A DNA stretch of 64,000 nucleotides from an uncultured Chloroflexota bacterium (GTDB lineage Bacteria > Chloroflexota > Dehalococcoidia > Lucifugimonadales > UBA1127), in NCBI GenBank assembly GCA_913045315.1, contig CAJWQJ010000002.1, positions 1 through 64,000 of the forward strand. The letters run 5' to 3'. A model generated the notes under the pieces. The model was given only the letters and a program-made list of their open reading frames with translations, was not told the DNA's origin and did no database searches. Position numbers and translations under genes: made by a program. Below, piece by piece: positions 1-64,000 of the stretch (positions are counted from its first letter, which is position 1; each line of letters begins with the position of its first letter).

Positions 1-1
1 T

Positions 2-55
2 CGAGCATTTGCTGAAAAACGTGGAAATACCAGTATCGACTTCGATAAAAAATAA
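2..55 (+). CDS. 3' end of an unidentified CDS (possibly crotonase family)
   Basis: Frame 2 is open from the window edge to TAA at 53-55 and encodes 17 residues ending in FDKK. The Phe-Ala-Glu-Lys-Arg pattern resembles the C-terminal end of enoyl-CoA hydratase/isomerase proteins, which often finish with a FxEKRxP-like tail. That assignment is inference from a very short stretch. A terminator hairpin follows after about 22 bases, which supports a real gene ending here. Confidence 0.4.
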   Translation, partial: RAFAEKRGNTSIDFDKK

Positions 56-77
56 TTATCTATAGGATAAAATGTTT

Positions 78-114
78 AAGAGACCCGGTTCTTTAGTGAA
101 GTTCCGGGTCTTTT
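78..114 (+). terminator. Rho-independent terminator
   Basis: An 8-bp GC-rich stem (AGACCCGG / CCGGGTCT), extendable by A-T and G-T pairs, is followed directly by TTTT. It lies between the partial upstream CDS and the HD-domain gene. Confidence 0.8.
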
Positions 115-134
115 AATGCAATCAATATAATATT

Positions 135-728
135 TTGAATAGAAATCAAATATCAGAAGATACCATCAGAATACTAAGAAACCGAGTAAGTTTATTACCT
201 AAAGGTTTACGTAATCATATGTTTCGAGTTGAAGAAATTGGTATTGAAATTGCCAACGATCATAATATACCAGTTAATTTAGTTGCTTACGCATGTTTAG
301 GACATGATATAGCAAGAGGAATGCCCGAAAATGATTTACTAAATTATGCAGAAAATAACAACATCCCTATTGATCCAATAGAAAGACAATCACCCATACT
401 ACTACATGGCCAAGTTGGGAGTCATATTCTTCAACATGAAGAACACATCAACGAAAAAGAAATACTTGAAGCAGTATGGTGGCACACTACATTTCAAAAA
501 AATATTGGTCCTATAGGCCAAATTACTTTTCTTGCTGATAAACTTGACGAACGGAAATTGAAACAATATCCATTCCAAGAAGAAATCAGATCTCTTGCAA
601 AGGTTTCTCTTCTTAAAGCAATCGTTACATTTCTTAGTAAATCAATTAGTACTATGATCGAAAAAGAACAAATTGTTCATCCATTAGCAATTGAAACAAG
701 AAATCATCTCTTACAAATATTAAAATAG
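135..728 (+). CDS. yqeK: HD-domain phosphohydrolase, YqeK-like
   Basis: This is an HD-superfamily metal-dependent phosphohydrolase. Visible ligands are an early His (H28 in RNHMFRVE), the His-Asp pair in CLGHDIARG (H57/D58), a His in LLHGQVGSHIL (H91), a Trp-His in AVWWHTT (H117) and an Asp in FLADKLDER. The order and spacing match YqeK, which hydrolyses symmetrical dinucleoside tetraphosphates such as Ap4A. The length of 197 residues is normal for that family. The usual neighbours nadD and rsfS are absent. The start is a TTG without a clear Shine-Dalgarno sequence; an internal ATG at residue 29 would remove H28, so the TTG is preferred. Its 3' end overlaps the convergent LysE gene by 9 bases. 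Confidence 0.72.
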   Translation: MNRNQISEDTIRILRNRVSLLPKGLRNHMFRVEEIGIEIANDHNIPVNLVAYACLGHDIARGMPENDLLNYAENNNIPIDPIERQSPILLHGQVGSHILQHEEHINEKEILEAVWWHTTFQKNIGPIGQITFLADKLDERKLKQYPFQEEIRSLAKVSLLKAIVTFLSKSISTMIEKEQIVHPLAIETRNHLLQILK

Positions 729-1343
729 CCTGAATCCAAATATGATTCCAGCTAGAATTAATATAATACCAGAAACTTTCTGAGCTAAAGATAGATTATT
801 AATTATAGATTTATTCCAACTTAACCGATACATAACCATCGATAAAATTATATACCAAAGAATATCTATTGAAGTGGCTGTAAACACCATCACAGTCATT
901 TGAAAAAATGTTGCATCCTCAGAAACAAATTGGCTAAATATACCTAGAAAAAATACAGGGATTTTGGGATTAAATAGTGCCATAAGAAATCCTTCGAGAC
1001 ATGAAACTTTCAGGGAGATATTTTTCAGAGGATTAACAGGAATATTGGTTTCAAAATTTCCTCCATCACACAACATTCGAAAACCTATATATATAAGCAC
1101 AACAATTCCTAAAGTTTCTAATAAATGGATCCCAAAGGATAACGCAAGGATAAATATAGATACTCCTCCAACGGTAAAAATAGCCCAAATAAATATTCCA
1201 CATCCATGAGTGACACTAGTGAAAATTCCATGAACTATACCTCGGGACAAAGTATTATTTGAAACAAGAAGAAAACTTGGCCCCGGAGAAATAGCACCAG
1301 CTATGCAAATTCCAGCTAATTGCAACCACAAAGAAATTTCCAA
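720..1343 (-). CDS. LysE/RhtB-family amino-acid exporter
   Basis: This is a 207-residue inner-membrane protein with about six hydrophobic segments. The N-terminal signature GAISPGPSFLLVSNNTLSRG is the hallmark of the LysE/RhtB superfamily, which exports amino acids such as lysine, threonine or homoserine lactone by exchange with protons. Length is typical for the family. It lies 11 bases downstream of the membrane-anchored hydrolase gene on the same strand, so the two are probably co-transcribed with glnS. The substrate cannot be told from sequence. Confidence 0.85.
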   Translation of the reverse strand: MEISLWLQLAGICIAGAISPGPSFLLVSNNTLSRGIVHGIFTSVTHGCGIFIWAIFTVGGVSIFILALSFGIHLLETLGIVVLIYIGFRMLCDGGNFETNIPVNPLKNISLKVSCLEGFLMALFNPKIPVFFLGIFSQFVSEDATFFQMTVMVFTATSIDILWYIILSMVMYRLSWNKSIINNLSLAQKVSGIILILAGIIFGFRLF

Positions 1344-1354
1344 TATTCACCTCG

Positions 1355-2470
1355 TCAGATTGAATGCTTTATTATGCTATTAATTACCTGATATAACTTT
1401 TTAATCTCTATGATCATATTTACAGGTGATATTTCTCTGTCTGGATCAAGGTGGCGAAATAATTGAAATTCTGTGTAATTAACATCTACTTTGTTTAATA
1501 AAGCTTCATAAAGATCTTTTGATTGAATATATGGAATCATATCGTCTTTTTTATCATGCATTATGTAAACTGGAGATCTTAGATTCGTTATATATGTTGA
1601 TGGGGAAATTTCTTCATACTTTTCTTTCATAGATAATGGTAATGAATCATATAAACTATCATATTCTTCATTCGTAACCCCAGTAAGTAGTTCATAAACC
1701 GTTTGAGTATAATCATCTTCTGACTCAAATACGAAACCGTTAGTTGACATCATATTTTGCACAATAATTTTATCTTCCAAAGTCATAGATTCTAATACCA
1801 TTTCCTGATGTGTTTTCATCGTTAACTCATCAGGAGTCCATTTGATATATTCCTCTCCGTTCCAAAAGGAGTTCGTAGCAATTGAACGAACAAGTGACTC
1901 AGCATTAAAGTAGCTTGCAAAAACATTAACAAACGCAACATCATCATTTATTTCAGGTTGTGATGCAGCCATTAAAACATACGATCCTCCAACACAAAAA
2001 CCAGCAAATCCAATTCGGTCCTTATCAACATATTCCATGGATTGCATATGTTTAAACACACCTACTAATTTTTGAACATCATCAAAATTTAGGTTGCCTT
2101 CAGCAATCTCTTGTGAACTATATATAAGAGTTACAAAACCTGTTCTCGTTAATGCTGAAGCTAAGTTAACAATACGTGGATCATGATTTGCAGCAGGAGA
2201 TACTCCTAAAAAAAGTATAATTCCAGGATGCTTACCATTTAAATTAGGTTTGTATATCTGTACGGTTACATCATCCGAACCAATATTGAATTTTTCATTA
2301 GATACAATTGGGTTACTCTGTCCAAGTTTTATCGAAGGTAATTGTGGTAATACTTGGGTGATAAAAAATACTGAGCGAACTTTTACCTGACCATGTTCGG
2401 TACCAAGAGCCCATATGGGAAACAACAATACAACCGTAATCAATAAAATTAAAAAGAATCTACTAATCAT
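1355..2470 (-). CDS. Membrane-anchored dienelactone-hydrolase-like alpha/beta hydrolase
   Basis: The protein has 371 residues and begins with a hydrophobic signal anchor (RFFLILLITVVLLFPIWALG). An alpha/beta-hydrolase core follows. The nucleophile elbow reads GFAGFCVGG, the Gly-x-Cys-x-Gly form typical of dienelactone hydrolases, in which Cys replaces Ser. A later Asp (HDKKDDMIPY) and a His near the C-terminus (LFRHLDPD) complete a plausible triad. The membrane anchor places the domain outside the cytoplasm, unusual for this mostly cytosolic family. The ATG overlaps the glnS stop (ATGA), so translation is probably coupled. The substrate is unknown; an ester or lactone is the reasonable expectation. 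Confidence 0.75.
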   Translation of the reverse strand: MISRFFLILLITVVLLFPIWALGTEHGQVKVRSVFFITQVLPQLPSIKLGQSNPIVSNEKFNIGSDDVTVQIYKPNLNGKHPGIILFLGVSPAANHDPRIVNLASALTRTGFVTLIYSSQEIAEGNLNFDDVQKLVGVFKHMQSMEYVDKDRIGFAGFCVGGSYVLMAASQPEINDDVAFVNVFASYFNAESLVRSIATNSFWNGEEYIKWTPDELTMKTHQEMVLESMTLEDKIIVQNMMSTNGFVFESEDDYTQTVYELLTGVTNEEYDSLYDSLPLSMKEKYEEISPSTYITNLRSPVYIMHDKKDDMIPYIQSKDLYEALLNKVDVNYTEFQLFRHLDPDREISPVNMIIEIKKLYQVINSIIKHSI

Positions 2471-4131
2471 TGATTAATCTTTTTATTCCATGAATCCCTT
2501 AAAGCAACAATTTGATTAAATACAAGTCTAGATGATGTCGTATCCTTATCAATAACAAAATAACCATTTCTTTCGAACTGGCACTTAAATCCAATTTTTT
2601 CATCCTTTAAATTAATTTCAACTTTACTGTTTTGGATTTCTATAAAAGAATTTGGATTCAGCGATGAAAGAAAATCATCATCAAAATCAGGATTCTCAAC
2701 ATTAAATAAACGATCATATTTCCGAACATTTACGTCGATTGATTCCTTAGCCGAAACCCAATGAATGGTTCCTTTAACTTTTCTATCATCTGGTGCATTA
2801 CCACCTTTTGTATCAGGATCATATGTACAGTGAACGGCAGTAATTTCTCCAGTAGTATCATCTTTATCAAATCCGACACAGGTAATGAAATATGCATACC
2901 TAAGTCTAACTTCATTACCTAGGTAGAGACGATAATATTTTGAGGGAGGGTTTTCTTCAAAATCACTTCGTTCTATATATAATTCTTTCCCGAACGGTAG
3001 TTTTCTTGTTCCAAGTTCAGGTTTCATGGGATTATTTACTGCATCAAGATATTCAATTTGAGGGGATGGATAATTATCAATAATCACTTTTATTGGATCT
3101 ATAATACCCATAACTCTAGGAGCATTAACATTCAAATCCTCACGAATACAATGTTCAAGTAACGAAAAATCCACAGTGTTTTGACGTTTGGCAATTCCAA
3201 TAATTTCACAGAAATTTCTAATCGATTCAGAAGAGTAACCTCTTCGCCTAAGTCCTGACAAAGTAGGCATCCGAGGATCATCCCATCCAGTAACATATCC
3301 TTCTGTCACCAATCTATTTAGTCTTCTTTTACTTAAGACAGTATGACTAAGATTAAGACGAGCAAATTCTATCTGTTGTGGATGATGGATACCCAAAGCA
3401 TCGATTATCCAATCATATAGTGGGCGGTGGTCTTCAAACTCCATAGTGCAAAGTGAATGGGTAATCCCTTCAATCGAATCAGATTGACCATGAGCAAAAT
3501 CATACATTGGATAAATACACCAATTATTTCCAGTGCGATGATGGGTAGATCGCATAATCCTGTATAATATTGGATCACGTAAATTAATGTTGCCAGAAGT
3601 CATGTCTATTTTGGCACGTAATACTCGAGACCCATCTGGAAATTCACCATTTTTCATTTTTTGAAACAATGCCTCATTTTCCTCAATTGATCTATCTCGG
3701 AAAGGACTATTTATACCTGCTTCAGTAAGAGTGCCTCTTTGATCTCTGATTGTTTCATGTGATTGGTCATCAACATAAGCAAGATTCTTCTGAATAAGTT
3801 TTATTGCAAAATCATAAAGTTGATCAAAATAATCTGACGCATAATATAAAGAGGAACCCCAATCCCAACCTAACCATTGAATATCTTCTTTAATCGAATC
3901 AACAAATTCTTGTTCTTCTTTACTAGGGTTAGTATCATCAAATCGTAAATGACACTGTCCTCCAAATTCATCAGCTAAACCAAAACTCAAACAAATAGCT
4001 TTAGCATGTCCAATATGCAAATATCCATTCGGTTCAGGGGGAAAACGAGTAATAATTTTGTATGAATCAGAGCTTTCATTCATATCAGTGATTATTTTAT
4101 CTCTGATAAAATTTGATTGTATGTTTTCCAT
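2467..4131 (-). CDS. glnS: Glutaminyl-tRNA synthetase
   Basis: This class I aminoacyl-tRNA synthetase charges tRNA-Gln directly with glutamine. The HIGH motif sits in PPEPNGYLHIGHAKAI and the KMSKS-like loop is VLSKRRL. GlnRS-specific features include RFDDTNPSKEEQEFVDSI and a C-terminal anticodon-binding beta-barrel half. At 554 residues it matches bacterial GlnRS (about 550) rather than GluRS. Most bacteria outside Proteobacteria and a few other groups use GluRS plus GatCAB instead, so the gene may have been acquired by transfer. It is read as the first gene of a unit with the downstream hydrolase and LysE exporter. Confidence 0.95.
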   Translation of the reverse strand: MENIQSNFIRDKIITDMNESSDSYKIITRFPPEPNGYLHIGHAKAICLSFGLADEFGGQCHLRFDDTNPSKEEQEFVDSIKEDIQWLGWDWGSSLYYASDYFDQLYDFAIKLIQKNLAYVDDQSHETIRDQRGTLTEAGINSPFRDRSIEENEALFQKMKNGEFPDGSRVLRAKIDMTSGNINLRDPILYRIMRSTHHRTGNNWCIYPMYDFAHGQSDSIEGITHSLCTMEFEDHRPLYDWIIDALGIHHPQQIEFARLNLSHTVLSKRRLNRLVTEGYVTGWDDPRMPTLSGLRRRGYSSESIRNFCEIIGIAKRQNTVDFSLLEHCIREDLNVNAPRVMGIIDPIKVIIDNYPSPQIEYLDAVNNPMKPELGTRKLPFGKELYIERSDFEENPPSKYYRLYLGNEVRLRYAYFITCVGFDKDDTTGEITAVHCTYDPDTKGGNAPDDRKVKGTIHWVSAKESIDVNVRKYDRLFNVENPDFDDDFLSSLNPNSFIEIQNSKVEINLKDEKIGFKCQFERNGYFVIDKDTTSSRLVFNQIVALRDSWNKKINQ

Positions 4132-4233
4132 ATTTATACCTAGTAATTACCTTCATGCATCGGTTTTTAACATATGAATTATACCCAAAACACTACTAAT
4201 CTGACAAAAAAGACACTAAATAAAATTGTAATT

Positions 4234-4698
4234 CTATTCGAGGCCACCCATTTTACGAATTATAAAAAATTCATTATGAGATACTGGAGTGATAGATAAT
4301 CTTGCATATTTAAGTAATCCCATATCTTTTAGTTCACTAGTATTTTTTATATCCTTTAGTGATATCTCATGTAATAGTTTTTCAATTGGTTTTATATCAA
4401 CCATAAACCATATAGGATTATCTGGAAGACTTTTTGAGTCAAAATGATTTGAAGTTTTATCCAATGCTGTAAAATCGGGATATCCTGATCGCACTACTTC
4501 CGCTATACCAACAATACAACTAGGTTTTGAATTCGAATGATAAAAAAGAATCTGATCTCCAACTTGAATTTCATCACGTAAAAAATTTCTTGCTTTGTAA
4601 TTACGAACTCCATCCCATTCAGCAATCTTGTCGAAAATGAGATCATCCCAAGAATATGAAGAGGGTTCGGATTTAAATAGCCAATATGACATATGCAT
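4234..4698 (-). CDS. EVE-domain protein
   Basis: The 154 residues form one EVE domain, seen from the opening WLFKSEPSSYSWDDL, the WDGVRNYKARNFLRDE segment and GDQILFYHSN. EVE proteins share the PUA fold and are thought to bind modified bases in DNA or RNA. The size is standard for bacterial EVE proteins. The start could be this ATG or the ATG two codons downstream; neither has a strong Shine-Dalgarno sequence. It is about 100 bases upstream of glnS on the same strand. The exact ligand is unknown. Confidence 0.85.
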   Translation of the reverse strand: MHMSYWLFKSEPSSYSWDDLIFDKIAEWDGVRNYKARNFLRDEIQVGDQILFYHSNSKPSCIVGIAEVVRSGYPDFTALDKTSNHFDSKSLPDNPIWFMVDIKPIEKLLHEISLKDIKNTSELKDMGLLKYARLSITPVSHNEFFIIRKMGGLE

Positions 4699-4798
4699 TC
4701 TCGCTTGAAATAATTCAATTTATAGAATAATACTTTATATCATATAGAATTTATAATATTAAATGCTATCCTTTTTCTAAAATGGAAAGATCAATTAA

Positions 4799-5431
4799 AT
4801 GAAACTTTTTGATATAAGTATTCCAATTTCCAATAAAACACTTGTATATAAGGATGATGTTCCATTAGAAATCCAAAAAAAGATTACAAAAATTAATAAT
4901 GGTTCGATTACAACAAGTAATATATCAATGAGCAGCCACACAGGCACACACATCGACGCACCGCATCATTTTTTTAATGATGGAATCACAATAGATGAAA
5001 TCAATCCAGAACTATTTATTGGCTCAACATATGTAGCTGAAATTCTTGACCACGATGAGCAAATAGGAGAAAAACAAATAGAAAACATCACCATACCTAA
5101 TGGCATTTCAAGAATATTGTTTAAGACCAATAATTCGACGTTATGGAAAAAACATGAAGTTCAACCAAATTTTACGTCGCTTTCGCTTTACGCTGCCGAA
5201 TGGCTGATAAATAATAATATCCAATTGGTTGGTATAGATTATTTATCTGTTGATACTTTTACTGCCAGTAGTTTTCCAATTCATCAGAAACTTTTAAAAA
5301 ATAATGTGATTATTTTGGAGGGATTAGATTTAAGCAAAATTTCTCAAGGGATTTATACACTAATTTGTTTCCCTCTAAATATCATTAGTGGTGACGGTTC
5401 ACCAGCACGAGCAATATTAATTGAAGAATAA
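4799..5431 (+). CDS. Cyclase-family metal-dependent hydrolase (kynurenine-formamidase-like)
   Basis: The protein has 210 residues and carries the cyclase-family metal motif HTGTHIDAPHHF, which binds zinc or manganese in bacterial kynurenine formamidases and isatin hydrolases. It opens with a short beta-strand typical of the family (FDISIPISNKTLVY) and has a second conserved Asp region (GIDYLSVD). It is slightly shorter at the C-terminus than many members but looks complete. No tryptophan-catabolism genes are adjacent, so formamidase activity is only one possibility; hydrolysis of another amide or cyclic substrate is equally open. Confidence 0.8.
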   Translation: MKLFDISIPISNKTLVYKDDVPLEIQKKITKINNGSITTSNISMSSHTGTHIDAPHHFFNDGITIDEINPELFIGSTYVAEILDHDEQIGEKQIENITIPNGISRILFKTNNSTLWKKHEVQPNFTSLSLYAAEWLINNNIQLVGIDYLSVDTFTASSFPIHQKLLKNNVIILEGLDLSKISQGIYTLICFPLNIISGDGSPARAILIEE

Positions 5432-5438
5432 ATAAGTA

Positions 5439-6659
5439 TTAAACTAATAATTTCAATGAGCGATTAAAAAAGAGCACTAACAACGAAATAGTGGTTAATG
5501 CTAAACCCATGAATAAAATTGCAATCTCAATAGAGAAATATTGGCTTATCAATGTTATTGGCAAAACGGCTCCAGGCATCAATGACCATCCCATTCCTTG
5601 AATACTCATGACTCTTCCACGAAAAGCTTCATCTGAATATTCAACCATCAGGGAATTTGTAAATGTCATTCTAGCAGCCTGAATTAGACCCATTAATGCC
5701 ATCCCCAATAAACCTATCCAAAAAACAGGGTAAATATTTCCGACCAATGAAAAAGCAATTAATAAAATTCCGGAAATACTTCCAGTGGAAGCTAGAATTA
5801 TTCCCCGATTTCCAAGTTTACCTAGAAATGCAACAACCATAGCCCCACCCAAACTACCAACACCTATTGCACTAAGCAGCCATCCTAAACCTTCAGCATC
5901 TACAGAAAACATATCTTTTGCAACAATTGGAATTACCATACGTAAAGGCATTGCAAATATCAAACTGGAAAAAGACAAAATGATTAGAGTAAGCAATAAA
6001 GCATTCTTGCGTACATAGTTTATACCTGCAGTAAATTCAGCTACAACATTGTTTCCTCTAGATGCAGGAGAAAAACTAGGTAAAAAGGCAGTGAGCACAA
6101 TTGCAAACAAGTACATGGCAGCCATTAAATAATAGGTATAGGCAATTCCAATACTTTCGATTAAAATTCCTGCTAGCGAAGGAAAGGCGATATTAGTAAT
6201 ACTGATTCCAACTGAATTAAGGGCAATAGCATTCATCACCCATTTCCGCCCAACCAATTGAGGAATTAATGCCTGACGTGCAGGCATAACTAACGGCATT
6301 ATCATGCCCTGTGCAAACGAAGCTATGACTAAGTGAATCCAAGTAATTACTTCAAACGAAATTAACAATCCAACAATAATCGCCAATATAAGTGCAATAA
6401 TTTGACCTATCTGAATGAGCAATCTTTTGTCCATCCTGTCAGCCAATACACCACCAAGTAAAGAAAATAAAACAGCTGTAATTGCTCCACTTGCAGCCAC
6501 ATAACCTACTCTCGAAGCTAATCCCGTAAGATCATACGCTAGGTACCCTCTGGACAATAATTGCATTTGCATTGCACCCATATGCAAAAGAAGACCGAAC
6601 CAGTAATATCTATATGTAGGAATGCTAAGTGAAGAAAAGGTAGCAGATAATCTGCTCAA
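5439..6659 (-). CDS. MFS transporter, exporter-type (MFS_3/EntS-like)
   Basis: This 406-residue protein has about 12 predicted membrane segments. It carries the MFS loop-2 signature in GVLADRMDKRLLIQIGQ and the mirrored GRVMSIQGMGW region in the C-terminal half. The pattern of a short N-terminus followed by YYWFGLLLHMGAMQMQ resembles the MFS_3 group (enterobactin exporter-like). It lacks the Pro-Asp-Gly central loop found in five other MFS proteins here, so it is not a close paralog of them. A good Shine-Dalgarno sequence (AAAGGT) precedes the ATG. A small inverted repeat lies just upstream. Confidence 0.85.
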   Translation of the reverse strand: MSRLSATFSSLSIPTYRYYWFGLLLHMGAMQMQLLSRGYLAYDLTGLASRVGYVAASGAITAVLFSLLGGVLADRMDKRLLIQIGQIIALILAIIVGLLISFEVITWIHLVIASFAQGMIMPLVMPARQALIPQLVGRKWVMNAIALNSVGISITNIAFPSLAGILIESIGIAYTYYLMAAMYLFAIVLTAFLPSFSPASRGNNVVAEFTAGINYVRKNALLLTLIILSFSSLIFAMPLRMVIPIVAKDMFSVDAEGLGWLLSAIGVGSLGGAMVVAFLGKLGNRGIILASTGSISGILLIAFSLVGNIYPVFWIGLLGMALMGLIQAARMTFTNSLMVEYSDEAFRGRVMSIQGMGWSLMPGAVLPITLISQYFSIEIAILFMGLALTTISLLVLFFNRSLKLLV

Positions 6660-6671
6660 TTTTGTACCTTT

Positions 6672-6688
6672 CTATACGAGTTGTATAG
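6672..6688. promoter_or_regulatory. Short inverted repeat upstream of an MFS gene
   Basis: CTATAC and GTATAG arms separated by 5 bases lie 12-29 bases upstream of the ATG of the MFS gene at 5439-6659, just before its Shine-Dalgarno sequence. The position suits an operator. The arms are only 6 bp, so this may be chance in AT-rich DNA. Confidence 0.3.
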
Positions 6689-6744
6689 TGAATGCATAAA
6701 TTACTCTACATTTCATAGATCATTAAGTAAAGGATTCCAAAACG

Positions 6745-6906
6745 ATGGTACGACCACATTGGATATCAGATCATCCCCCTGCTTGCACATGCTCAGAATG
6801 TGAGGACAAAAGAATATTTCAACATGATCATGGAAAAAAAATTGGCAGAAATTCAATTTGTCCGTGTGGAAGCGAAAAGAAATACAAAAAATGTCACGGT
6901 GCCTGA
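6745..6906 (+). CDS. Small SEC-C motif zinc-binding protein
   Basis: A 53-residue protein that the ORF track missed because of its length. The C-terminal half is a clear SEC-C motif, [19 protein letters not shown], whose CxC...CH ligands bind one zinc ion, as at the C-terminus of SecA. The N-terminal half has a second cysteine cluster (CTCSEC) and several histidines that may bind another metal. The gene ends 4 bases before the convergent MFS stop codon. Free-standing SEC-C proteins are common, but their role is usually unknown. Confidence 0.75.
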
Positions 6907-6910
6907 AAAA

Positions 6911-8173
6911 TTAATCGTGGATTTTTACTGGTGGGGTTGCCAGAAGCTGTAGTATTGCACCTATACCACAACCTACTAATAAAATAATTAATGCTGGATT
7001 ATATGTTCCATAAACATCAAATATCCAAGCTGACCAAAGTGGGCTTAACCCTGGTCCAAGAAGATTCAATGGAGTAAGCACTCCTCTTATTGTTCCTTGA
7101 AAAAATCTTCCATAATAATTTGACCACATAACATTTTGAACAACAGCAGTAGCTCCAGCACCAATTCCATATAAAATTGTATATATTAATAGCTCTGAAA
7201 AATCCTGAGCAAACCATAATGTTCCTATAGCAATGGCAGCTATACCAAGACTACTTGCTGTAACAAACCTAATTGGAATTTTCTCACACAATATTCCCCA
7301 AAAAAACTTTGAAATCAAAGATACTGTGCTGAAAGAAGTAGCCAATAAGCTAGCAGCTTCAATGCTTAACCCCTTATCGGTAAATAACGCTACTTGATGA
7401 AGTGCTAATACACCAATAGACATCCCCATTAAATTGAATGAAATAACCATAAACCACAAACTTCTTGTTTTGATAGCTTCCTTTAATGTCCAATTATTCT
7501 CACGGATTTCATTTTGAGAATTATTTTTCTCATCGTTAACTATCTCGATACCATCAGGAAATAATCCAATATCCTCAGGTTGACGTCTCATAAATAATAA
7601 TGAGCCTGGCAAAATAAGTACCAATGGTAATATTCCAAGAATCATCCATGCAGATCGCCAGCCAAAACTACTAATCAGAAAAGCACATAAAGGAACAAAG
7701 ACAATACCTCCCAAGCTTCCACCAGTAGCTAAAATGCCCATCGCTCGTCCTCGATATCGAATAAACCATTTGGCAACTACTGAACCAGCTACAATATGAC
7801 CAGAAACTACTCCTTGGCAAAGACCCCAAAATATTCCACCAAATAAATAAAACTGCCATACTTGATTCACTATTCCAGATAAAACAAGGCTAGCAAACCC
7901 GATGATAGCTGCAGAAACATACAGTAATTTTGGACCATACTCTCTATCAACAAATGGTCCGATAACTGGTCCAAGAAATGCCATAATTAGAGCACGTAAG
8001 GTCACAACACCTGAGACTGCAGTTCGTGACCACCTTAAATCAGAACTCATAGCTTTTAAAAAAACGCTAAGTCCATATGCTCCAATTCCAGTTCCAGTGA
8101 ATGAACCAGCTATAGCCACAGCTAAAATAATCCAACCACGAAAAATCTTTGGTTTTTGTTTTTTTTGATTCAT
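6911..8173 (-). CDS. OFA/monocarboxylate-porter-like MFS transporter
   Basis: A 420-residue, 12-segment transporter. The N-terminus (RGWIILAVAIAGSFTGTG) and the central cytoplasmic loop RRQPEDIGLFPDG place it in the oxalate/formate antiporter (OFA) or monocarboxylate porter group. It shares that Pro-Glu...Pro-Asp-Gly loop, the following LKEAIKTRSLWF segment and the late GRFFQGTIRG segment with four other MFS proteins in the window. The likely substrate is a small carboxylate, by family only. The minus-strand exosortase-like pair lies immediately upstream, 18 bases away, so an operon is possible. Confidence 0.88.
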   Translation of the reverse strand: MNQKKQKPKIFRGWIILAVAIAGSFTGTGIGAYGLSVFLKAMSSDLRWSRTAVSGVVTLRALIMAFLGPVIGPFVDREYGPKLLYVSAAIIGFASLVLSGIVNQVWQFYLFGGIFWGLCQGVVSGHIVAGSVVAKWFIRYRGRAMGILATGGSLGGIVFVPLCAFLISSFGWRSAWMILGILPLVLILPGSLLFMRRQPEDIGLFPDGIEIVNDEKNNSQNEIRENNWTLKEAIKTRSLWFMVISFNLMGMSIGVLALHQVALFTDKGLSIEAASLLATSFSTVSLISKFFWGILCEKIPIRFVTASSLGIAAIAIGTLWFAQDFSELLIYTILYGIGAGATAVVQNVMWSNYYGRFFQGTIRGVLTPLNLLGPGLSPLWSAWIFDVYGTYNPALIILLVGCGIGAILQLLATPPVKIHD

Positions 8174-8191
8174 AACTCAATAATCTAAATT

Positions 8192-8704
8192 TCAGTTATT
8201 GTAAAACCAAAATTTTCTCCAAAACTTCCAGTACCATGTAACTGCAATTATTACCGGACCCATTGTCCACCAAGCTGAATAACTATAAATCGCAACTTGA
8301 TCATGAGCTCCGAAATTTGATGTGTCCAATGCAAATCCTGACAAAATTATCAACTGGGCAAATAGTACAACAAGAGTAAGTATAATGAAATTTGTTATGG
8401 TATAAATATATTTGTCATTTGGTGTGGCAATAACGACTGATGAAACTATTACTAGACCATAATAAAAAGAGAAATTATGAACATTTAATATATTAACATT
8501 CGGTCCAATGTGAGTATTTTCCCTAGATAACACAAAACGATTCCCTTCTGTAATTACGTTTACATCAAGATAACTAAATGGATATGACATTAGCGTGTCT
8601 ATAGCACTCGATAACTTATCAGCTAACCCTATAAATCCTACTATGGATAGTAATACTATGAAAAATATAATTTTAATGTGTGTGTAAATACCAATATAAC
8701 TCAT
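8192..8704 (-). CDS. Exosortase-H-associated-like membrane protein
   Basis: A 170-residue protein with about four membrane segments and one extracytoplasmic stretch of roughly 55 residues after the first segment. The segment NFSFYYGLVIVSSVVIATP resembles the conserved middle of the membrane protein that accompanies exosortase H (a Pro/Phe-x-x-Tyr-x-x-Gly pattern followed by a hydrophobic run). Its ATG overlaps the exosortase-like gene's stop codon by 4 bases, so the two are translationally coupled. The assignment rests mainly on that coupling and on weak sequence likeness. The function of such partners is not established. Confidence 0.5.
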   Translation of the reverse strand: MSYIGIYTHIKIIFFIVLLSIVGFIGLADKLSSAIDTLMSYPFSYLDVNVITEGNRFVLSRENTHIGPNVNILNVHNFSFYYGLVIVSSVVIATPNDKYIYTITNFIILTLVVLFAQLIILSGFALDTSNFGAHDQVAIYSYSAWWTMGPVIIAVTWYWKFWRKFWFYNN

Positions 8705-9180
8705 AAAGAATTCTCTCTAAAAATCCAGCACCCCCAAATGAAAATTGCTGAAATAATCATCATCGGTTGCCAAATCAATACATGGATCATATCAAAATAT
8801 TGAGTATTAAAACTTAAGAGAAAAAATAAACTGGTTAGTCTAATCATATTTATCAATGAAAGAAGAAAAAAAGCTATTACTATAATATAAAGTTTCTTTT
8901 TCATATGAACAGGAGTGATTATTGCTCCAATTATTAACACCATAAGGGGTGCTGTAATTGTACACTCTGGAATAATTCCAAATCGAGTAGAGTCAGCTAT
9001 AACCCATGATCCATTAACAGTGGGTTCCTTACCTAAAATTTTAAGTGACCAGAATAATAATTTAGCTGTTATTTCGCTTGTAATAATTCCCAAATTAGTA
9101 ATCAAATAAATCGAGTACCATTGAAGTGCTATGTAAAGAGCAAATGCACCAATAATTATTCGTTTCAGACTAATGTTCAT
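8701..9180 (-). CDS. Mini exosortase, exosortase-H-like
   Basis: A multi-pass membrane cysteine protease or transpeptidase candidate of about 159 residues. The exosortase/archaeosortase triad is visible in order: Cys in IPECTITAPLMVL, Arg in LINMIRLTSLFFL and His in FDMIHVLIWQPMM. The stretch NMIRLTSLFFLLSFN followed by IHVLIWQ closely resembles the exosortase H (XrtH) pattern, and the short length fits that subfamily. Such enzymes process proteins with a C-terminal sorting signal (IPTLxxWG for XrtH). No such substrate is seen in this window. The ATG at 9180 is preferred to the upstream TTG at 9192. The downstream coupled gene is its likely partner. Confidence 0.72.
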   Translation of the reverse strand: MNISLKRIIIGAFALYIALQWYSIYLITNLGIITSEITAKLLFWSLKILGKEPTVNGSWVIADSTRFGIIPECTITAPLMVLIIGAIITPVHMKKKLYIIVIAFFLLSLINMIRLTSLFFLLSFNTQYFDMIHVLIWQPMMIISAIFIWGCWIFRENSL

Positions 9181-9255
9181 ACAAGAATCCAAGCTTTTAT
9201 TACATTAAGGATATAATATGATTCATTATTATATTTTTTTAATGGTAAAGTAAAA

Positions 9256-10113
9256 TTGAAAAATAAAACCATCATTATAACTGGAGCAACTTCAGGAATT
9301 GGATATGAAGCTGCAATTGAACTTTCACGTAGAGGTCATTCAATTATTGGCATCGGAAGTTCAACAATAAGTTGTAAAAGAGCAGCAGAAAATTCTAGTA
9401 AGGATTTTTCAGGTAATACTATTACATTCTTCCCATGTGACTTAAGCAAACATGAAGAAATTTATAATTTAGCGAATTTATTATATGAAAAATATGAAGC
9501 AATTAATATTTTAGTTAATAATGCAGGTTCTATTTTTCTGAAAAAGATTTTAACGAATGAAGGTATAGAAAAAACGTTCTCTGTTAATTACCTTGGCCAT
9601 TTTTTATTTACTAGATTAATGTTAAATAAAATAATTGCCTCAGATAACCCCAAGATTATAAATGTTTCATCAGTTGCCTACAAAAATGCTCAAATCAATG
9701 ATGATGATCTAATTGATCCAATTCGTTATTCTCCAATGAAAGTTTACAGAAGATCAAAATTAGCACAGTTATTATTTACAAGATATCTCGGTAATGAGCT
9801 TTCAGATTCTCGTGTAATAGTTGTTTCAATGCATCCAGGTATTATTGCTACAAAAATATTATCTCGTAACGAGAGATGGGGAGGAACACTCACTAAATTA
9901 TTCAAATTAATAGGCAAATCACCAAAAAAAGGAGCGCAAACGATTATCTATCTTGCATCTGCAACAAACAATCAATTAATTTCAAAACAATATTATGTCA
10001 ATTCAGAAATTGAACAATTACTCCCGCATGCAACAAATGACGAAGATGCAAAAATATTATGGGATATGAGTTCTAAATTATGTAATCTACCTAGCGATCT
10101 TCCTCAGAATTAA
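9256..10113 (+). CDS. Short-chain dehydrogenase/reductase (retinol-dehydrogenase-like)
   Basis: A 285-residue Rossmann-fold oxidoreductase. The cofactor motif is TGATSGIGYEAAIEL, the NAG motif is in NNAGSIF, and the catalytic Ser, Tyr and Lys are in NVSSVAYK and YRRSKLAQ. The ...SVNYLGHFLFT segment is typical of the retinol dehydrogenase/WWOX-like subgroup of classical SDRs. It is cytosolic. The start is TTG with little Shine-Dalgarno support. It is transcribed divergently from the exosortase-like pair and overlaps the convergent dehydrogenase by 23 bases. The substrate is unknown. Confidence 0.85.
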   Translation: MKNKTIIITGATSGIGYEAAIELSRRGHSIIGIGSSTISCKRAAENSSKDFSGNTITFFPCDLSKHEEIYNLANLLYEKYEAINILVNNAGSIFLKKILTNEGIEKTFSVNYLGHFLFTRLMLNKIIASDNPKIINVSSVAYKNAQINDDDLIDPIRYSPMKVYRRSKLAQLLFTRYLGNELSDSRVIVVSMHPGIIATKILSRNERWGGTLTKLFKLIGKSPKKGAQTIIYLASATNNQLISKQYYVNSEIEQLLPHATNDEDAKILWDMSSKLCNLPSDLPQN

Positions 10114-10996
10114 ATTTCTGTATTGAATTAACTAAATGATTAACCAAATCCTTTATAGATCGATCTTTTGGATAATTTTCTGGTGTTTCACTAGAAAGAT
10201 CAGTGGATGCAATTAATCGATATACATCTGCAGCCCCAAAATGAAACCCTGAAGTCATACCTATGGACGAAAATGTATGTGCAATCTCAAGCATTTCTCC
10301 AGAAAATCGTTCAGCTGTTGTTGGAATCTTATTCATATTTTGTATTCGACTAAATACCGATTTCTGGCTATATTCAAGTTCGGTAATTAACTCATCTGAA
10401 ATCCCAAATAGATTACTCACCATAAGTGAAGCCAAGTATAATGCACTGGTACCCTTTGTTATTCCTGCATAGCACATCTTCATTCCTGATGCACTACCTA
10501 TCATTTCCCCAATAGGAACAACTTTTATACCATTACCATCTAGATCCATTATCAAATCTAGATCCGGTCCACTTACATATAATCTTGGAATATCATTATT
10601 ATTTGGTGGAGGACCAATTATACCTGCATCAACAAATATTGAACCTGTTTCTACAATCATCTCAGAAATGCTTTTCACTGAATCGGGTGAAATTGCATTA
10701 CAATCTACGTATATAATTTTGTGATTAGAATTTCGCAAAGTCTCAGAAATTATATTACCCACATTTTTTGCTTCTGAAGGGACTACTATTGAAAGAATAA
10801 TGTCAGATTGATTAACTACTTCATAATAAGATCCAACATCTTCTATGTTTACATTCTTTGATAATAATTTTGTCCGATCACTTCTATCATCAAGTGATGA
10901 TATAACTCGAATCCCGTTTCGAACCATATCACGACCAATTGCACTCCCCATTTCACCTGGACTTAAAATTCCAACTGTTACAGATTTACTTTGCAC
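10091..10996 (-). CDS. NAD(P)-binding 6-phosphogluconate-dehydrogenase-like oxidoreductase with DUF1932 domain
   Basis: A 301-residue protein of the beta-hydroxyacid dehydrogenase superfamily. The dinucleotide-binding turn is VGILSPGEMGSAIG near the N-terminus. The C-terminal helical half begins at GSASGMKMCYAGITKG, the pattern of the DUF1932 domain that replaces the usual 3-hydroxyisobutyrate dehydrogenase C-terminus and keeps the catalytic Lys (GMKM). The start is GTG with a strong AAGGAG Shine-Dalgarno sequence five bases upstream. Its 3' end overlaps the convergent SDR gene. The substrate is unknown; a beta-hydroxyacid is the family expectation. Confidence 0.82.
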   Translation of the reverse strand: MQSKSVTVGILSPGEMGSAIGRDMVRNGIRVISSLDDRSDRTKLLSKNVNIEDVGSYYEVVNQSDIILSIVVPSEAKNVGNIISETLRNSNHKIIYVDCNAISPDSVKSISEMIVETGSIFVDAGIIGPPPNNNDIPRLYVSGPDLDLIMDLDGNGIKVVPIGEMIGSASGMKMCYAGITKGTSALYLASLMVSNLFGISDELITELEYSQKSVFSRIQNMNKIPTTAERFSGEMLEIAHTFSSIGMTSGFHFGAADVYRLIASTDLSSETPENYPKDRSIKDLVNHLVNSIQKFNSEEDR

Positions 10997-11072
10997 TTTC
11001 TCTCCTTATATATTTTATATCACATATTTATAGTTCAATTACAAATTTATATCTATCGATTATACTTAACTT

Positions 11073-12341
11073 ATGTCAGAATCAAAAAATATCCCTCCTA
11101 GTTGGATACATAAAATTCCTTTTTTCTATGGATGGATAATACTTATTGTATGCTCTATAAGTGTTTTTACTTCAGGTCCAGGGCAAACTTACTCTGTTTC
11201 AATATTTCTAGAACCAATGCGCGGAGATTTGAACCTTGGCTTAACAAAAATTGCTGGATTATATACAACAGGTTCTTTAATTGCTGCATCAACAATGTTT
11301 CTCATTGGACGTCTTATTGACAAATGTGGTGCAAGAATACTGCTATCAATAGTTCCTATTCTCTTTGCCTTTGCTACAATATGGATGTCAAATGTAAATA
11401 CTGCAACCCAACTTCTTTTAGGTTTTGCAATGATTAGAATATTAGGGCAAGGCTCGCTATCATTAATTCCTACAACCTTGGTTTCATTATGGTTTGTTCG
11501 TCTCAGAGGAAGAGCTATAGCATTAACTTCTCTTGGAATTACAGCAAGTCAGGCAATCTTTCCTCCATTAATCCATTATCTAATTAAGGGATATGGCTGG
11601 AGAAACGCATGGTTAGTTTTAGGATGTATCATTATATCAATCTTACTTCTTCCTGCTTTGTTATTTATTCGTAGAACACCTGAATCAATCGGACTTAATC
11701 CTGATGGAGACAAAAATATATCTTCTCTAACGAATGAAGATGACAATGAAGATTGGACATTATCAGAGGCTATAAAAACTCGAGCTATGTGGTTATTGAT
11801 GTTTGCTGGTTCATCACAATCATTAATTGGTACTGCCCTAATTTTTTTGCAAGTTTCGATATTTGAAAGCAAAGGTCTTAGTACAGGTCTAGCTGCAAGT
11901 GTATTTGCAATTTCTGCCCCAATGGCTTTAATAGGATCATTTCTTGGGGGACTCACGGCTGAAAGAATTACAAATCGATATTTACTAGCGGCTGGACAAA
12001 TTGGACTCTCACTAACAATGATATGGGTTCTAATAATTGCAAATCCATGGCAAGCATTACTATATGGCGGAGCTTTGGGGTGCAGTAGCGGATTTTTGAT
12101 GTCAGTAAATAATGTTATTTGGCCGAACTACTATGGAAGAGGTAATTTAGGAAGCATACGAGGAGCTGCAACAACAGTTTCCATTGGTTCAGCAGCATTA
12201 GGACCACTGCCATTTGCATTTCTAATTGAATTAACAAATTCATTCACAAAAGCAGTAATTATTTTCTTGATACTACCATTAAGTTGTATCATTGCATCTT
12301 TACTTGCAAAAAAACCTGTTAAATTTAAACAGGAAAGTTAA
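11073..12341 (+). CDS. OFA/monocarboxylate-porter-like MFS transporter
   Basis: A 422-residue, 12-segment MFS protein. It opens with FFYGWIILIVCSISVFTSGPG and has the central loop RRTPESIGLNPDG, then TLSEAIKTRAMWLLM and GRGNLGSIRGAATT. These mark it as a paralog of the MFS proteins at 6911, 14035, 22767 and 25230. The substrate is likely a small carboxylate, by family only. It is transcribed divergently from the DUF1932 dehydrogenase and is followed by a strong bidirectional terminator. The internal antisense ORF of 126 residues at 11576 is a shadow. Confidence 0.88.
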   Translation: MSESKNIPPSWIHKIPFFYGWIILIVCSISVFTSGPGQTYSVSIFLEPMRGDLNLGLTKIAGLYTTGSLIAASTMFLIGRLIDKCGARILLSIVPILFAFATIWMSNVNTATQLLLGFAMIRILGQGSLSLIPTTLVSLWFVRLRGRAIALTSLGITASQAIFPPLIHYLIKGYGWRNAWLVLGCIIISILLLPALLFIRRTPESIGLNPDGDKNISSLTNEDDNEDWTLSEAIKTRAMWLLMFAGSSQSLIGTALIFLQVSIFESKGLSTGLAASVFAISAPMALIGSFLGGLTAERITNRYLLAAGQIGLSLTMIWVLIIANPWQALLYGGALGCSSGFLMSVNNVIWPNYYGRGNLGSIRGAATTVSIGSAALGPLPFAFLIELTNSFTKAVIIFLILPLSCIIASLLAKKPVKFKQES

Positions 12342-12350
12342 TTGGATTCC

Positions 12351-12390
12351 ATAATAAAAGCAGCCTGAATAATTAGGCTGCTTTTATTAT
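12351..12390. terminator. Bidirectional Rho-independent terminator
   Basis: A perfect 16-bp inverted repeat (ATAATAAAAGCAGCCT and its complement) flanks an 8-base loop. It has an A-run on one side and a T-run on the other. It sits between the plus-strand MFS gene and the minus-strand zinc-ribbon gene and can serve both. Confidence 0.88.
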
Positions 12391-12413
12391 AATTGAAGTC
12401 AGAAATTCGATTA

Positions 12414-12638
12414 TTATGCTACAAGTGTAGATTCTTTATCATTATTATCAGTAGTGTCAGCAGAAACAATTTCATCTGATATAACTGGTAAAAGCTCTTT
12501 AGTCATCCCACATTGTAAACATCGTAAAGCACCACCAGGCCAGCTACTATCAAAAATCATATCACCTGCACATTTTGTACATGCTTTATAATGCAATTTA
12601 TTAGTTATACCTTTATCCAGAACCTCTGTGTTATACAT
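12414..12638 (-). CDS. Small zinc-ribbon protein
   Basis: A 74-residue protein with two Cys-x-x-Cys knuckles (CTKCAGD and CLQCGMT) about 20 residues apart, the form of a zinc ribbon. A strong GGAGGAGG Shine-Dalgarno sequence precedes the ATG. The C-terminal 25 residues are acidic and probably disordered. It is divergent from the LysR gene across a region with a 12-bp inverted repeat. No specific family was recognised; nucleic-acid binding is possible but not shown. Confidence 0.7.
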   Translation of the reverse strand: MYNTEVLDKGITNKLHYKACTKCAGDMIFDSSWPGGALRCLQCGMTKELLPVISDEIVSADTTDNNDKESTLVA

Positions 12639-12662
12639 TGTTCATCCTCCTCCTCATATAAC

Positions 12663-12693
12663 TTAGTAAACTTAACTTGGGTAAGTTTACTAA
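12663..12693. promoter_or_regulatory. Perfect 12-bp inverted repeat in a divergent promoter region
   Basis: TTAGTAAACTTA and its exact complement are separated by 7 bases between the zinc-ribbon gene and the LysR gene. LysR regulators bind dyads of the T-N11-A kind in divergent promoters, so this could be an autoregulatory operator. It also could fold as a hairpin in the zinc-ribbon mRNA leader. No terminator-like T-run follows on either strand. Confidence 0.5.
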
Positions 12694-12763
12694 TCGTTGC
12701 ATTATCCCGTCAACCGATATATAATAATAATTATTATCGAATATTGTGATATAGTTGATATTT

Positions 12764-13645
12764 ATGGAAATTCGTGAATTAAGAAGCTTTGTAACAGTGT
12801 CTCAATTAAGAAGCATGTCAAAGGCTGCTGAAAAACTTATGCTTGGCCAACCCACAGTAAGCGGGCATATAAAAAAGCTCGAGGATGAACTCGGTTTCAA
12901 CCTATTCGATAGAATAAAACGACCCATCCGTTTAACAGCTCCTGGTGATAAACTTTTTGAAATTGCTGAGCGACTTGTAAATGACCTTGAATTACTTAAC
13001 GAAGATATTAATAAAATTGAAGAGGAAGCTCCGATAACAGTTGCTACCACTCATGAAATAATATCCCATGTCCTTTTTGAAGCAATTGCACATTTCAAAT
13101 CAGACAATCCTAATGCTCATCTTAGAATCCGAACAAGAAGTTCAACTGATGTTCTTAAAATGCTTCAAGAAAACGAAGCAGATCTTGGAATTGTGCCACA
13201 AATAACTAGAGAACCAGAATTTCAATTCGAAGCGATGTTCCCATATCGATTTGTGCTCATCACATCCAAACATCATCCGTTGAGCAAAACACCTGTAATC
13301 ACAGCCAATGACATTGCCGAATGGCCATTAGTACTCATGGGTTCACAAACATTTAGCAGGAGAATAGTGGAAGGTGAATTCCGACGAAAGGGACTTTCTT
13401 ATGACATTATTCTCGAACTAGACAATATGGACTCAATTAAAAGTTATGTTTCCCAAGATATAGGGATATCTATTGGGCCTAGTATTGCAATTGAAAATTC
13501 TGACAAAGATGCGCTCAATGTCATACCATTAGACACGTTGCTACCAGTTGAACAAGCTGGCCTTGTAACATTACGAGGTAGAGGGTTAACCACTTCTGCG
13601 AGAAAATTTGTTGATACCATCAGACCTTACATGGCAAAAGTTTAA
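12764..13645 (+). CDS. LysR-family transcriptional regulator
   Basis: A 293-residue regulator. The N-terminal winged helix-turn-helix is typical: MEIRELRSFVTVSQL, SMSKAAEKLMLGQPTVSGHI and a recognition segment ending in KLEDELGFNLFDR. The C-terminal half is a periplasmic-binding-protein-like effector domain (ITVATTHEIISHVLFEAI onwards), whose pattern is close to the CysB/Cbl-like group. The ATG at 12764 is chosen over the upstream TTG at 12755 because LysR proteins start at this MEIRELR position. The gene overlaps the convergent fluC by 4 bases. Target genes are unknown; the dyad just upstream suggests autoregulation. Confidence 0.9.
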   Translation: MEIRELRSFVTVSQLRSMSKAAEKLMLGQPTVSGHIKKLEDELGFNLFDRIKRPIRLTAPGDKLFEIAERLVNDLELLNEDINKIEEEAPITVATTHEIISHVLFEAIAHFKSDNPNAHLRIRTRSSTDVLKMLQENEADLGIVPQITREPEFQFEAMFPYRFVLITSKHHPLSKTPVITANDIAEWPLVLMGSQTFSRRIVEGEFRRKGLSYDIILELDNMDSIKSYVSQDIGISIGPSIAIENSDKDALNVIPLDTLLPVEQAGLVTLRGRGLTTSARKFVDTIRPYMAKV

Positions 13646-14016
13646 TAAAATGCCTTTTGAAGCATTATTCCACAAATTGCAGCTAATAAACCAAGAATTA
13701 TCGATGCTCCCAAATACATAATTCCTCGATAAACCTCACCACTACTTCCCATTTGAACAACTGAAACTGTAAGCGTTGAAAATGTTGTAAACGATCCAAG
13801 AAAGCCAACACCTAATATTAACCTTGAAGATTCAGCATACTGTCTATCTATTTGCCAATAACCAATCAATATCCCAAGCAAGAATGACCCTAGAACGTTA
13901 ATGAAAAATATACCTAGAACTGATGACTCATTGAAATTTGAAATTAATCGATCAATAGCATATCTGGACACTGCACCTAGTGAACCACCTATAGCAACCA
14001 TTATCAAAGAATACAC
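13642..14016 (-). CDS. fluC: Fluoride channel FluC/CrcB
   Basis: A 124-residue protein with four membrane segments. Family motifs are GGSLGAVSRYAIDRL, the central NVLGSFLLGIL with the pore Asn, and GFLGSFTTFSTLT, which carries the phenylalanine box and the central sodium site. FluC forms dual-topology dimers that export fluoride. Bacteria with dual-topology FluC need only one gene, and only one is present. It lies 18 bases downstream of an OFA-type MFS gene on the same strand, so there is no room for a fluoride riboswitch directly upstream. Confidence 0.92.
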   Translation of the reverse strand: MYSLIMVAIGGSLGAVSRYAIDRLISNFNESSVLGIFFINVLGSFLLGILIGYWQIDRQYAESSRLILGVGFLGSFTTFSTLTVSVVQMGSSGEVYRGIMYLGASIILGLLAAICGIMLQKAFY

Positions 14017-14034
14017 AATTAATCGTCCAATCTA

Positions 14035-15369
14035 CTACGTTATATCAAATAGAGGTTCTTTAGGATTTCCCGCGAATAAAGAAGCAATTCCTGCAAGAAT
14101 CCATGAAATCGAAAAAACTATAAAAGCTATATTATACGAACCTACCCAGTCGTATATTAATCCTGCAAACACCGGACTTGCTCCACCTGTCCATCTTGTA
14201 AGTGGAGTTGCCCAACCACGAATTTCCCCTATATGGTCTCTACCAAAATAACTTGCCCAGGCAAGATTAAATAATGGTGGCATCCCACCCATGCCCAATC
14301 CATAAAAAATTCCGTATATTACTAGCGATGAAATGGTTTTTCCTGTAACGAGTATCCATAAAGACATTCCTGCCGAAACAAATGCTACAGCCATAACATA
14401 TCTTACAGGAAATCGTTCCGCCAACATGCCCCAAGGAATTTTACCTATTCCAGCAAAAAGTGCTGCAATAGTTCCAATTGCTGCAGCTGTCCCAGCTTCA
14501 AATCCTTTATCCTCCATATATGCTAATTGATGCATTAAAACTGGAGGAAGCGATAATCCGCCAAGAGTTTGTGCTCCAATTAAAACCCAAAAAACTTTCG
14601 AGGAAAAGGATTGCTTCAGAGTATACGATCCGGTTATGGCTTCTGTTTTTATGATTGGATTACTACCCCTTGAAGATGAATCTCTTAGATTAGTATCCGA
14701 ATCTCCATCTGGTTTAAGACCTACATCCTCAGGGCTTCTTCTCATAAAAATACCCCCAAGAGGAAGTATTGTCGTCAGCATAATAATTCCTAATATTACC
14801 CAAGCTAATCGCCAACCAAATTGATCAATGAGAATTGAAACAAGTGGAATAGCAATTACCCCCCCAGCTGATATACCCATAGTACCTATAGCGAGTGCTC
14901 GTCCACGTTTTCGTATAAACCATTTTGATACAATTGCAGGGCCAAGCAACATGCCTCCTAAGGCAGTCATTGCACCACCCCAGACAACACCAAATAATAA
15001 GTAAAATTGCCACAACGATTGAAGCCAATACATAACAATAAGTGCAAAACCAGCAATGATGGCACCAATAACCATCATAATTCTTGGCCCATCTTTTGTA
15101 TCTGCAAATTTACCAACAATAGGAGATATAATAAGTGTTGTAACCATTCGAATTAATGCAACCCAAGATATTGCGCCTCTAGACCATCCCAGCCCACCAG
15201 AAGGGGAACTCAAATGACGCATGAAAACACCAAAACCGTATCCGCCAATACCTGCAGTCAACATGCTGTCCCAAAAAGAAACGAAAACTATGATCCAACC
15301 ATAGAAAACTTTCTTAGGCCAAAAAGATGGAATCTTACCAACTATTTGAGAATTACTATATGTTGACAT
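14035..15369 (-). CDS. OFA/monocarboxylate-porter-like MFS transporter
   Basis: A 444-residue, 12-segment transporter and the longest of the OFA-like paralogs here. It has the start VFYGWIIVFVSFWDSMLTAG, the loop RRSPEDVGLKPDG, the TLKQSFSSKVFWVLI segment and GRDHIGEIRGWATPL. The extra length is a Ser-rich cytoplasmic stretch (about residues 210-235) in the central loop. An operon with the YceI lipoprotein upstream and fluC downstream is possible from spacing of 15 and 18 bases. The substrate is unknown. Confidence 0.88.
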   Translation of the reverse strand: MSTYSNSQIVGKIPSFWPKKVFYGWIIVFVSFWDSMLTAGIGGYGFGVFMRHLSSPSGGLGWSRGAISWVALIRMVTTLIISPIVGKFADTKDGPRIMMVIGAIIAGFALIVMYWLQSLWQFYLLFGVVWGGAMTALGGMLLGPAIVSKWFIRKRGRALAIGTMGISAGGVIAIPLVSILIDQFGWRLAWVILGIIMLTTILPLGGIFMRRSPEDVGLKPDGDSDTNLRDSSSRGSNPIIKTEAITGSYTLKQSFSSKVFWVLIGAQTLGGLSLPPVLMHQLAYMEDKGFEAGTAAAIGTIAALFAGIGKIPWGMLAERFPVRYVMAVAFVSAGMSLWILVTGKTISSLVIYGIFYGLGMGGMPPLFNLAWASYFGRDHIGEIRGWATPLTRWTGGASPVFAGLIYDWVGSYNIAFIVFSISWILAGIASLFAGNPKEPLFDIT

Positions 15370-15384
15370 TCAAACCTCCCCTAG

Positions 15385-16146
15385 TTATCTAGGAGTCAAA
15401 TTCAACAAGATTTCAGTTTTCACTTCATCTTCCAACCAAACAACACTTTTTGCTGTAGGTTTAGGAACATTAAGTTGTTCCCATGTAAATATTGTTCTTG
15501 CTACGACATAAACAACCGATCCATCATCACGTGCCTCAAATTCAAATTCAAGAGGGATTTCAGAATCAAGAATAGTTAGACTTCCACTGATAATTCCTGT
15601 CAAAACTTCACCGTTTTTAAATCCATCAGTTAGTTCCGGCAAGGTTGAAATAGCAAACTTTGCTGTCGGATGAGATCCAAACATGCGATTTCTAATATAT
15701 CGATCACGATAATTCTGATCACTGGTTAAATTTTGCAAGTTAATAATTACTTCAAAAGGTTTCCCATCCAAAAAAACTTCACCATTAAGGGAATCAGTAA
15801 TAACTACGGCGTCATTAGGTAATGGTAATCGAGACAATTGTTCTTTAACAGTAAATGTAGCTTTTGATCCTTGTGATACTACAAAGGTATAATCTGCATA
15901 TTCTCCAGATGATCTTTCTCCTTCAGAAATCCCTATGCTGTCAGATTGGGTTTTAGCATTCTCGTCAGAAAGATTGTTATCTGAATCAGATTCGACAGAT
16001 CCATATGTATCATCATATGAATCTGAATACACAGATGAGACACTTGAAGATGATGAACTCGAGGTAGTTTCAGTTGATGAGCAAGAAATAAGAATGGTAA
16101 AAGAGATAATATATATGGAAATAGACATTCCAAAAATATTTTTCAA
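15385..16146 (-). CDS. YceI-family lipoprotein
   Basis: A 253-residue predicted lipoprotein. A hydrophobic signal ends in a lipobox (FTILISC), followed by a Ser/Asp/Glu-rich linker of about 60 residues and then a YceI-like lipocalin-type domain (from about residue 85), which in the family binds isoprenoid or other amphiphilic ligands. Supporting segments are SLNGEVFLDGKPFEV, HPTAKFAISTLPEL and GSLTILDSEIPLEFEFEA. The low-complexity linker is typical of surface lipoproteins. It is in the same direction as a downstream MFS gene. Confidence 0.78.
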   Translation of the reverse strand: MKNIFGMSISIYIISFTILISCSSTETTSSSSSSSVSSVYSDSYDDTYGSVESDSDNNLSDENAKTQSDSIGISEGERSSGEYADYTFVVSQGSKATFTVKEQLSRLPLPNDAVVITDSLNGEVFLDGKPFEVIINLQNLTSDQNYRDRYIRNRMFGSHPTAKFAISTLPELTDGFKNGEVLTGIISGSLTILDSEIPLEFEFEARDDGSVVYVVARTIFTWEQLNVPKPTAKSVVWLEDEVKTEILLNLTPR

Positions 16147-16165
16147 TCTAAATCTCCTTAAATAA

Positions 16166-16624
16166 TTAATTAAAAACAGGTGGCAATTCTAGTCTTCCAC
16201 TCGGACCATCACTAAACCCTACTAAAGCAAAGGCAAGTAGCAATGAAAAAGTGATCAAAGAAAATGACCACCTCCACTGTCGAATTAGTAAAGTATTAGA
16301 AATCAGAACCGTTCCTAATCGTAATATTAACAAATTAGTTAGTAATATAGGAAATCCGAAACTAATCGATCGCTCTATTTGCATTTCTGATATAGCAAGA
16401 ATTATAAATCCAACAACACATGAAATTGAACAGTATATAGATAGTCGTCTAGAAAATTTGATAATAGGTAAACGAAAAGTAGTAAAAAGTATTATGGAAA
16501 TCCCTAAACTAAAACATCCAATGAATACGGTGACACTATTTATAAAGGTATCAAATGGTGAATACAAAGGAATCGATAACAATACACAGGGAATTGAAGA
16601 AATTGAAGCACTGACCAATCCCAA
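16166..16624 (-). CDS. Hypothetical four-segment membrane protein
   Basis: A 152-residue hydrophobic protein with about four membrane segments, 19 bases upstream of the YceI lipoprotein gene on the same strand. I did not recognise a family. An overlapping plus-strand ORF (16251-16658) lacks domain features, and the hydrophobic pattern of the minus frame looks more like real protein. It could be a small electron-transport or transport-linked membrane protein, but nothing specific supports that. Confidence 0.5.
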   Translation of the reverse strand: MGLVSASISSIPCVLLSIPLYSPFDTFINSVTVFIGCFSLGISIILFTTFRLPIIKFSRRLSIYCSISCVVGFIILAISEMQIERSISFGFPILLTNLLILRLGTVLISNTLLIRQWRWSFSLITFSLLLAFALVGFSDGPSGRLELPPVFN

Positions 16625-16714
16625 ACGAAAAGATTCTAAAAATGAAAAGGAATTATAGGGATATGTATTATTAATAAATAAACCTCCACCATAACACCAT
16701 AGTAATTATAAATA

Positions 16715-16756
16715 ACAAAATAGGATAGCGTTATGGATAACACTATCCTATTTTGT
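16715..16756 (-). terminator. Rho-independent terminator of the betaine ABC operon
   Basis: A 14-bp perfect inverted repeat (ACAAAATAGGATAG and complement) encloses a further 5-bp pairing. It lies 27 bases past the stop of the substrate-binding gene and has T-runs on the appropriate side. Confidence 0.8.
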
Positions 16757-16782
16757 TTTCTTAGATGTATCTTGAAGTTAAA

Positions 16783-17820
16783 TTACTGCAATGAAGCTGT
16801 AATTTTAGCCTCAGCTTCAGAAGTAACCCAGGCCTTCCAGGCATCGTCATTCTTCAACCACCAAACTGCTGTGTTTTCAAGAGATTCGTCATTTTCTGCC
16901 ATCCATCCTTCTGCTGATACCTGTGACGCGGCATTAAAATCGTATTTCCTGAACATTTCGATAACATCAGGTGCTCGAGCGGGAAGTGATGGATGCACTG
17001 CAATCAATACATCTGCTACAGGATATGCATATCCTAATGAAGGATCACATCCAGGTGGACAAGGTTCTTCTTCAAGGACTACAAGGTCAAGTGTAGCTGC
17101 AGTCTTTGTAGGCCCCCAAATATAACCAAGCCAGTTGTCTCCTCTTGCATATGCACCTTCTAAATCAGCAAATAATGCAGCAGCACTTCCTGGATCAACT
17201 AACTTAACATAGCTGTCCATTCCATAGACTTCATGTTTTGCTGTATTAACTTGTTCACACTTCCATCCAGCAATACAGGAAACCAATCGAGCTTTACCGT
17301 CACTGTCAGGTGTTACAAACAAGTCCTTATGAGCCTCAATATCTTTGTAGCTCACAAGACCAGGATTAGCTTCTTGAACATATTTCGGAATAACAAACAT
17401 GCTCTGCCAGTTATCATCTAGGCTGCTGCCAACAGAAACTACAGTTCCTTCTTTCATGGCTTCATCCCAAACATCCTGTTGATTAGGAAGCCATATCTCC
17501 ATCGTTACATGAGTGGTTCCATCCTGCAAAGCAGGGAACAAACTCACAGTATTGCCGTCAACAGCATCAGTTGGATAACCATAGCCATTCTCAATTATGT
17601 ATCGAGCAATCGAATTCTGGAGTAATGCACTATCCCAGTTGAGATTTGAGAAAATGATTGTTTCCTTAGGTTGTTCTTTTTCAACCTCAACAATCTTTTC
17701 AACCTCAACAATCTTTTCTACTACTTCCGGATCACTGCTACAACCTGCAAATGAAACTAATGAGGTTGCAACCATTAGCGCCAAAAGTATGCTCCAAGAA
17801 GAGCGAATATGTGTAAACAT
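16783..17820 (-). CDS. proX: Glycine betaine/proline-type ABC transporter substrate-binding lipoprotein
   Basis: The extracytoplasmic binding protein of an osmoprotectant importer. A signal peptide ends in a lipobox (LVSFAGC), then comes a heptad-like VEKIVEVE repeat linker and a type II binding domain. Trp-rich segments EIWLPNQQDVWDEA, NWQSMF and NWLGYIWGP resemble the aromatic cage that holds quaternary ammonium compounds. The ATG at 17820 is chosen over the longer ORF start because AAGGAGGT lies just upstream. It is the last gene of a three-gene operon (ATPase, permease, binding protein). Betaine, proline betaine or choline are all possible ligands. Confidence 0.87.
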   Translation of the reverse strand: MFTHIRSSWSILLALMVATSLVSFAGCSSDPEVVEKIVEVEKIVEVEKEQPKETIIFSNLNWDSALLQNSIARYIIENGYGYPTDAVDGNTVSLFPALQDGTTHVTMEIWLPNQQDVWDEAMKEGTVVSVGSSLDDNWQSMFVIPKYVQEANPGLVSYKDIEAHKDLFVTPDSDGKARLVSCIAGWKCEQVNTAKHEVYGMDSYVKLVDPGSAAALFADLEGAYARGDNWLGYIWGPTKTAATLDLVVLEEEPCPPGCDPSLGYAYPVADVLIAVHPSLPARAPDVIEMFRKYDFNAASQVSAEGWMAENDESLENTAVWWLKNDDAWKAWVTSEAEAKITASLQ

Positions 17821-17891
17821 GGACACCTCCTTAACTTTCTCTACACTGAAAAATATTTTTTCAGGATTTACACACAAAAATTTAATTGCCC

Positions 17892-18893
17892 TTAAAGCGA
17901 CCCTTTGAGGGCTTCTTGTCTAGCTTTTGCAAAAGCTTGGGTAATTCTATCAATCAATATTGCCAAAACAACGATTCCAATTCCTCCCATTAAAGCATCG
18001 CCAGGACGTTGTCGGCCAAGTCCACGCCAGACATCTAATCCTAAGCCACCAGCACCAACTAAAGCAGCTATCGTGGCCATTGCAAGTGCCATCATCGTTG
18101 TTTGATTAATTCCAGCCATAATTGTTGGAACAGCCATAGGAATTTGAACTTTGAAAAGTAATTGAACAGGATTAGTTCCAAATGATCTAGCAGCTTCCAC
18201 AACTTCAGGATCAACCTGACGTATACCAAGATTTGTTAAGCGAATTGCTGGGGGTACAGCATATACAATAGTTGCTATTACAGCAGGTACGTTTCCTAGG
18301 CTAAAAAACATAATGACAGGAACAAGATACACAAAGCTTGGCATTGTCTGCATGCCATCCAAAATTGGCCGCATTATGGCGTCAACTGTATCACTTTTCG
18401 CTGACCAAATACCGAGAGGCAAGGCAATTGATATCGAAAGGATCACAGAAGTTCCTGTAATCGCTAAGGTTTCCATAGCACTTTCCCACAATCCAAACAT
18501 AGCTACTATTAACAAAGAAACTAAAGCAAAAAGACCATTTTTCCAGTTAAGCATTCTCCATGCAACTAGAGAAATACCAATTATTGCTGCAGGCCATGGG
18601 ATAAATACAAGTCCCTTTTTAATATATACAAGTATATATGTTATTGTTACGCTGATTCCATCAAGAGCCCAAGACCATTCTTTTGTAACATACTTAACGG
18701 AATCACCAATCCATTTGCCAATAGGTTTTGCTATTATCCAAGACTCAGGAAATTCAACTGCTGAGCCTATCGTAAAAAGACACACCGTTAAAACTGCAAG
18801 AAATGTTCCTAATATAGAAATATTAAGATGATTACCAACAAAATTCTTTACTTTTTCAATTGAAGACGATTCTTTATCAACATTAGATTCCAT
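17892..18893 (-). CDS. proW: Glycine betaine/proline-type ABC transporter permease
   Basis: A 333-residue inner-membrane permease with about six to seven segments. The binding-protein-dependent transport motif (EAA loop) is in EAARSFGTNPVQLLFKVQIPMAVPTIMAG, and the C-terminal core GAGGLGLDVWRGLGRQ is typical of ProW/OpuAB. The N-terminal ~100 residues add extra segments, as in ProW. It lies between the ATPase gene upstream and the binding-protein gene downstream, both close, and is co-transcribed with them. Confidence 0.92.
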   Translation of the reverse strand: MESNVDKESSSIEKVKNFVGNHLNISILGTFLAVLTVCLFTIGSAVEFPESWIIAKPIGKWIGDSVKYVTKEWSWALDGISVTITYILVYIKKGLVFIPWPAAIIGISLVAWRMLNWKNGLFALVSLLIVAMFGLWESAMETLAITGTSVILSISIALPLGIWSAKSDTVDAIMRPILDGMQTMPSFVYLVPVIMFFSLGNVPAVIATIVYAVPPAIRLTNLGIRQVDPEVVEAARSFGTNPVQLLFKVQIPMAVPTIMAGINQTTMMALAMATIAALVGAGGLGLDVWRGLGRQRPGDALMGGIGIVVLAILIDRITQAFAKARQEALKGSL

Positions 18894-18934
18894 ATGAAAT
18901 TCGACGCCCTTTCAATTCTGGTGAGAATAAATAT

Positions 18935-20182
18935 TTATTCAGAGTCCTGTAACTGATCTGCCAACGCAGCACGAGAAATTTCTCCAATAAATTTCCCTTC
19001 ATCGTTTACCACAGGAATTGGTCCTTCATAAGTAATTGCCAGTGGAATCAATTCGCGAATAGCAACTTCTTCATAAACTCCCTTGATTTCAGGATCACAC
19101 ATATCCTGAACAGTTCCAATATCTGGCTTATTCCCATTGATAAATTGTTTTTTGAGGACAATACCAAGAAATTCGTCTTTATCACCTAGGACGAAGTAAG
19201 CTTGATGCTCTGAATGAAGAACATTTCCCACAACGTCTTCGATGGAATCAGAAGCTTTTAATGTTGCATTACTACTTGTAGCTATAGAACCAGCAGTAAC
19301 AACTTCATCAGAGCGAATATTTCGAGTAAATTCTGCAACGTAATCGTCAGCAGGATTAGTAAGCACTTCCAAAGGAGGAGCATTTTGAATTACTTTTCCG
19401 TCTCTCATAATTACAATTCGATCACCTAATTTAACAGCTTCTGTTAAATCATGAGTAATAAAAATGATTGTCTTATGCAAATCTTTTTGTATTCTTAGAA
19501 GTTCATCTTGCATTTGAGTGCGAATCAGGGGATCCAATCCACTAAATGGTTCATCCATCAAAAGTATTTCAGGTTCAACAGCTAAAGCTCTAGCAAGTCC
19601 TACCCGTTGTTGCATGCCGCCGCTAAGAGCTCTGGGATAAGCATTCTCCCAACCAGTTAAACCAACGAGATCAATATACTCTTGAGCTTTTACTTCACGT
19701 GATTCTTTATCATCACCACGAATTTCGAGTCCCCAAGATACGTTATCTTTGACATTTCTGTGGGGAAGTAATCCGAAATGTTGAAAAACCATTGCTGTTT
19801 TTCTTCTGTGGAGGGAAGCAAGCTCTTTCTCATCATATGTAAGAATATCTTCGCTATCAATAACAATCTGGCCAGAAACAGGTTCAATAAGTCGAATCAA
19901 GCATCTAACTAAGGTAGATTTTCCACTACCTGAAAGACCCATGACAACAAACGTTTCTCCTTTTTTAACATCAAAGGTAACATCCTGAAGAGCAACAACG
20001 TTTCCTAGTTCGTCAAGAATTTCAGATTTAGAACGATTCGCATATTCTTCAGTTAAAACTTTTTGTGGATCATCACCATAAATTTTCCAAAGTGATCGAA
20101 CCGAAACAGCAATTTCGGAAGTGTCATTATTAAGTTGTGTATCTATATCATTATCATTATTTTTAGTTACTTGTTGAATCAT
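18935..20182 (-). CDS. proV: Glycine betaine/proline-type ABC transporter ATPase with CBS domains
   Basis: A 415-residue ABC ATPase. Walker A is GLSGSGKSTLVR, the signature is LSGGMQQRVGLARAL and Walker B is ILLMDEPFSGLDP. The N-terminal extension before Walker A and the two C-terminal CBS repeats (about residues 280-410) are diagnostic of the ProV/OpuAA group, in which the CBS pair senses ionic strength or cyclic-di-AMP. It is the first gene of the operon. The antisense ORFs beneath it are shadows. Confidence 0.93.
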   Translation of the reverse strand: MIQQVTKNNDNDIDTQLNNDTSEIAVSVRSLWKIYGDDPQKVLTEEYANRSKSEILDELGNVVALQDVTFDVKKGETFVVMGLSGSGKSTLVRCLIRLIEPVSGQIVIDSEDILTYDEKELASLHRRKTAMVFQHFGLLPHRNVKDNVSWGLEIRGDDKESREVKAQEYIDLVGLTGWENAYPRALSGGMQQRVGLARALAVEPEILLMDEPFSGLDPLIRTQMQDELLRIQKDLHKTIIFITHDLTEAVKLGDRIVIMRDGKVIQNAPPLEVLTNPADDYVAEFTRNIRSDEVVTAGSIATSSNATLKASDSIEDVVGNVLHSEHQAYFVLGDKDEFLGIVLKKQFINGNKPDIGTVQDMCDPEIKGVYEEVAIRELIPLAITYEGPIPVVNDEGKFIGEISRAALADQLQDSE

Positions 20183-20584
20183 TGCACCCTCTTTTCACGA
20201 ATATCCAATCACACCACGACAAAATGTAGAATAAAGCAAACTTGCTTAATAGTATTGATTTGGGCAATAGGCAGTGGACTAGTAAATTGTTTGAATAATT
20301 TGGAGGCAGATACGGTGCCTTATTAAAGGCATAATGTAGTTGAAATTTAGAACGGTAGCTGATTTGAAACGAAACTGAAACTAATTTCTTTGTGCAAGCA
20401 AGGTCAAGTGTATTCCTTCATAATTACCTCATTTATCAGTCACTTTCAGATACAAAATATAGCTTGAGTGACCTGTATTGGAAACTCCCCTCGTTGCAAT
20501 GCAGATTACAGGAAATAAGGGTATTTGTCAATTTTCTAATTCCTTATACCAGGACAATATATAAGATAACAATGACCTCTATAA
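20183..20584. other. Intergenic region of 402 bases upstream of the betaine operon
   Basis: This gap separates the start of the ABC ATPase gene from the stop of the hydrolase gene at 20585. It should carry the operon promoter on the minus strand. I found no gene, tRNA or strong hairpin; a weak 6-bp stem (TGCCTT/AAGGCA, 20316-20331) has no T-run. The plus-strand 70-residue ORF at 20392 looks spurious. Confidence 0.4.
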
Positions 20585-22633
20585 TCAACCACTCAGTTGA
20601 GTAAATTCATCCCAACGCTCATCACTTTTTTGTACAATATTTTCAATATCATCATGCAATATATAACCACTATTGCTTAACTTTATTGCTTCAGTTTTTA
20701 TTTTATTAAGATAATCATCTTTTGACTTATAACGCTGATTGATAGATTTTCGCGGATCGTTCAAATGACCATCCTTTGGGAACACTATCGTTGAACCTGT
20801 TAAAAACATTGGTATGTCTGAAGATGAATCTAAAACTTGATTCCAACCAGTATAAGTAGCCAAGGGTACTGATATATCAGGTAATCGAACTCCAGCAATT
20901 TCATTTCCGTCGATATCAACAGCAGATACAATATCTGCATAGGGTTCCTTTAATTCAGGAACAAGCAAAGGATAAGTTTTGTATTCGGAATACTTATCAA
21001 ATTCAAGACGGCCAAAAGGTAACAAATTTGCAGCTATATTAGGTCCTGGAAAAGATTCATACAATTCCCTCAATGAATCCCTCATTACCCCAGTTTTATC
21101 GTCGACCCTAGGATATAGACTATCAGGTGGAACACTTCCCTCGGAAACCCATCGGTCAAGATTTTTTATACATGCCCTAATAAATGGACGATAATCTATA
21201 CTATTTAGGTATCCAACTGCACGTCCACGAAGTCCTAAATTTGTTAATTGAACAGGACCGGCACTATGTTGCGTGCCAGAAATTAGGTATATACGAACAT
21301 TTTCAGGAATTTCGAGGTCTTTTGATCCATCTAAAGATACATGCGTAAGGGCTGCAGCGTTTCCCCAGTATTCGAATGAACTATTTGTAGATATGATTTT
21401 AGGAATTTTCTTAGATTTAAACATTTCCTTTAAAATTGAATCTGTTTGACCTGTTACGGGTTCAATTTGCTCAATATCTGCATATGGAAATAAATTAACA
21501 GGTGAATAAGGGCTTAAATGAGCTGGTTGGCCAAAACGCCAGTTATTTTCAATCAAACGTGCACCAGCAATATGAACATGTATACCATCAAATACTATTC
21601 GTGCTTCCTCATCTGTATTCATGCCCAGATACATAAAATGACGTAAAAATCTTCCTGATTGAGAAGCACCAAAAGTAAATGCATAATCAATACTCTCATT
21701 TAATGGTGAATTAATTGTTGCTGATCCATACCGTAAAAAAGAAACAACATCACGTATTGCCGCAAATCCCAGACCAGAAACCATTGCGTCAGATGCAGTA
21801 TAGATGACTTCATACAATTTTCCTGATTCAAATCCATCTTTATAATATACAAACCGTGCATCCTGTTGAATCTCGCCATTATCAGTTTCTCTTGCAAATG
21901 TCCACCTATCACGATCAATAGTGCGTGATGGTCCGAAATAATGATCTCTAACCGTAAGAATAGCCGTAGGTTCATTTACATCAACCGCAGGGTAGACATT
22001 AACAGGTGCATTACCAAGACTACTGGTAAGCAACATTACATTTCCTGGAATTATAGGTTCATAGAGACATAAAACTTTCCCAGAAACAGCCGATCCTTCC
22101 GTTTGAACTATTGGAGCTCTTAATCGTAATAAATCACCAGAAGGCAAAACATCATGTTGCCATCCACAAAACACAAGAGTATATCCTTGCATTAGCAACC
22201 AACCATCACCCGGAAATGGACCTGCATTATCAATTTCAGGATAACTATAGAATGAATCTATTGTTGAATACGGGGCAACCTGATTATCAAAAAGGGAATT
22301 ATTCTGTGCTGTAGGAATAGGATCTGGTCCGGATTGAACATCTGTCATTCGAATTATTGTTGGTCGACCCCTATTAACAACATCCAGGAAGATTTTCCCA
22401 TTCCTTTTACTTGCGTCTCTGGGGCGTAAAATTATTATATCTGACGAAAATTCAACCTTACCATTAGAATTAGTTGCAGTATTTTTTATATCTGTAATAA
22501 CAGAATTACAAACGATATCTGGATCAATCTCAAATTCAACTATGCCTGCCAATCTTTCATAAGCACCGATATCTCCAAACTTTCTACCATTTTGGAAAAT
22601 AGTTGAACGTACTTTAAAATCCTTAACACTCAT
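20585..22633 (-). CDS. Alpha/beta-hydrolase domain protein (PF20091-like)
   Basis: A 682-residue cytosolic protein. The long beta-rich N-terminal half and the late nucleophile elbow FGASQSGRFLRHFMYLG, followed by FDGIHVHIAGAR, fit the uncharacterised alpha/beta-hydrolase domain family (Abhydrolase_10). Ser in GASQSGR is the likely nucleophile; a His in ISGTQHSAGP is the likely general base. No signal peptide is seen. Such proteins are abundant in bacteria that degrade complex organics, but no reaction is established. The gene is divergent from an OFA-type transporter gene, so uptake and hydrolysis of a related compound is plausible but inferred. Confidence 0.75.
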   Translation of the reverse strand: MSVKDFKVRSTIFQNGRKFGDIGAYERLAGIVEFEIDPDIVCNSVITDIKNTATNSNGKVEFSSDIIILRPRDASKRNGKIFLDVVNRGRPTIIRMTDVQSGPDPIPTAQNNSLFDNQVAPYSTIDSFYSYPEIDNAGPFPGDGWLLMQGYTLVFCGWQHDVLPSGDLLRLRAPIVQTEGSAVSGKVLCLYEPIIPGNVMLLTSSLGNAPVNVYPAVDVNEPTAILTVRDHYFGPSRTIDRDRWTFARETDNGEIQQDARFVYYKDGFESGKLYEVIYTASDAMVSGLGFAAIRDVVSFLRYGSATINSPLNESIDYAFTFGASQSGRFLRHFMYLGMNTDEEARIVFDGIHVHIAGARLIENNWRFGQPAHLSPYSPVNLFPYADIEQIEPVTGQTDSILKEMFKSKKIPKIISTNSSFEYWGNAAALTHVSLDGSKDLEIPENVRIYLISGTQHSAGPVQLTNLGLRGRAVGYLNSIDYRPFIRACIKNLDRWVSEGSVPPDSLYPRVDDKTGVMRDSLRELYESFPGPNIAANLLPFGRLEFDKYSEYKTYPLLVPELKEPYADIVSAVDIDGNEIAGVRLPDISVPLATYTGWNQVLDSSSDIPMFLTGSTIVFPKDGHLNDPRKSINQRYKSKDDYLNKIKTEAIKLSNSGYILHDDIENIVQKSDERWDEFTQLSG

Positions 22634-22766
22634 ACTTATTTCCTCCAGATAAAAATCTTAGAATTAAATGAGTCATATGAACAGTTAAATAGTGTATACT
22701 TAATTCCTACCCTAGAGAAGTTATCAGATTAACTATCTCAAAACTTTAGTTGGATTTATTCCTTAA

Positions 22767-24041
22767 ATGAAACGTTTTATATACCAAAATTACGGCTGGT
22801 GGTTAGTTACAGGAAGTATCCTTATGAACACCTACCTTTCCGCTAGTTTTTTCATTGGACTTCAAGTCTTCTTTTTGCCAATGGTTAAGGAATTTGGCTG
22901 GAGTCGTTCAATGACTTCAATAGGATTTTCCTTGAGACAACTTGAAACTGGATTTCTAGCACCAATTGTCGGTTTATTAGTTGATAAAATTGGACCAAGA
23001 AAAGTTATTGTCGCAAGCGTATTGATAGTCTCAGCAGGAATGATGCTAACTTCACAAGTAAACTCAATAGGTTTTTTCTATCTAGCTGTAGCATTGGGTT
23101 CAATCGGAGCTAGTGGTGCATCGCATGGAGTTAGTTGGGCATCAGTGGTTGCGAGTTGGTTTGATAAGTACAGAGGAAGAGCTTTAGGATTTGCGTTAAT
23201 GGGACCAGTTTTTGGTGCTCCATTAATTATTTTTGTTACTCTTTTAGAAGAAGTCGTCGGATGGAGAATGGCAACATTTCTATTAGGTAGTGGATTTCTT
23301 ATATTTGGCACACCTATAGCACTCAGTGTGCGTGCAAAACCTGAAGAATTAGGAATGCTTCCTGATGGAAAATTTATTGAGAAGGTAATTGACCCAAATA
23401 ATACTGACCCCAAACTAGACTTCAATGATTTATCGTTGAAGTCCAAAGACATAACAATTAAACAAGCAATACAAACTAAACTATTCTGGCTATTATTTAC
23501 TGTTTTTGCAGTACAGGGCATTGCTGTAAGTGGATTGCTTGCACATCAAATGCCTCTTTTTGAAAACAGAGGATTCTCCAGCATAGAAGCATCAGCCACT
23601 GTAACATTCTTATTCGTATTCAGTGGATTTGGAAGGATTATAGCTGGATTTATATTAGATTATGCACCGTGGAAAACTGTGCTTGCCATGGCTCTTCTCG
23701 GTCAAGCTATAGCATTTCTTGTATTAATGATTGCGAATAATTATTTTACTGCAATCACATTTGCCGCAACACAAGGAGTTTCTTTTGGTGCCATAATAGC
23801 TTCCAGACCAGTATTAGTCGGAAAATTATTCGGCATGGAATCATTCGCTTCCATACAAGGATTCTTTCAAGCAGCTACAGTTGGTTCCGGAATGGTAGGC
23901 CCTATACTTTTTGGTAGCATTTTTGACTTATACGGAAGTTATAACATTGCAGCATTAATTATTTCTATTATGACCTTCATAAGCATACCACTTCCATATT
24001 TTTCAACTAAAAAAATTACTCATGAATCTTTTATCTCTTAG
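22767..24041 (+). CDS. OFA/monocarboxylate-porter-like MFS transporter
   Basis: A 424-residue, 12-segment MFS protein and the start of a plus-strand pair with the left-handed beta-helix protein 36 bases downstream. The central loop RAKPEELGMLPDG, the TIKQAIQTKLFWLLF segment and GMESFASIQGFFQAA match the four other OFA-like transporters in this window. It is divergent from the PF20091-like hydrolase. A TATACT-like -10 element may lie near 22697. The substrate is unknown. Confidence 0.88.
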   Translation: MKRFIYQNYGWWLVTGSILMNTYLSASFFIGLQVFFLPMVKEFGWSRSMTSIGFSLRQLETGFLAPIVGLLVDKIGPRKVIVASVLIVSAGMMLTSQVNSIGFFYLAVALGSIGASGASHGVSWASVVASWFDKYRGRALGFALMGPVFGAPLIIFVTLLEEVVGWRMATFLLGSGFLIFGTPIALSVRAKPEELGMLPDGKFIEKVIDPNNTDPKLDFNDLSLKSKDITIKQAIQTKLFWLLFTVFAVQGIAVSGLLAHQMPLFENRGFSSIEASATVTFLFVFSGFGRIIAGFILDYAPWKTVLAMALLGQAIAFLVLMIANNYFTAITFAATQGVSFGAIIASRPVLVGKLFGMESFASIQGFFQAATVGSGMVGPILFGSIFDLYGSYNIAALIISIMTFISIPLPYFSTKKITHESFIS

Positions 24042-24077
24042 TGTATAATTATTAAATAATATTAAGGAAATATCTAA

Positions 24078-24611
24078 TTGATTAGGAATATAGGAAATTT
24101 GAAACCAATTGTAGGAAAGGGATCTATTATTAGCCCTGGCGCTTATGTAGCAGGAGACGTTGAAATAGGCGAAGGTGTTGAAATATTTGACGGTGCTATA
24201 ATCCGAGGCGATTCCGGAAAAGTAACTATTGGAAACAGTTGCTGGATCCAGGAGGGCTCAATTATTCGCGGATTTCTTGGAAATGGAGTTTCAATTGGGC
24301 AGGAAGTTAATATAGGGCACGGTGTAGTTATACAATGCACAAAAGTTGGAAACAATTCACTTCTTGCTAATAACTGTACCATAGACGGAAATGTTGAAAT
24401 TGGTAATTTCAGTGTTATCGGTGCAAATGCAAAAATAAAAGCAGGAATGCAAATTCCCGATTGGGTATTAGTATTTGGCAATCCTGCTAAAATAGCCAGA
24501 AACATTAAGAATGATGAACGTTGGAAAAATGAATTAATTTCAGGAATGAAATTGCAGGATGGTTATGAAAACCTGCACGAAATGTGGAAAGCTTTAGGAA
24601 TGTATTCATAA
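24078..24611 (+). CDS. Gamma-carbonic-anhydrase-fold protein lacking most zinc ligands
   Basis: A 177-residue left-handed beta-helix protein with hexapeptide repeats, of the gamma-carbonic-anhydrase/PaaY type. The Arg-Gly-Asp turn (IIRGDSGKVTIGNSCWIQEG) is conserved. Of the three His ligands, only the one in NIGHGVV is seen. The position after the IQEGS motif is Arg (IIRG), and the second ligand of the GHxxxxH pair is Gln (VVIQC). Zinc binding and carbonic anhydrase activity are therefore doubtful; a scaffold or acyltransferase-like role is possible. The TTG start follows AAGGAA by eight bases. It is next to an OFA transporter. Confidence 0.78.
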   Translation: MIRNIGNLKPIVGKGSIISPGAYVAGDVEIGEGVEIFDGAIIRGDSGKVTIGNSCWIQEGSIIRGFLGNGVSIGQEVNIGHGVVIQCTKVGNNSLLANNCTIDGNVEIGNFSVIGANAKIKAGMQIPDWVLVFGNPAKIARNIKNDERWKNELISGMKLQDGYENLHEMWKALGMYS

Positions 24612-24654
24612 CAGGATTTGTCCGCACTAACAACAGTTGATTATTACAATGATA

Positions 24655-25164
24655 TCACTCCTTTAAAAGTTTATTTCTTTCAACAAATAACATAAGTTCA
24701 GAATATTGCCGCTTATTCAAATGTACTCCCCATCTTTGTGAACGAATAAGTTTAATGGATTTTTCCAACGTATATCCATCAAGCATAAGCACAGCACATG
24801 CAAGTGTTACGCTTCTTCCTACACCTTCCTGACAGTGGATAAGAACTTTTTTGTCATTATCAAAACGTTCTCGCACCCATACTACCGAATCATCAAGTTG
24901 TTCTTGACTAGGGGAATAATGATTTAACACAGGAATGTTCAGATACTCAATACTAAAGCTATTCAATAGTTCAACATTATCTTTAGTTTCACTTCTTACA
25001 TCCACAATTGAAGTGATGCCCATCTGTGCAATATCAATTAAATGATCTTCCTTTATAGCTCCTGAAACAAGAAGATTATCAGTAATCCATGAACAATCAG
25101 GACCCAATGATCCAAAACGAATTATCCATTGAAAAATCCTAAGAGGAGTTCGACGACTAATCAT
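24655..25164 (-). CDS. Dual-specificity protein phosphatase-like protein
   Basis: A 169-residue protein with the protein tyrosine phosphatase loop HCQEGVGRSVTLAC (H-C-x5-R-S) and the upstream general-acid region (ISIVDVRSETKDN). This is the DSP/cyclin-phosphatase-like subtype. The N-terminal WIIRFGSLGPDCSWITDNLLVSG is the usual start of such small phosphatases. It is cytosolic; substrates may be phosphoproteins, phosphoinositides or sugars. It is convergent with the beta-helix gene and lies upstream of, and in the same direction as, the MFS gene's end at 25230. Confidence 0.8.
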   Translation of the reverse strand: MISRRTPLRIFQWIIRFGSLGPDCSWITDNLLVSGAIKEDHLIDIAQMGITSIVDVRSETKDNVELLNSFSIEYLNIPVLNHYSPSQEQLDDSVVWVRERFDNDKKVLIHCQEGVGRSVTLACAVLMLDGYTLEKSIKLIRSQRWGVHLNKRQYSELMLFVERNKLLKE

Positions 25165-25229
25165 TTATTACCTGACTTACCATATTGTGAATTTTATATT
25201 ATTAGAACAAAAAGAATACGACAAATAAA

Positions 25230-26462
25230 TTATTCTCTTCGTGATTTTGGCAGTAGGAAAACCAAAGGTAGTCCTATGCCCATTAATACCGTTAATAGGA
25301 GAACCGCAGATTTATACGATCCTGATGTATCATATTGCCAGCCCATAATAACTGGAGCTGCAACACCAGCAACAACAGAAAGTGATTGCATTAAACCCGC
25401 AATAGCCCCAAAGGATCGAGTTCCAAAATATACACTGCAAAGCAATGGTCTTGCTGGTATACCCATCCCAAATGATATTCCAAACAAAAATGCATAAACT
25501 ACACTATGCCAATATGAGCTTGCATAAGCTAGCATTAATAACCCTAGTACACCAGACACAATTAATACTAAAACTACAATTCTTCTATCAATAAAATCAA
25601 GCAACCATCCTGCACCCAATCTTCCGATACCACTCAATAATGAAAAAGAGGCAAAGGTAGAAGCAGCCTGTGCTGAAGTAAATCCAATGCTTTCAAAATA
25701 AGGAATCTGATGTAAAAACATCGCACTTGGACCCATTGAATGCAATCCTAGAACAATAGTTAGTATCCAAAAAGTTTTTGTTCGAAATGCTTCTCGAACA
25801 GACAAACCTGAACGTGTAACATTTCCAGGCAGTGATTGTCCATTTTGAGGTGATTCATCTCCATCTGGAAGATATCCATAGGGTTCTGGTGAATGTCTTG
25901 CAAACAAACCAGCAATAATTCCAACAATTGCCGCACCAAATGCAAGAAAAACTAAAGTTTGTCTCCATCCCCATACTTCAATAGCAAAAATAAGAATTGG
26001 CATAAAAGGGCCAGCAACTATTGGGCCAGAAAACATAACTCCCATGGCTCTACCTCGTAAACGATTGAACCAATTAGCTACCGCTGCAGTGAATGGCACT
26101 CCAACTAGACAGCTCATTCCTAAAGCAATTACAAGATAAGCAACATAAAATTGATATAATTGTTGAACCCCACTTAGGAATAAAATTCCAACACAGGCAA
26201 CAATTCCACCAAAAATAATAATAAGACGTGGGCCGAATCGATCAACAATAAAACCAATAAAGGGAGTTGCAATACTACCTTCAATACGTTGTAATCCTGC
26301 AGCAACACTAAACTGTGCTCGAGTCCAACCCATTGATGATGTAATAGGCCCCATAAATGCGCTCATCCCGTAGATAAATGCTATAGACATATAAAAATGA
26401 ACGACCATATGACCAGCTACAATATACCAACCAGGGAAAATTTTTTTACCCAAGATTTTCAA
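25230..26462 (-). CDS. OFA/monocarboxylate-porter-like MFS transporter
   Basis: A 410-residue, 12-segment MFS protein. The central loop RHSPEPYGYLPDG, SVREAFRTKTFWILT and GTRSFGAIAGLMQSL mark it as the fifth OFA-like paralog. It is transcribed toward the phosphatase gene, with a 65-base gap that could be an operon junction. It is divergent from the DLH-family hydrolase at 26592. The substrate is unknown. Confidence 0.88.
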   Translation of the reverse strand: MKILGKKIFPGWYIVAGHMVVHFYMSIAFIYGMSAFMGPITSSMGWTRAQFSVAAGLQRIEGSIATPFIGFIVDRFGPRLIIIFGGIVACVGILFLSGVQQLYQFYVAYLVIALGMSCLVGVPFTAAVANWFNRLRGRAMGVMFSGPIVAGPFMPILIFAIEVWGWRQTLVFLAFGAAIVGIIAGLFARHSPEPYGYLPDGDESPQNGQSLPGNVTRSGLSVREAFRTKTFWILTIVLGLHSMGPSAMFLHQIPYFESIGFTSAQAASTFASFSLLSGIGRLGAGWLLDFIDRRIVVLVLIVSGVLGLLMLAYASSYWHSVVYAFLFGISFGMGIPARPLLCSVYFGTRSFGAIAGLMQSLSVVAGVAAPVIMGWQYDTSGSYKSAVLLLTVLMGIGLPLVFLLPKSRRE

Positions 26463-26591
26463 AATATTCCTTAAAAAGACAAAATTATGAATAATTAAAT
26501 ATTAGTAAATCATATATAACTCTTTATAGATAGTTTTATTGTGTATATAGTCGTTGTAAAATGCTAAATATAAACACCATTGGAGAATATT

Positions 26592-27350
26592 ATGCAACAA
26601 CGAAGAGAAGAATTTTACGAGGGAATGATAGCTGAAACCGTTTATTTTGAAGGATACAATGATGAAACAATTCAAGGGTATTTTGCTAGACCAATCACTG
26701 AATCAATAAAAGGTGGCGTGTTAGTAATATTTGAAGCTTTTGGCATGGTTGAGCACACAAAAGAATTAGTTAGAAAATTTGCTGCAAATGGATACTATTC
26801 CATTGCACCAGATCTATATTGGAGAGATGGATACGTTGATCCTGTGGACATGAGAGCAGTAAGAAAAGCAATGGGGGAACTACCAGACACTCAAGCAATT
26901 GCTGATATGCAGGCAGCTACAAATTTCTTAAAAAATCAACCAAATTGCTCAGGAAAAATTGGTGTGATTGGTCATTGTTCTGGAGGAAGACACTCGATGC
27001 TTTTTGCATGTAATTCTGATGATGTAGATGCTGCAGTTAATTGTTATGGCGGTAGAGTAATTCCTGATGAATTAACAGAAGCTATGCCAGTGGCAGTATA
27101 TGATATGCTCTCCAATCTTAAATGCCCTGTGCTTGGTTTATTTGGGGAAAGTGATAGAAACCCAGACCCAGAACAAATTTCTAAAATAGAAAAAAGATTG
27201 AATGAATTAGGTAAAGATTTTTCTTTCCATATTTACCCTGAACCTGTTGGACATGGATTTTTTGCTGATTGGAGACCAACATACGATCTAGAAGCTTCAA
27301 CAGATGGATGGGAAAGAATATTTGAATTCTTTAAAAAACATTTAAAATAA
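26592..27350 (+). CDS. Dienelactone hydrolase family protein
   Basis: A 252-residue cytosolic alpha/beta hydrolase. The nucleophile elbow is GVIGHCSGGRHSML (Cys form). The catalytic Asp lies in GLFGESDRNPDP and His in VGHGFFADW, in the order expected for dienelactone hydrolase. The ATG at 26592 is preferred to the upstream TTG because GGAG is placed six bases before it. The next gene downstream (18 bases) encodes a DUF6295 protein, so the two are co-transcribed. It may open lactones in aromatic-compound breakdown, but no ring-cleavage genes are nearby. Confidence 0.87.
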   Translation: MQQRREEFYEGMIAETVYFEGYNDETIQGYFARPITESIKGGVLVIFEAFGMVEHTKELVRKFAANGYYSIAPDLYWRDGYVDPVDMRAVRKAMGELPDTQAIADMQAATNFLKNQPNCSGKIGVIGHCSGGRHSMLFACNSDDVDAAVNCYGGRVIPDELTEAMPVAVYDMLSNLKCPVLGLFGESDRNPDPEQISKIEKRLNELGKDFSFHIYPEPVGHGFFADWRPTYDLEASTDGWERIFEFFKKHLK

Positions 27351-27368
27351 TTACAGGGGAATTTCATT

Positions 27369-27653
27369 ATGTGTGATTTTGAAACAGTAACAAAAGTTAA
27401 TTTAGATGGAAGCGGACAACATTTTGATGATTGGTTTGAAGTAAACCAAGTGCAAATATATCACGACCATTTTATTAAGGCTCAGGTTGAAGATGGAATT
27501 GTCATAGATGTGTTTAACGAAAACGAAAAATTCAATAACAGGAAAATTGCCCTATGCCTGGAACTTTCTTCAAGATCTGCCAAAGAATTAGCTAATGCAA
27601 TTCTTTACACCGTTGAAAGTCTTGAACAGAAGAGAAAATCTAACGTTAAATGA
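27369..27653 (+). CDS. DUF6295-like protein
   Basis: A 94-residue protein beginning MCDFETVTKVNLDGSGQ. The pattern of an N-terminal MC, Gly-Ser-Gly, an acidic-aromatic WF segment, a Tyr-x-Asp-His region and a C-terminal alpha-helix with Leu-Ala-x-Ala-Ile matches the DUF6295 family. The function is unknown. The Shine-Dalgarno sequence AGGGGA is about eight bases upstream. It is the second gene after a dienelactone hydrolase, and such pairs may act together. It is convergent with the MoaD-like gene, 9 bases away. Confidence 0.62.
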   Translation: MCDFETVTKVNLDGSGQHFDDWFEVNQVQIYHDHFIKAQVEDGIVIDVFNENEKFNNRKIALCLELSSRSAKELANAILYTVESLEQKRKSNVK

Positions 27654-27662
27654 TGAAATAAT

Positions 27663-27929
27663 TCAGCACCCACCACCTATTGCTGGAAGAAAATATATTT
27701 CGCTATTACAGGCAACCTTCTGAAAAATTCCATATCCTGCATCAAAACCGTTGACTATTACAGCTACTCCCGGAAAAATATCACCATCGGCCACCAATAC
27801 AGATTTTACTCCAGGAAATCTAGCATCCAGTTGATCTATAATTTGAGAAATCGTTCCCTCTCCTACATCAACAAATTCAACACCATCTGAAAAGGTTTCC
27901 AGTAAAGGACTCATCCATACTTTGGGCAT
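27663..27929 (-). CDS. MoaD/ThiS-family protein with an extra C-terminal Cys
   Basis: An 88-residue beta-grasp protein. The family's features are the hydrophobic N-terminal strand, the segment TISQIIDQLDARFPGV and the C-terminal PAIGGGC. Sulfur-carrier MoaD and ThiS end in exposed Gly-Gly; here one Cys follows GGG. This tail would need trimming, or the protein may work in a different reaction. It is 27 bases downstream of the molybdenum hydroxylase large subunit on the same strand, so a role in loading or modifying that enzyme's cofactor is the obvious inference, but no evidence shows it directly. Confidence 0.75.
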   Translation of the reverse strand: MPKVWMSPLLETFSDGVEFVDVGEGTISQIIDQLDARFPGVKSVLVADGDIFPGVAVIVNGFDAGYGIFQKVACNSEIYFLPAIGGGC

Positions 27930-27955
27930 TTAATAATCCTCTAATAGATTTCCAA

Positions 27956-30271
27956 CTATGCTGATCCATTACTCGAAATTGCATCGAGTATTGCACCTGG
28001 ATTCATAGGCAAACTCGTTAACCTTGAATCAATTGCATCTGCTACTGCGTTTGCAACTGCAGCTAATGGTGGAACCAACGCACATTCCGCAACCCCACGT
28101 ACTCCATAAGGATGACCATCATGTGGAACTTCAACTATTACTGTATCCATAAATGGCAAATCTAATGATATCGGCATCCGATAATCAAGAAATGTACCGT
28201 TTACCATTTCTCCATCAGGATTTACAAAATATTCCTCATTCAGAGCCCATCCAATTCCTTGAGCAGCTCCTCCTTGCAACTGACCTTCAACGTAACTTGG
28301 ATGAATAGCTTTGCCAACATCCTGTATCGTTGTGTATCGAAGGATGGTAACTTTTCCAGTATCAGGATCTACTTCAACATCACAAATATGTGTTGCAAAA
28401 GCTGGAGCATGCCTTCTATGATTAGTAGATGCATTTCCAACAACTGAACCACCTGTTGAAAGCATTTTTTCTGCAACTTCATTGAAAGTCATTTTCAACT
28501 CAGGATCGGATGAATGATAAAGTATTCCCTTATCGTAGGTAACCTGTTCTGTATTGATACCCCACATAATTGCTGCTCTTTCAATCATTTTCTTCTTAAC
28601 GTCCTGAGCAGCCTCATAGCTAGACCATCCTGTTTTGTAAGCAACACTGCTACCACCAGTTTGAGATGTGTACCCAATAGAATCAGTATCACCTACCGAC
28701 GGATTTATATTTTCAACTGGAATGCCAAGAACTTCTGCAACATGCATAGCTGCAACTGTTCGAGTGCCTCCAATGTCAGGTGAACCCTCAATAAGGCTAA
28801 TCTTGCCATCCGAATGAACACTTGCAATAGCACTAGAAGGACCTCCATTATTTCCCCAGAATCCAGATGCAATACCTCTTCCACAAAATGGTCCATCCAA
28901 TTTTGATTGATAATGCGGATGACTTTCTGCAGCATCCAAAGTTTCAAGGAATCCAACCGGACCAAAAGAAGGTCCTGTGATTTGTTGTGTTCCTTCATGA
29001 GAAGCATTGATTTTTCGGATTTCTATTGGATCCATTTCAATTCTTCTTGCAATCATATCAACAACTTGTTCTACAGCATATGCCCCTATTGGTGCACCGG
29101 GAGCTCTATATGCGGTCACTTTAGGCATATTTGTAACAACATCGAAGGCTTCAACCTTACCATTTGGAATATTGTATGGAGAAAACATACATCTAGCAGC
29201 ACCTGCTACTGGAGAACCCGGAAATGCACCTGCACCAAAAACAACTTTTGCTTCCGCAGCAACAAATTTTCCTTCAGTAGTAGCTCCCATTTTAACCCAG
29301 ACATTACCTGCACATGTAGGTCCTGACCCTGAAAAGACCTCAGAACGACTCATGGTTATTTTAACTGGCCTGCCAGATTTTTTAGATAAAATTACAGCAA
29401 CTGGTTCAAGATAAACAACTAATTTCCCACCAAATCCTCCACCGATCTCCAATGGAATAGCTTTTATACTTGAAACAGGTAAATCCAAAACTTTTGCAGT
29501 TTGATCTCGCACAGTAAATTGCCCTTGACTACTTGACCATATAGTTACCCTTCCGGAAGGATCCCAATATGCAGTCGCAGAATGCGGTTCAATATATCCT
29601 TGATGGACTGGAACTGTGGAGAATGATTCTTCAATAACAATATCTGCCTTACTAAACCCTTCTTGTATATCACCTATGCGAAATTCAAAACTCTTCCCTA
29701 CATTTGTATTTGTAATTTCTTTAGAATCAACTGTTCCACCTGGTCCTTGTGCTTCAGTAGTAGTCATTAACAAATCGTGAAGTATGGGAGCTCCCTCCTT
29801 CATAGCATCCTCAGCAGTTAGAACTGGTTTTAAAACCTCATAATCTACCTCAATTAATTTAACTGCAGCATCAGCAATGTGAGGAGAACTTGCTGCAACT
29901 GCAGCTACTGCATGTCCTTTATATAAAACTTTATCTCGAGCAAGACAATTCGCACTTAAAAACCCAATATTCCTTAGTTCTCCTTCACCAATATCCACAA
30001 CTTTATCCGATACATAGGGAAAATCAGATGAAATTGCTACGGCATAAACTCCAGGTAATAACTCAGCCTTCTTCGTATTTATACTCTTTATTCGAGCATG
30101 AGCATGTGGGCTTCGCAGTATTTTTCCATGTAGTAAACCGGCCATATTAATATCTGCTCCATATTTTGCCCTGCCCGTTACTTTATCGACACCATCGTGT
30201 CTAATCGGTCTCTTTCCTACAACATCATATTCTATTTTAGATAAGACGACGTTTGGTTCGAAAACGCTCAT
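27956..30271 (-). CDS. Molybdenum hydroxylase large subunit (xanthine dehydrogenase family)
   Basis: A 771-residue molybdopterin-binding subunit of the xanthine dehydrogenase/CO dehydrogenase superfamily. Features are an N-terminal domain opening GKRPIRHDGVDKVTGRAKYGADI, the cofactor segment IPLEIGGGFGGKL, the loop TAYRAPGAP and the C-terminal GVRGVAECALVPPLAA, whose Glu aligns with the catalytic Glu. Substrate specificity is unknown; the family oxidises purines, aldehydes, CO or nicotinate. Genes for the FAD and 2Fe-2S subunits, normally adjacent, are absent, so electron partners must be elsewhere. The ATG at 30271 is chosen because GAGG precedes it; the ORF's GTG lies upstream of that. Confidence 0.88.
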   Translation of the reverse strand: MSVFEPNVVLSKIEYDVVGKRPIRHDGVDKVTGRAKYGADINMAGLLHGKILRSPHAHARIKSINTKKAELLPGVYAVAISSDFPYVSDKVVDIGEGELRNIGFLSANCLARDKVLYKGHAVAAVAASSPHIADAAVKLIEVDYEVLKPVLTAEDAMKEGAPILHDLLMTTTEAQGPGGTVDSKEITNTNVGKSFEFRIGDIQEGFSKADIVIEESFSTVPVHQGYIEPHSATAYWDPSGRVTIWSSSQGQFTVRDQTAKVLDLPVSSIKAIPLEIGGGFGGKLVVYLEPVAVILSKKSGRPVKITMSRSEVFSGSGPTCAGNVWVKMGATTEGKFVAAEAKVVFGAGAFPGSPVAGAARCMFSPYNIPNGKVEAFDVVTNMPKVTAYRAPGAPIGAYAVEQVVDMIARRIEMDPIEIRKINASHEGTQQITGPSFGPVGFLETLDAAESHPHYQSKLDGPFCGRGIASGFWGNNGGPSSAIASVHSDGKISLIEGSPDIGGTRTVAAMHVAEVLGIPVENINPSVGDTDSIGYTSQTGGSSVAYKTGWSSYEAAQDVKKKMIERAAIMWGINTEQVTYDKGILYHSSDPELKMTFNEVAEKMLSTGGSVVGNASTNHRRHAPAFATHICDVEVDPDTGKVTILRYTTIQDVGKAIHPSYVEGQLQGGAAQGIGWALNEEYFVNPDGEMVNGTFLDYRMPISLDLPFMDTVIVEVPHDGHPYGVRGVAECALVPPLAAVANAVADAIDSRLTSLPMNPGAILDAISSNGSA

Positions 30272-30346
30272 GCTACACCTCACAAATTATTGAAAATAGT
30301 TATCAAACTTGCGTAACTTTATCACAAATACATTAATCGAAAAATA

Positions 30347-31540
30347 TTATGCTGAATTATAATTTTTCCATTTTATTCCAATAAGTAAAGTCGCAATTAT
30401 GGAAAGTATTCCAGCAAATTGAAATGTTGCACCTAGTCCAAATTCATCAGCAATAAGCCCGCTTACATATGGAGATGATGCAGAAATAAGAACAGACGTC
30501 CCGAATACTATTGAAACCACAGTTGCCTGAACATCACTTCCAACAATATCTATGGCTGAAGCGATTAAAATCGCCATGATTGGAAATAAGACTAATCCCA
30601 TAACTATAACTATAAGTAATAGAGGAAACCCATCTCCTACAAAACCAAGAAAAAATGAAGTAATCCCTAATATTAAAAATGCAGGTAATAATACATGCCA
30701 TCGTCCATACTTATCTGAAATAAGTCCCATTAATGGTTGTGACAATATTCCAGCAATTTGAGATGCAAATACAAAAAATGACATCGATGAAGGTGAGTAA
30801 TTTAATTCAGATTGTAAATAAATCGGGAAAAAAGTCATCACGGTAATCTGATTTGAACCATATAGTGCTACTACAACTAGAACACTTAACATCTTAGGGT
30901 TAATAACTAAAGGATAAGCTGAAACGATATAATTTTTGAATGTGGTGACATTAGCAATGGGGATATCCGAATTCCATAACAATAGACCTAAAAATATCCC
31001 TGAGAGCATGCCAATGATTCCGAAACTATTAAATGCTGTGGTCCAAATCACATATGCTAATAACGCACCAGTCAACAGTGGACCCAATGCTTCTCCTATG
31101 CTGCCACCAGTACCGTGAATAGAAATTGCAAATCCTTTTCGATCGGGAAATGTCTTTGATAGGGTAGAAATTGCAGCTGGATGATAAAATGTAATACCTA
31201 TTGAAATACATACTGCTGCAAGAATTACAACCCATAGATTATTTACTGAACCAATTACAAAATACATTAGGCCAACTGAAAATATTGATGATCCAAGTAT
31301 TATTGGAGCCCCTCGCTGATATCTATCTCCCACAAATCCAGCTGGCAAATTTGCAAGACCACCTCCTAAACTTCTAGCAGATGACATTAACCCAATCTCT
31401 GTATTTGAAAGGTTTAGTCCGATTTTTAAGGATGGAAGAAGAATGAAAAACCCTGAATTCAAAAAATGTTTTATTGCGTGACCAGCAACAATAAAGGTGC
31501 CCATAGCTATCGGATTTTTAGATAAATTATTTTTTTGCAA
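30347..31540 (-). CDS. MFS transporter
   Basis: A 397-residue, 12-segment MFS protein with loop-2 signature GFVGDRYQRGAPIILG and a conserved DKYGRWHVL in the second half. The pattern of ...GLNLSNTEIGLMSSARSLGGGLANLPAG resembles the group of sugar or drug transporters rather than OFA, and the Pro-Asp-Gly loop is lacking. It lies 12 bases downstream of the M20 peptidase gene on the same strand, which suggests a transport-and-hydrolysis operon. The substrate is unknown. Confidence 0.83.
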   Translation of the reverse strand: MQKNNLSKNPIAMGTFIVAGHAIKHFLNSGFFILLPSLKIGLNLSNTEIGLMSSARSLGGGLANLPAGFVGDRYQRGAPIILGSSIFSVGLMYFVIGSVNNLWVVILAAVCISIGITFYHPAAISTLSKTFPDRKGFAISIHGTGGSIGEALGPLLTGALLAYVIWTTAFNSFGIIGMLSGIFLGLLLWNSDIPIANVTTFKNYIVSAYPLVINPKMLSVLVVVALYGSNQITVMTFFPIYLQSELNYSPSSMSFFVFASQIAGILSQPLMGLISDKYGRWHVLLPAFLILGITSFFLGFVGDGFPLLLIVIVMGLVLFPIMAILIASAIDIVGSDVQATVVSIVFGTSVLISASSPYVSGLIADEFGLGATFQFAGILSIIATLLIGIKWKNYNSA

Positions 31541-31552
31541 TCGAAAACCTTT

Positions 31553-32644
31553 TTATAAAACTAATTGATCGCCAACAAGCAAATATTGGCACACATTTGA
31601 AGCTTGAATCATTTCCTCAATAACCACATATTCACGTTTCGTATGCATTCCATGAGTTCCGGTTCCAACAACTACAGCTTCACATTTATTTAAGTTGAAT
31701 ACATTTGCATCCGTACCACCACCTGATGCTCCAACTTTAGGTTCAATCTGTAAATTCTGTAAAGCATGAATAAGTCTTGAAACAACGGGAGTTTCCTCAT
31801 CAAGTTCATAAGAATAAAATTTTATTTCTGTTTCACATTCAATAAGAGCATCAGGATGCATTTCACGAGCATTTTTTAATCCAAGTTCAAGAACTGCATG
31901 TAAATGCTCGATATCTGCTTGATCTCTACTTCGAAATTCTCCCGAGCATTGAGCAAATTCAGGAACAGCATTAACTACTGAACCTCCATTTATTATTCCA
32001 ATGTTAAAAGTAGTATTGTTATTAATTCTTCCCTGTGGAAGTTCATGTATAATTCCCGAAAGGATCTTTATCGCAGATAAACCCTTCTGAGGTTCAACAC
32101 CAGCATGAGCAGAACGTCCGGTTACAGATATGTCAAAACTAGTATATGTTGGTGTAGCAATCGTAACGTTAGATACCGCACCGCCTCCATCAAAAACTAT
32201 TACTTGATCTCCTTTGATAAGACTAAAATCAAGATTTTTAGCTCCATCCAATCCAAGTTCTTCACCGCGAGTAACAACTATCTGTAAGGAAGGTCTAGAT
32301 ATATTGTTTTCTTTCAAGGTCTGAAGGCATTCAATAATTGCTGCAATTCCTGCCTTGCAATCACCTCCGAGGATTGTTGTGCCGTCGGTTTCAATAATCT
32401 CTGAGGAAATTATTGGATTTATGCCTCGACCAGGTTCGACAGTATCCATGTGTACAGACAAAACTATTGTTGGAGTATCGTTGTCAGAAGCTATTATATT
32501 CCCGTGCGCATCCAAGGATACATTTAACCCAAGATCTCTAAAACGTTTCGAAAGATCATCTGATATATCTTGCTCTTCTCCAGAAGGACTATCAATTCGA
32601 ACTATTTCACAAAAAGTTTCTATAAGACGACTTCTATTAGTCAT
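31553..32644 (-). CDS. M20-family metallopeptidase
   Basis: A 363-residue zinc-dependent hydrolase. Metal ligands are visible in SVHMDTV, GGDCKAG and TRGEELGLDGA, then a His in GTHGMHTKRE near the C-terminus. The dimerisation domain (about residues 170-270) interrupts the catalytic domain, as in the family. It resembles the peptidase T/YqjE-type group more than ArgE/DapE. It may release amino acids from short peptides or N-acyl compounds. It lies just upstream of an MFS gene in the same direction. Confidence 0.86.
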   Translation of the reverse strand: MTNRSRLIETFCEIVRIDSPSGEEQDISDDLSKRFRDLGLNVSLDAHGNIIASDNDTPTIVLSVHMDTVEPGRGINPIISSEIIETDGTTILGGDCKAGIAAIIECLQTLKENNISRPSLQIVVTRGEELGLDGAKNLDFSLIKGDQVIVFDGGGAVSNVTIATPTYTSFDISVTGRSAHAGVEPQKGLSAIKILSGIIHELPQGRINNNTTFNIGIINGGSVVNAVPEFAQCSGEFRSRDQADIEHLHAVLELGLKNAREMHPDALIECETEIKFYSYELDEETPVVSRLIHALQNLQIEPKVGASGGGTDANVFNLNKCEAVVVGTGTHGMHTKREYVVIEEMIQASNVCQYLLVGDQLVL

Positions 32645-32780
32645 ATCAAACTACCCCCGAAATCTAATTATTAATGTCAAACCTAACTATAAAGCATATA
32701 AATTAATAATACGGTACAATTATAAAACGTATATATACTAAGGTAGTAAAATACTATCAAGTAATTTCATAATAAAATCA

Positions 32781-33464
32781 ATGCTTTACGATTTACATAC
32801 TCATACAAATTTAAGTGATGGAAAGTTATCCGTAGATGAGCTTGCTAAGCAAGCAAAAGCTAACATGTATACTGCAATGGCCATCACCGATCATGTAGAT
32901 GAATATAATTATCAAGAAATTCTCCTATATTTGCTTAATCAAAGTTTAATAGCATCAAGAGATCATGATCTTGTCGTTTTAGCAGGAGTAGAATTAACTG
33001 GAATACATCCTAGTAAAATTGCTAAAATAGCAAAAGATGCCAGATCTCATGGGGCACAAATTATCATAGTCCATGGTGAAACATTGAAAGAAAAAGTTGC
33101 TGTTGGAACTAATAAGGCTGCAGTTGAATGCAATGAGATTGATATACTTGCACATCCTGGATTAATTTCAAACGATCTCGCAAAAACTGCCAAAGACAAT
33201 AACGTTCATCTTGAACTCTCATCAAGACAATTTCACTCAATAACCAATGGACACGTAGCAAGGGTTGGATTAGAAGAAGGATCTAAGATAATAGTGAATT
33301 CAGATACTCACGAAAAAGAAGACTTATTAACAATTGAAAAGGCAAGAAGCATAGCTATTGGTTCGGGGTTGAACGATAAAGAAGCTGCAAAAGCTCTTGT
33401 CTCCAACCCCGGACTAATAATTAAAAAGGCACTAGAACAAGCACCGAAGTCATCTAATCTTTAG
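32781..33464 (+). CDS. PHP-domain phosphoesterase
   Basis: A 227-residue PHP-fold protein with metal-binding motifs YDLHTHTNLSDG, AITDHVD, ILAHPG and NSDTHE in the expected order. This is the histidinol-phosphatase-like/PHP hydrolase group, which cleaves phosphoesters at a two- or three-metal site. Its substrate is unknown, and no histidine-biosynthesis neighbour is seen. It is convergent with a small DUF5679 gene, 7 bases away. Confidence 0.85.
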   Translation: MLYDLHTHTNLSDGKLSVDELAKQAKANMYTAMAITDHVDEYNYQEILLYLLNQSLIASRDHDLVVLAGVELTGIHPSKIAKIAKDARSHGAQIIIVHGETLKEKVAVGTNKAAVECNEIDILAHPGLISNDLAKTAKDNNVHLELSSRQFHSITNGHVARVGLEEGSKIIVNSDTHEKEDLLTIEKARSIAIGSGLNDKEAAKALVSNPGLIIKKALEQAPKSSNL

Positions 33465-33471
33465 TTGACTA

Positions 33472-33612
33472 TTATGACTTTCCTATTCGGAACATTTTTC
33501 CACTACATGTTCCACAGGTGCCCTGGGTCGCAGGTCTTCCATTCTTAAGTGTAACCTGAGCAGGGTTTTGGATTTCACGCTTTGCACGACACTTAAAGCA
33601 GTAGGCTTCCAT
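33472..33612 (-). CDS. DUF5679-like zinc-ribbon protein
   Basis: A 46-residue protein absent from the ORF track. It reads as a compact zinc ribbon with Cys-x-x-Cys pairs at CFKC and CGTC, and with the typical intermediate NPAQVTLKNGRPATQG segment followed by KMFRIG. This layout matches the DUF5679 family, which occurs as small stand-alone proteins. A GGGAGGT Shine-Dalgarno sequence sits six bases before the ATG. The function is unknown; nucleic-acid or ribosome association has been suggested by zinc-ribbon likeness only. Confidence 0.8.
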   Translation of the reverse strand: MEAYCFKCRAKREIQNPAQVTLKNGRPATQGTCGTCSGKMFRIGKS

Positions 33613-33853
33613 ATCAATACCTCCCAGTATCTCTTACTTGAACCGTCATATCATCTAGATATGAAGTATAATGCTAGACCCTATCTGCAATAGATTCCTT
33701 TGTCAATAGTATTTGCTGAACAATTGTTAAATATTTCATGAGATTTGCCATCAAATCAACATGGTTATACAATTTATTTTAATTATTATGCTGCCAGCAA
33801 ATTATATAAGTAAATTGCTGACATCAAACGACCGATTGATTTGGAGGTCAACA

Positions 33854-34210
33854 ATGACAAATACTTCTATGGATGATACTGAACAACACCTTACCGCATC
33901 AGCCGCACTTGCTAATAGATTAAGATCTCAAACATATGAAACTCGTCCATTATCAGGTTTAAATTCAGAAAAATTTGGTGTTATGGACTGGGAAACATGG
34001 GCCTATGATGTTACAAAAGCTACTAGTAGGTTAGCCACAAATCTCGATAGGCTTACCTGGGGTGGAATAGGAGCTTTAATTGGCACTGCTTTAGCTGCCC
34101 TTCCTGCTTTCCTAGTCGATTTTCAGACATACCCTTTTGTAATAGCTCAGCCATTAGGTGCAGCTGCAGGAGCTTTGGCTGGTATTTATTTAATGTCTGA
34201 AGAAAAATAA
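33854..34210 (+). CDS. Hypothetical two-segment membrane protein
   Basis: A 118-residue protein with a polar N-terminal half and two adjacent membrane segments near the C-terminus (GGIGALIGTALAALPAFL and VIAQPLGAAAGALAGIYL). It was chosen to start at the ATG preceded by GGAGGT rather than at the longer ORF start. I did not recognise a family. No operon partner is obvious: the neighbours are convergent or divergent. Confidence 0.6.
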   Translation: MTNTSMDDTEQHLTASAALANRLRSQTYETRPLSGLNSEKFGVMDWETWAYDVTKATSRLATNLDRLTWGGIGALIGTALAALPAFLVDFQTYPFVIAQPLGAAAGALAGIYLMSEEK

Positions 34211-34291
34211 CTAATCTAACTAATCATAGAGATTCCAACTAATTCATTGTCAACAAGATTTTTTTATTCCCTATGTTTTAATTATATTTTG

Positions 34292-34810
34292 TTAATGTTT
34301 TATATGACCATTTTTTAATGGACAAACATGGTTAACACCCTCGTTGATTGGATTACTACACAATGGACACAACGGCCTGCCCGCAGAGCAAATAGCGAGT
34401 GCCTCTTCAACAAAGCCAAGTAATACGTCACTCTGAATTTCCACATTAAGAGTTGGATCATTTCCTACACTATCATCACTATCATAAGCTTCCATAACCC
34501 ATAAATGAGTTGAATCATCAAAATTTACATTAAGTTGTGCAATAGTAAACTCTATAGTTGGATTTACTTGAGCAATCTCAGAAAGTGATGTGAGATTGGG
34601 ATTAACGGAAATATCATTACCTTGAAAATAATCTCTCAGAAGTTGCCTTAACAAAAGTGAAAGTTCAAGTAGTTGTTGTTTCTCTAACCACAAACATGCT
34701 GAGCCAATATCTGACTCAATTAAAAGACGAAAAGTTCTTTGTCCGGGTTTTCCAATAGCATTAGAATTAAATTTACTGACGGGACCCAACGAAAAACGTT
34801 CATTAGACAA
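34292..34810 (-). CDS. DUF3090-family protein with C-terminal zinc ribbon
   Basis: A 172-residue cytosolic protein. The segments FRLLIESDIGSACLWLEKQQ and FTIAQLNVNFD match DUF3090, a family common in Actinobacteria and Chloroflexota. The C-terminal CPLCSNPINEGVNHVC is a zinc-ribbon-like tail with two Cys pairs, as in other family members. In many genomes the gene neighbours a phosphoglycerate-mutase-like phosphatase and a second conserved gene; neither is found here. It sits downstream of, and in the same direction as, the CoA-transferase gene. The function is unknown. Confidence 0.8.
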   Translation of the reverse strand: MSNERFSLGPVSKFNSNAIGKPGQRTFRLLIESDIGSACLWLEKQQLLELSLLLRQLLRDYFQGNDISVNPNLTSLSEIAQVNPTIEFTIAQLNVNFDDSTHLWVMEAYDSDDSVGNDPTLNVEIQSDVLLGFVEEALAICSAGRPLCPLCSNPINEGVNHVCPLKNGHIKH

Positions 34811-34857
34811 TTAGTATTCTCCAATCATTTGTATATAATTTTCGATATAATGGTTAT

Positions 34858-36051
34858 TCAAATAATTCCTTTATTCTCAAGATCATCTATTTCATCATTT
34901 GATAAGTTCAACAATTTATGTAAAACATCCCGAGAATCACCCCCTAGGTCAGGTGGATTTTTGTAAATGCCACCTGGAGTTCTAGACATCTTTATAGGTG
35001 TATTTATAAATTTCCAAGTACCCAAACGATCATGATGACGTTCAACAATCATTTCTCGAAAATTTACTTGTGGATCACTAATAACTTGATCAATAGAATT
35101 TACTGGTCCACAAGGAATCCCTAGTGGAACAAGTTCGTCTACCCATTCCTGAGTAGTTTTATTTCTTAAGACATCAGACATTATGGGAATAAGTTCATCT
35201 CTATTTTGTGTTCTATCCCATGATGATTGAAAACGTTCGTCATCAATTAATTCAACATGATTTAATGCAGAACAAAGCAATGGCCAGTGAGGAGATGCTC
35301 CTCCAAAAATTGCGATAACAATCCACCCGTCATTTGTTTCAAATGCTTGGAATGGTGTAGCAGAAGGATGACGAGTTCCAAGAGGCACAGGAATTTCTCC
35401 AGTGGCTAAAAATCTTCCTATGGCATTCTCTTGTAATGCAACCTGACAATCAAGCATGCTTAAATCTATAAGTTGACCCATATTACTTGAAGTTCTTTCA
35501 TGAAGAGCACTCAGAATACCTATTACTGCATAAAGTCCAGCAGTTATATCACCAACGGAAGATCCAATTCTTACAGGATCACCACCTTCATTTCCAGTAA
35601 TACTCATTATACCACCCATACCTTGAACAATTGCATCTAGCGCAGAACGATTTCCGTATGGGCCATTCATTCCAAATCCAGAAATAGAACAATATATTAA
35701 CTGAGGATTTCTTTCCATCAGCACAGAATGATCTAATCCGAGTTTCTTCATCGTTCCGGGTCTAAAATTTTCAACAACTACGTCAGCTATTTCTGCTAAC
35801 CTTAAAAAAATAGATTTTCCGGCTTCTGTAGTTAAATCAAGAGTAAGTCCATGCTTATTACGATTTAAACTCATAAAATATGCACTATCATCATTTACAA
35901 AAGGACCAGTACCACGAGCACCATCCCCAATTCCGGGGCGTTCAATTTTTATTATTTCTGCACCCTGATCACCCAAAATCATTGTGCAGTATGGACCAGA
36001 TAATATCCAAGTTAAATCAAGAACCAGTATTCCACTCAGCGAACCGTTCAT
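34858..36051 (-). CDS. CaiB/BaiF family CoA-transferase
   Basis: A 397-residue class III CoA-transferase. The opening GILVLDLTWILSGPYCTMIL and the Gly-Ala-Glu-Ile-Ile-Lys-Ile-Glu-x-Pro segment are family hallmarks, and the catalytic Asp lies in the GQLIDLSMLDCQ region. It transfers CoA between acyl-CoA and carboxylates, for example formyl-CoA, carnitine, succinyl-CoA or 2-methylacyl types. The ATG at 36051 is chosen because GGAGGT precedes it; the longer ORF adds a hydrophobic stretch unlike the family. It is divergent from korAB. The substrate is unknown. Confidence 0.88.
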   Translation of the reverse strand: MNGSLSGILVLDLTWILSGPYCTMILGDQGAEIIKIERPGIGDGARGTGPFVNDDSAYFMSLNRNKHGLTLDLTTEAGKSIFLRLAEIADVVVENFRPGTMKKLGLDHSVLMERNPQLIYCSISGFGMNGPYGNRSALDAIVQGMGGIMSITGNEGGDPVRIGSSVGDITAGLYAVIGILSALHERTSSNMGQLIDLSMLDCQVALQENAIGRFLATGEIPVPLGTRHPSATPFQAFETNDGWIVIAIFGGASPHWPLLCSALNHVELIDDERFQSSWDRTQNRDELIPIMSDVLRNKTTQEWVDELVPLGIPCGPVNSIDQVISDPQVNFREMIVERHHDRLGTWKFINTPIKMSRTPGGIYKNPPDLGGDSRDVLHKLLNLSNDEIDDLENKGII

Positions 36052-36336
36052 ACAAGAAAACCTCCGTATAAACTTAAAAATATCTACTCCACATAATATT
36101 CCATTTATTCCAAACAAAACACTCCAAAATAAAAATATTAATAGCAAAAACTAAAAATATAATATTCGATCTAATGAGAATAAATTACTGATAATATCTA
36201 ATTATGTATCAATATCAACGAATTTCGTAGCATTATATATATATATACAACATTTAGATTTTATAATCAGATTATTTATTGTTTAATTAGGATTCATATC
36301 TTAATTATCTAATAGAGTATATGTTAAAAAACTATG

Positions 36337-36366
36337 TTGACAATGGGATCATGGCAATGTTACGCT
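36337..36366 (+). promoter_or_regulatory. Candidate sigma-70-type promoter for korAB
   Basis: A consensus -35 box TTGACA is followed after 17-18 bases by TTACGC or TACGCT, a weak -10. It would start transcription near 36373, giving a leader of about 155 bases before the korA start. Confidence 0.4.
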
Positions 36367-36430
36367 TTTCGTCGCAATACAGTTTCGACAGCCTCAATGA
36401 GGATCATGGGTCAGCGGTCGTATGTTGGGC

Positions 36431-36459
36431 GATTCGGTGACATGAACTGAATCCGAATT
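36431..36459 (+). promoter_or_regulatory. Two competing hairpins in the korAB leader
   Basis: GATTCGGT pairs with ACTGAATC (36446-36453; one G-U) across a 7-base loop. The same ATTCGG also matches CCGAAT at 36453-36458, so two mutually exclusive folds exist. That arrangement is seen in switch-type regulatory RNAs. No family was recognised, and the match is short. Confidence 0.35.
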
Positions 36460-36526
36460 GGACGTTAGACTCTGCGGTTGTATTTTTAGAAATAAATACA
36501 GAACCAGTTTCTCTAAGGGGGCTAAT

Positions 36527-38242
36527 TTGAATAATAGCGATTTTGTTGTCCGATTTGCCGGTGAGGGCGGGCAAGGAATGGTTACCTCTGCCGAAGGGCT
36601 TGCCCAGGCAGCTGCACAGGTTGGTTATCACGTTCAAACTTTCGTTACATTTCCTTCACAAATTATGGGTGGTCCTACATTCGCACAGACACGTTTATCT
36701 GCCTCTCCAATTCTTTCTTCCGGAGATTACTTAGATGCCTTGGTCTGTTTCAATAAAGAGGCCTATGAAACTCATAAGGATGACGTTAGAGATGGTGGGG
36801 TTGTAATTTATAACTCCGAAGACTTTCAACTTGATGACTCTTCTAACTCGGTTGGATTACCATTTGCTGAACTAGCTAAATCTACCGGTAATGCTAGGGC
36901 TGAAAATATGATTGTTATCGGTGCGTTCGCTCATCTTATAAGCATGCCAAGAGAATACTTGGAAACATTTGTTACCAAACGATTCACACGTGGTAGACCA
37001 GGGGACGAAGAAATAATTAGAGCTAATATTGAGGCATTACAATTAGGTGGCAATGAAATATCCAAGAGTGGTTTTCAACTTGGTGAATTACCTCCTCCTC
37101 AACCCCCAGAAGGTGATCAAATACTAATTAAAGGCAATGATAATTTGTCACTAGGAGCTATAGCTGCTGGAGTAAATTACTTCGTTGGATACCCGATATC
37201 ACCAGCTACAACCATTCTCGTCTATATGGAAAGAAATCTAGTAGGTCCTGGAAGATTCGTTTATCAAGCAGGTTCAGAAATAGAGTCGATAAATGCAATT
37301 GTTGGTGGCGGTTACTCAGGAGCAAAAGCAATGACGTCTACTGCAGGACCAGGATTCTCGCTGATGAGCGAAGGAATCGGACTAGCATGGATGGCAGAGA
37401 TTCCACTAGTTATCGCTGATATCCAAAGAGGTGGACCAGCAACAGGCTTGCCAACTAAGACTGAACAATCCGACTTCCTTGCTGCTCTACATCCTGCACA
37501 TGGGGATGCTAGTATTCCAGTAATTGCTCCAGGAAGCGTAGAGGAATGCTATGATGCAGCTGTACATGCCTTTAACTGGGCTGAACGCTACCAAGGTCCT
37601 GTGGTAATTCTGAGCGACCACCAGCTTTCCGAACGTTCTCAGAATATACCTCGACCAAATCCAAATGCAATCCCAATTGAACGAAGAAACGTGTATTCAG
37701 GAAATAATGGCTACCTTCGTTACGAAGGTGAATCAGTTTCACCAATGCCACTGCCCGGAGGGAAGGGAGCATATGTCGCTAATGCTAGCGAACATGATCC
37801 TAGTGGTGACACTACCCATCTGCCACATAGGCATGTAGAAATGACTGAACGACGATTTGCAAAGTTGAAACTTCTTGAAAATGAACATTTCGAGAGTTTA
37901 AACACTCAAAGCTCTATAGCAGTAATTCCTTGGGGAGCTACTAAGGGCAGTATGAAGGAAGCCTATGATATACTTGAAGCTCAAGGTCTTGATATTGCAT
38001 GGTATTACACAATGTTTTTACATCCATTACCAATAAAACTATTAGAGGAATTACAATCAAAGGACTTAGTTATAGTTCCTGAATTGAATTACCTTGGGCA
38101 ATTTGCAAGTTATCTAAAAACGCTAGATGTCCGAGCAAAAGCAATTACTAAATATGAGGGACTTCCTTTCAAGGTCGCCGATCTTGTTGATAAAATTACT
38201 GAAACAGTCACAGAATTCAGAAGCAGAAAGGTGCGAGCATGA
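36527..38242 (+). CDS. korA: 2-oxoacid:ferredoxin oxidoreductase, fused gamma-alpha subunit
   Basis: A 571-residue subunit of a CoA-dependent, ferredoxin-linked 2-oxoacid oxidoreductase. The N-terminal gamma domain opens FVVRFAGEGGQGMVTSAEGL (about residues 5-190). The alpha domain follows from GNDNLSLGAIAAGVNYFVG and carries GYPISPATTILVYME and a TSTAGPGFSLMSEG segment. It couples decarboxylation of, most likely, 2-oxoglutarate (or pyruvate) to ferredoxin reduction with korB. The start is the TTG at 36527 because AAGGGGG precedes it; the ORF's 5' extension is rejected. It is translationally coupled to korB (ATGA). Confidence 0.9.
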   Translation: MNNSDFVVRFAGEGGQGMVTSAEGLAQAAAQVGYHVQTFVTFPSQIMGGPTFAQTRLSASPILSSGDYLDALVCFNKEAYETHKDDVRDGGVVIYNSEDFQLDDSSNSVGLPFAELAKSTGNARAENMIVIGAFAHLISMPREYLETFVTKRFTRGRPGDEEIIRANIEALQLGGNEISKSGFQLGELPPPQPPEGDQILIKGNDNLSLGAIAAGVNYFVGYPISPATTILVYMERNLVGPGRFVYQAGSEIESINAIVGGGYSGAKAMTSTAGPGFSLMSEGIGLAWMAEIPLVIADIQRGGPATGLPTKTEQSDFLAALHPAHGDASIPVIAPGSVEECYDAAVHAFNWAERYQGPVVILSDHQLSERSQNIPRPNPNAIPIERRNVYSGNNGYLRYEGESVSPMPLPGGKGAYVANASEHDPSGDTTHLPHRHVEMTERRFAKLKLLENEHFESLNTQSSIAVIPWGATKGSMKEAYDILEAQGLDIAWYYTMFLHPLPIKLLEELQSKDLVIVPELNYLGQFASYLKTLDVRAKAITKYEGLPFKVADLVDKITETVTEFRSRKVRA

Positions 38243-39105
38243 GTAAAAAAAATCCAGAATACGATTTTAAATGGTGCCCCGGCTGTGGTGATTTCGCTGT
38301 AAAAAGAGCAATAGAGATGGCAATGCGCCAGTGGACGATAAAAACTGAAGAACCAATAGAAAACACTGTAATTGTTGCAGGAATTGGATGCTCAGGCAAC
38401 CTTGTCCATCTTGTTGATGGTGATCAACCATTTGGAATACATGGTGTACATGGTCGAACTCTACCCATATCTTTGGGTGTTAAAATGGGAAATCCAAACC
38501 TCAATGTGCTACTAGTAGCAGGAGATGGTGATTTTTTGAGCATTGGTGGTGAACATATCGCACCAGCCGCCAAAAGAAATTTGAATGTATGTGCAGTTGT
38601 AATGGATAATGGAGTTTATGGACTTACCAAAGGACAGAGTTCACCGACAACTATTATAGGGGAAATTACTCCAACTACTCCATTTGGGAAGGTTGAAGAC
38701 TCAATAAATCCATTAGATCTATATCTTACTCTTGGAGTTTCCTATGTTGCCTCAGGCTTTTCATCTAAAGTTAAAGAAATGGCCCAATTGATTCAAGACG
38801 GAATGGAACACCCAGGATTTTCAATTGTCCATGTTCAATCTCCATGCACTACATATAATGACAACTATGACGTTTTGAGAGGAAATGCTAAAAAGGGAAT
38901 AGCCCCACTTGCATATGACGTTGGAGAAGAACACGACTCTTCTGACATTGAAGCTGCAAGAGCAATTGTGAATGAACCTGGCATACCATTAGGATTAATT
39001 TACCAAAACCCAAACTCAATACCTCTTGATGCTAGAGTAACAAAATCTCAAGAAAAAACATCATTCAAAAGTGCAGAAGATCAGATAGATGCATTTACAT
39101 TATAG
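38239..39105 (+). CDS. korB: 2-oxoacid:ferredoxin oxidoreductase, beta subunit
   Basis: A 288-residue TPP-binding subunit. It contains WCPGCGDFAVKRAIE with Cys residues that bind the iron-sulfur cluster, GIGCSGNLVHLVDG and the thiamine motif GDGDFLSIGGEH. Its ATG overlaps the korA stop by 4 bases. Without a korCD-type ferredoxin subunit, this two-subunit form resembles the oxygen-tolerant Kor type found in aerobes. Substrate preference (2-oxoglutarate, pyruvate or branched-chain) cannot be set from sequence. Confidence 0.92.
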   Translation: MSKKNPEYDFKWCPGCGDFAVKRAIEMAMRQWTIKTEEPIENTVIVAGIGCSGNLVHLVDGDQPFGIHGVHGRTLPISLGVKMGNPNLNVLLVAGDGDFLSIGGEHIAPAAKRNLNVCAVVMDNGVYGLTKGQSSPTTIIGEITPTTPFGKVEDSINPLDLYLTLGVSYVASGFSSKVKEMAQLIQDGMEHPGFSIVHVQSPCTTYNDNYDVLRGNAKKGIAPLAYDVGEEHDSSDIEAARAIVNEPGIPLGLIYQNPNSIPLDARVTKSQEKTSFKSAEDQIDAFTL

Positions 39106-39117
39106 ATTATTAAAATC

Positions 39118-39558
39118 TTAGGTATTTTTGGTTTCATTAGAAGCGTATTTTGATGGACATTTAACAATAATATTATCAGCATGAAAAATTCCATCAGTAC
39201 CGTAGATTCCTTCAGCAACTATTTCTGAATGTTCGTTGAAAAATAATTCAGGAACAATTCCTGTGAATGTTCCTTTCAGGTCATGACTTCCCGATTCATT
39301 TTGAAGAACAAAAGTTGCAGAAGTATCACCTTGTTCTCTATTGAAACTTCCAGCAAGAAGCTTACCATTGACTCTGAATCGATCGCCATAATAGAGCTCA
39401 GGATCATTTACTACTTCATCAACAGTAATATAATAAACCGTTGAATGAGAAAACACTCGATTAGCAAAAAACCACATTGAACCCAATATTATCAATGCAG
39501 AAAGAATTATCAGTAGAATTCGTCTTTTTTCAAAATAAGAAGATTTGTTTACTTCCAT
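39118..39558 (-). CDS. ccmE: CcmE-like cytochrome c maturation heme chaperone, CXXXY type
   Basis: A 146-residue membrane-anchored protein with one N-terminal membrane helix (RILLIILSALIILGSMW) and an OB-fold periplasmic domain. The conserved segment is SEIVAEGIYGTDGIFHADNIIVKCPSKY. Classical CcmE attaches heme to a His in HxxxY; here the equivalent is Cys in CPSKY, the CXXXY form known in archaea and some bacteria. The other ccm genes are not in the window. It is convergent with korB, 12 bases away. Confidence 0.82.
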   Translation of the reverse strand: MEVNKSSYFEKRRILLIILSALIILGSMWFFANRVFSHSTVYYITVDEVVNDPELYYGDRFRVNGKLLAGSFNREQGDTSATFVLQNESGSHDLKGTFTGIVPELFFNEHSEIVAEGIYGTDGIFHADNIIVKCPSKYASNETKNT

Positions 39559-39632
39559 ATGTACCTGCTTAATCAGATAATCAGTTACAAAACTTATTAT
39601 AAAACTTATATATAGTTAATGTATACCCAGAA

Positions 39633-40577
39633 TTATTTTTCTCCAGTATATTTTTTCCAGCTAATCGATGTCGTCCCGGACATTTGAAGTTTGAGATCTT
39701 GAAGTTTTTGTACTCGTTTATCTAGCGGAGGATGAGAAGCAAATAATCCAGCTAATGATTCTCCTTTAAGAGCCGATATAATAAATAATGCATTTGCAGT
39801 TTCCATTTTTCTTAAATCTTTACTTGAAACAGTTGAGATATAACTAGAAATTTTTTGGAGAGCAGAAGCGAGCTTTGAGGGATCACCAGTTAATATCGAT
39901 CCACCTCTATCAGCCGCATATTCTCTATATCGAGATAAGGTACACATAAGAATCGTACACAAAAAATACACTAATACTGAAACAGCATAAGCAATCATAA
40001 AAGCCATACCACCCTGAGAACGATTACGTCCCCCAAATGAACCAAATATGCTTGCCCACATAAACATAGACATTAGTGTTGCTGCGGCCATAGCAAAAAA
40101 ATTAGCAAACGTCATAACGCTTACATCGCGGTTAACAATATGCATCACTTCATGGCCAATAACTCCCTCTAGTTCAAGAGGATCTAGTCTTTTGCGAAGA
40201 CCTTCAGTAACGCAAATTACAGAATGATTTACATCTCTACCTGCTGCAAATGCATTTGGGACATCGGTATTTGAAACTGCAACTTTAGGTTTAGGTATAG
40301 CAGCTGCTAGGGATAATCTTTCAATAATTCGGTGCAACTCTGGTTCTTCGTCCTCAGTAACTTCTTTTGCCCCAATTGATTTTAGAACCAATTTTGTGGA
40401 CTGGAAGTATTGAAATAAAAACATTCCCCCGGCAATCAACATATAAAATTCCCATGGAACACCTAATGATCCCAAAATGGAAATGAATATTAAATAAATT
40501 AATGGTAAGGAAATAATTACTAAATACATCCGCCATTTTAATGAAAACCCTACTGAGGAAATTGATCTCTGATTCAT
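39633..40577 (-). CDS. htpX: HtpX-like M48 membrane metallopeptidase
   Basis: An inner-membrane zinc protease for misfolded membrane proteins. The catalytic motif is GVIGHEVMHIVNRDV, with a third ligand Glu in SRYREYAADRGG. Two N-terminal and two central hydrophobic segments are present. The C-terminal FASHPPLDKRVQKLQ is standard. The ATG at 40577 is chosen, as AAAGGT lies seven bases before it; the longer ORF (to 40646) adds a polar 23-residue N-terminus. No neighbouring regulator is seen. Confidence 0.88.
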   Translation of the reverse strand: MNQRSISSVGFSLKWRMYLVIISLPLIYLIFISILGSLGVPWEFYMLIAGGMFLFQYFQSTKLVLKSIGAKEVTEDEEPELHRIIERLSLAAAIPKPKVAVSNTDVPNAFAAGRDVNHSVICVTEGLRKRLDPLELEGVIGHEVMHIVNRDVSVMTFANFFAMAAATLMSMFMWASIFGSFGGRNRSQGGMAFMIAYAVSVLVYFLCTILMCTLSRYREYAADRGGSILTGDPSKLASALQKISSYISTVSSKDLRKMETANALFIISALKGESLAGLFASHPPLDKRVQKLQDLKLQMSGTTSISWKKYTGEK

Positions 40578-40688
40578 ACTATTACCTTTCATAAAACTAT
40601 TAGATGATTCTGAAAGCTTTGAATAGGATTCTTCAAATAAATTCATTTACTACCAATTCTTATGTTTATTTTACACACTAAACCCTAT

Positions 40689-41162
40689 TTAATTCAAACT
40701 CAAAGTTACAAGTATTACACCAGTTGATATACAAACAGCTCCGAGAACTAATCGAATAGTAATTTTTTCCAAACGGTTAATAAATATGCTACTTAAAATA
40801 ATTGCAAAAATAGGATTAATAGCCAAAATTGGAGAAACGACAACAAGGGGTGATGTATTCAAAGCTAGAAACATAAAAACAATTCCAGCTGAAGAAAACA
40901 ACCCAGCAAATGAAGCTTTAATATATGGGCCAATTGATTTCGGAGCACTCTTGATTTCTTTAGAGGCAAATATACTCATAGTAATTGCACCAAATAATAA
41001 ACCAAAGCTCGCAGCAACCAAAGGATGAATAGTTTCTACTATATTCTTAGCTACAACCTGACTTGTTCCATATGAAAAAGCTGCACCCAAAGCAAATAAA
41101 TATCCCAACCAGATTCCCGTAAATTTTTTACGAATAGAAGTTCTATTTATCATGGTTTTCAC
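40689..41162 (-). CDS. EamA/DMT-family transporter, second half protein
   Basis: A 157-residue protein with one EamA domain of about five membrane segments (GYLFALGAAFSYGTSQVVAKNI and the late VLGAVCISTGVILVTLS). Full DMT transporters have two such domains in one chain. Here the upstream gene supplies the first, in another frame. The GTG start overlaps the previous gene by 20 bases; an ATG at 41153 would still overlap its stop. The pair probably forms a heterodimer that exports or imports a small metabolite. Confidence 0.72.
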   Translation of the reverse strand: MKTMINRTSIRKKFTGIWLGYLFALGAAFSYGTSQVVAKNIVETIHPLVAASFGLLFGAITMSIFASKEIKSAPKSIGPYIKASFAGLFSSAGIVFMFLALNTSPLVVVSPILAINPIFAIILSSIFINRLEKITIRLVLGAVCISTGVILVTLSLN

Positions 41163-41574
41163 TCATAATTAGGATCACTCCAATAAGAACTACTACAGCA
41201 CCTAGAACAAGTTGAGCATTAACAGTTTCATCCAATAAAATAATACCGTATACGATTGCTAATACTGTAGAAATACTAAATATTGGAGTAGCACGACTTA
41301 CACCAACAATACGAATTGATGAATAGTTTAAGTATCTTCCAAGTGGAAAATTTAATGTTCCATACAAGCAAAGCCATAATAATATTGGCCCCTGAATACC
41401 ATGTATTTCATTTGGAAAAATTGCCAGAACAATTACAAAAGTCAGGAAAAATCCAACAATCAAAGAAACTGTTGTCGTAAGGACCGGACTTAAGTACTGC
41501 AACGCAATTCTTACACTTACTCCACCCAAAGCCCAAGAAAAAGCTGCACATATACCAAATATAATGCCTTCCAA
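41143..41574 (-). CDS. EamA/DMT-family transporter, first half protein
   Basis: A 143-residue protein with one EamA domain (GIIFGICAAFSWALGGVSVRIAL and the conserved ...LDETVNAQLVLGAVVVLIGVILI end). It is followed in a shifted frame by a second EamA half. The two together equal one typical 10-segment DMT transporter. This gene lies 10 bases downstream of purQ in the same direction. Whether this is a real two-subunit pair or a split by frameshift is not known. Confidence 0.72.
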   Translation of the reverse strand: MEGIIFGICAAFSWALGGVSVRIALQYLSPVLTTTVSLIVGFFLTFVIVLAIFPNEIHGIQGPILLWLCLYGTLNFPLGRYLNYSSIRIVGVSRATPIFSISTVLAIVYGIILLDETVNAQLVLGAVVVLIGVILIMSENHDK

Positions 41575-41583
41575 ACTACACCA

Positions 41584-42276
41584 TCAAACTTTTAAAGAAT
41601 TTATAATCGATTCCAGAATTATCAATCCATCATCGCTGCCAAGTATTTTTTTACATGCACGTTCGGGGTGAGGCATCATTCCTAGTACATTTCCTTCTTT
41701 ATTGGTGATACCAGCAATGTTATTAAGTGAACCATTTGGATTATCCGAACTCCTTATATCACCAGTTGAGCTTGAATATCTAAACAAAATCTGCTTGTTC
41801 ATTTCTAATTCTTCTAATTCATAATTGTCGATAAAGAATCTGCCTTCTCCATGTGAAACAGGTATTTTCAGGATTTGATCATTTTCAGCCTTATTTGAGA
41901 ATATAGTGTTGTTTGTTTCAACTCGAAGATTTGTCCATTCACAACGAAATTCCAGACAATCATTTCGCATAAGTACACCTGGTAATAACCCGGATTCGCA
42001 AAGAATTTGAAATCCATTACAAATTCCAATTACTGGTTTGCCACTTTTGCCAAAGCGTAAAACTGACTCCATCACTGGGGAAAACCGGGCTATGGCTCCG
42101 GTTCTAAGATAGTCTCCATATGAAAAACCACCAGGAAGCACTACACAATCGATATCACTTAAATCGGTATCCTTGTGCCACACATACGTTGTTTCAACCC
42201 CTAACACTTCTGAGAAAGCCATGTGGCAATCTTCATCACTCCAGGTGCCAGGGAAAACCACAATTCCAATCCGCAT
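41584..42276 (-). CDS. purQ: Phosphoribosylformylglycinamidine synthase, glutamine amidotransferase subunit
   Basis: A 230-residue class I glutamine amidotransferase of purine synthesis. It supplies ammonia to PurL for conversion of FGAR to FGAM. It starts MRIGIVVFPGTWSDEDC, with GGFSYGDYLR, the nucleophile Cys in GICNGFQILCE and the His-Glu of MMPHPERACKK. PurS and PurL are not adjacent, but they need not be. It may share a transcript with the EamA pair downstream. Confidence 0.94.
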   Translation of the reverse strand: MRIGIVVFPGTWSDEDCHMAFSEVLGVETTYVWHKDTDLSDIDCVVLPGGFSYGDYLRTGAIARFSPVMESVLRFGKSGKPVIGICNGFQILCESGLLPGVLMRNDCLEFRCEWTNLRVETNNTIFSNKAENDQILKIPVSHGEGRFFIDNYELEELEMNKQILFRYSSSTGDIRSSDNPNGSLNNIAGITNKEGNVLGMMPHPERACKKILGSDDGLIILESIINSLKV

Positions 42277-42333
42277 TAGTAAACCTCAGTTCTCAAAAGG
42301 GAAATTTAAAGATATGTATTAAGACGTTAGGGG

Positions 42334-42783
42334 TTAAAGATTGCTGAGTAATTCCTGAACTACTTCATTGACTATAGCACCATCAACTGAACCTTTATAT
42401 TGAGACATAACATTCCCAATAACTTTACCTTTATCAGAAATACCCAGAGCTTTTACTGATTTAATACTTTCATTAACAATTGCAATTACTTCTTCACGAT
42501 CTTTTTGTTGAGGTAGATACTCTTCAAGTATTGCAAGCTCTGATTCTTCTTGTTGAGCACTTTCTTCTCTGCCTCCACTTCGAAAAGCTTCAATGCTTTC
42601 TTTTCTTTGTCGAACTTGCCTTCTGATTGCTATTAGCTCCTCTTCATCACTTAGAGAGCTCCCTTTTTCAATTTCTGCGTATTTTAAGGCATTATTAGCC
42701 ATTCTAAGAACATCACGCTTTAAGGAATCACCAGAACGCATAGCAGTCTTGATCTCTTCATTCATACGTTCTTTTAGGGACAT
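42334..42783 (-). CDS. yqeY: YqeY/GatB-like domain protein
   Basis: A 149-residue protein of the YqeY family, whose helical domain resembles the C-terminal half of GatB. Signature segments are MSLKERMNEEIKTAMRSGD, LRMANNALKYAEIEKG and the end SQYKGSVDGAIVNEVVQELL. It follows rpsU by three bases, the common bacterial order rpsU-yqeY. The role is unclear; a link to tRNA-dependent amidation has been suggested from the GatB likeness only. Confidence 0.9.
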   Translation of the reverse strand: MSLKERMNEEIKTAMRSGDSLKRDVLRMANNALKYAEIEKGSSLSDEEELIAIRRQVRQRKESIEAFRSGGREESAQQEESELAILEEYLPQQKDREEVIAIVNESIKSVKALGISDKGKVIGNVMSQYKGSVDGAIVNEVVQELLSNL

Positions 42784-42786
42784 ATC

Positions 42787-43002
42787 TCACCTTCGGGAAG
42801 TAATTTTACCAAGATTGGTTCGTCGACTTTTTCTTTTTTTTGCAGCTTCTTTTTTCTTACGAACCACACTTGGGGGTTCGTAATGAGCCCTTCTTCTCGC
42901 TTCAGATAGGACACCATCCTGTTGAACTCGTTTATTAAAACGTCTCAACAAGCTATCAAATGTTTCACCTTCCATCGCACGTACTTCTGACAGTGGAATC
43001 AC
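42787..43002 (-). CDS. rpsU: Ribosomal protein bS21
   Basis: A 71-residue small-subunit protein. The typical core ETFDSLLRRFNKRVQQDGVL is followed by a basic C-terminus (KKKEAAKKRKSRR). It binds 16S rRNA near the platform and helps initiation. The start used is GTG; the SEVRA segment before EGETF is normal for bS21, so a later ATG start would lose conserved residues. Just upstream are AAAGGGA and a short AT-rich promoter region. It is the first gene of the rpsU-yqeY pair. Confidence 0.92.
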   Translation of the reverse strand: MIPLSEVRAMEGETFDSLLRRFNKRVQQDGVLSEARRRAHYEPPSVVRKKKEAAKKRKSRRTNLGKITSRR

Positions 43003-43123
43003 TCCCTTTCTATATTAGAAAAACAAGGTATACTCAAGTAGTATATGTAGCCAAATTAATTGGTGTCAAGATAACAATCAATTGTAGATGCAAAAAATAT
43101 ATTAGTTTAATAGTTTAGTACTT

Positions 43124-44335
43124 ATGAAAACTTCACAATCAAAACCAGAAATAGGCGACATTATAGAGTTGAAAATCGTTTCTCACACTAATAATGGAGA
43201 TACTTCAAGTGATTGGAATGGCTTTACCATCAATGTATTTGGAGCAATTCCAGGGGAAAAAGTGGCAGCGGAAATAACACGCATCACTAAAGATACAATC
43301 TATGCAAACACTATAAAAGTATTAATTCATTCAGAACAAAGAATCCTTCCAGGATGTGAGTATTTTGGTCAATGTACCGGTTGCCAATGGCAACATATAT
43401 CCTACGATAAACAATTGGAAATAAAACAAAATCAAATTTTACATGCAATTAATTCCTATAAAATACATGTTAATTTTGAAATTAAACCCGTTTGGCCAAG
43501 TGAAAATATTATAAATTACCGAAACCATGCAAGATTTACAGTAGGACCTAAAGGAACTCTTGGATTTGTGAATCGAATTACTAGAAAATTCATCCGGATT
43601 GATCAATGCGAAATAATGCATCCCCAAATAAACACATTTTTGCATTCTTTACAGGATAAAGTTGAAGAAACCAGTCAGCTTTCTATTCGTTATGGTATTA
43701 ACACTAATACTCATTTAATCCAACCTGCACTTCAGAATCCAAAAGTTTCAATTGAAAGTGGTCAAAAATATTATTCTGAAAGAATTAATAATCATGATTT
43801 TCGTATCGCCTCACCCTCTTTTTTTCAAACAAATTCAGACCAAATAAAACACATGATCAACATAATTTCCAAAGAATTAAATTTATCTGGCAAAGAAAAA
43901 ATTGCTGATGCTTATGCAGGAGTAGGAACATTCGCAATACTTCTTTCACCTCTTTCTCAAAATATTTATGCAATTGAAGAATCCCCTTCTGCAATAAGGG
44001 ACGCAAAAACTAATGCTGATGGATTAACGAATATAGAATTTATTACTTCAAAAACAGAGAATGCATTGAGTTATCTTTCAGATAAATTGGATGCAGTTAT
44101 ATTAGATCCTCCACGAAAAGGATGTCATCCAAACGTTTTAAATACACTTAATCAATACCAAATACCAAAATTAATCTATGTTTCCTGCGAACCAGAATCT
44201 CTTGCACGAGATTTAAAAGTGTTAATAGACGGTAATTACCAAATAAACTCAATCCAACCAATTGACCTTTTTCCTCAAACGCATCATATAGAATCAATTG
44301 TTAGCCTGAGCCCTAAAAACCTTGTTTTTGATTGA
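43124..44335 (+). CDS. 23S rRNA/tRNA (uracil-5-)-methyltransferase, RlmD/TrmA family
   Basis: A 403-residue SAM-dependent methyltransferase. An N-terminal TRAM domain (GDIIELKIVSHT) is followed by an Fe-S cluster motif in CEYFGQCTGCQWQH with a fourth Cys in DQCEIMHP. The SAM fold is DAYAGVGTFAILLS, followed by VILDPPRKGCHPN and the catalytic Cys in LIYVSCEPESLARDL. It places m5U in rRNA or tRNA; the Fe-S cluster favours RlmD or RlmC over TrmA. It is divergent from rpsU. Confidence 0.9.
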   Translation: MKTSQSKPEIGDIIELKIVSHTNNGDTSSDWNGFTINVFGAIPGEKVAAEITRITKDTIYANTIKVLIHSEQRILPGCEYFGQCTGCQWQHISYDKQLEIKQNQILHAINSYKIHVNFEIKPVWPSENIINYRNHARFTVGPKGTLGFVNRITRKFIRIDQCEIMHPQINTFLHSLQDKVEETSQLSIRYGINTNTHLIQPALQNPKVSIESGQKYYSERINNHDFRIASPSFFQTNSDQIKHMINIISKELNLSGKEKIADAYAGVGTFAILLSPLSQNIYAIEESPSAIRDAKTNADGLTNIEFITSKTENALSYLSDKLDAVILDPPRKGCHPNVLNTLNQYQIPKLIYVSCEPESLARDLKVLIDGNYQINSIQPIDLFPQTHHIESIVSLSPKNLVFD

Positions 44336-44414
44336 GGTTTTAGAGAAGTTTAACTTTCAGCAAAGTCAATTCGATTAAAAGTTGTAGTTGAATTTCAAAA
44401 CAGGAGATTAAAGT

Positions 44415-45089
44415 ATGCACAATACTATTCAGCAAAAATATTCAGATTTGATTTTAGCATCCTCTTCACCTAGAAGAAAGAGCTTATTAAATTATCTCAA
44501 TATTAAATATTTCCAAGTAGAACCTAATATAATTGAAAATATACCACCTGATTTAAATAATCCTGTGGATGCAGCTAAGAGTATTGCTCATTCCAAGGCA
44601 ATTTCCATAACTCAAAATTTTAAATCGAAGTATGTTATTTCTGCAGATACTTTAGTTTTTTTAAATAAAAAGATTTTTGGAAAGCCAAAATCTTCATCAG
44701 AAGCAATTAATATGCTTATGGAATTACGAGGACAAAAACATTCTGTTGTAACCGCGATCGCATTAAAAAGCCCAAAAACTCAAGAGATTTATATTGATCA
44801 CACCGTCACCGAGGTAACCATGAGAAATTATTCAGATGAAGAAATGAATAAATTTGTTGAAAGTGGTTCATCATTCGATAAAGCAGGAGCATACGCAATT
44901 CAAGATAATGATTTTAACCCTGTCGAAATCATTAATGGCTGCTATACTAACGTTCTAGGATTACCTATATGTACTATGATAGAACTTTTTAAACGACATG
45001 GATTTATATGGGATTCTAGAATAGCAACTGAATCAAAGTTAGCTGATGACATATGTTCAATTGCTGAAAGTTGGGATATGGAAATATGA
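44415..45089 (+). CDS. maf: Maf-family nucleotide pyrophosphatase
   Basis: A 224-residue Maf protein. It begins near LILASSSPRRKSLLNYL, the family signature, and contains VISADTLVFLNKKIFGKP and AGAYAIQDNDF. Maf proteins hydrolyse non-canonical or modified nucleotides such as dTTP and m5UTP to the monophosphate, and may arrest septation. The start is an ATG with a GGAG Shine-Dalgarno sequence. Its TGA overlaps the ATG of tatA. That operon order is known in related bacteria. Confidence 0.92.
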   Translation: MHNTIQQKYSDLILASSSPRRKSLLNYLNIKYFQVEPNIIENIPPDLNNPVDAAKSIAHSKAISITQNFKSKYVISADTLVFLNKKIFGKPKSSSEAINMLMELRGQKHSVVTAIALKSPKTQEIYIDHTVTEVTMRNYSDEEMNKFVESGSSFDKAGAYAIQDNDFNPVEIINGCYTNVLGLPICTMIELFKRHGFIWDSRIATESKLADDICSIAESWDMEI

Positions 45090-45385
45090 ACCTCCTAGGT
45101 ATGGGTCCATTAGAAATACTAGTAATAGGAATTGTAGCTATGCTCATTATGGGCCCAGATCGTATTGGGCATACATTTAAATCTATTTCAGAATTAAGCA
45201 AGCAATTTAAAAATCAATCTAGTGAATTAAATAATGCAATTACGGAACTTGTAAAAGATCCTATTGAAGAAGCTATTGGGAACGATAGCGAAGACAATAA
45301 GATTACTCATCCTGATGCTGAACCAAGACCTAAATCTAATTCAAATTCCGATAACAACAAAGACTCCACCGAAGATAATAAATAA
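45086..45385 (+). CDS. tatA: Twin-arginine translocase subunit TatA/TatB-like
   Basis: A 99-residue protein: one N-terminal membrane helix (MNLLGMGPLEILVIGIVAMLIM), an amphipathic helix (KSISELSKQFKNQ) and a long acidic, Asn/Ser-rich tail. The Gly-Pro after the helix (MGPDRIG) fits TatB more than TatA, but single-gene systems often use one protein for both. It is fused by ATGA overlap to maf upstream and shares one base with the tatC start. The ATG at 45086 is chosen over the longer ORF start. Confidence 0.85.
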   Translation: MNLLGMGPLEILVIGIVAMLIMGPDRIGHTFKSISELSKQFKNQSSELNNAITELVKDPIEEAIGNDSEDNKITHPDAEPRPKSNSNSDNNKDSTEDNK

Positions 45386-46113
45386 TGACAGATACCGAAC
45401 GACCATTAAGAACACATTTACAGGAACTAAGATGGCGATTATTAAAGGTAGTAATCGCGATTCTACTTGGTGCTATTGTAGCTGCGATATTTTTTGAACC
45501 ATTAATCAAAATATTGGAAAAACCAGCAGCTGGATATCTTTCAGAATCAGGAAAACCTATTTTTACAGATGTAACGGAGATGGTTGCAATTACTGTAAAG
45601 ATATCTTTAATGTCTGGTTTTGTAATTGCCACACCAGTTCTTGCATCTCAAATAATCATGTTCATGGCCCCTGGATTAACTAAATCAGAACGCAGATACG
45701 TTTATTTACTAATACCAGGTGCACTTATTTGTTTTATAACTGGTATGATTTTTGCATACTTTGTTCTTTTACCTCCGATGCTTGCATTCTTGTTAACTTT
45801 TGGCAGCGACTTAGCAATCCCAATGATACGAATCAGTACATACATGAACTTGGTTCTAACATTAATGTTCTGGATGGGATTGGTATTCGAAACTCCTATA
45901 ACAATGTTCTTTCTAACAAAATCAGGAATCGTTGACAAAGATACATTTAAACGTGGTCGCAGATTTGCTGTTGTAATTGCATTCGTTCTTGGAGCACTGA
46001 TTACTCCAACATTCGATCCATTAAATCAAACACTAGTTGCTTTACCTTTTATATTGTTATACGAAGTAGGAATATGGCTTTCAAAATTAGCTAGGAGAAA
46101 TGAAAAAGAGTAA
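45385..46113 (+). CDS. tatC: Twin-arginine translocase subunit TatC
   Basis: A 242-residue core translocase receptor with six membrane segments. It starts with the conserved ERPLRTHLQELRWRLLKV, which binds the signal peptide, and has FVIATPVLASQIIMFMAPGL and the TatC-typical FVLGALITPTFDPLNQTL near the end. It shares the TAATG junction with tatA. The substrate of interest is the exported cofactor-containing enzymes; the molybdenum hydroxylase here has no visible Tat signal. Confidence 0.94.
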   Translation: MTDTERPLRTHLQELRWRLLKVVIAILLGAIVAAIFFEPLIKILEKPAAGYLSESGKPIFTDVTEMVAITVKISLMSGFVIATPVLASQIIMFMAPGLTKSERRYVYLLIPGALICFITGMIFAYFVLLPPMLAFLLTFGSDLAIPMIRISTYMNLVLTLMFWMGLVFETPITMFFLTKSGIVDKDTFKRGRRFAVVIAFVLGALITPTFDPLNQTLVALPFILLYEVGIWLSKLARRNEKE

Positions 46114-46167
46114 TACTTGACCGAATAAATTATCACAAATATACTCGCGCTAATTAAAAGGAGAGCT

Positions 46168-46575
46168 ATGACGCAATCAAAACCGTTACCAACACCTACT
46201 CCAGAGACACAACCTTATTGGGATAGTTGCAAAAGCCATGCAATGAAACTTCCTCGCTGTAAATCATGCTCTCAATTTCACTTTTATCCACGTGCATTAT
46301 GCCCGCATTGTTGGTCAATGGATTTAGAATGGGTTACAGCAAGTGGAAAGGGAAAAATATACAGCTACGTTATAAGTCATAGACCTGCTCCAGGATTTCA
46401 GGATGACGTCCCCTACATTATTGGTGTAGTGGAATTAGATGAAGGCGTGAGATTAATGACAAATATAGTTGGAGTCATACCTGAACCAAAGAATATCTGG
46501 GTCGGCATGGATGTAAGCGTTGAATATGAAGATGTTTCTGAAACAATAACACTTCCCACATATAAACCTATCTAA
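46168..46575 (+). CDS. Zn-ribbon/OB-fold (DUF35-type) acyl-CoA-associated protein
   Basis: A 135-residue protein with a rubredoxin-like zinc ribbon (CKSCSQFHFYPRALCPHC) followed by an OB fold (GKGKIYSYVISHRP). This is the DUF35 type, which partners with thiolase-like or acyl-CoA dehydrogenase proteins in sterol side-chain and other CoA-ester pathways. Here no thiolase gene is next to it, so it stands alone between the tat and pdh genes. A clear AAGGAG Shine-Dalgarno sequence precedes the ATG. The partner is probably elsewhere. Confidence 0.85.
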   Translation: MTQSKPLPTPTPETQPYWDSCKSHAMKLPRCKSCSQFHFYPRALCPHCWSMDLEWVTASGKGKIYSYVISHRPAPGFQDDVPYIIGVVELDEGVRLMTNIVGVIPEPKNIWVGMDVSVEYEDVSETITLPTYKPI

Positions 46576-46664
46576 CAATCCTATTGAATTCAAGTCAAAT
46601 CAATACTCTTATCTACATCATATATATACTTCAGTGATAGAAATTATCTATCGGTATTGGAAAT

Positions 46665-46687
46665 AACTATACTATTTATGTATAGTT
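46665..46687. promoter_or_regulatory. Inverted repeat upstream of the PDH cluster
   Basis: AACTATA and TATAGTT, separated by 9 bases, lie 22 bases before the lpd start. The symmetry and position would fit a repressor site in the PDH promoter. Seven-base arms in AT-rich DNA are weak evidence. Confidence 0.35.
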
Positions 46688-46708
46688 GTAAGTAAAAGAA
46701 GGTCGTAT

Positions 46709-48097
46709 ATGGATCGTTTCGATATAATAATTATTGGTTCAGGACCAGGTGGCTATGTGTGTGCTATTCGTGCAGCCCAACTTGGACTAAAAACCGCAAT
46801 AATAGAAAAATCTGACCTGGGTGGAGTTTGTTTAAATTGGGGATGCATACCAAGTAAAGCTCTTCTCAGGAACGCTGAAGTTGCAAATTTAATTAGTAGA
46901 TCTAGCGATTTCGGAATTACAATTGAAAATATTCACCTTGATTATGGTATTGGTTTAGAACGAAGTAGAAAAGTCGTTAATCAACTTGTACGTGGTGTAG
47001 ATTATTTATTGAAGAAAAATAAAATCACCCGCTTCACTGGCGAAGGTAAAATTATTGATGCTAATACTGTCGAAATCACTGACCAAAATACAAGAATTGA
47101 GGGCGAAAATATCGTTATTGCCACTGGGGCAAAACCTCGAAACTTACCTGAAATTTCAATTGATGGTAAAACAGTGATGACAAGTAGAGAAGCTCTTGAA
47201 CAACCTGAACTACCTGAATCAATTGTCATTATTGGAGGTGGAGCAATCGGTTGCGAGTTTGCATATATCTATAACTCCTATAATGTTGATGTAACCTTAA
47301 TCGAGATTCTCCCTCAATTACTCCCCAAAGAGGATCCTGAAATTGCCGACTACCTTAAAAAATCCTTTATTAGACATGGAATTAATGTCAAAACAGGCAT
47401 ATCTATTCAGGACATTCAGATTAAAAAGTCCGGGAAAACAAAAGTAAGTATTACCTTGGATGAAAATTCTGAAACAATTAATACGCAGGCTGCACTTTTA
47501 GCAATAGGAATTGAAGCAAATACAGAAAATATTGGATTAGATAAACTTGGCATTCAAATAAGCAATGGATATATTTCAATAAACGATTACATGCAAACAA
47601 CGATTCCGAACATATTTGCCATTGGTGATGTTACAGGAAAATTACCATTAGCTCATGTCGCTTCAGAACAGGGTGTCTGGGTCGCAGAATTTATCGCAGG
47701 ACAAAAAAAGGACACACTAGAATACTCATTAATGCCTAGAGCAGTTTACTGTCAACCACAAGTCGCAAGTTGGGGGTTAACGGAAGAAGAAGCAAAAGAA
47801 TCAGGTTATGAAGTAGAAATTGGTAAATTCCCATTTAATGCCAATGGAAAAGCATTAGGGCTAGGCGAGGCTGATGGTTTCACAAAAATTATTACTGACG
47901 CAAAATACGGACAAATACTTGGTTGTCATATGATCGGCTCCGAAGTAACCGAACTATTGGGAGAACTATCAATGGCCCGAACTCTTGAAGGAACATCCGA
48001 GGAAATAGCATCAGTTGTTCATGCCCATCCAAGTCTTTCTGAAGTATTAAAGGAAGCAGCATTATCAGTTCAAAATCGAGCAATTCACGGAGCATGA
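46709..48097 (+). CDS. lpdA: Dihydrolipoyl dehydrogenase (E3)
   Basis: A 462-residue flavoprotein disulfide reductase. The FAD motif is IIIGSGPGGYVCAIRAAQL, the redox disulfide is in GGVCLNWGCIPSKALL and the NAD motif is IIGGGAIGCEFAYIY. The active-site His lies in VVHAHPSLSEVLKEA. It reoxidises dihydrolipoamide for the pyruvate dehydrogenase complex, whose E1 and E2 genes follow directly. It is the first gene of the cluster, with AGAAGG upstream. Confidence 0.95.
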   Translation: MDRFDIIIIGSGPGGYVCAIRAAQLGLKTAIIEKSDLGGVCLNWGCIPSKALLRNAEVANLISRSSDFGITIENIHLDYGIGLERSRKVVNQLVRGVDYLLKKNKITRFTGEGKIIDANTVEITDQNTRIEGENIVIATGAKPRNLPEISIDGKTVMTSREALEQPELPESIVIIGGGAIGCEFAYIYNSYNVDVTLIEILPQLLPKEDPEIADYLKKSFIRHGINVKTGISIQDIQIKKSGKTKVSITLDENSETINTQAALLAIGIEANTENIGLDKLGIQISNGYISINDYMQTTIPNIFAIGDVTGKLPLAHVASEQGVWVAEFIAGQKKDTLEYSLMPRAVYCQPQVASWGLTEEEAKESGYEVEIGKFPFNANGKALGLGEADGFTKIITDAKYGQILGCHMIGSEVTELLGELSMARTLEGTSEEIASVVHAHPSLSEVLKEAALSVQNRAIHGA

Positions 48098-48123
48098 ACA
48101 TAGTTTAGAACGAAAGGAGTCAT

Positions 48124-49104
48124 ATGCAGGTATTGGAAAAAACCGAAATTCAGCCTAGTGAACTTTTAAATCTATATCGTGATATGAAAATTATTCGTCT
48201 ATTTGAAGAAAAATGTTCTCAATTGTATATGCAAGGAAAAATTCGAGGTTTTCTTCATCTTTATATTGGAGAAGAAGCTATTGCTGTGGGTTTAGCATCA
48301 GCACTCAATGAAGATGATCACATAATTACTCATTATAGAGACCATGGGCACGCACTTGCTCGCGGATTGGAACCAAGAGCAATAATGGCTGAATTATGTG
48401 GAAAAGCCACAGGTACCAGTTTTGGCAGAGGTGGCTCGATGCATATATTTGATGCTTCAAAAAATTTTGCCGGGGGACATGCAATTGTAGGAGGACACCT
48501 TCCATTAGCAGCTGGACTTGCTTTAGCAGCTAAACAATTAAATGAAGATAGGATAGTTGTATGTTTTTTTGGTGACGGGGCTTTAAATCAAGGAGAATTT
48601 CACGAAACAATGAACCTTGCATCTGTGTGGAAGTTACCAGTTTTGTTTTTTCTAGAAAATAACTTCTACGGAATGGGCAGTCACATAGATAGAACATTTG
48701 CTGGTGGTAGTAAAGTGCATACCATTGCAGATAGATATAAAATACCTAATAGCCGTATTGACGGCATGGATGTTCTTGCAGTACGAGAAGCATCGATTGA
48801 CGCTATAGCGAAAATACGTAAAACATCAAAACCATATCTACTCGAAGCTGTAACTTACCGATTTCAAGGACATTCAATGGCAGACCCAGTAACTTATCGC
48901 GACAGAGACGAAGTTGATAAATGGAGGCCACGAGATCCTATAGCTTTACTAAAAGAAATGCTACTTGAAGCTGGACATGCAAGTGAAAAACTAATAGGAA
49001 GACTCGATGAGGAAGCAAATCTAACAGTTGAAGATGCAACTCAATTTGCTGAATCTAGCCCTGATCCAGATCCCAATGATCTTACAAAGAATATATATGC
49101 ATAA
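48124..49104 (+). CDS. pdhA: Pyruvate dehydrogenase E1 alpha subunit
   Basis: A 326-residue TPP-dependent subunit. It shows LYIGEEAIAVGLASAL, the TPP motif GDGALNQGEFHETMN with the following ENNFYGMG, and the phosphorylation-loop-like region RFQGHSMADPVTYR. It forms an alpha2-beta2 enzyme with the next gene. It could act on pyruvate or acetoin; the adjacent E2 and E3 fit a pyruvate dehydrogenase better. It follows lpdA by 26 bases with AAAGGAG upstream. Confidence 0.92.
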   Translation: MQVLEKTEIQPSELLNLYRDMKIIRLFEEKCSQLYMQGKIRGFLHLYIGEEAIAVGLASALNEDDHIITHYRDHGHALARGLEPRAIMAELCGKATGTSFGRGGSMHIFDASKNFAGGHAIVGGHLPLAAGLALAAKQLNEDRIVVCFFGDGALNQGEFHETMNLASVWKLPVLFFLENNFYGMGSHIDRTFAGGSKVHTIADRYKIPNSRIDGMDVLAVREASIDAIAKIRKTSKPYLLEAVTYRFQGHSMADPVTYRDRDEVDKWRPRDPIALLKEMLLEAGHASEKLIGRLDEEANLTVEDATQFAESSPDPDPNDLTKNIYA

Positions 49105-49146
49105 TCAAGGCAACCATGATAATCATCATGATAAAAGGGGTGGAAA

Positions 49147-50127
49147 TTGGCTGAATTAACTTTGAGAGATGCAATCAGCTTGGGTCTTCGTGAAGCCATG
49201 GATAATGATCCAAGAGTAATAATTATGGGTGAGGATGTTGGTGCATATAATGGTGCCTATGTAGTTACAAAAGGATTTTTAGAAGAGTATGGGGAAAGTC
49301 GCATTATCGACACTCCTATTTCAGAAGCAGGTTTTGTTGGAGCTGGAATTGGAGCTGCTATGGCAGGATTAAAACCTGTAGTAGAAATAATGACAATTAA
49401 TTTTAGCCTAATGGCCTCCGACCAAATAATAAATAATGCCGCTAAAATCCATTACATGTCAGGTGGTCAATATTCAGCACCAATAATCATTCGGACAGTT
49501 ACTGGTGGTGGAGCGGGTCTTGCTGCTACACACTCTCAGAGTTTTGAAGGATTTTATGCTACGATACCAGGCTTAAAAGTCTTAACTCCTGCTTTCCCAG
49601 ATGATGCTCTAGGCTTGTTACGAACTGCATTTAAAGATAATAACCCAATCCTTTATTGCGAACATGCACTTCTCTATAACGTTAGGGGTGAAATTCCCGA
49701 TGATAGTTCTTTTGAAGTACCTTTTGGTAAAGCTAAAACAAGACGAAATGGATCAGACATAACTTTAGTTGGTTACGGACGATCCGTACATACTGCCTTA
49801 TTAGCAGCCGAAAAACTACAAGAACGTAATGTTGATGCAGAAGTTATCGATTTAAGGACATTACGCCCATTAGATATTCAAACATTAATTGAATCCACTC
49901 AGAAAACTCATAGATGTGTCGTAATCGAAGAGACATGGGCTACCGGGGGATTTGGCTCATATGTTGCATATGAGATTCAAAAAAACGCTTTTGACGATCT
50001 CGATGGACCAGTTTTGCATATCGGAGGTCTTGATGTTCCTGCTCCCTATGCAAGAAATCTAGAAATCATGACAATACCGAACGAACAGTGGATTCTAGAT
50101 GCAGTTGAAAAAGAATTTGGATTATAA
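49147..50127 (+). CDS. pdhB: Pyruvate dehydrogenase E1 beta subunit
   Basis: A 326-residue transketolase-like subunit. It begins ELTLRDAISLGLREAMDND, and has the Glu-rich IIMGEDVGAYNGAYVVTKGF and the C-terminal segment RTLRPLDIQTLIES. The TTG start has AAAAGGGG before it. A 6-bp hairpin (CATGAT/ATCATG, 49115-49130) lies between it and the alpha gene and may tune relative expression. Function is as for the alpha subunit. Confidence 0.92.
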   Translation: MAELTLRDAISLGLREAMDNDPRVIIMGEDVGAYNGAYVVTKGFLEEYGESRIIDTPISEAGFVGAGIGAAMAGLKPVVEIMTINFSLMASDQIINNAAKIHYMSGGQYSAPIIIRTVTGGGAGLAATHSQSFEGFYATIPGLKVLTPAFPDDALGLLRTAFKDNNPILYCEHALLYNVRGEIPDDSSFEVPFGKAKTRRNGSDITLVGYGRSVHTALLAAEKLQERNVDAEVIDLRTLRPLDIQTLIESTQKTHRCVVIEETWATGGFGSYVAYEIQKNAFDDLDGPVLHIGGLDVPAPYARNLEIMTIPNEQWILDAVEKEFGL

Positions 50128-50179
50128 TACAAGGTAATTAATATAATTTACATTCATTTAATAAAGATGGAGATAGGTT

Positions 50180-51427
50180 TTGGATAACGTAATGATGCCC
50201 CAAATGGGCTACGACATGAAAGAAGGTCGATTAATCAAATGGCTAAAAGGAGAAGGTGACGAAATCACTACTGGGGAAGATATTGCTGAAATCGAAACAG
50301 ATAAAGCAATAATTCCTATGCCTTCACCTTCAGGAGGCATTTTAAGAAAAATAATCACTCCTGAAGGAGAAATGGTGCCTGTAGGAACCGTGCTTGGATT
50401 TATTGGAACCCTAGAAGAAGAAATTCCATCCAACTTAACCTCAGTCCCTGTTGAAAATAATAATATTCCTGAAAATGAAAATGTTACAGAATTAAATACC
50501 AGTGAGCCCATAGAGGAACCAATAATAGAAACACCTAAATCCAGTTCAGAAACAATAAAAGCATCTCCTGTTGCAAGAAGAATTGCTGCAGACAAGGGTA
50601 TAGACCTTAAATTAATTCAAGGAACAGGTCCAAATGGAAGAATAGTAGAGAAGGATGTATTAAATTATTCACAACCATCTGCCTCACCCCAACCCGTTAC
50701 TGAGGCGCCTAAAGTATCAACAACACCTTCAAACATAAATTCTGAAATTATTGAACTTAATAGAATGCGACAAGCGGTCGCAAGGACAACCTCCGCTAGC
50801 TCCAGAGAAGCTCCACATTTTTATGTAACTACTGACATTGATATGACAGGAACAATGGAAATACGATCTCAAGTAAACAAAGCTCTGGAATCTCAAGGCA
50901 AACGTGTGAGTGTTAATGACATTATAATTAAAGCATGTGCTGTTGCTCTCAAGAACCACCAAAACTTTAACGCGACTTTTCATGGAGACACAATTGAAAT
51001 TCATCCCAACATAAACATAGGAGTTGCTATAGACCTGGATGGAAGTGGATTAATACAACCATGTATTATGTCTTGCCAAAATCTGTCACTTGCAGAAATA
51101 TCAGTAGGGACAAAAGATTTAATAAACAGAGCAAGAGAAAATCAATTACGTGCAGAAGAATATATTGGTTCAACATTTACAATAAGCAACTTGGGAATGT
51201 TCGATATTGAGAGTTTTACAGCAATAATAGCACCTCCAAACTGTGCAATTCTTGCTGTTGGATCAGTTCGACAACAACCAGTAGTTTCAGATGGAGAAAT
51301 TACAGTTAAACAAATGATGAAGGTTACACTTTCGGTAGATCATAGAGCAAATGATGGAGCAGCAGCTGCCAGATTTATTGGAGAAATTAAATCTTTGCTC
51401 GAACAACCTATTGGTTTACTTGTATAG
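50180..51427 (+). CDS. pdhC: Dihydrolipoamide acetyltransferase (E2)
   Basis: A 415-residue E2. The N-terminal lipoyl domain (about residues 1-78) carries the lipoylated Lys in EIETDKAIIPMPSP. A Pro/Glu-rich linker leads to the E3-binding domain (SPVARRIAADKGIDLKLIQG) near residues 128-165 and then the catalytic domain ending in the active-site VDHRANDGAAAARF. One lipoyl domain only. It starts at a TTG, with GGAG and AGG upstream. It completes the four-gene PDH cluster. Confidence 0.93.
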   Translation: MDNVMMPQMGYDMKEGRLIKWLKGEGDEITTGEDIAEIETDKAIIPMPSPSGGILRKIITPEGEMVPVGTVLGFIGTLEEEIPSNLTSVPVENNNIPENENVTELNTSEPIEEPIIETPKSSSETIKASPVARRIAADKGIDLKLIQGTGPNGRIVEKDVLNYSQPSASPQPVTEAPKVSTTPSNINSEIIELNRMRQAVARTTSASSREAPHFYVTTDIDMTGTMEIRSQVNKALESQGKRVSVNDIIIKACAVALKNHQNFNATFHGDTIEIHPNINIGVAIDLDGSGLIQPCIMSCQNLSLAEISVGTKDLINRARENQLRAEEYIGSTFTISNLGMFDIESFTAIIAPPNCAILAVGSVRQQPVVSDGEITVKQMMKVTLSVDHRANDGAAAARFIGEIKSLLEQPIGLLV

Positions 51428-51437
51428 AAATACTCAC

Positions 51438-52277
51438 CTAATAATTCATTTCAATATATATGTTAAACAATTGATTACTTATTGGCCCAATTGACCCTGA
51501 TCCAATGAAAACCCCATCTACCGAAACGATAGGAACAATACCACTCACAATATTTGTCATGAACATCTCATTAACCGTATTAAAATCAGGTAAAACTGAC
51601 TCTTCATAAACATTTAAACCTATTGACTTTGCACTTTCTAATACTATCGATCTAGTTACCCCCTCAAGAACACCATTGGATAGAGAAGGAGTAATTAAAC
51701 ACTTATTTTTTACTAAAAAGACATTACTTGACGTAGCACATGCAATATATCCAGCATTATTTAATAATATTGCATCATCAAACCCCATATCATGTGCTAG
51801 CTGTTTGGCAATAACACCGTCAACATATGAAAGTGATTTTATTTTGGAAACTGGAGACCCTTCATTTCTTCTAATCGAAGATAAAGAAACAGAAATACCA
51901 GCAATATTTGGCTTATTTCTTGGTGAAACTCTTATCACAATTGTAGGCAATGTATCTGCATGTACATTCAAGCCTCTTTGATAATCATAGCCACGCGATA
52001 CAGTAAATCGAATAACAGAATAAGGTAATTTGTTTGCATCAAGTACAGAAATTAATTGATTTTTTAATTCTTCAATTTTTGGAATCACAATTCCTAGTAG
52101 TTCGGACCCTTTTTTAAGACGCTGAAGATGTTGATCTAATCTAAATACATTAGTATTTTTGGCGACCATTGTTTCAAACACGCCATCTGCCAGAGTAAAC
52201 CCTCTATCCAAAATCGATACTGTAGATTCATGTTCATACAAAAGAGTTCCATTCACAGATGCAATGTATGATTTCAT
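51438..52277 (-). CDS. pabC: Aminotransferase class IV, probable aminodeoxychorismate lyase
   Basis: A 279-residue PLP enzyme of fold type IV. The segments DRGFTLADGVFETM, the catalytic Lys in KIKSLSYVDGVIAKQLA and the PLP-binding NNAGYIACATSSNVFLV are typical. It is translationally coupled to pabB (ATGA overlap), so it is probably aminodeoxychorismate lyase, releasing 4-aminobenzoate for folate synthesis. Branched-chain or D-amino-acid aminotransferase activity cannot be excluded from sequence alone. It converges with pdhC. Confidence 0.82.
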   Translation of the reverse strand: MKSYIASVNGTLLYEHESTVSILDRGFTLADGVFETMVAKNTNVFRLDQHLQRLKKGSELLGIVIPKIEELKNQLISVLDANKLPYSVIRFTVSRGYDYQRGLNVHADTLPTIVIRVSPRNKPNIAGISVSLSSIRRNEGSPVSKIKSLSYVDGVIAKQLAHDMGFDDAILLNNAGYIACATSSNVFLVKNKCLITPSLSNGVLEGVTRSIVLESAKSIGLNVYEESVLPDFNTVNEMFMTNIVSGIVPIVSVDGVFIGSGSIGPISNQLFNIYIEMNY

Positions 52278-53665
52278 TGATTTATCTCCAATGCTCTCAT
52301 AAGTCCTTTTGCTTTATCTAAGGTTTCTTGATATTCACTCAATGGATCTGAGTCAGCAACTATTCCACCACCACCATGAAATAGAAGATTATTTTTAGTA
52401 ATCGTCATTGTTCTAATAGCTATATTTGTACGCATACTGCCATTAAATCCTATATATCCGATACTGCCACAATATAATCCTCTACGCATTGGTTCAACCT
52501 CTTCAATAATTTCCATAGCACGAATCTTAGGTGCACCAGTTATTGATCCACCTGGAAAACATTGTTCCAAAAGGTCAATTGCACCATAATTTTCTTTAAG
52601 TTTTCCTTCTATTCTAGATACTAAGTGCCAAACAGTAGGATGTCTTTCAAGTGTCCAGAGCCCTGTGACAGATACTGATCCAATTTCACATACCTTCCCA
52701 AGATCACTTCGCATCAAATCAACTATCATAACGTTTTCAGCTCTATCTTTTTCACTGTTAACAAGTTCATTTGCTAATTCATCATCAAGAATCTTATCTT
52801 CGCTTGTAGGTCTAGTTCCTTTAATTGGTCGAGTTTCAACTCGTTGCCCATCTAAAGAAAGAAACAATTCAGGTGAAGCACTAAGAATACATATTTCAGG
52901 TAAATTTAAATATGCCGAAAAAGGAGCGGGATTAGCATCTCTCAGATTAAGATATAATTTCCATGGATCCCCATCATATAGAGTACTAAATCGTTGTGAT
53001 ATATTTGCCTGATAAATGTCCCCAGCCTTTAAATAACTTTTTACTTTTTCAACTGCACCTATGTAATCATTAATAGAGAAATTTGATTTAAAAGTAGCAT
53101 TCAATCTTTGAGTACTAAAAGCGTCATTAACTTTTAAGTTGGATTCTAGGATTCGATCCTTTACCCATTGTTGACGTTCCTTATAGTCAATTTGTGGATT
53201 ACTCGTAGTGGTTGATAAGGTAATTAAATCCTCATGATGATCGTGGATAAGAACCCAATCATAAAACCCAATCCACATTTCAGAATAATCACAATCATTC
53301 ACCGCAATTTCAGGTAATTTCTCTACCATTCTTCCTAAATCATAAGACCAATATCCGATCGCGCCTCCAGTGAATGGTTTATCGAATTCAAAAGTGTCAT
53401 CTTGATATTCAATCAGTAGTTTTTTTATTAATCTCCAAGGATTATCAGAAATGTTATTTGTGATTCCATTTTGTGTTATTGATATTTGATTTCCAGTACT
53501 CTGAATAACGAGAAATGGATCTGCACTAAGGTAACTGTATCGACTCATATCATCATTTTGCTTAGCACTATCTAGAAAAACACAAGAGGAATCATCCTGA
53601 AAATAAGGCATTACAGAAACAAGATTTTGTATGTCAGTCATTGTTTCTAAGTAAACTGCCAACAA
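52274..53665 (-). CDS. pabB: Aminodeoxychorismate synthase component I
   Basis: A 463-residue chorismate-utilising enzyme. The Lys of the motif ETRPIKGTRPTSED marks it as PabB (TrpE has Ala there). The core GAPKIRAMEIIEEVEPMRRG follows, and the C-terminus has GGGIVADSDPLSEYQETLDKA. It makes 4-amino-4-deoxychorismate with PabA-supplied ammonia; pabA is not adjacent. It is the first gene of the pabB-pabC pair. Confidence 0.92.
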   Translation of the reverse strand: MLAVYLETMTDIQNLVSVMPYFQDDSSCVFLDSAKQNDDMSRYSYLSADPFLVIQSTGNQISITQNGITNNISDNPWRLIKKLLIEYQDDTFEFDKPFTGGAIGYWSYDLGRMVEKLPEIAVNDCDYSEMWIGFYDWVLIHDHHEDLITLSTTTSNPQIDYKERQQWVKDRILESNLKVNDAFSTQRLNATFKSNFSINDYIGAVEKVKSYLKAGDIYQANISQRFSTLYDGDPWKLYLNLRDANPAPFSAYLNLPEICILSASPELFLSLDGQRVETRPIKGTRPTSEDKILDDELANELVNSEKDRAENVMIVDLMRSDLGKVCEIGSVSVTGLWTLERHPTVWHLVSRIEGKLKENYGAIDLLEQCFPGGSITGAPKIRAMEIIEEVEPMRRGLYCGSIGYIGFNGSMRTNIAIRTMTITKNNLLFHGGGGIVADSDPLSEYQETLDKAKGLMRALEINQ

Positions 53666-53708
53666 GCCCTCTATTTCAACTATTCATGCTTCAGAGAAAC
53701 CTAACTGA

Positions 53709-54482
53709 CTATATTCCCATTATGCTGTAGCCAGCATCAACAGGAAGAACAGCACCAGTAACACCTGAAGATAAATCAGTAGCTAAATATAGCGCAGTTC
53801 CTGCAACATCTTCCAAGGTAATACTTCTTCCAAGTGGAGATCTCTCTTCATGAAACTTTTTCATATCTCGATATCCTGATATAACTCTGGAAGATAACGT
53901 ATCAACAGGTCCTGCTGAGATTGCATTGATTCGAATATTTCTTGGCCCATATTCTGCAGATAATTGTCTTACTGAATTTTCAAGAGCTGCCTTAGCAGTA
54001 CCCATGACATTGTAACCAGGAAATACTCTTTCGGAAGCAAGAAACGTCATTGCTATTATTGAACCACCATCAGTCATCAGTTCCGAAGCGTATTTAGTTA
54101 CAGGCAACAATGAAAATGCACTAACTTCTAACGCCATTCGAAATCCATCACGACCAGTATTTGAAAAATCTCCACCTAAATCATTCCGATCCGCAAATGC
54201 GATACTATGAACAACTATTGATAATGAGCCCATTTGTGAAGAAATATCTTTATGTAAAGCAACCAACTGGTCATCATCAGTTACATCGCATTCAAATAAC
54301 AGAGCGTCATTCAGTTCTGATGATAATTGCTCAACAGGTTCTCGTAATCGATCATTTTGATATACCAAACCAATTCGAGCACCCGCATCACTCAATATTT
54401 TTGCAATTGACCACGCAATACTCCTGTGATTGGCCACACCATAGACTAAAGCATTTTTCCCAGAAAGGTCGATTTGAAACAT
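53709..54482 (-). CDS. fabI: Enoyl-[acyl-carrier-protein] reductase, FabI type
   Basis: A 257-residue NADH-dependent enoyl-ACP reductase. Its N-terminal strand (FQIDLSGKNALVYGVANHRSIAWSI) lacks the classical TGxxxGIG and instead has the FabI-type GVANHRSIA. The active-site Tyr and Lys lie in VFPGYNVMGTAKAALENS. It completes each cycle of fatty-acid elongation. The ATG at 54482 is chosen because GGAGGA precedes it. It is a likely triclosan-type target by family. Confidence 0.93.
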   Translation of the reverse strand: MFQIDLSGKNALVYGVANHRSIAWSIAKILSDAGARIGLVYQNDRLREPVEQLSSELNDALLFECDVTDDDQLVALHKDISSQMGSLSIVVHSIAFADRNDLGGDFSNTGRDGFRMALEVSAFSLLPVTKYASELMTDGGSIIAMTFLASERVFPGYNVMGTAKAALENSVRQLSAEYGPRNIRINAISAGPVDTLSSRVISGYRDMKKFHEERSPLGRSITLEDVAGTALYLATDLSSGVTGAVLPVDAGYSIMGI

Positions 54483-54590
54483 AGTTCCTCCGATTATCTT
54501 CAATCTGAGAAGTATTATATCGTTGATTTCACGTAACGAATATAGTTATAGTAAATATATTAGACATTAAATTTATAATAGAGATTAATA

Positions 54591-55067
54591 TTGACCATAT
54601 ACAACATTAATAGAAAGATCTCAGTTAACGATAATATAAATAATGTTTTTCATTTTTTCTCAGATGCAAACAATTTAGAAATTCTTACCCCCCCTTGGCT
54701 TAATTTTAAAATATTAGATATCATTCCAAAAACAATGGGGGTTGGAACCCAAATACGATATCGCCTTAAATTACATGGGATTCCTATATGGTGGACAAGC
54801 GTCATAACCGAATGGAACCCTCCATACTCTTTTACAGATGAACAAAAAAAAGGACCCTATAAAAGTTGGATTCACAATCATACCTTCGAATCAATCGAAA
54901 ATGGAACAATTATTAAAGACAACGTAAATTATTCGATACCGTTTGGATCATTTCCAGGCGGATCGTTAATTCATACATTGTTTGTTAAAAACGATGTCCG
55001 GAAAATTTTTGATTTTCGGAAGGAAAAGATGAGTGAATTATTTTTTCGGATAAAAACTGAAGAATAG
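54591..55067 (+). CDS. SRPBCC-fold ligand-binding protein
   Basis: A 158-residue START/SRPBCC-like protein. It has the cyclase/dehydrase-type opening VFHFFSDANNLEILTPPWLNFKI, the RLKLHGIPIWWTSVITEW segment and a late KIFDFRKEKMSELF helix. The hydrophobic cavity of this fold holds lipids or hydrophobic ligands. It starts at a TTG with little Shine-Dalgarno support. A palindromic terminator overlaps the end of the convergent kinase gene. The ligand is unknown. Confidence 0.72.
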   Translation: MTIYNINRKISVNDNINNVFHFFSDANNLEILTPPWLNFKILDIIPKTMGVGTQIRYRLKLHGIPIWWTSVITEWNPPYSFTDEQKKGPYKSWIHNHTFESIENGTIIKDNVNYSIPFGSFPGGSLIHTLFVKNDVRKIFDFRKEKMSELFFRIKTEE

Positions 55068-55095
55068 TATCAATAAATAGCGACTGTCTATAATA

Positions 55096-55125
55096 ATATT
55101 CTTAAGCCTTAAGAATATCCCTTTT
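55096..55125 (+). terminator. Palindromic terminator overlapping the kinase gene's 3' end
   Basis: An 11-bp perfect palindrome with one central base (ATATTCTTAAG/CTTAAGAATAT) is followed by CCCTTTTT on the plus strand. It terminates the SRPBCC gene while lying partly within the last codons of the convergent kinase gene. Confidence 0.65.
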
Positions 55126-58100
55126 TGATAATGCTCTTTCAAGTAGTGGTCTAGCGTCTGTTGTTCGTGCAATCTCCTGAACTTCATCGAGTATTTCACT
55201 TGCCTTGATTCTGTCCGTAGAATCTTTGGTTTTTTCCAAAACATCTACATAATCCAAACCTATTCGCATTTTAAGTACTTTATAATCATCTGAAAAATGA
55301 TTATAGGCCTGATCAAAATATACTTTGGATTTCTCATGCTCTCCCATAGCATCATAAATACTACCAATAACTTCATCCGCAAGAATCGTAGTTGCGGCCA
55401 AACGAATGATAGTTTCTGAATACCCTAAAAGCTCATCTAAATCTTTGTTGGCAAGACTAACATCACCACGCAAGCAACCTACAAGCGCAGATAAAACTTT
55501 CGCAACTAGGGCATATGTAGGTGCAACATCAGTTTGACTAACTGCTCTATTAATCATTCCTTCTGCACGAGATAGATATTCATTAGTACCTGAAATTTTG
55601 GAAGTAAGTATCACCACATTAGAAGCATTTAACAATCCAGCCTGAGGTCCAATATTTGCATTATTTGCTACTTCAATCATTTCATTTATATATTGTGAGC
55701 CTTTAACAAAATCTCCTATTAAATACTGCAAATGAGCCCTAAAACCTCTAGCCCCAACATTATTAGGGGAAGATTCCACCAAACGTTCATTAAGTACAAG
55801 AGCTTCTTCAAATCTTCCGTTATGTAAAAATAGGTTTGTTCGCATTCCCAATACATTATCTATAGCAAATCGCCCACGAGTACGACCAACTATTTCCTGC
55901 ATCTGATTATTAATTTCAAGTGCTTTATTCATTTCACCTCGCCAGAACGAAGTACCTGAAGACATCCCATACGCCTGTAAAACAAAATCATCAGTCTCGA
56001 AATTTGAACTTCGAACAAGTTCATATGCTTTGATGATATTTTCAGAGGACTCATCCCAACGTAAGTCAAAATTTGACGCCATACTGGTATTAACCATTAT
56101 TGCTAGCAGCAACGAATTATTATCAAAACTCTCTGCTATACCTTTAGCCTCTTCTAAACTCTGGATAGCCTCTTCATACCTTCCTGCAAATCCAAGAAAT
56201 CTTCCATGAAACGATAGAAGCCTGCCACGAATCAATGAAGCCGATGGTGCCATCTCTACAGCCTCGGCAACTACAGGATGTGGGCCTCGGACTGCTGGAA
56301 TACAATAGATTTCAGCTATCTCCAAACACTTTTCAATATTTGGAATTTCCTTGTAGAATTCAAATGCCCTGTGAAGTGCTGGCCAACCTTGAACGTTATT
56401 TCCTTCTCCAATAAACGCTTCACCTACACCACTTAAAAGAGATGCATGTATATCATCTACTGCTTTTCCTGTGGTATTAGTTCCTTCTTTAGCATGAAGA
56501 GCACTCATAAAATGATCTCGTGCTTCTTCAAAAGCAAAAGCTTCAAGTGATTGCTGGCCAGCTATAGAAGCAAAATGTATTAATTTTTGTGGACCTAATA
56601 CTGTCTCCGCCTGTGCATAGTGAAATGCTAGTTCTGAAGCATACTGGTTTACATTTGCACCATATAATTCCTCAAGACCTTGTGCGACCTGTCCATGCAA
56701 TCGCACTTTACGAGTGATCGAAAGTTCTTCAGAAAGCGTCTCCTGGATTAATGCATGAGTAAATTGATATCTTCCAACGGTTTGAGGCATCTCTTCAATC
56801 ACTCGAGATGCTAAAGCCTCTTCAATTAATTCAAGCAATCGATCTTGAGTTACATCTTCAGTTAACTGTAAGAGTTGTTGAAGTTCAAATTCTCTTCCAA
56901 TCACAGAAGCAGTAGTTAAAATTTGATTACAATGATCTGACAATCTATTCAAACGTCGTCCTATGACTTCACGGACACCTTCAGGAATTCGGACACTCCA
57001 GCTATCTCTTTCATTGATTCGTTCTGGTGCAAGTTCTCCCTCCTGAACAAGTAATCTGACTACTTCCGTTACGAAAAGAGGATTTCCTTCAGTTTGTGTA
57101 TATACTGATTCAACAAGTTGATCAGGTGGGGAGACATTAGTAGTCACTTCGATAAATCTACCTATGTCTTCTTTCACCAAACCTCTTAACAAAACACGTT
57201 GAAATAATCGTTCTCGCGTTAATTCACCCAATGTTTCTGCTAATGGGTGCTGACGAGACAATTCTACATCTCGGTATGTTCCTACAACTAAAAGTCGTGA
57301 TCCCCCAAGTTCTCTGGCCATAAATTCAAGAAGTAGTAGTGAAGGCTTATCTGCCCAATGTAAATCATCAAGAAACAGAACGATAGGTTGATTTCTTGAA
57401 CTAGTTCTAAAGAAATTTGTAGTCGAATCAAATAATCTAAATCGTGCCTGTTCTGGATCTAAATCCTGTGGTTTTTCTAAATCACCAAGTTTTGAACGTA
57501 CATCTCCAACTATTTCAGCTATATCGGATGCTCCCGATCCCATAACAGAACGTAAATCCTCAGTGTCTCTTTCTTGGACATACGAACGGATTGCCTGAAC
57601 CCATGGCCAATATGGAGGAACTCCCTGGCTATCATAACATCGGCCCCACAATACTTGCGCCCCACGCAATGTTGCATATGTAGCAAGTTCTTGAGAAGTT
57701 CTTGTTTTTCCAATACCAGGTTCTCCGACCAGAGTCATCAGTCTTCCTCTTCCAGATAATGCATCTTCAAGGCCGGCCTTTAACTCACCCATTTCACGCT
57801 GTCTGCCTACAAAAACATTGCCCGCCATGGCATCTAATGCCTGATTTTGTGACTCATCCACATTTACAACAGCATTGTCAGGTTCAGAAGTTAACTCAAT
57901 ACCTTGTAATGCACTAAGAACGTCTGATGCAGAATCAGGTCGTTCAGTAGTGCTTTTTCCAAGTAATCGCAAAACTAAGGATTCAAGTGGTTTAGGACAA
58001 TTTCCATTATGCCAAGTAGGAGCAACAGGAGCTGTATTTATATGTTGACTAATAATCCCCAAGGGGTCATCAGCCAAAAAAGGAGGTCTGCCAGTAATCA

Positions 58101-58977
58101 TTTCATACAACATGGCACCAAGGGAATACAAATCTGCCTTAGGGGTAACTTCCCCTCCCATGGCCTGCTCAGGTGGCATGTATGCAACTGTACCTACCAT
58201 CATTCCCATCTGAGTAAGTCTTGATTTATCTGTAGCAACCGCAAGTCCAAAGTCTCCGATTTTTGCATCCCCATCACCTGTAAGCCATACGTTTCCAGGC
58301 TTTAAATCACGATGGATAATTCCTCTTTCATGTGCAAATTGAAGACCATTACAAATTTGCATACCTATACGAAGTACTTTATCAATAGGAATTCGATGGT
58401 TTTCTGCATCTTCCACCATTCCCTCTACATCACCTCCAGCCATCAATTCCGTTACCATAAATGGTTGACCATTGTGTTCTCCGAGATCAAAGACAGTGAC
58501 AATTGAGCCATGTGAACCCAATCTCCCCATAGCCTGAGCCTCTCTAGTAATTCTTGCTCTTCCTTGATCATCAAGACCTTCAGTCTTAATTAAAGCAAAT
58601 GCAACTTCTCTATCCAGAAGACTGTCATAAGCTAAATATACTTTCTTCTTTCCACCTTCTCCTAAGAATTTGGTTGAACGATATCGACCATTTGCAAATT
58701 CTTCAGGTATAAATTCAGGTTTATCTGATAAAATTTGCGCAGGCTGCATTGGTTCAAGTAAAGAAGATTCAGATTGAGAACCACCATTAGTACTTGACGA
58801 TGAAGTGGACTCGTCATCAATTTTTTGACCACAGCTTCCACAAAATTTAAATCCAGAAATTAATTGAGCTCCACAAGATGGACATCCTTGTTCAAGTTTT
58901 TCACCACAACTTCCACAAAATCCAAATCCTTCAGGATTTTGAAATTGACACTTCGAACATTGAATTCCAGCCATCAT
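55102..58977 (-). CDS. Zinc-ribbon/Ser-Thr kinase/AAA ATPase/TPR signalling protein
   Basis: A 1291-residue soluble multidomain protein. Residues 7-53 form a double zinc ribbon (CSKCQFQN, CGSCGEK, CPSCGAQ, CGSCGQK). A linker leads to a Hanks-type kinase at about 100-370: Gly loop GEGGKKKVY, ATP Lys in VAFALIK, catalytic IIHRDLKPGN and DFGLA. An AAA_16/MalT-like ATPase follows from FVGRQRE (~390), with Walker A in LVGEPGIGKTRTSQ and Walker B in IVLFLDDLHWAD. TPR-like repeats run to the end. No DNA-binding C-terminus is seen, unlike PknK or LuxR-type relatives. It probably integrates a signal with phosphorylation; targets are unknown. Confidence 0.85.
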   Translation of the reverse strand: MMAGIQCSKCQFQNPEGFGFCGSCGEKLEQGCPSCGAQLISGFKFCGSCGQKIDDESTSSSSTNGGSQSESSLLEPMQPAQILSDKPEFIPEEFANGRYRSTKFLGEGGKKKVYLAYDSLLDREVAFALIKTEGLDDQGRARITREAQAMGRLGSHGSIVTVFDLGEHNGQPFMVTELMAGGDVEGMVEDAENHRIPIDKVLRIGMQICNGLQFAHERGIIHRDLKPGNVWLTGDGDAKIGDFGLAVATDKSRLTQMGMMVGTVAYMPPEQAMGGEVTPKADLYSLGAMLYEMITGRPPFLADDPLGIISQHINTAPVAPTWHNGNCPKPLESLVLRLLGKSTTERPDSASDVLSALQGIELTSEPDNAVVNVDESQNQALDAMAGNVFVGRQREMGELKAGLEDALSGRGRLMTLVGEPGIGKTRTSQELATYATLRGAQVLWGRCYDSQGVPPYWPWVQAIRSYVQERDTEDLRSVMGSGASDIAEIVGDVRSKLGDLEKPQDLDPEQARFRLFDSTTNFFRTSSRNQPIVLFLDDLHWADKPSLLLLEFMARELGGSRLLVVGTYRDVELSRQHPLAETLGELTRERLFQRVLLRGLVKEDIGRFIEVTTNVSPPDQLVESVYTQTEGNPLFVTEVVRLLVQEGELAPERINERDSWSVRIPEGVREVIGRRLNRLSDHCNQILTTASVIGREFELQQLLQLTEDVTQDRLLELIEEALASRVIEEMPQTVGRYQFTHALIQETLSEELSITRKVRLHGQVAQGLEELYGANVNQYASELAFHYAQAETVLGPQKLIHFASIAGQQSLEAFAFEEARDHFMSALHAKEGTNTTGKAVDDIHASLLSGVGEAFIGEGNNVQGWPALHRAFEFYKEIPNIEKCLEIAEIYCIPAVRGPHPVVAEAVEMAPSASLIRGRLLSFHGRFLGFAGRYEEAIQSLEEAKGIAESFDNNSLLLAIMVNTSMASNFDLRWDESSENIIKAYELVRSSNFETDDFVLQAYGMSSGTSFWRGEMNKALEINNQMQEIVGRTRGRFAIDNVLGMRTNLFLHNGRFEEALVLNERLVESSPNNVGARGFRAHLQYLIGDFVKGSQYINEMIEVANNANIGPQAGLLNASNVVILTSKISGTNEYLSRAEGMINRAVSQTDVAPTYALVAKVLSALVGCLRGDVSLANKDLDELLGYSETIIRLAATTILADEVIGSIYDAMGEHEKSKVYFDQAYNHFSDDYKVLKMRIGLDYVDVLEKTKDSTDRIKASEILDEVQEIARTTDARPLLERALSKRDILKA

Positions 58978-59201
58978 AAACCCCTTGAAACTTTGCTACA
59001 CGTAATCATTTAGAAAATATCAAAATAATATTATTAACAAAACATTAATAAAAATAAATAATCAATACGTACAAATATTAGTTTAATAAATCAAAAAATA
59101 GTAACTAGCTATGCTATTCATCAGAATTCTATTACTAACTAATGTTTTGTCAATGTTAGAAATTTTCGGTATTTTCATACCAATTCCGTTGATAAAGTAT
59201 T

Positions 59202-59858
59202 CTATACTCCAAGATGCAGAAGATATTCCCAATCTAATACATCTAAAGATTCAACTAAAAAATCCGATTCAATAAAATTCATATCTTTTGTAAGTAGATT
59301 TGGAACAACTATGCAATGCAGTCCTGCGTTTTTTGCAGCAATAAGACCATGTCTAGAATCTTCTATTGCTACTGCATCATTAGCGTCAATATGCAATTCC
59401 TTTAAAACAGAAAGATATAAATCAGGATCAGGTTTTGTATTCTCAACATCATCTTTGCATTTAATAATAGGAAATACATTATATAAATTTAAATCCTTTA
59501 AGTTTCCTATCACCCATTCCTTACTGGAACTTGAAGCAATAGACAAAGGACAAGGTAAGTCTTTACTCAATTCAATAATTCTTTCAACTCCAGGAAGTAA
59601 TTCTTTAGAATCCATTAGTTTTTCTCGAATGCTACGATATTTGTTAACAAGAAACTTATGATCCAAAGATATACCAAGTTTCGTTTCTAGAGTTGCATGA
59701 GCATTAAAATTATTATTACTTGTTCCTATATTCACTATCCACTCTTCAAGCGTAAGTTCCTGTCCATATTCTTCATAGACTTTGGACCACGCATTGAAAA
59801 TCGAAGTTTCTGAGTCAATAATGACACCGTCAAAATCAAAAATTATTGCTTTTATCAT
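59202..59858 (-). CDS. HAD-superfamily phosphatase/phosphoglucomutase-like
   Basis: A 218-residue haloacid dehalogenase-like hydrolase, subclass with a helical cap. Motif I is FDFDGVIIDSETS with the nucleophile and acid-base Asp pair, motif II is IASSSSKEWV, motif III is the Lys in TKPDPDLYL and motif IV is AIEDSRHGLIAAKNAG. This is the beta-phosphoglucomutase/phosphatase group. The substrate is probably a sugar phosphate. The next gene in this direction is the kinase, 224 bases away; the upstream region holds a 16-bp repeat. Confidence 0.85.
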   Translation of the reverse strand: MIKAIIFDFDGVIIDSETSIFNAWSKVYEEYGQELTLEEWIVNIGTSNNNFNAHATLETKLGISLDHKFLVNKYRSIREKLMDSKELLPGVERIIELSKDLPCPLSIASSSSKEWVIGNLKDLNLYNVFPIIKCKDDVENTKPDPDLYLSVLKELHIDANDAVAIEDSRHGLIAAKNAGLHCIVVPNLLTKDMNFIESDFLVESLDVLDWEYLLHLGV

Positions 59859-59921
59859 GATTATCAGTAAAGAGAGCTATTAATTTAATATTCATACAGT
59901 TATCAGGATACATTAAAGACG

Positions 59922-59937
59922 TTGACCAATGCACCTA
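59922..59937 (+). repeat. 16-bp direct repeat, copy 1
   Basis: GTTGACCAATGCACCT occurs here and again at 61606-61621, on the same strand. The two copies bracket about 1.7 kb that contains a structured spacer, a micro-ORF and an MFS gene. Confidence 0.7.
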
Positions 59938-60190
59938 TGTACTTAATGTTAACAGGAATATCGCCCTGCTCGCCATGGTTACGGCATAAATGGATACTTA
60001 GTACGCCGTGCGAAAGTATCCATTGCAACTAAAAACTGCCGAATAAACTGCCAGTCGGTCGTTTTTAGGGCCTATTTTTACTGGCATTTTGTAGAATAAT
60101 TGCGTATATGAAGAGCCAAGTCACAACAGCCACCCCTCATTAAATAGATATGATTGCCAAAGCGATAAAATTAATTATTATGGCATTGTT
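59938..60190. other. GC-richer spacer with two consecutive hairpins
   Basis: Within the long gap upstream of the MFS gene, AATGGATACTT (59989-59999) pairs with AAGTATCCATT (60014-60024), 11 bp across a 14-base loop. Directly afterwards CTAAAAAC (60029) pairs with GTTTTTAG (60061), with a further 4-bp inner stem. The stretch is richer in G and C than its surroundings. It could be a small RNA, a regulatory leader or a recombination site; no known RNA family was recognised. There is no credible gene in it. Confidence 0.4.
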
Positions 60191-60298
60191 ATGAAGATGA
60201 GTAAGATTGTTATTTGGAGCATCACTGCACTTGCTATTGTTCTATGGAGTATCGCTATACTTTGGGTTATTAACATAATCAATAGACTTGTATTGTAA
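60191..60298 (+). CDS. Possible 35-residue single-pass membrane peptide
   Basis: An ATG-started ORF too short for the track encodes a very hydrophobic peptide (IVIWSITALAIVLWSIAILW) flanked by basic residues, like a small membrane protein. There is no Shine-Dalgarno sequence, so it may not be translated. It lies between the structured spacer and the MFS gene. Confidence 0.3.
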   Translation: MKMSKIVIWSITALAIVLWSIAILWVINIINRLVL

Positions 60299-60404
60299 GA
60301 AATATCTAACAGTCTATTTAGCCCAGAAGATTCTAATTTGCTACATAATGAATTTGTTCCAGAAATTGAAAAAAGATTTACTTATAAATAGACAGGGGTT
60401 TTAT

Positions 60405-61610
60405 TTGACGGAAAACCATTCGGTTTTAAAAGATTCGAAAGTATGGGCACTTGGTATTGCTGAAACGCTTTCGTGGGCGAGTTTGTTTTATTTATTTCCT
60501 GCATTAATTCTTCGTTGGGAAACATATTTTGGATGGACGCTTGATGAGCTTTCTTTTGGGTTGACTGGGGCACTTATTGTTGCTGCTATTGGTAGCTTGG
60601 TTGCAGGAAGAATTATTGATCAGGGAGCCGGAAGAATTCTCCTCACATTAAGTGCATTATCAGGTGGTGTGTTGATTACTTTCCTTTTAGTTGTAACCAG
60701 TCTATGGCAATTTTATCTCGTTTGGTTACTCTTAGGAGCTGCAAGAGCAGGATGTTTGTATGAACCGTTATTTGCCGTTGTAACGCGAATATACCAACAA
60801 GATGCCAGACGTCCTATCATTATGATTACTTTAATGGCAGGGTTTGCAGGAACCATTTGTTTCCCTATTTCGACAATACTCTCTGAAATTGTGAATTGGC
60901 AAACTGCAGCTTTGTTCTTTGCTCTTTTAAATTGCTGTGTCGCAGCACCTTTGTTTTGGTACGGTGCATCCAGTAAACAAATTGAAAAAGATCAATCTGA
61001 AAATTCCAACACTGCTGATTTTATTTCAATTGCTAAGATGTTAATTGGTAACCCGGTTTTTTGGTTTTTAGCAGTAGGATTTGGTTCCTTTTATTTGAAC
61101 CATGGAATGATTATTGGTCATATATTACCCTTATTAGAGAGTAGGGATGTAACCCCAACTTATGCAGTTATTGCATCTTCTCTTATTGGAGCGGCTCAAG
61201 TTAATGGAAGAGTCGTTCTTCTTTTTGCAGAACGGTATACGTCTATGACAGTAATAGGCATGTGTGCATTTATAGGTATCTCACTTTCCATGATAGGACT
61301 TCTCTATGCTGGTATTTCCTCTTGGGCACTACTACTTTTTGTATTAATTCAGGGTGGATCTTGGGGAATGTTAAGTGTAGCCAAGCCTATTGTTACAGCT
61401 GATCATTTAGGTCGTGAAAATTTTGGAACAATTTCTTCTCTGGTAAGCATTTTTCAAAATTTCGGTTTAGCTTTTGGCCCCAGTGTCACAGGTATCATAT
61501 GGCTTTTAGCCGGCTATGATCTCGTAATGTTGGTGGCATTTGTTTTAGGAATTATTGGATTTCTATCCCTTGGATCAGCCCTACGATTTTCAAAATTCGT
61601 TCCTGGTTGA
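60405..61610 (+). CDS. MFS transporter
   Basis: A 401-residue, 12-segment MFS protein related to the OFA/monocarboxylate porter group. It has the late GRENFGTISSLVSIFQNFG segment but lacks the Pro-Asp-Gly central loop. The TTG at 60405 is chosen because AGGGG lies six bases upstream; the ORF's 5' extension has no such signal. Its stop codon lies inside the second copy of a 16-bp direct repeat, the first copy being 1.7 kb upstream. The flavin monooxygenase gene follows by 68 bases, so the pair may import and oxidise a related compound. Confidence 0.85.
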   Translation: MTENHSVLKDSKVWALGIAETLSWASLFYLFPALILRWETYFGWTLDELSFGLTGALIVAAIGSLVAGRIIDQGAGRILLTLSALSGGVLITFLLVVTSLWQFYLVWLLLGAARAGCLYEPLFAVVTRIYQQDARRPIIMITLMAGFAGTICFPISTILSEIVNWQTAALFFALLNCCVAAPLFWYGASSKQIEKDQSENSNTADFISIAKMLIGNPVFWFLAVGFGSFYLNHGMIIGHILPLLESRDVTPTYAVIASSLIGAAQVNGRVVLLFAERYTSMTVIGMCAFIGISLSMIGLLYAGISSWALLLFVLIQGGSWGMLSVAKPIVTADHLGRENFGTISSLVSIFQNFGLAFGPSVTGIIWLLAGYDLVMLVAFVLGIIGFLSLGSALRFSKFVPG

Positions 61611-61621
61611 CCAATGCACCT
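61606..61621 (+). repeat. 16-bp direct repeat, copy 2
   Basis: Second copy of GTTGACCAATGCACCT. It overlaps the TGA stop of the MFS gene. The copies diverge immediately outside the 16 bases. Confidence 0.7.
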
Positions 61622-61678
61622 GTCAGAACGATAATCCTAAAATAATTAATTTCAAAAATTTTGAAAGGGGTAAAACAA

Positions 61679-62749
61679 TTGTTAAAGGTAACAACTGGTT
61701 TCATTCACGGATATGTAGTTAAGGACTGGGATGACTTAGCAACCTATGCAATTGAAGCTGAAAAACTCGGTATCGAAAGTATCTTTTCACCAGAAGGATG
61801 GGGCTATGATGGACTAACACCACTTGCCTACCTTGCTGCAAAAACATCTAAAATAAAACTAGGAACTGGTGTATTACAAGTCGGCACTCGAACTGCAACA
61901 AACACAGCAATGGGTGCACTTTCAATGAACTCCCTTTCAAACGGCCGTTTTATCCTTGGTCTTGGAACAAGTGGACCACAAGTAATGGAGGGATTTCACG
62001 GAATCATTTTTGACGAACCAGTTCGAAGAACGAAAGAGAACATCGATGTCATCAAAATGATCTTCCGAGGTGAAAAGGTTTCCTATCAAGGAAAACATCT
62101 TCAACACCCTTCACGTGAAGGCCAGGGAAAAGTCATGAAGAATGAATCCGATCCAGATCCTGATATTCCTATATGGATTGCCTCGCTTGGTCCAAAGAAT
62201 CTTGAACTCACTGGAGCAATTGCGGATGGATGGAAAGGAACTTCCTTTATGCCTGAAACCGCAGAGTCAATGTTCCAGCATATTCGCAAGGGAGCAGAAG
62301 AAGCTGGTAGAAGCTTCTCTGACATCACCATAAATGTTGGAGGTACTGTTTATTTTACTGATGATGTTGATAAGGCTGTCGAGGAATTAAAACCTATGCT
62401 TGCGTTCACTTTAGGAGCCATGGGTTCACGAAAATTCAATTTCTATAATGCTGCATATGTCAGGGCAGGATACGCTGATGAAGCAAAACTCATTCAAGAC
62501 CTCTGGATAGAAGGAAAACGAGATGAAGCTAGAAGACTCGTGCCTGCAGAAATGGTTATGAAGAGCGGATTCATTGGAACCGATGAAATGATTAAAGAAC
62601 GAATCCGACTCTACAGAGACGCTGGAGTAAACGAAATTGCTGCTCAACTTAGATTCGGAAGAGGTAGCAGTTATATTCCCACGGTTACTGAACGAATCGA
62701 TTCGCTTTCAAAATTTGTCGATTTAGTTGATCAAGTAAACAAAGAATAG
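61679..62749 (+). CDS. LLM-class flavin-dependent oxidoreductase
   Basis: A 356-residue luciferase-like TIM-barrel protein. It opens TTGFIHGYVVKDWDDLATYA, with ESIFSPEGWGYDGLTPLAYL, KLGTGVLQVGTRTATNTAMG and SNGRFILGLGTSGPQV typical of the F420- or FMN-dependent bacterial LLM group. It may be a monooxygenase on organics or a coenzyme F420 oxidoreductase; FMN reductase partners are not adjacent. The TTG at 61679 is chosen by the GAAAGGGG eight bases upstream. A strong terminator follows. Such enzymes are expanded in SAR202-type Chloroflexota. Confidence 0.88.
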   Translation: MLKVTTGFIHGYVVKDWDDLATYAIEAEKLGIESIFSPEGWGYDGLTPLAYLAAKTSKIKLGTGVLQVGTRTATNTAMGALSMNSLSNGRFILGLGTSGPQVMEGFHGIIFDEPVRRTKENIDVIKMIFRGEKVSYQGKHLQHPSREGQGKVMKNESDPDPDIPIWIASLGPKNLELTGAIADGWKGTSFMPETAESMFQHIRKGAEEAGRSFSDITINVGGTVYFTDDVDKAVEELKPMLAFTLGAMGSRKFNFYNAAYVRAGYADEAKLIQDLWIEGKRDEARRLVPAEMVMKSGFIGTDEMIKERIRLYRDAGVNEIAAQLRFGRGSSYIPTVTERIDSLSKFVDLVDQVNKE

Positions 62750-62756
62750 TTGAATC

Positions 62757-62791
62757 AAAAAAAGAGCTGGACTTTATTCCAGCTCTTTTTT
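62757..62791 (+). terminator. Rho-independent terminator
   Basis: An A-rich 5' flank and the stem GAGCTGG/CCAGCTC with an 8-base loop are followed by a T6 run, directly after the flavin oxidoreductase. Confidence 0.9.
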
Positions 62792-62842
62792 ATTTGAGGT
62801 TCTGAAAGCTTATTTATCAATTTCAAACAGAAATATTACTAT

Positions 62843-63493
62843 CTACCTATTGAGAAGTAGACGACCGATATAAATAGCATAAATAGTGTGAATAAGATAT
62901 GTTACTCCTACGATCTGGGATATAGTCTGTGCAGAATCTGGATTAAGAAGACCTATAATATTTACCACGAACGCAACTATAGCTACCAATGCAGCTACTT
63001 TTGCGAACATGCTATTGTAGTCATCTCTGGATGACATAGCCAAAAATATGAATAAAAATCCTAGCGACTGAAGAACACCAACAATATTCAATATCCCTGT
63101 AGCAGCAAGAAAGGCTGCTGCTGCTTGCGTTGCCGGTTCTGGGAAGTTGGCTCCTGCAATATAAATTCCACATGATAGTGAAATGCCTATCCAGCCAAAC
63201 ATAATCAAAGGAACAGAGTATGCAGCAAGTGCAGCCCCATTACCATTTGCCCGAATTTCGTTAGCAACAAATTGCAAACCATGAACAAGCATAAAAATAC
63301 CAATAGGAATGATAATTGCAGTAATAGCTACTGCAGTTGAATTTTCAGCAGCTAATGATGCCCATGAAGCTGCTACAGCCCACTCTACATCAGCAAAAAT
63401 CACTAGTTGCTGATAAAAATATGCAGCAAGACAGATAATCGGACCAAAGATGATCGAAAGTCCTGCAAGCTTTGTCGTTGAAATAGTACCCAT
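62843..63493 (-). CDS. Hypothetical membrane protein
   Basis: A 216-residue protein with about six membrane segments. Several segments are Ala-rich (AAAAFLAATGILNIVGVLQS). The ATG at 63493 is preceded by AAGGAG, so the longer ORF extension is dropped. The pattern of six segments with short loops is like DUF4386-type proteins, but the match is not firm. The substrate or role is unknown. It is convergent with the flavin oxidoreductase. Confidence 0.6.
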   Translation of the reverse strand: MGTISTTKLAGLSIIFGPIICLAAYFYQQLVIFADVEWAVAASWASLAAENSTAVAITAIIIPIGIFMLVHGLQFVANEIRANGNGAALAAYSVPLIMFGWIGISLSCGIYIAGANFPEPATQAAAAFLAATGILNIVGVLQSLGFLFIFLAMSSRDDYNSMFAKVAALVAIVAFVVNIIGLLNPDSAQTISQIVGVTYLIHTIYAIYIGRLLLNR

Positions 63494-63705
63494 TAAAATA
63501 CTCCTTTTCAGCTCGGCGAACCTCTTTGATAGCAAAAATGCTATATTCTTATCTAATTATACTTAAAAAGTTTTTTATTTGACAATTTCATATACTTCAG
63601 AGCTTTCGTTATATAACTCATATTGAGAATATATCTTCGTTATAGTTATTATAATAATATCGATCGAATAAACTACATTTAACAATAATAGATTCTGGTG
63701 ATGAA

Positions 63706-64000
63706 TTGAAAAACCGATATCATGAAAAAGATGATCCTCAAATCAATGGAGAAAATGGAAATAACGATACATTGAATCGCCATAATCCATTCGAAAGAAT
63801 AGAAATACGTTGGCTTCTTTTACTTCTGATTATTACCCAATTCGGACTTATTGCTTTTGTAGAAGGACCCACTGGAATTCCTATTGAAGGCTATATAAGC
63901 CAACTCATTCTTATAGCTTGGGCTTTGATCATCATTCGAAAGCATGACATTTCAATGACACAACTAATGGGTAAAACTCCTCAAAATATGAATTGGTTAC
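63706..64000 (+). CDS. N-terminal part of a membrane protein (cut by window end)
   Basis: A TTG-started frame stays open to the window end (98 codons). A polar, Asn/Asp-rich N-terminus of about 30 residues is followed by two hydrophobic segments (WLLLLIITQFGLIAFVEG and QLILIAWALIIIR). The sequence after them (GKTPQNMNW) resembles the start of CPBP-type membrane proteases, but this is tentative. It is partial. Confidence 0.5.
   Translation, partial: MKNRYHEKDDPQINGENGNNDTLNRHNPFERIEIRWLLLLLIITQFGLIAFVEGPTGIPIEGYISQLILIAWALIIIRKHDISMTQLMGKTPQNMNWL

Follow-up and report, generated by a model that had tools for sequence, protein, structure and literature searches.

Two short membrane-protein genes that overlap on the minus strand of a 64,000-nucleotide stretch of DNA from an uncultured Chloroflexota bacterium (the window, 36% GC) raise the question of whether they encode a protein-sorting system and, if so, what that system acts on. 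A first-pass annotation had placed at positions 8192-9180 a stand-alone, XrtH-like mini exosortase with a coupled membrane partner, a minimal system with possibly an undescribed C-terminal signal. Both open reading frames (ORFs) do exist at these coordinates and on this strand:

8701-9180, minus strand: exosortase, divergent XrtH type, 159 aa from the ATG at 9180
8192-8704, minus strand: membrane protein, partner of the exosortase, 170 aa
8701-8704, minus strand: ATGA overlap, read from the sequence, combining the exosortase stop codon TGA and the partner start codon ATG

The Exosortase Gene and Its Homologs

The exosortase ORF encodes a membrane protein of 159-163 aa, depending on whether translation begins at ATG or at an alternative in-frame TTG at 9192 (8701-9192; about 163 aa). 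Its conserved core consists of Cys77, Asn115, Arg118, His137, Trp141 and Gln142 (numbering from TTG). The protein passes the superfamily signature TIGR04178 (exo_archaeo) with 29.2 bits for a cut-off of 23, and its top specific model is TIGR04177 (exosortase H; 46.8 bits, E 2.9e-12), of which it is the sole match in its own genome (1.45 Mb, 89% complete). The proposed XrtH-like identity was therefore borne out as the best specific assignment, albeit 39 bits short of the curated TIGR04177 cut-off of 86 bits; the same check against exosortase models left the partner unmatched. Chance resemblance to exosortases is excluded by the signature score together with the invariant residues, and on sequence grounds the product of 8701-9180 is a real exosortase-family protein. 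A classical PEP-CTERM/EpsH exosortase was likewise rejected, as PF09721 (EpsH) gave only 19.5 bits (cut-off 25.7) and no polysaccharide genes were found among the neighbours examined. The structure is predicted with a pLDDT of 90.4 as a helical membrane fold (helices 9-31, 33-52, 80-92, 97-128 and 130-161) in which helix 2 is followed by three short strands before helix 3, and searches of the PDB by sequence and by fold returned no credible homolog.

Exosortase homologs were detected in 14 of 60 genomes, the window's own included, using a single-protein search, and in 29 of 250 genomes of the order using a profile; the single-protein search of viral contigs gave no matches. The named records among the relatives are SAR202 cluster, Dehalococcoidia and Chloroflexi metagenome-assembled genomes and one Candidatus Fraserbacteria. 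The Cys, Arg and His residues noted earlier as standing in exosortase order are indeed invariant, as is the Asn of Asn-x-x-Arg, in all 27 aligned homologs. The XrtH model matched each of the 12 family members scanned: two relatives exceed its cut-off of 86 (L163, 101.4 bits; L166, 88.6 bits) and three fall slightly under it (L171, 85.8; L164, 85.0; L019, 83.2 bits). The window exosortase is highly divergent and long-branched, forming among the 27 homologs a well-supported, long-branched pair with the sequence from genome G029. Note also that the five loci of family f30 genomes (L028, L147, L148, L150 and L152) carry exosortase homologs that have no partner; the Cys is preceded by Gln rather than Glu, and two of the homologs have Ser in place of the Trp of HxxxWQ. 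These genes adjoin a conserved gene that appears CoA-transferase-like, and several of them a second conserved gene as well.

A Conserved Membrane Partner

The four-base ATGA overlap suggests that the exosortase and its partner are translationally coupled. This arrangement is not peculiar to the window: a partner homolog, recognised with a seven-partner profile to which exosortase loci of the order contributed six sequences, is encoded beside the exosortase at 22 of 28 loci in the order, in most cases overlapping it by a few bases, and in two of these loci both are fused into a single ORF (G092, L144:3869-4951, minus strand, 360 aa; G091, L149:3310-4452, minus strand, 380 aa). The coupling to a 170-residue membrane partner thus stands as first described, and the partner is, as far as comparison of sequences goes, a genuine and conserved companion of the exosortase. 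The description of the system as stand-alone or minimal has to be abandoned, since the pair recurs and since NCBIfam already records, for XrtH, an exosortase encoded with a small membrane protein (NF041730, XrtH-associated membrane protein).

The window partner matched no NCBIfam or Pfam model. Its fold, predicted with a pLDDT of 73.7, comprises an N-terminal helix, a beta hairpin (48-61) and three further helices, and no credible homolog was found in the PDB by sequence or by fold. NF041730 matched only two partner homologs, both below its cut-off of 35, from G059 (19.6 bits, E 8e-4) and from Candidatus Fraserbacteria (23.0 bits, E 5.4e-5), and nothing exceeded that cut-off across 400 genomes of the phylum. 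These scores leave room for a partner that arose separately and shares no ancestry with the XrtH-associated membrane protein, a reading compatible with our main explanation and possible, if on the unlikely side; the model nevertheless singles out precisely the exosortase neighbour in G059 and Candidatus Fraserbacteria, and the partners are similar to the XrtH-associated protein in length, place and membrane character. The window partner is thus probably a distant XrtH-associated membrane protein. As a separate observation, the Fraserbacteria homolog (L171:6269-7078, plus strand) has a C-terminal metal-binding motif of SEC-C type (CTCGSGKKFKHCCG) and weak matches to TIGR04102 and similar models.

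A Candidate Substrate Elsewhere in the Genome

The downstream neighbour of the pair is an MFS transporter (PF07690), and neither a PEP/IPTL target nor exopolysaccharide genes occur among the neighbouring genes examined, as the first-pass annotation had remarked; a scan of contig C2 for proteins with a signal and a tail gave no credible target either. What that remark did not anticipate is that a likely target lies elsewhere in the genome.

The relatives indicate what kind of tail to expect. The IPTL_CTERM model (TIGR04174) scored above its cut-off in five of 60 relatives (G059, G042, G006, G050 and G051), all five of them exosortase-positive (hypergeometric p about 4e-4, with 14 of 60 genomes exosortase-positive), and their tails align as TPIPGxxxWGL followed by a helix and an Arg-rich, basic end. 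Directly upstream of the exosortase are encoded a secreted subtilase in G016, an FG-GAP/RCC1 protein in G007 and a Kelch protein in G082, each having an IPTL-like end or at least a C-terminal helix and a basic end. G007 also encodes a second protein (L203:3784-4539, plus strand, 251 aa) that has a bacterial Ig domain and a WDAPSMSGWG tail resembling the one on the FG-GAP/RCC1 protein just mentioned.

In the window's own genome, the search for proteins with a motif, a helix and a basic tail, made with pattern and profile queries and in selected stretches of sequence, yielded one candidate, which is a homolog of the G016 upstream subtilase:

G000:C9:74397-77093, minus strand, on a different contig from the pair: subtilase with fn3 domains, candidate substrate, 899 aa

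This protein starts with a signal-like helix, contains Peptidase_S8 and fn3 domains and has the C-terminus VGPVMNVWGIGIVGAFVLITLIYLSNKRKI, in which Gly-Pro-Val-Met-Asn-Val-Trp-Gly is followed by a helix and a basic end. A DNA pattern for Pro-x4-Trp-Gly-hydrophobic matched the own genome six times and its reversed control four times, so that the pattern alone is not evidence; five of the six matches were not C-terminal tails, as they fell in short ORFs or inside longer proteins, and the sixth is the C-terminus of the subtilase. The profile of the other genomes' tails had no convincing match in the own genome, and since the subtilase tail scores close to zero against it (0.1 bits), the tail is not identified by profile and the assignment rests on homology and physical features. 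A profile including the subtilase tail recovers the subtilase alone, a match that is circular, and at that sensitivity no second protein. The best own match to IPTL_CTERM (contig C14, 13.1 bits), a multi-helix protein of 735-759 aa, was dropped because it lacks the Pro..Trp-Gly motif and because the same kind of protein was matched in G034. Concerning the C-terminal signal that had been thought undescribed, the tails of the relatives are in fact a variant form of IPTL-CTERM, a known signal, and it is the tail of the own likely substrate that is more diverged.

The support comes from comparing subtilase homologs. A C-terminal helix with a basic end occurs in all nine complete C-termini from pair-bearing genomes (G000, G006, G016, G024, G035, G051, G059, G237 and G238), compared with a helix in one and the motif in none of 15 complete C-termini from exosortase-free genomes (Fisher p 7.6e-6 for the helix and 1.2e-5 for the motif, values that are optimistic, as the genomes are related, several being close kin, so that independence is overstated, and as the tails counted as having the motif were chosen after they had been seen). 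The 899-residue subtilase is thus likely to be a substrate of the exosortase pair. Adjoining it is a small ORF (L202:6082-6390, minus strand) that looks lipoprotein-like, and whose end, DPDGNGVGCED, resembles an excalibur calcium-binding motif.

Cell Envelope and Proposed Mechanism

The cell in which such a system would operate seems to lack both a peptidoglycan wall and an outer membrane. MurA (TIGR01072), a single marker read in an incomplete genome, did not reach its cut-off in any of four genomes, and its weak matches are probably to the related EPSP synthase; Omp85 (PF01103), subject to the same limits, was matched once in G059 but not at all in the window genome, G029 or G016. These results agree with the reports that SAR202 genomes have no peptidoglycan or LPS genes while S-layers are present (PMC11994032), and that the Chloroflexota count as monoderm bacteria (PMC10284905).

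Taking these data together, we consider it probable that the pair forms a C-terminal sorting machine of the XrtH type, in which the partner is a subunit or docking factor and the subtilase is the substrate. The observations on which this model is based are superfamily membership, active-site conservation, the conserved cassette, its fusion and the co-occurrence of tail and cassette; from them we infer the cleavage, the role of the partner and the fate of the new C-terminus (attachment to lipid or glycan, or release). The subtilase would be exported by Sec and retained in the membrane by its C-terminal helix and basic tail. It would then be docked, assisted by the partner acting as a membrane subunit or substrate-docking factor, and be cut near the Pro/Trp-Gly motif by the exosortase, which would be a cysteine transpeptidase/protease embedded in the membrane, with Cys, Arg and His in its active site. 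The new C-terminus may be attached to a membrane lipid or a glycan, or simply set free, these being the options because peptidoglycan and, apparently, an outer membrane are lacking. A narrower version, in which a pair serving this single subtilase joins its C-terminus to a membrane lipid in a streamlined, wall-less monoderm SAR202 cell, a bacterial route of lipid anchoring comparable to that of archaeosortase A, the partner being a true subunit of the enzyme, is offered tentatively and is, taken as a whole, rather doubtful.

The subtilase tail might instead be nothing but a membrane anchor, the exosortase acting mainly on other substrates with a different C-terminal signal. The weakness of the tail by profile would fit this, as would an assembly that is 89% complete and the lack of any detectable target in G029, which carries the closest exosortase relative. 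It is nonetheless an unlikely account, given that subtilases keep the tail where the pair is present and are mostly tail-less where the exosortase is absent, and that in G016 the tailed subtilase is the gene immediately upstream of the exosortase. Very improbable is a relic, or a pair recruited to another membrane function, as the exosortases of f30 may be: the long branch of the window exosortase and the f30 genomes, which retain a partner-less exosortase and whose subtilases have no tail, speak for it, but the active-site residues and the overlap with the partner are intact, and the substrate tail has been kept in a small, AT-rich genome.

Relation to Known Systems

The sorting machine we favour is closest to XrtH (TIGR04177), with which the window exosortase shares the short form of about 160 residues, the ECT...NxxR...HxxxWQ core and its best family score; it differs from that family in scoring 46.8 bits, below the cut-off of 86, and in belonging to a lineage apparently without outer membrane or peptidoglycan. 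NF041730 likewise describes a small membrane protein encoded with an exosortase and weakly matches two partner homologs, although the window partner is unmatched and no tested member of the partner family reaches the cut-off. IPTL-CTERM (TIGR04174/PF18203) offers the same succession of Pro...Trp-Gly, hydrophobic helix and basic end at the C-termini of secreted proteins; its consensus is IPTLxxWG, whereas the version found in the order is TPIPGxxxWGL, with several relatives above cut-off, and that of the window genome is GPVMNVWGI, a form that the model fails to detect. The pair may thus be described as a diverged system of the XrtH type, a known kind that has a partner and an IPTL-like signal, and a single likely substrate was detected for it. 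Archaeosortase A of Haloferax volcanii, which acts on PGF-CTERM proteins, belongs to the same superfamily, although its motif and its clade differ. There, tripartite C-terminal signals are processed in S-layer cells without peptidoglycan and cleavage is linked to lipid attachment (PMC7157517), an attachment that for the window system is one possible outcome.

No paper linking an exosortase with SAR202 and no biochemical work on this clade was found in the literature, and as far as it was searched, the spread through SAR202/Dehalococcoidia, the fused forms and the specific candidate substrate appear to be new. Most discussion of exosortases concerns Gram-negative cells, in which it is unclear how the proteins cross the outer membrane and where they are finally attached (PMC12188702). 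In cells without peptidoglycan and apparently without an outer membrane, fewer end points are possible for an exosortase product, namely a membrane lipid, a surface glycan or release, and the question of attachment is correspondingly simpler to address. The fused exosortase-partner proteins also make both components available on one polypeptide chain for structural studies of a family to which our PDB searches turned up no relative.
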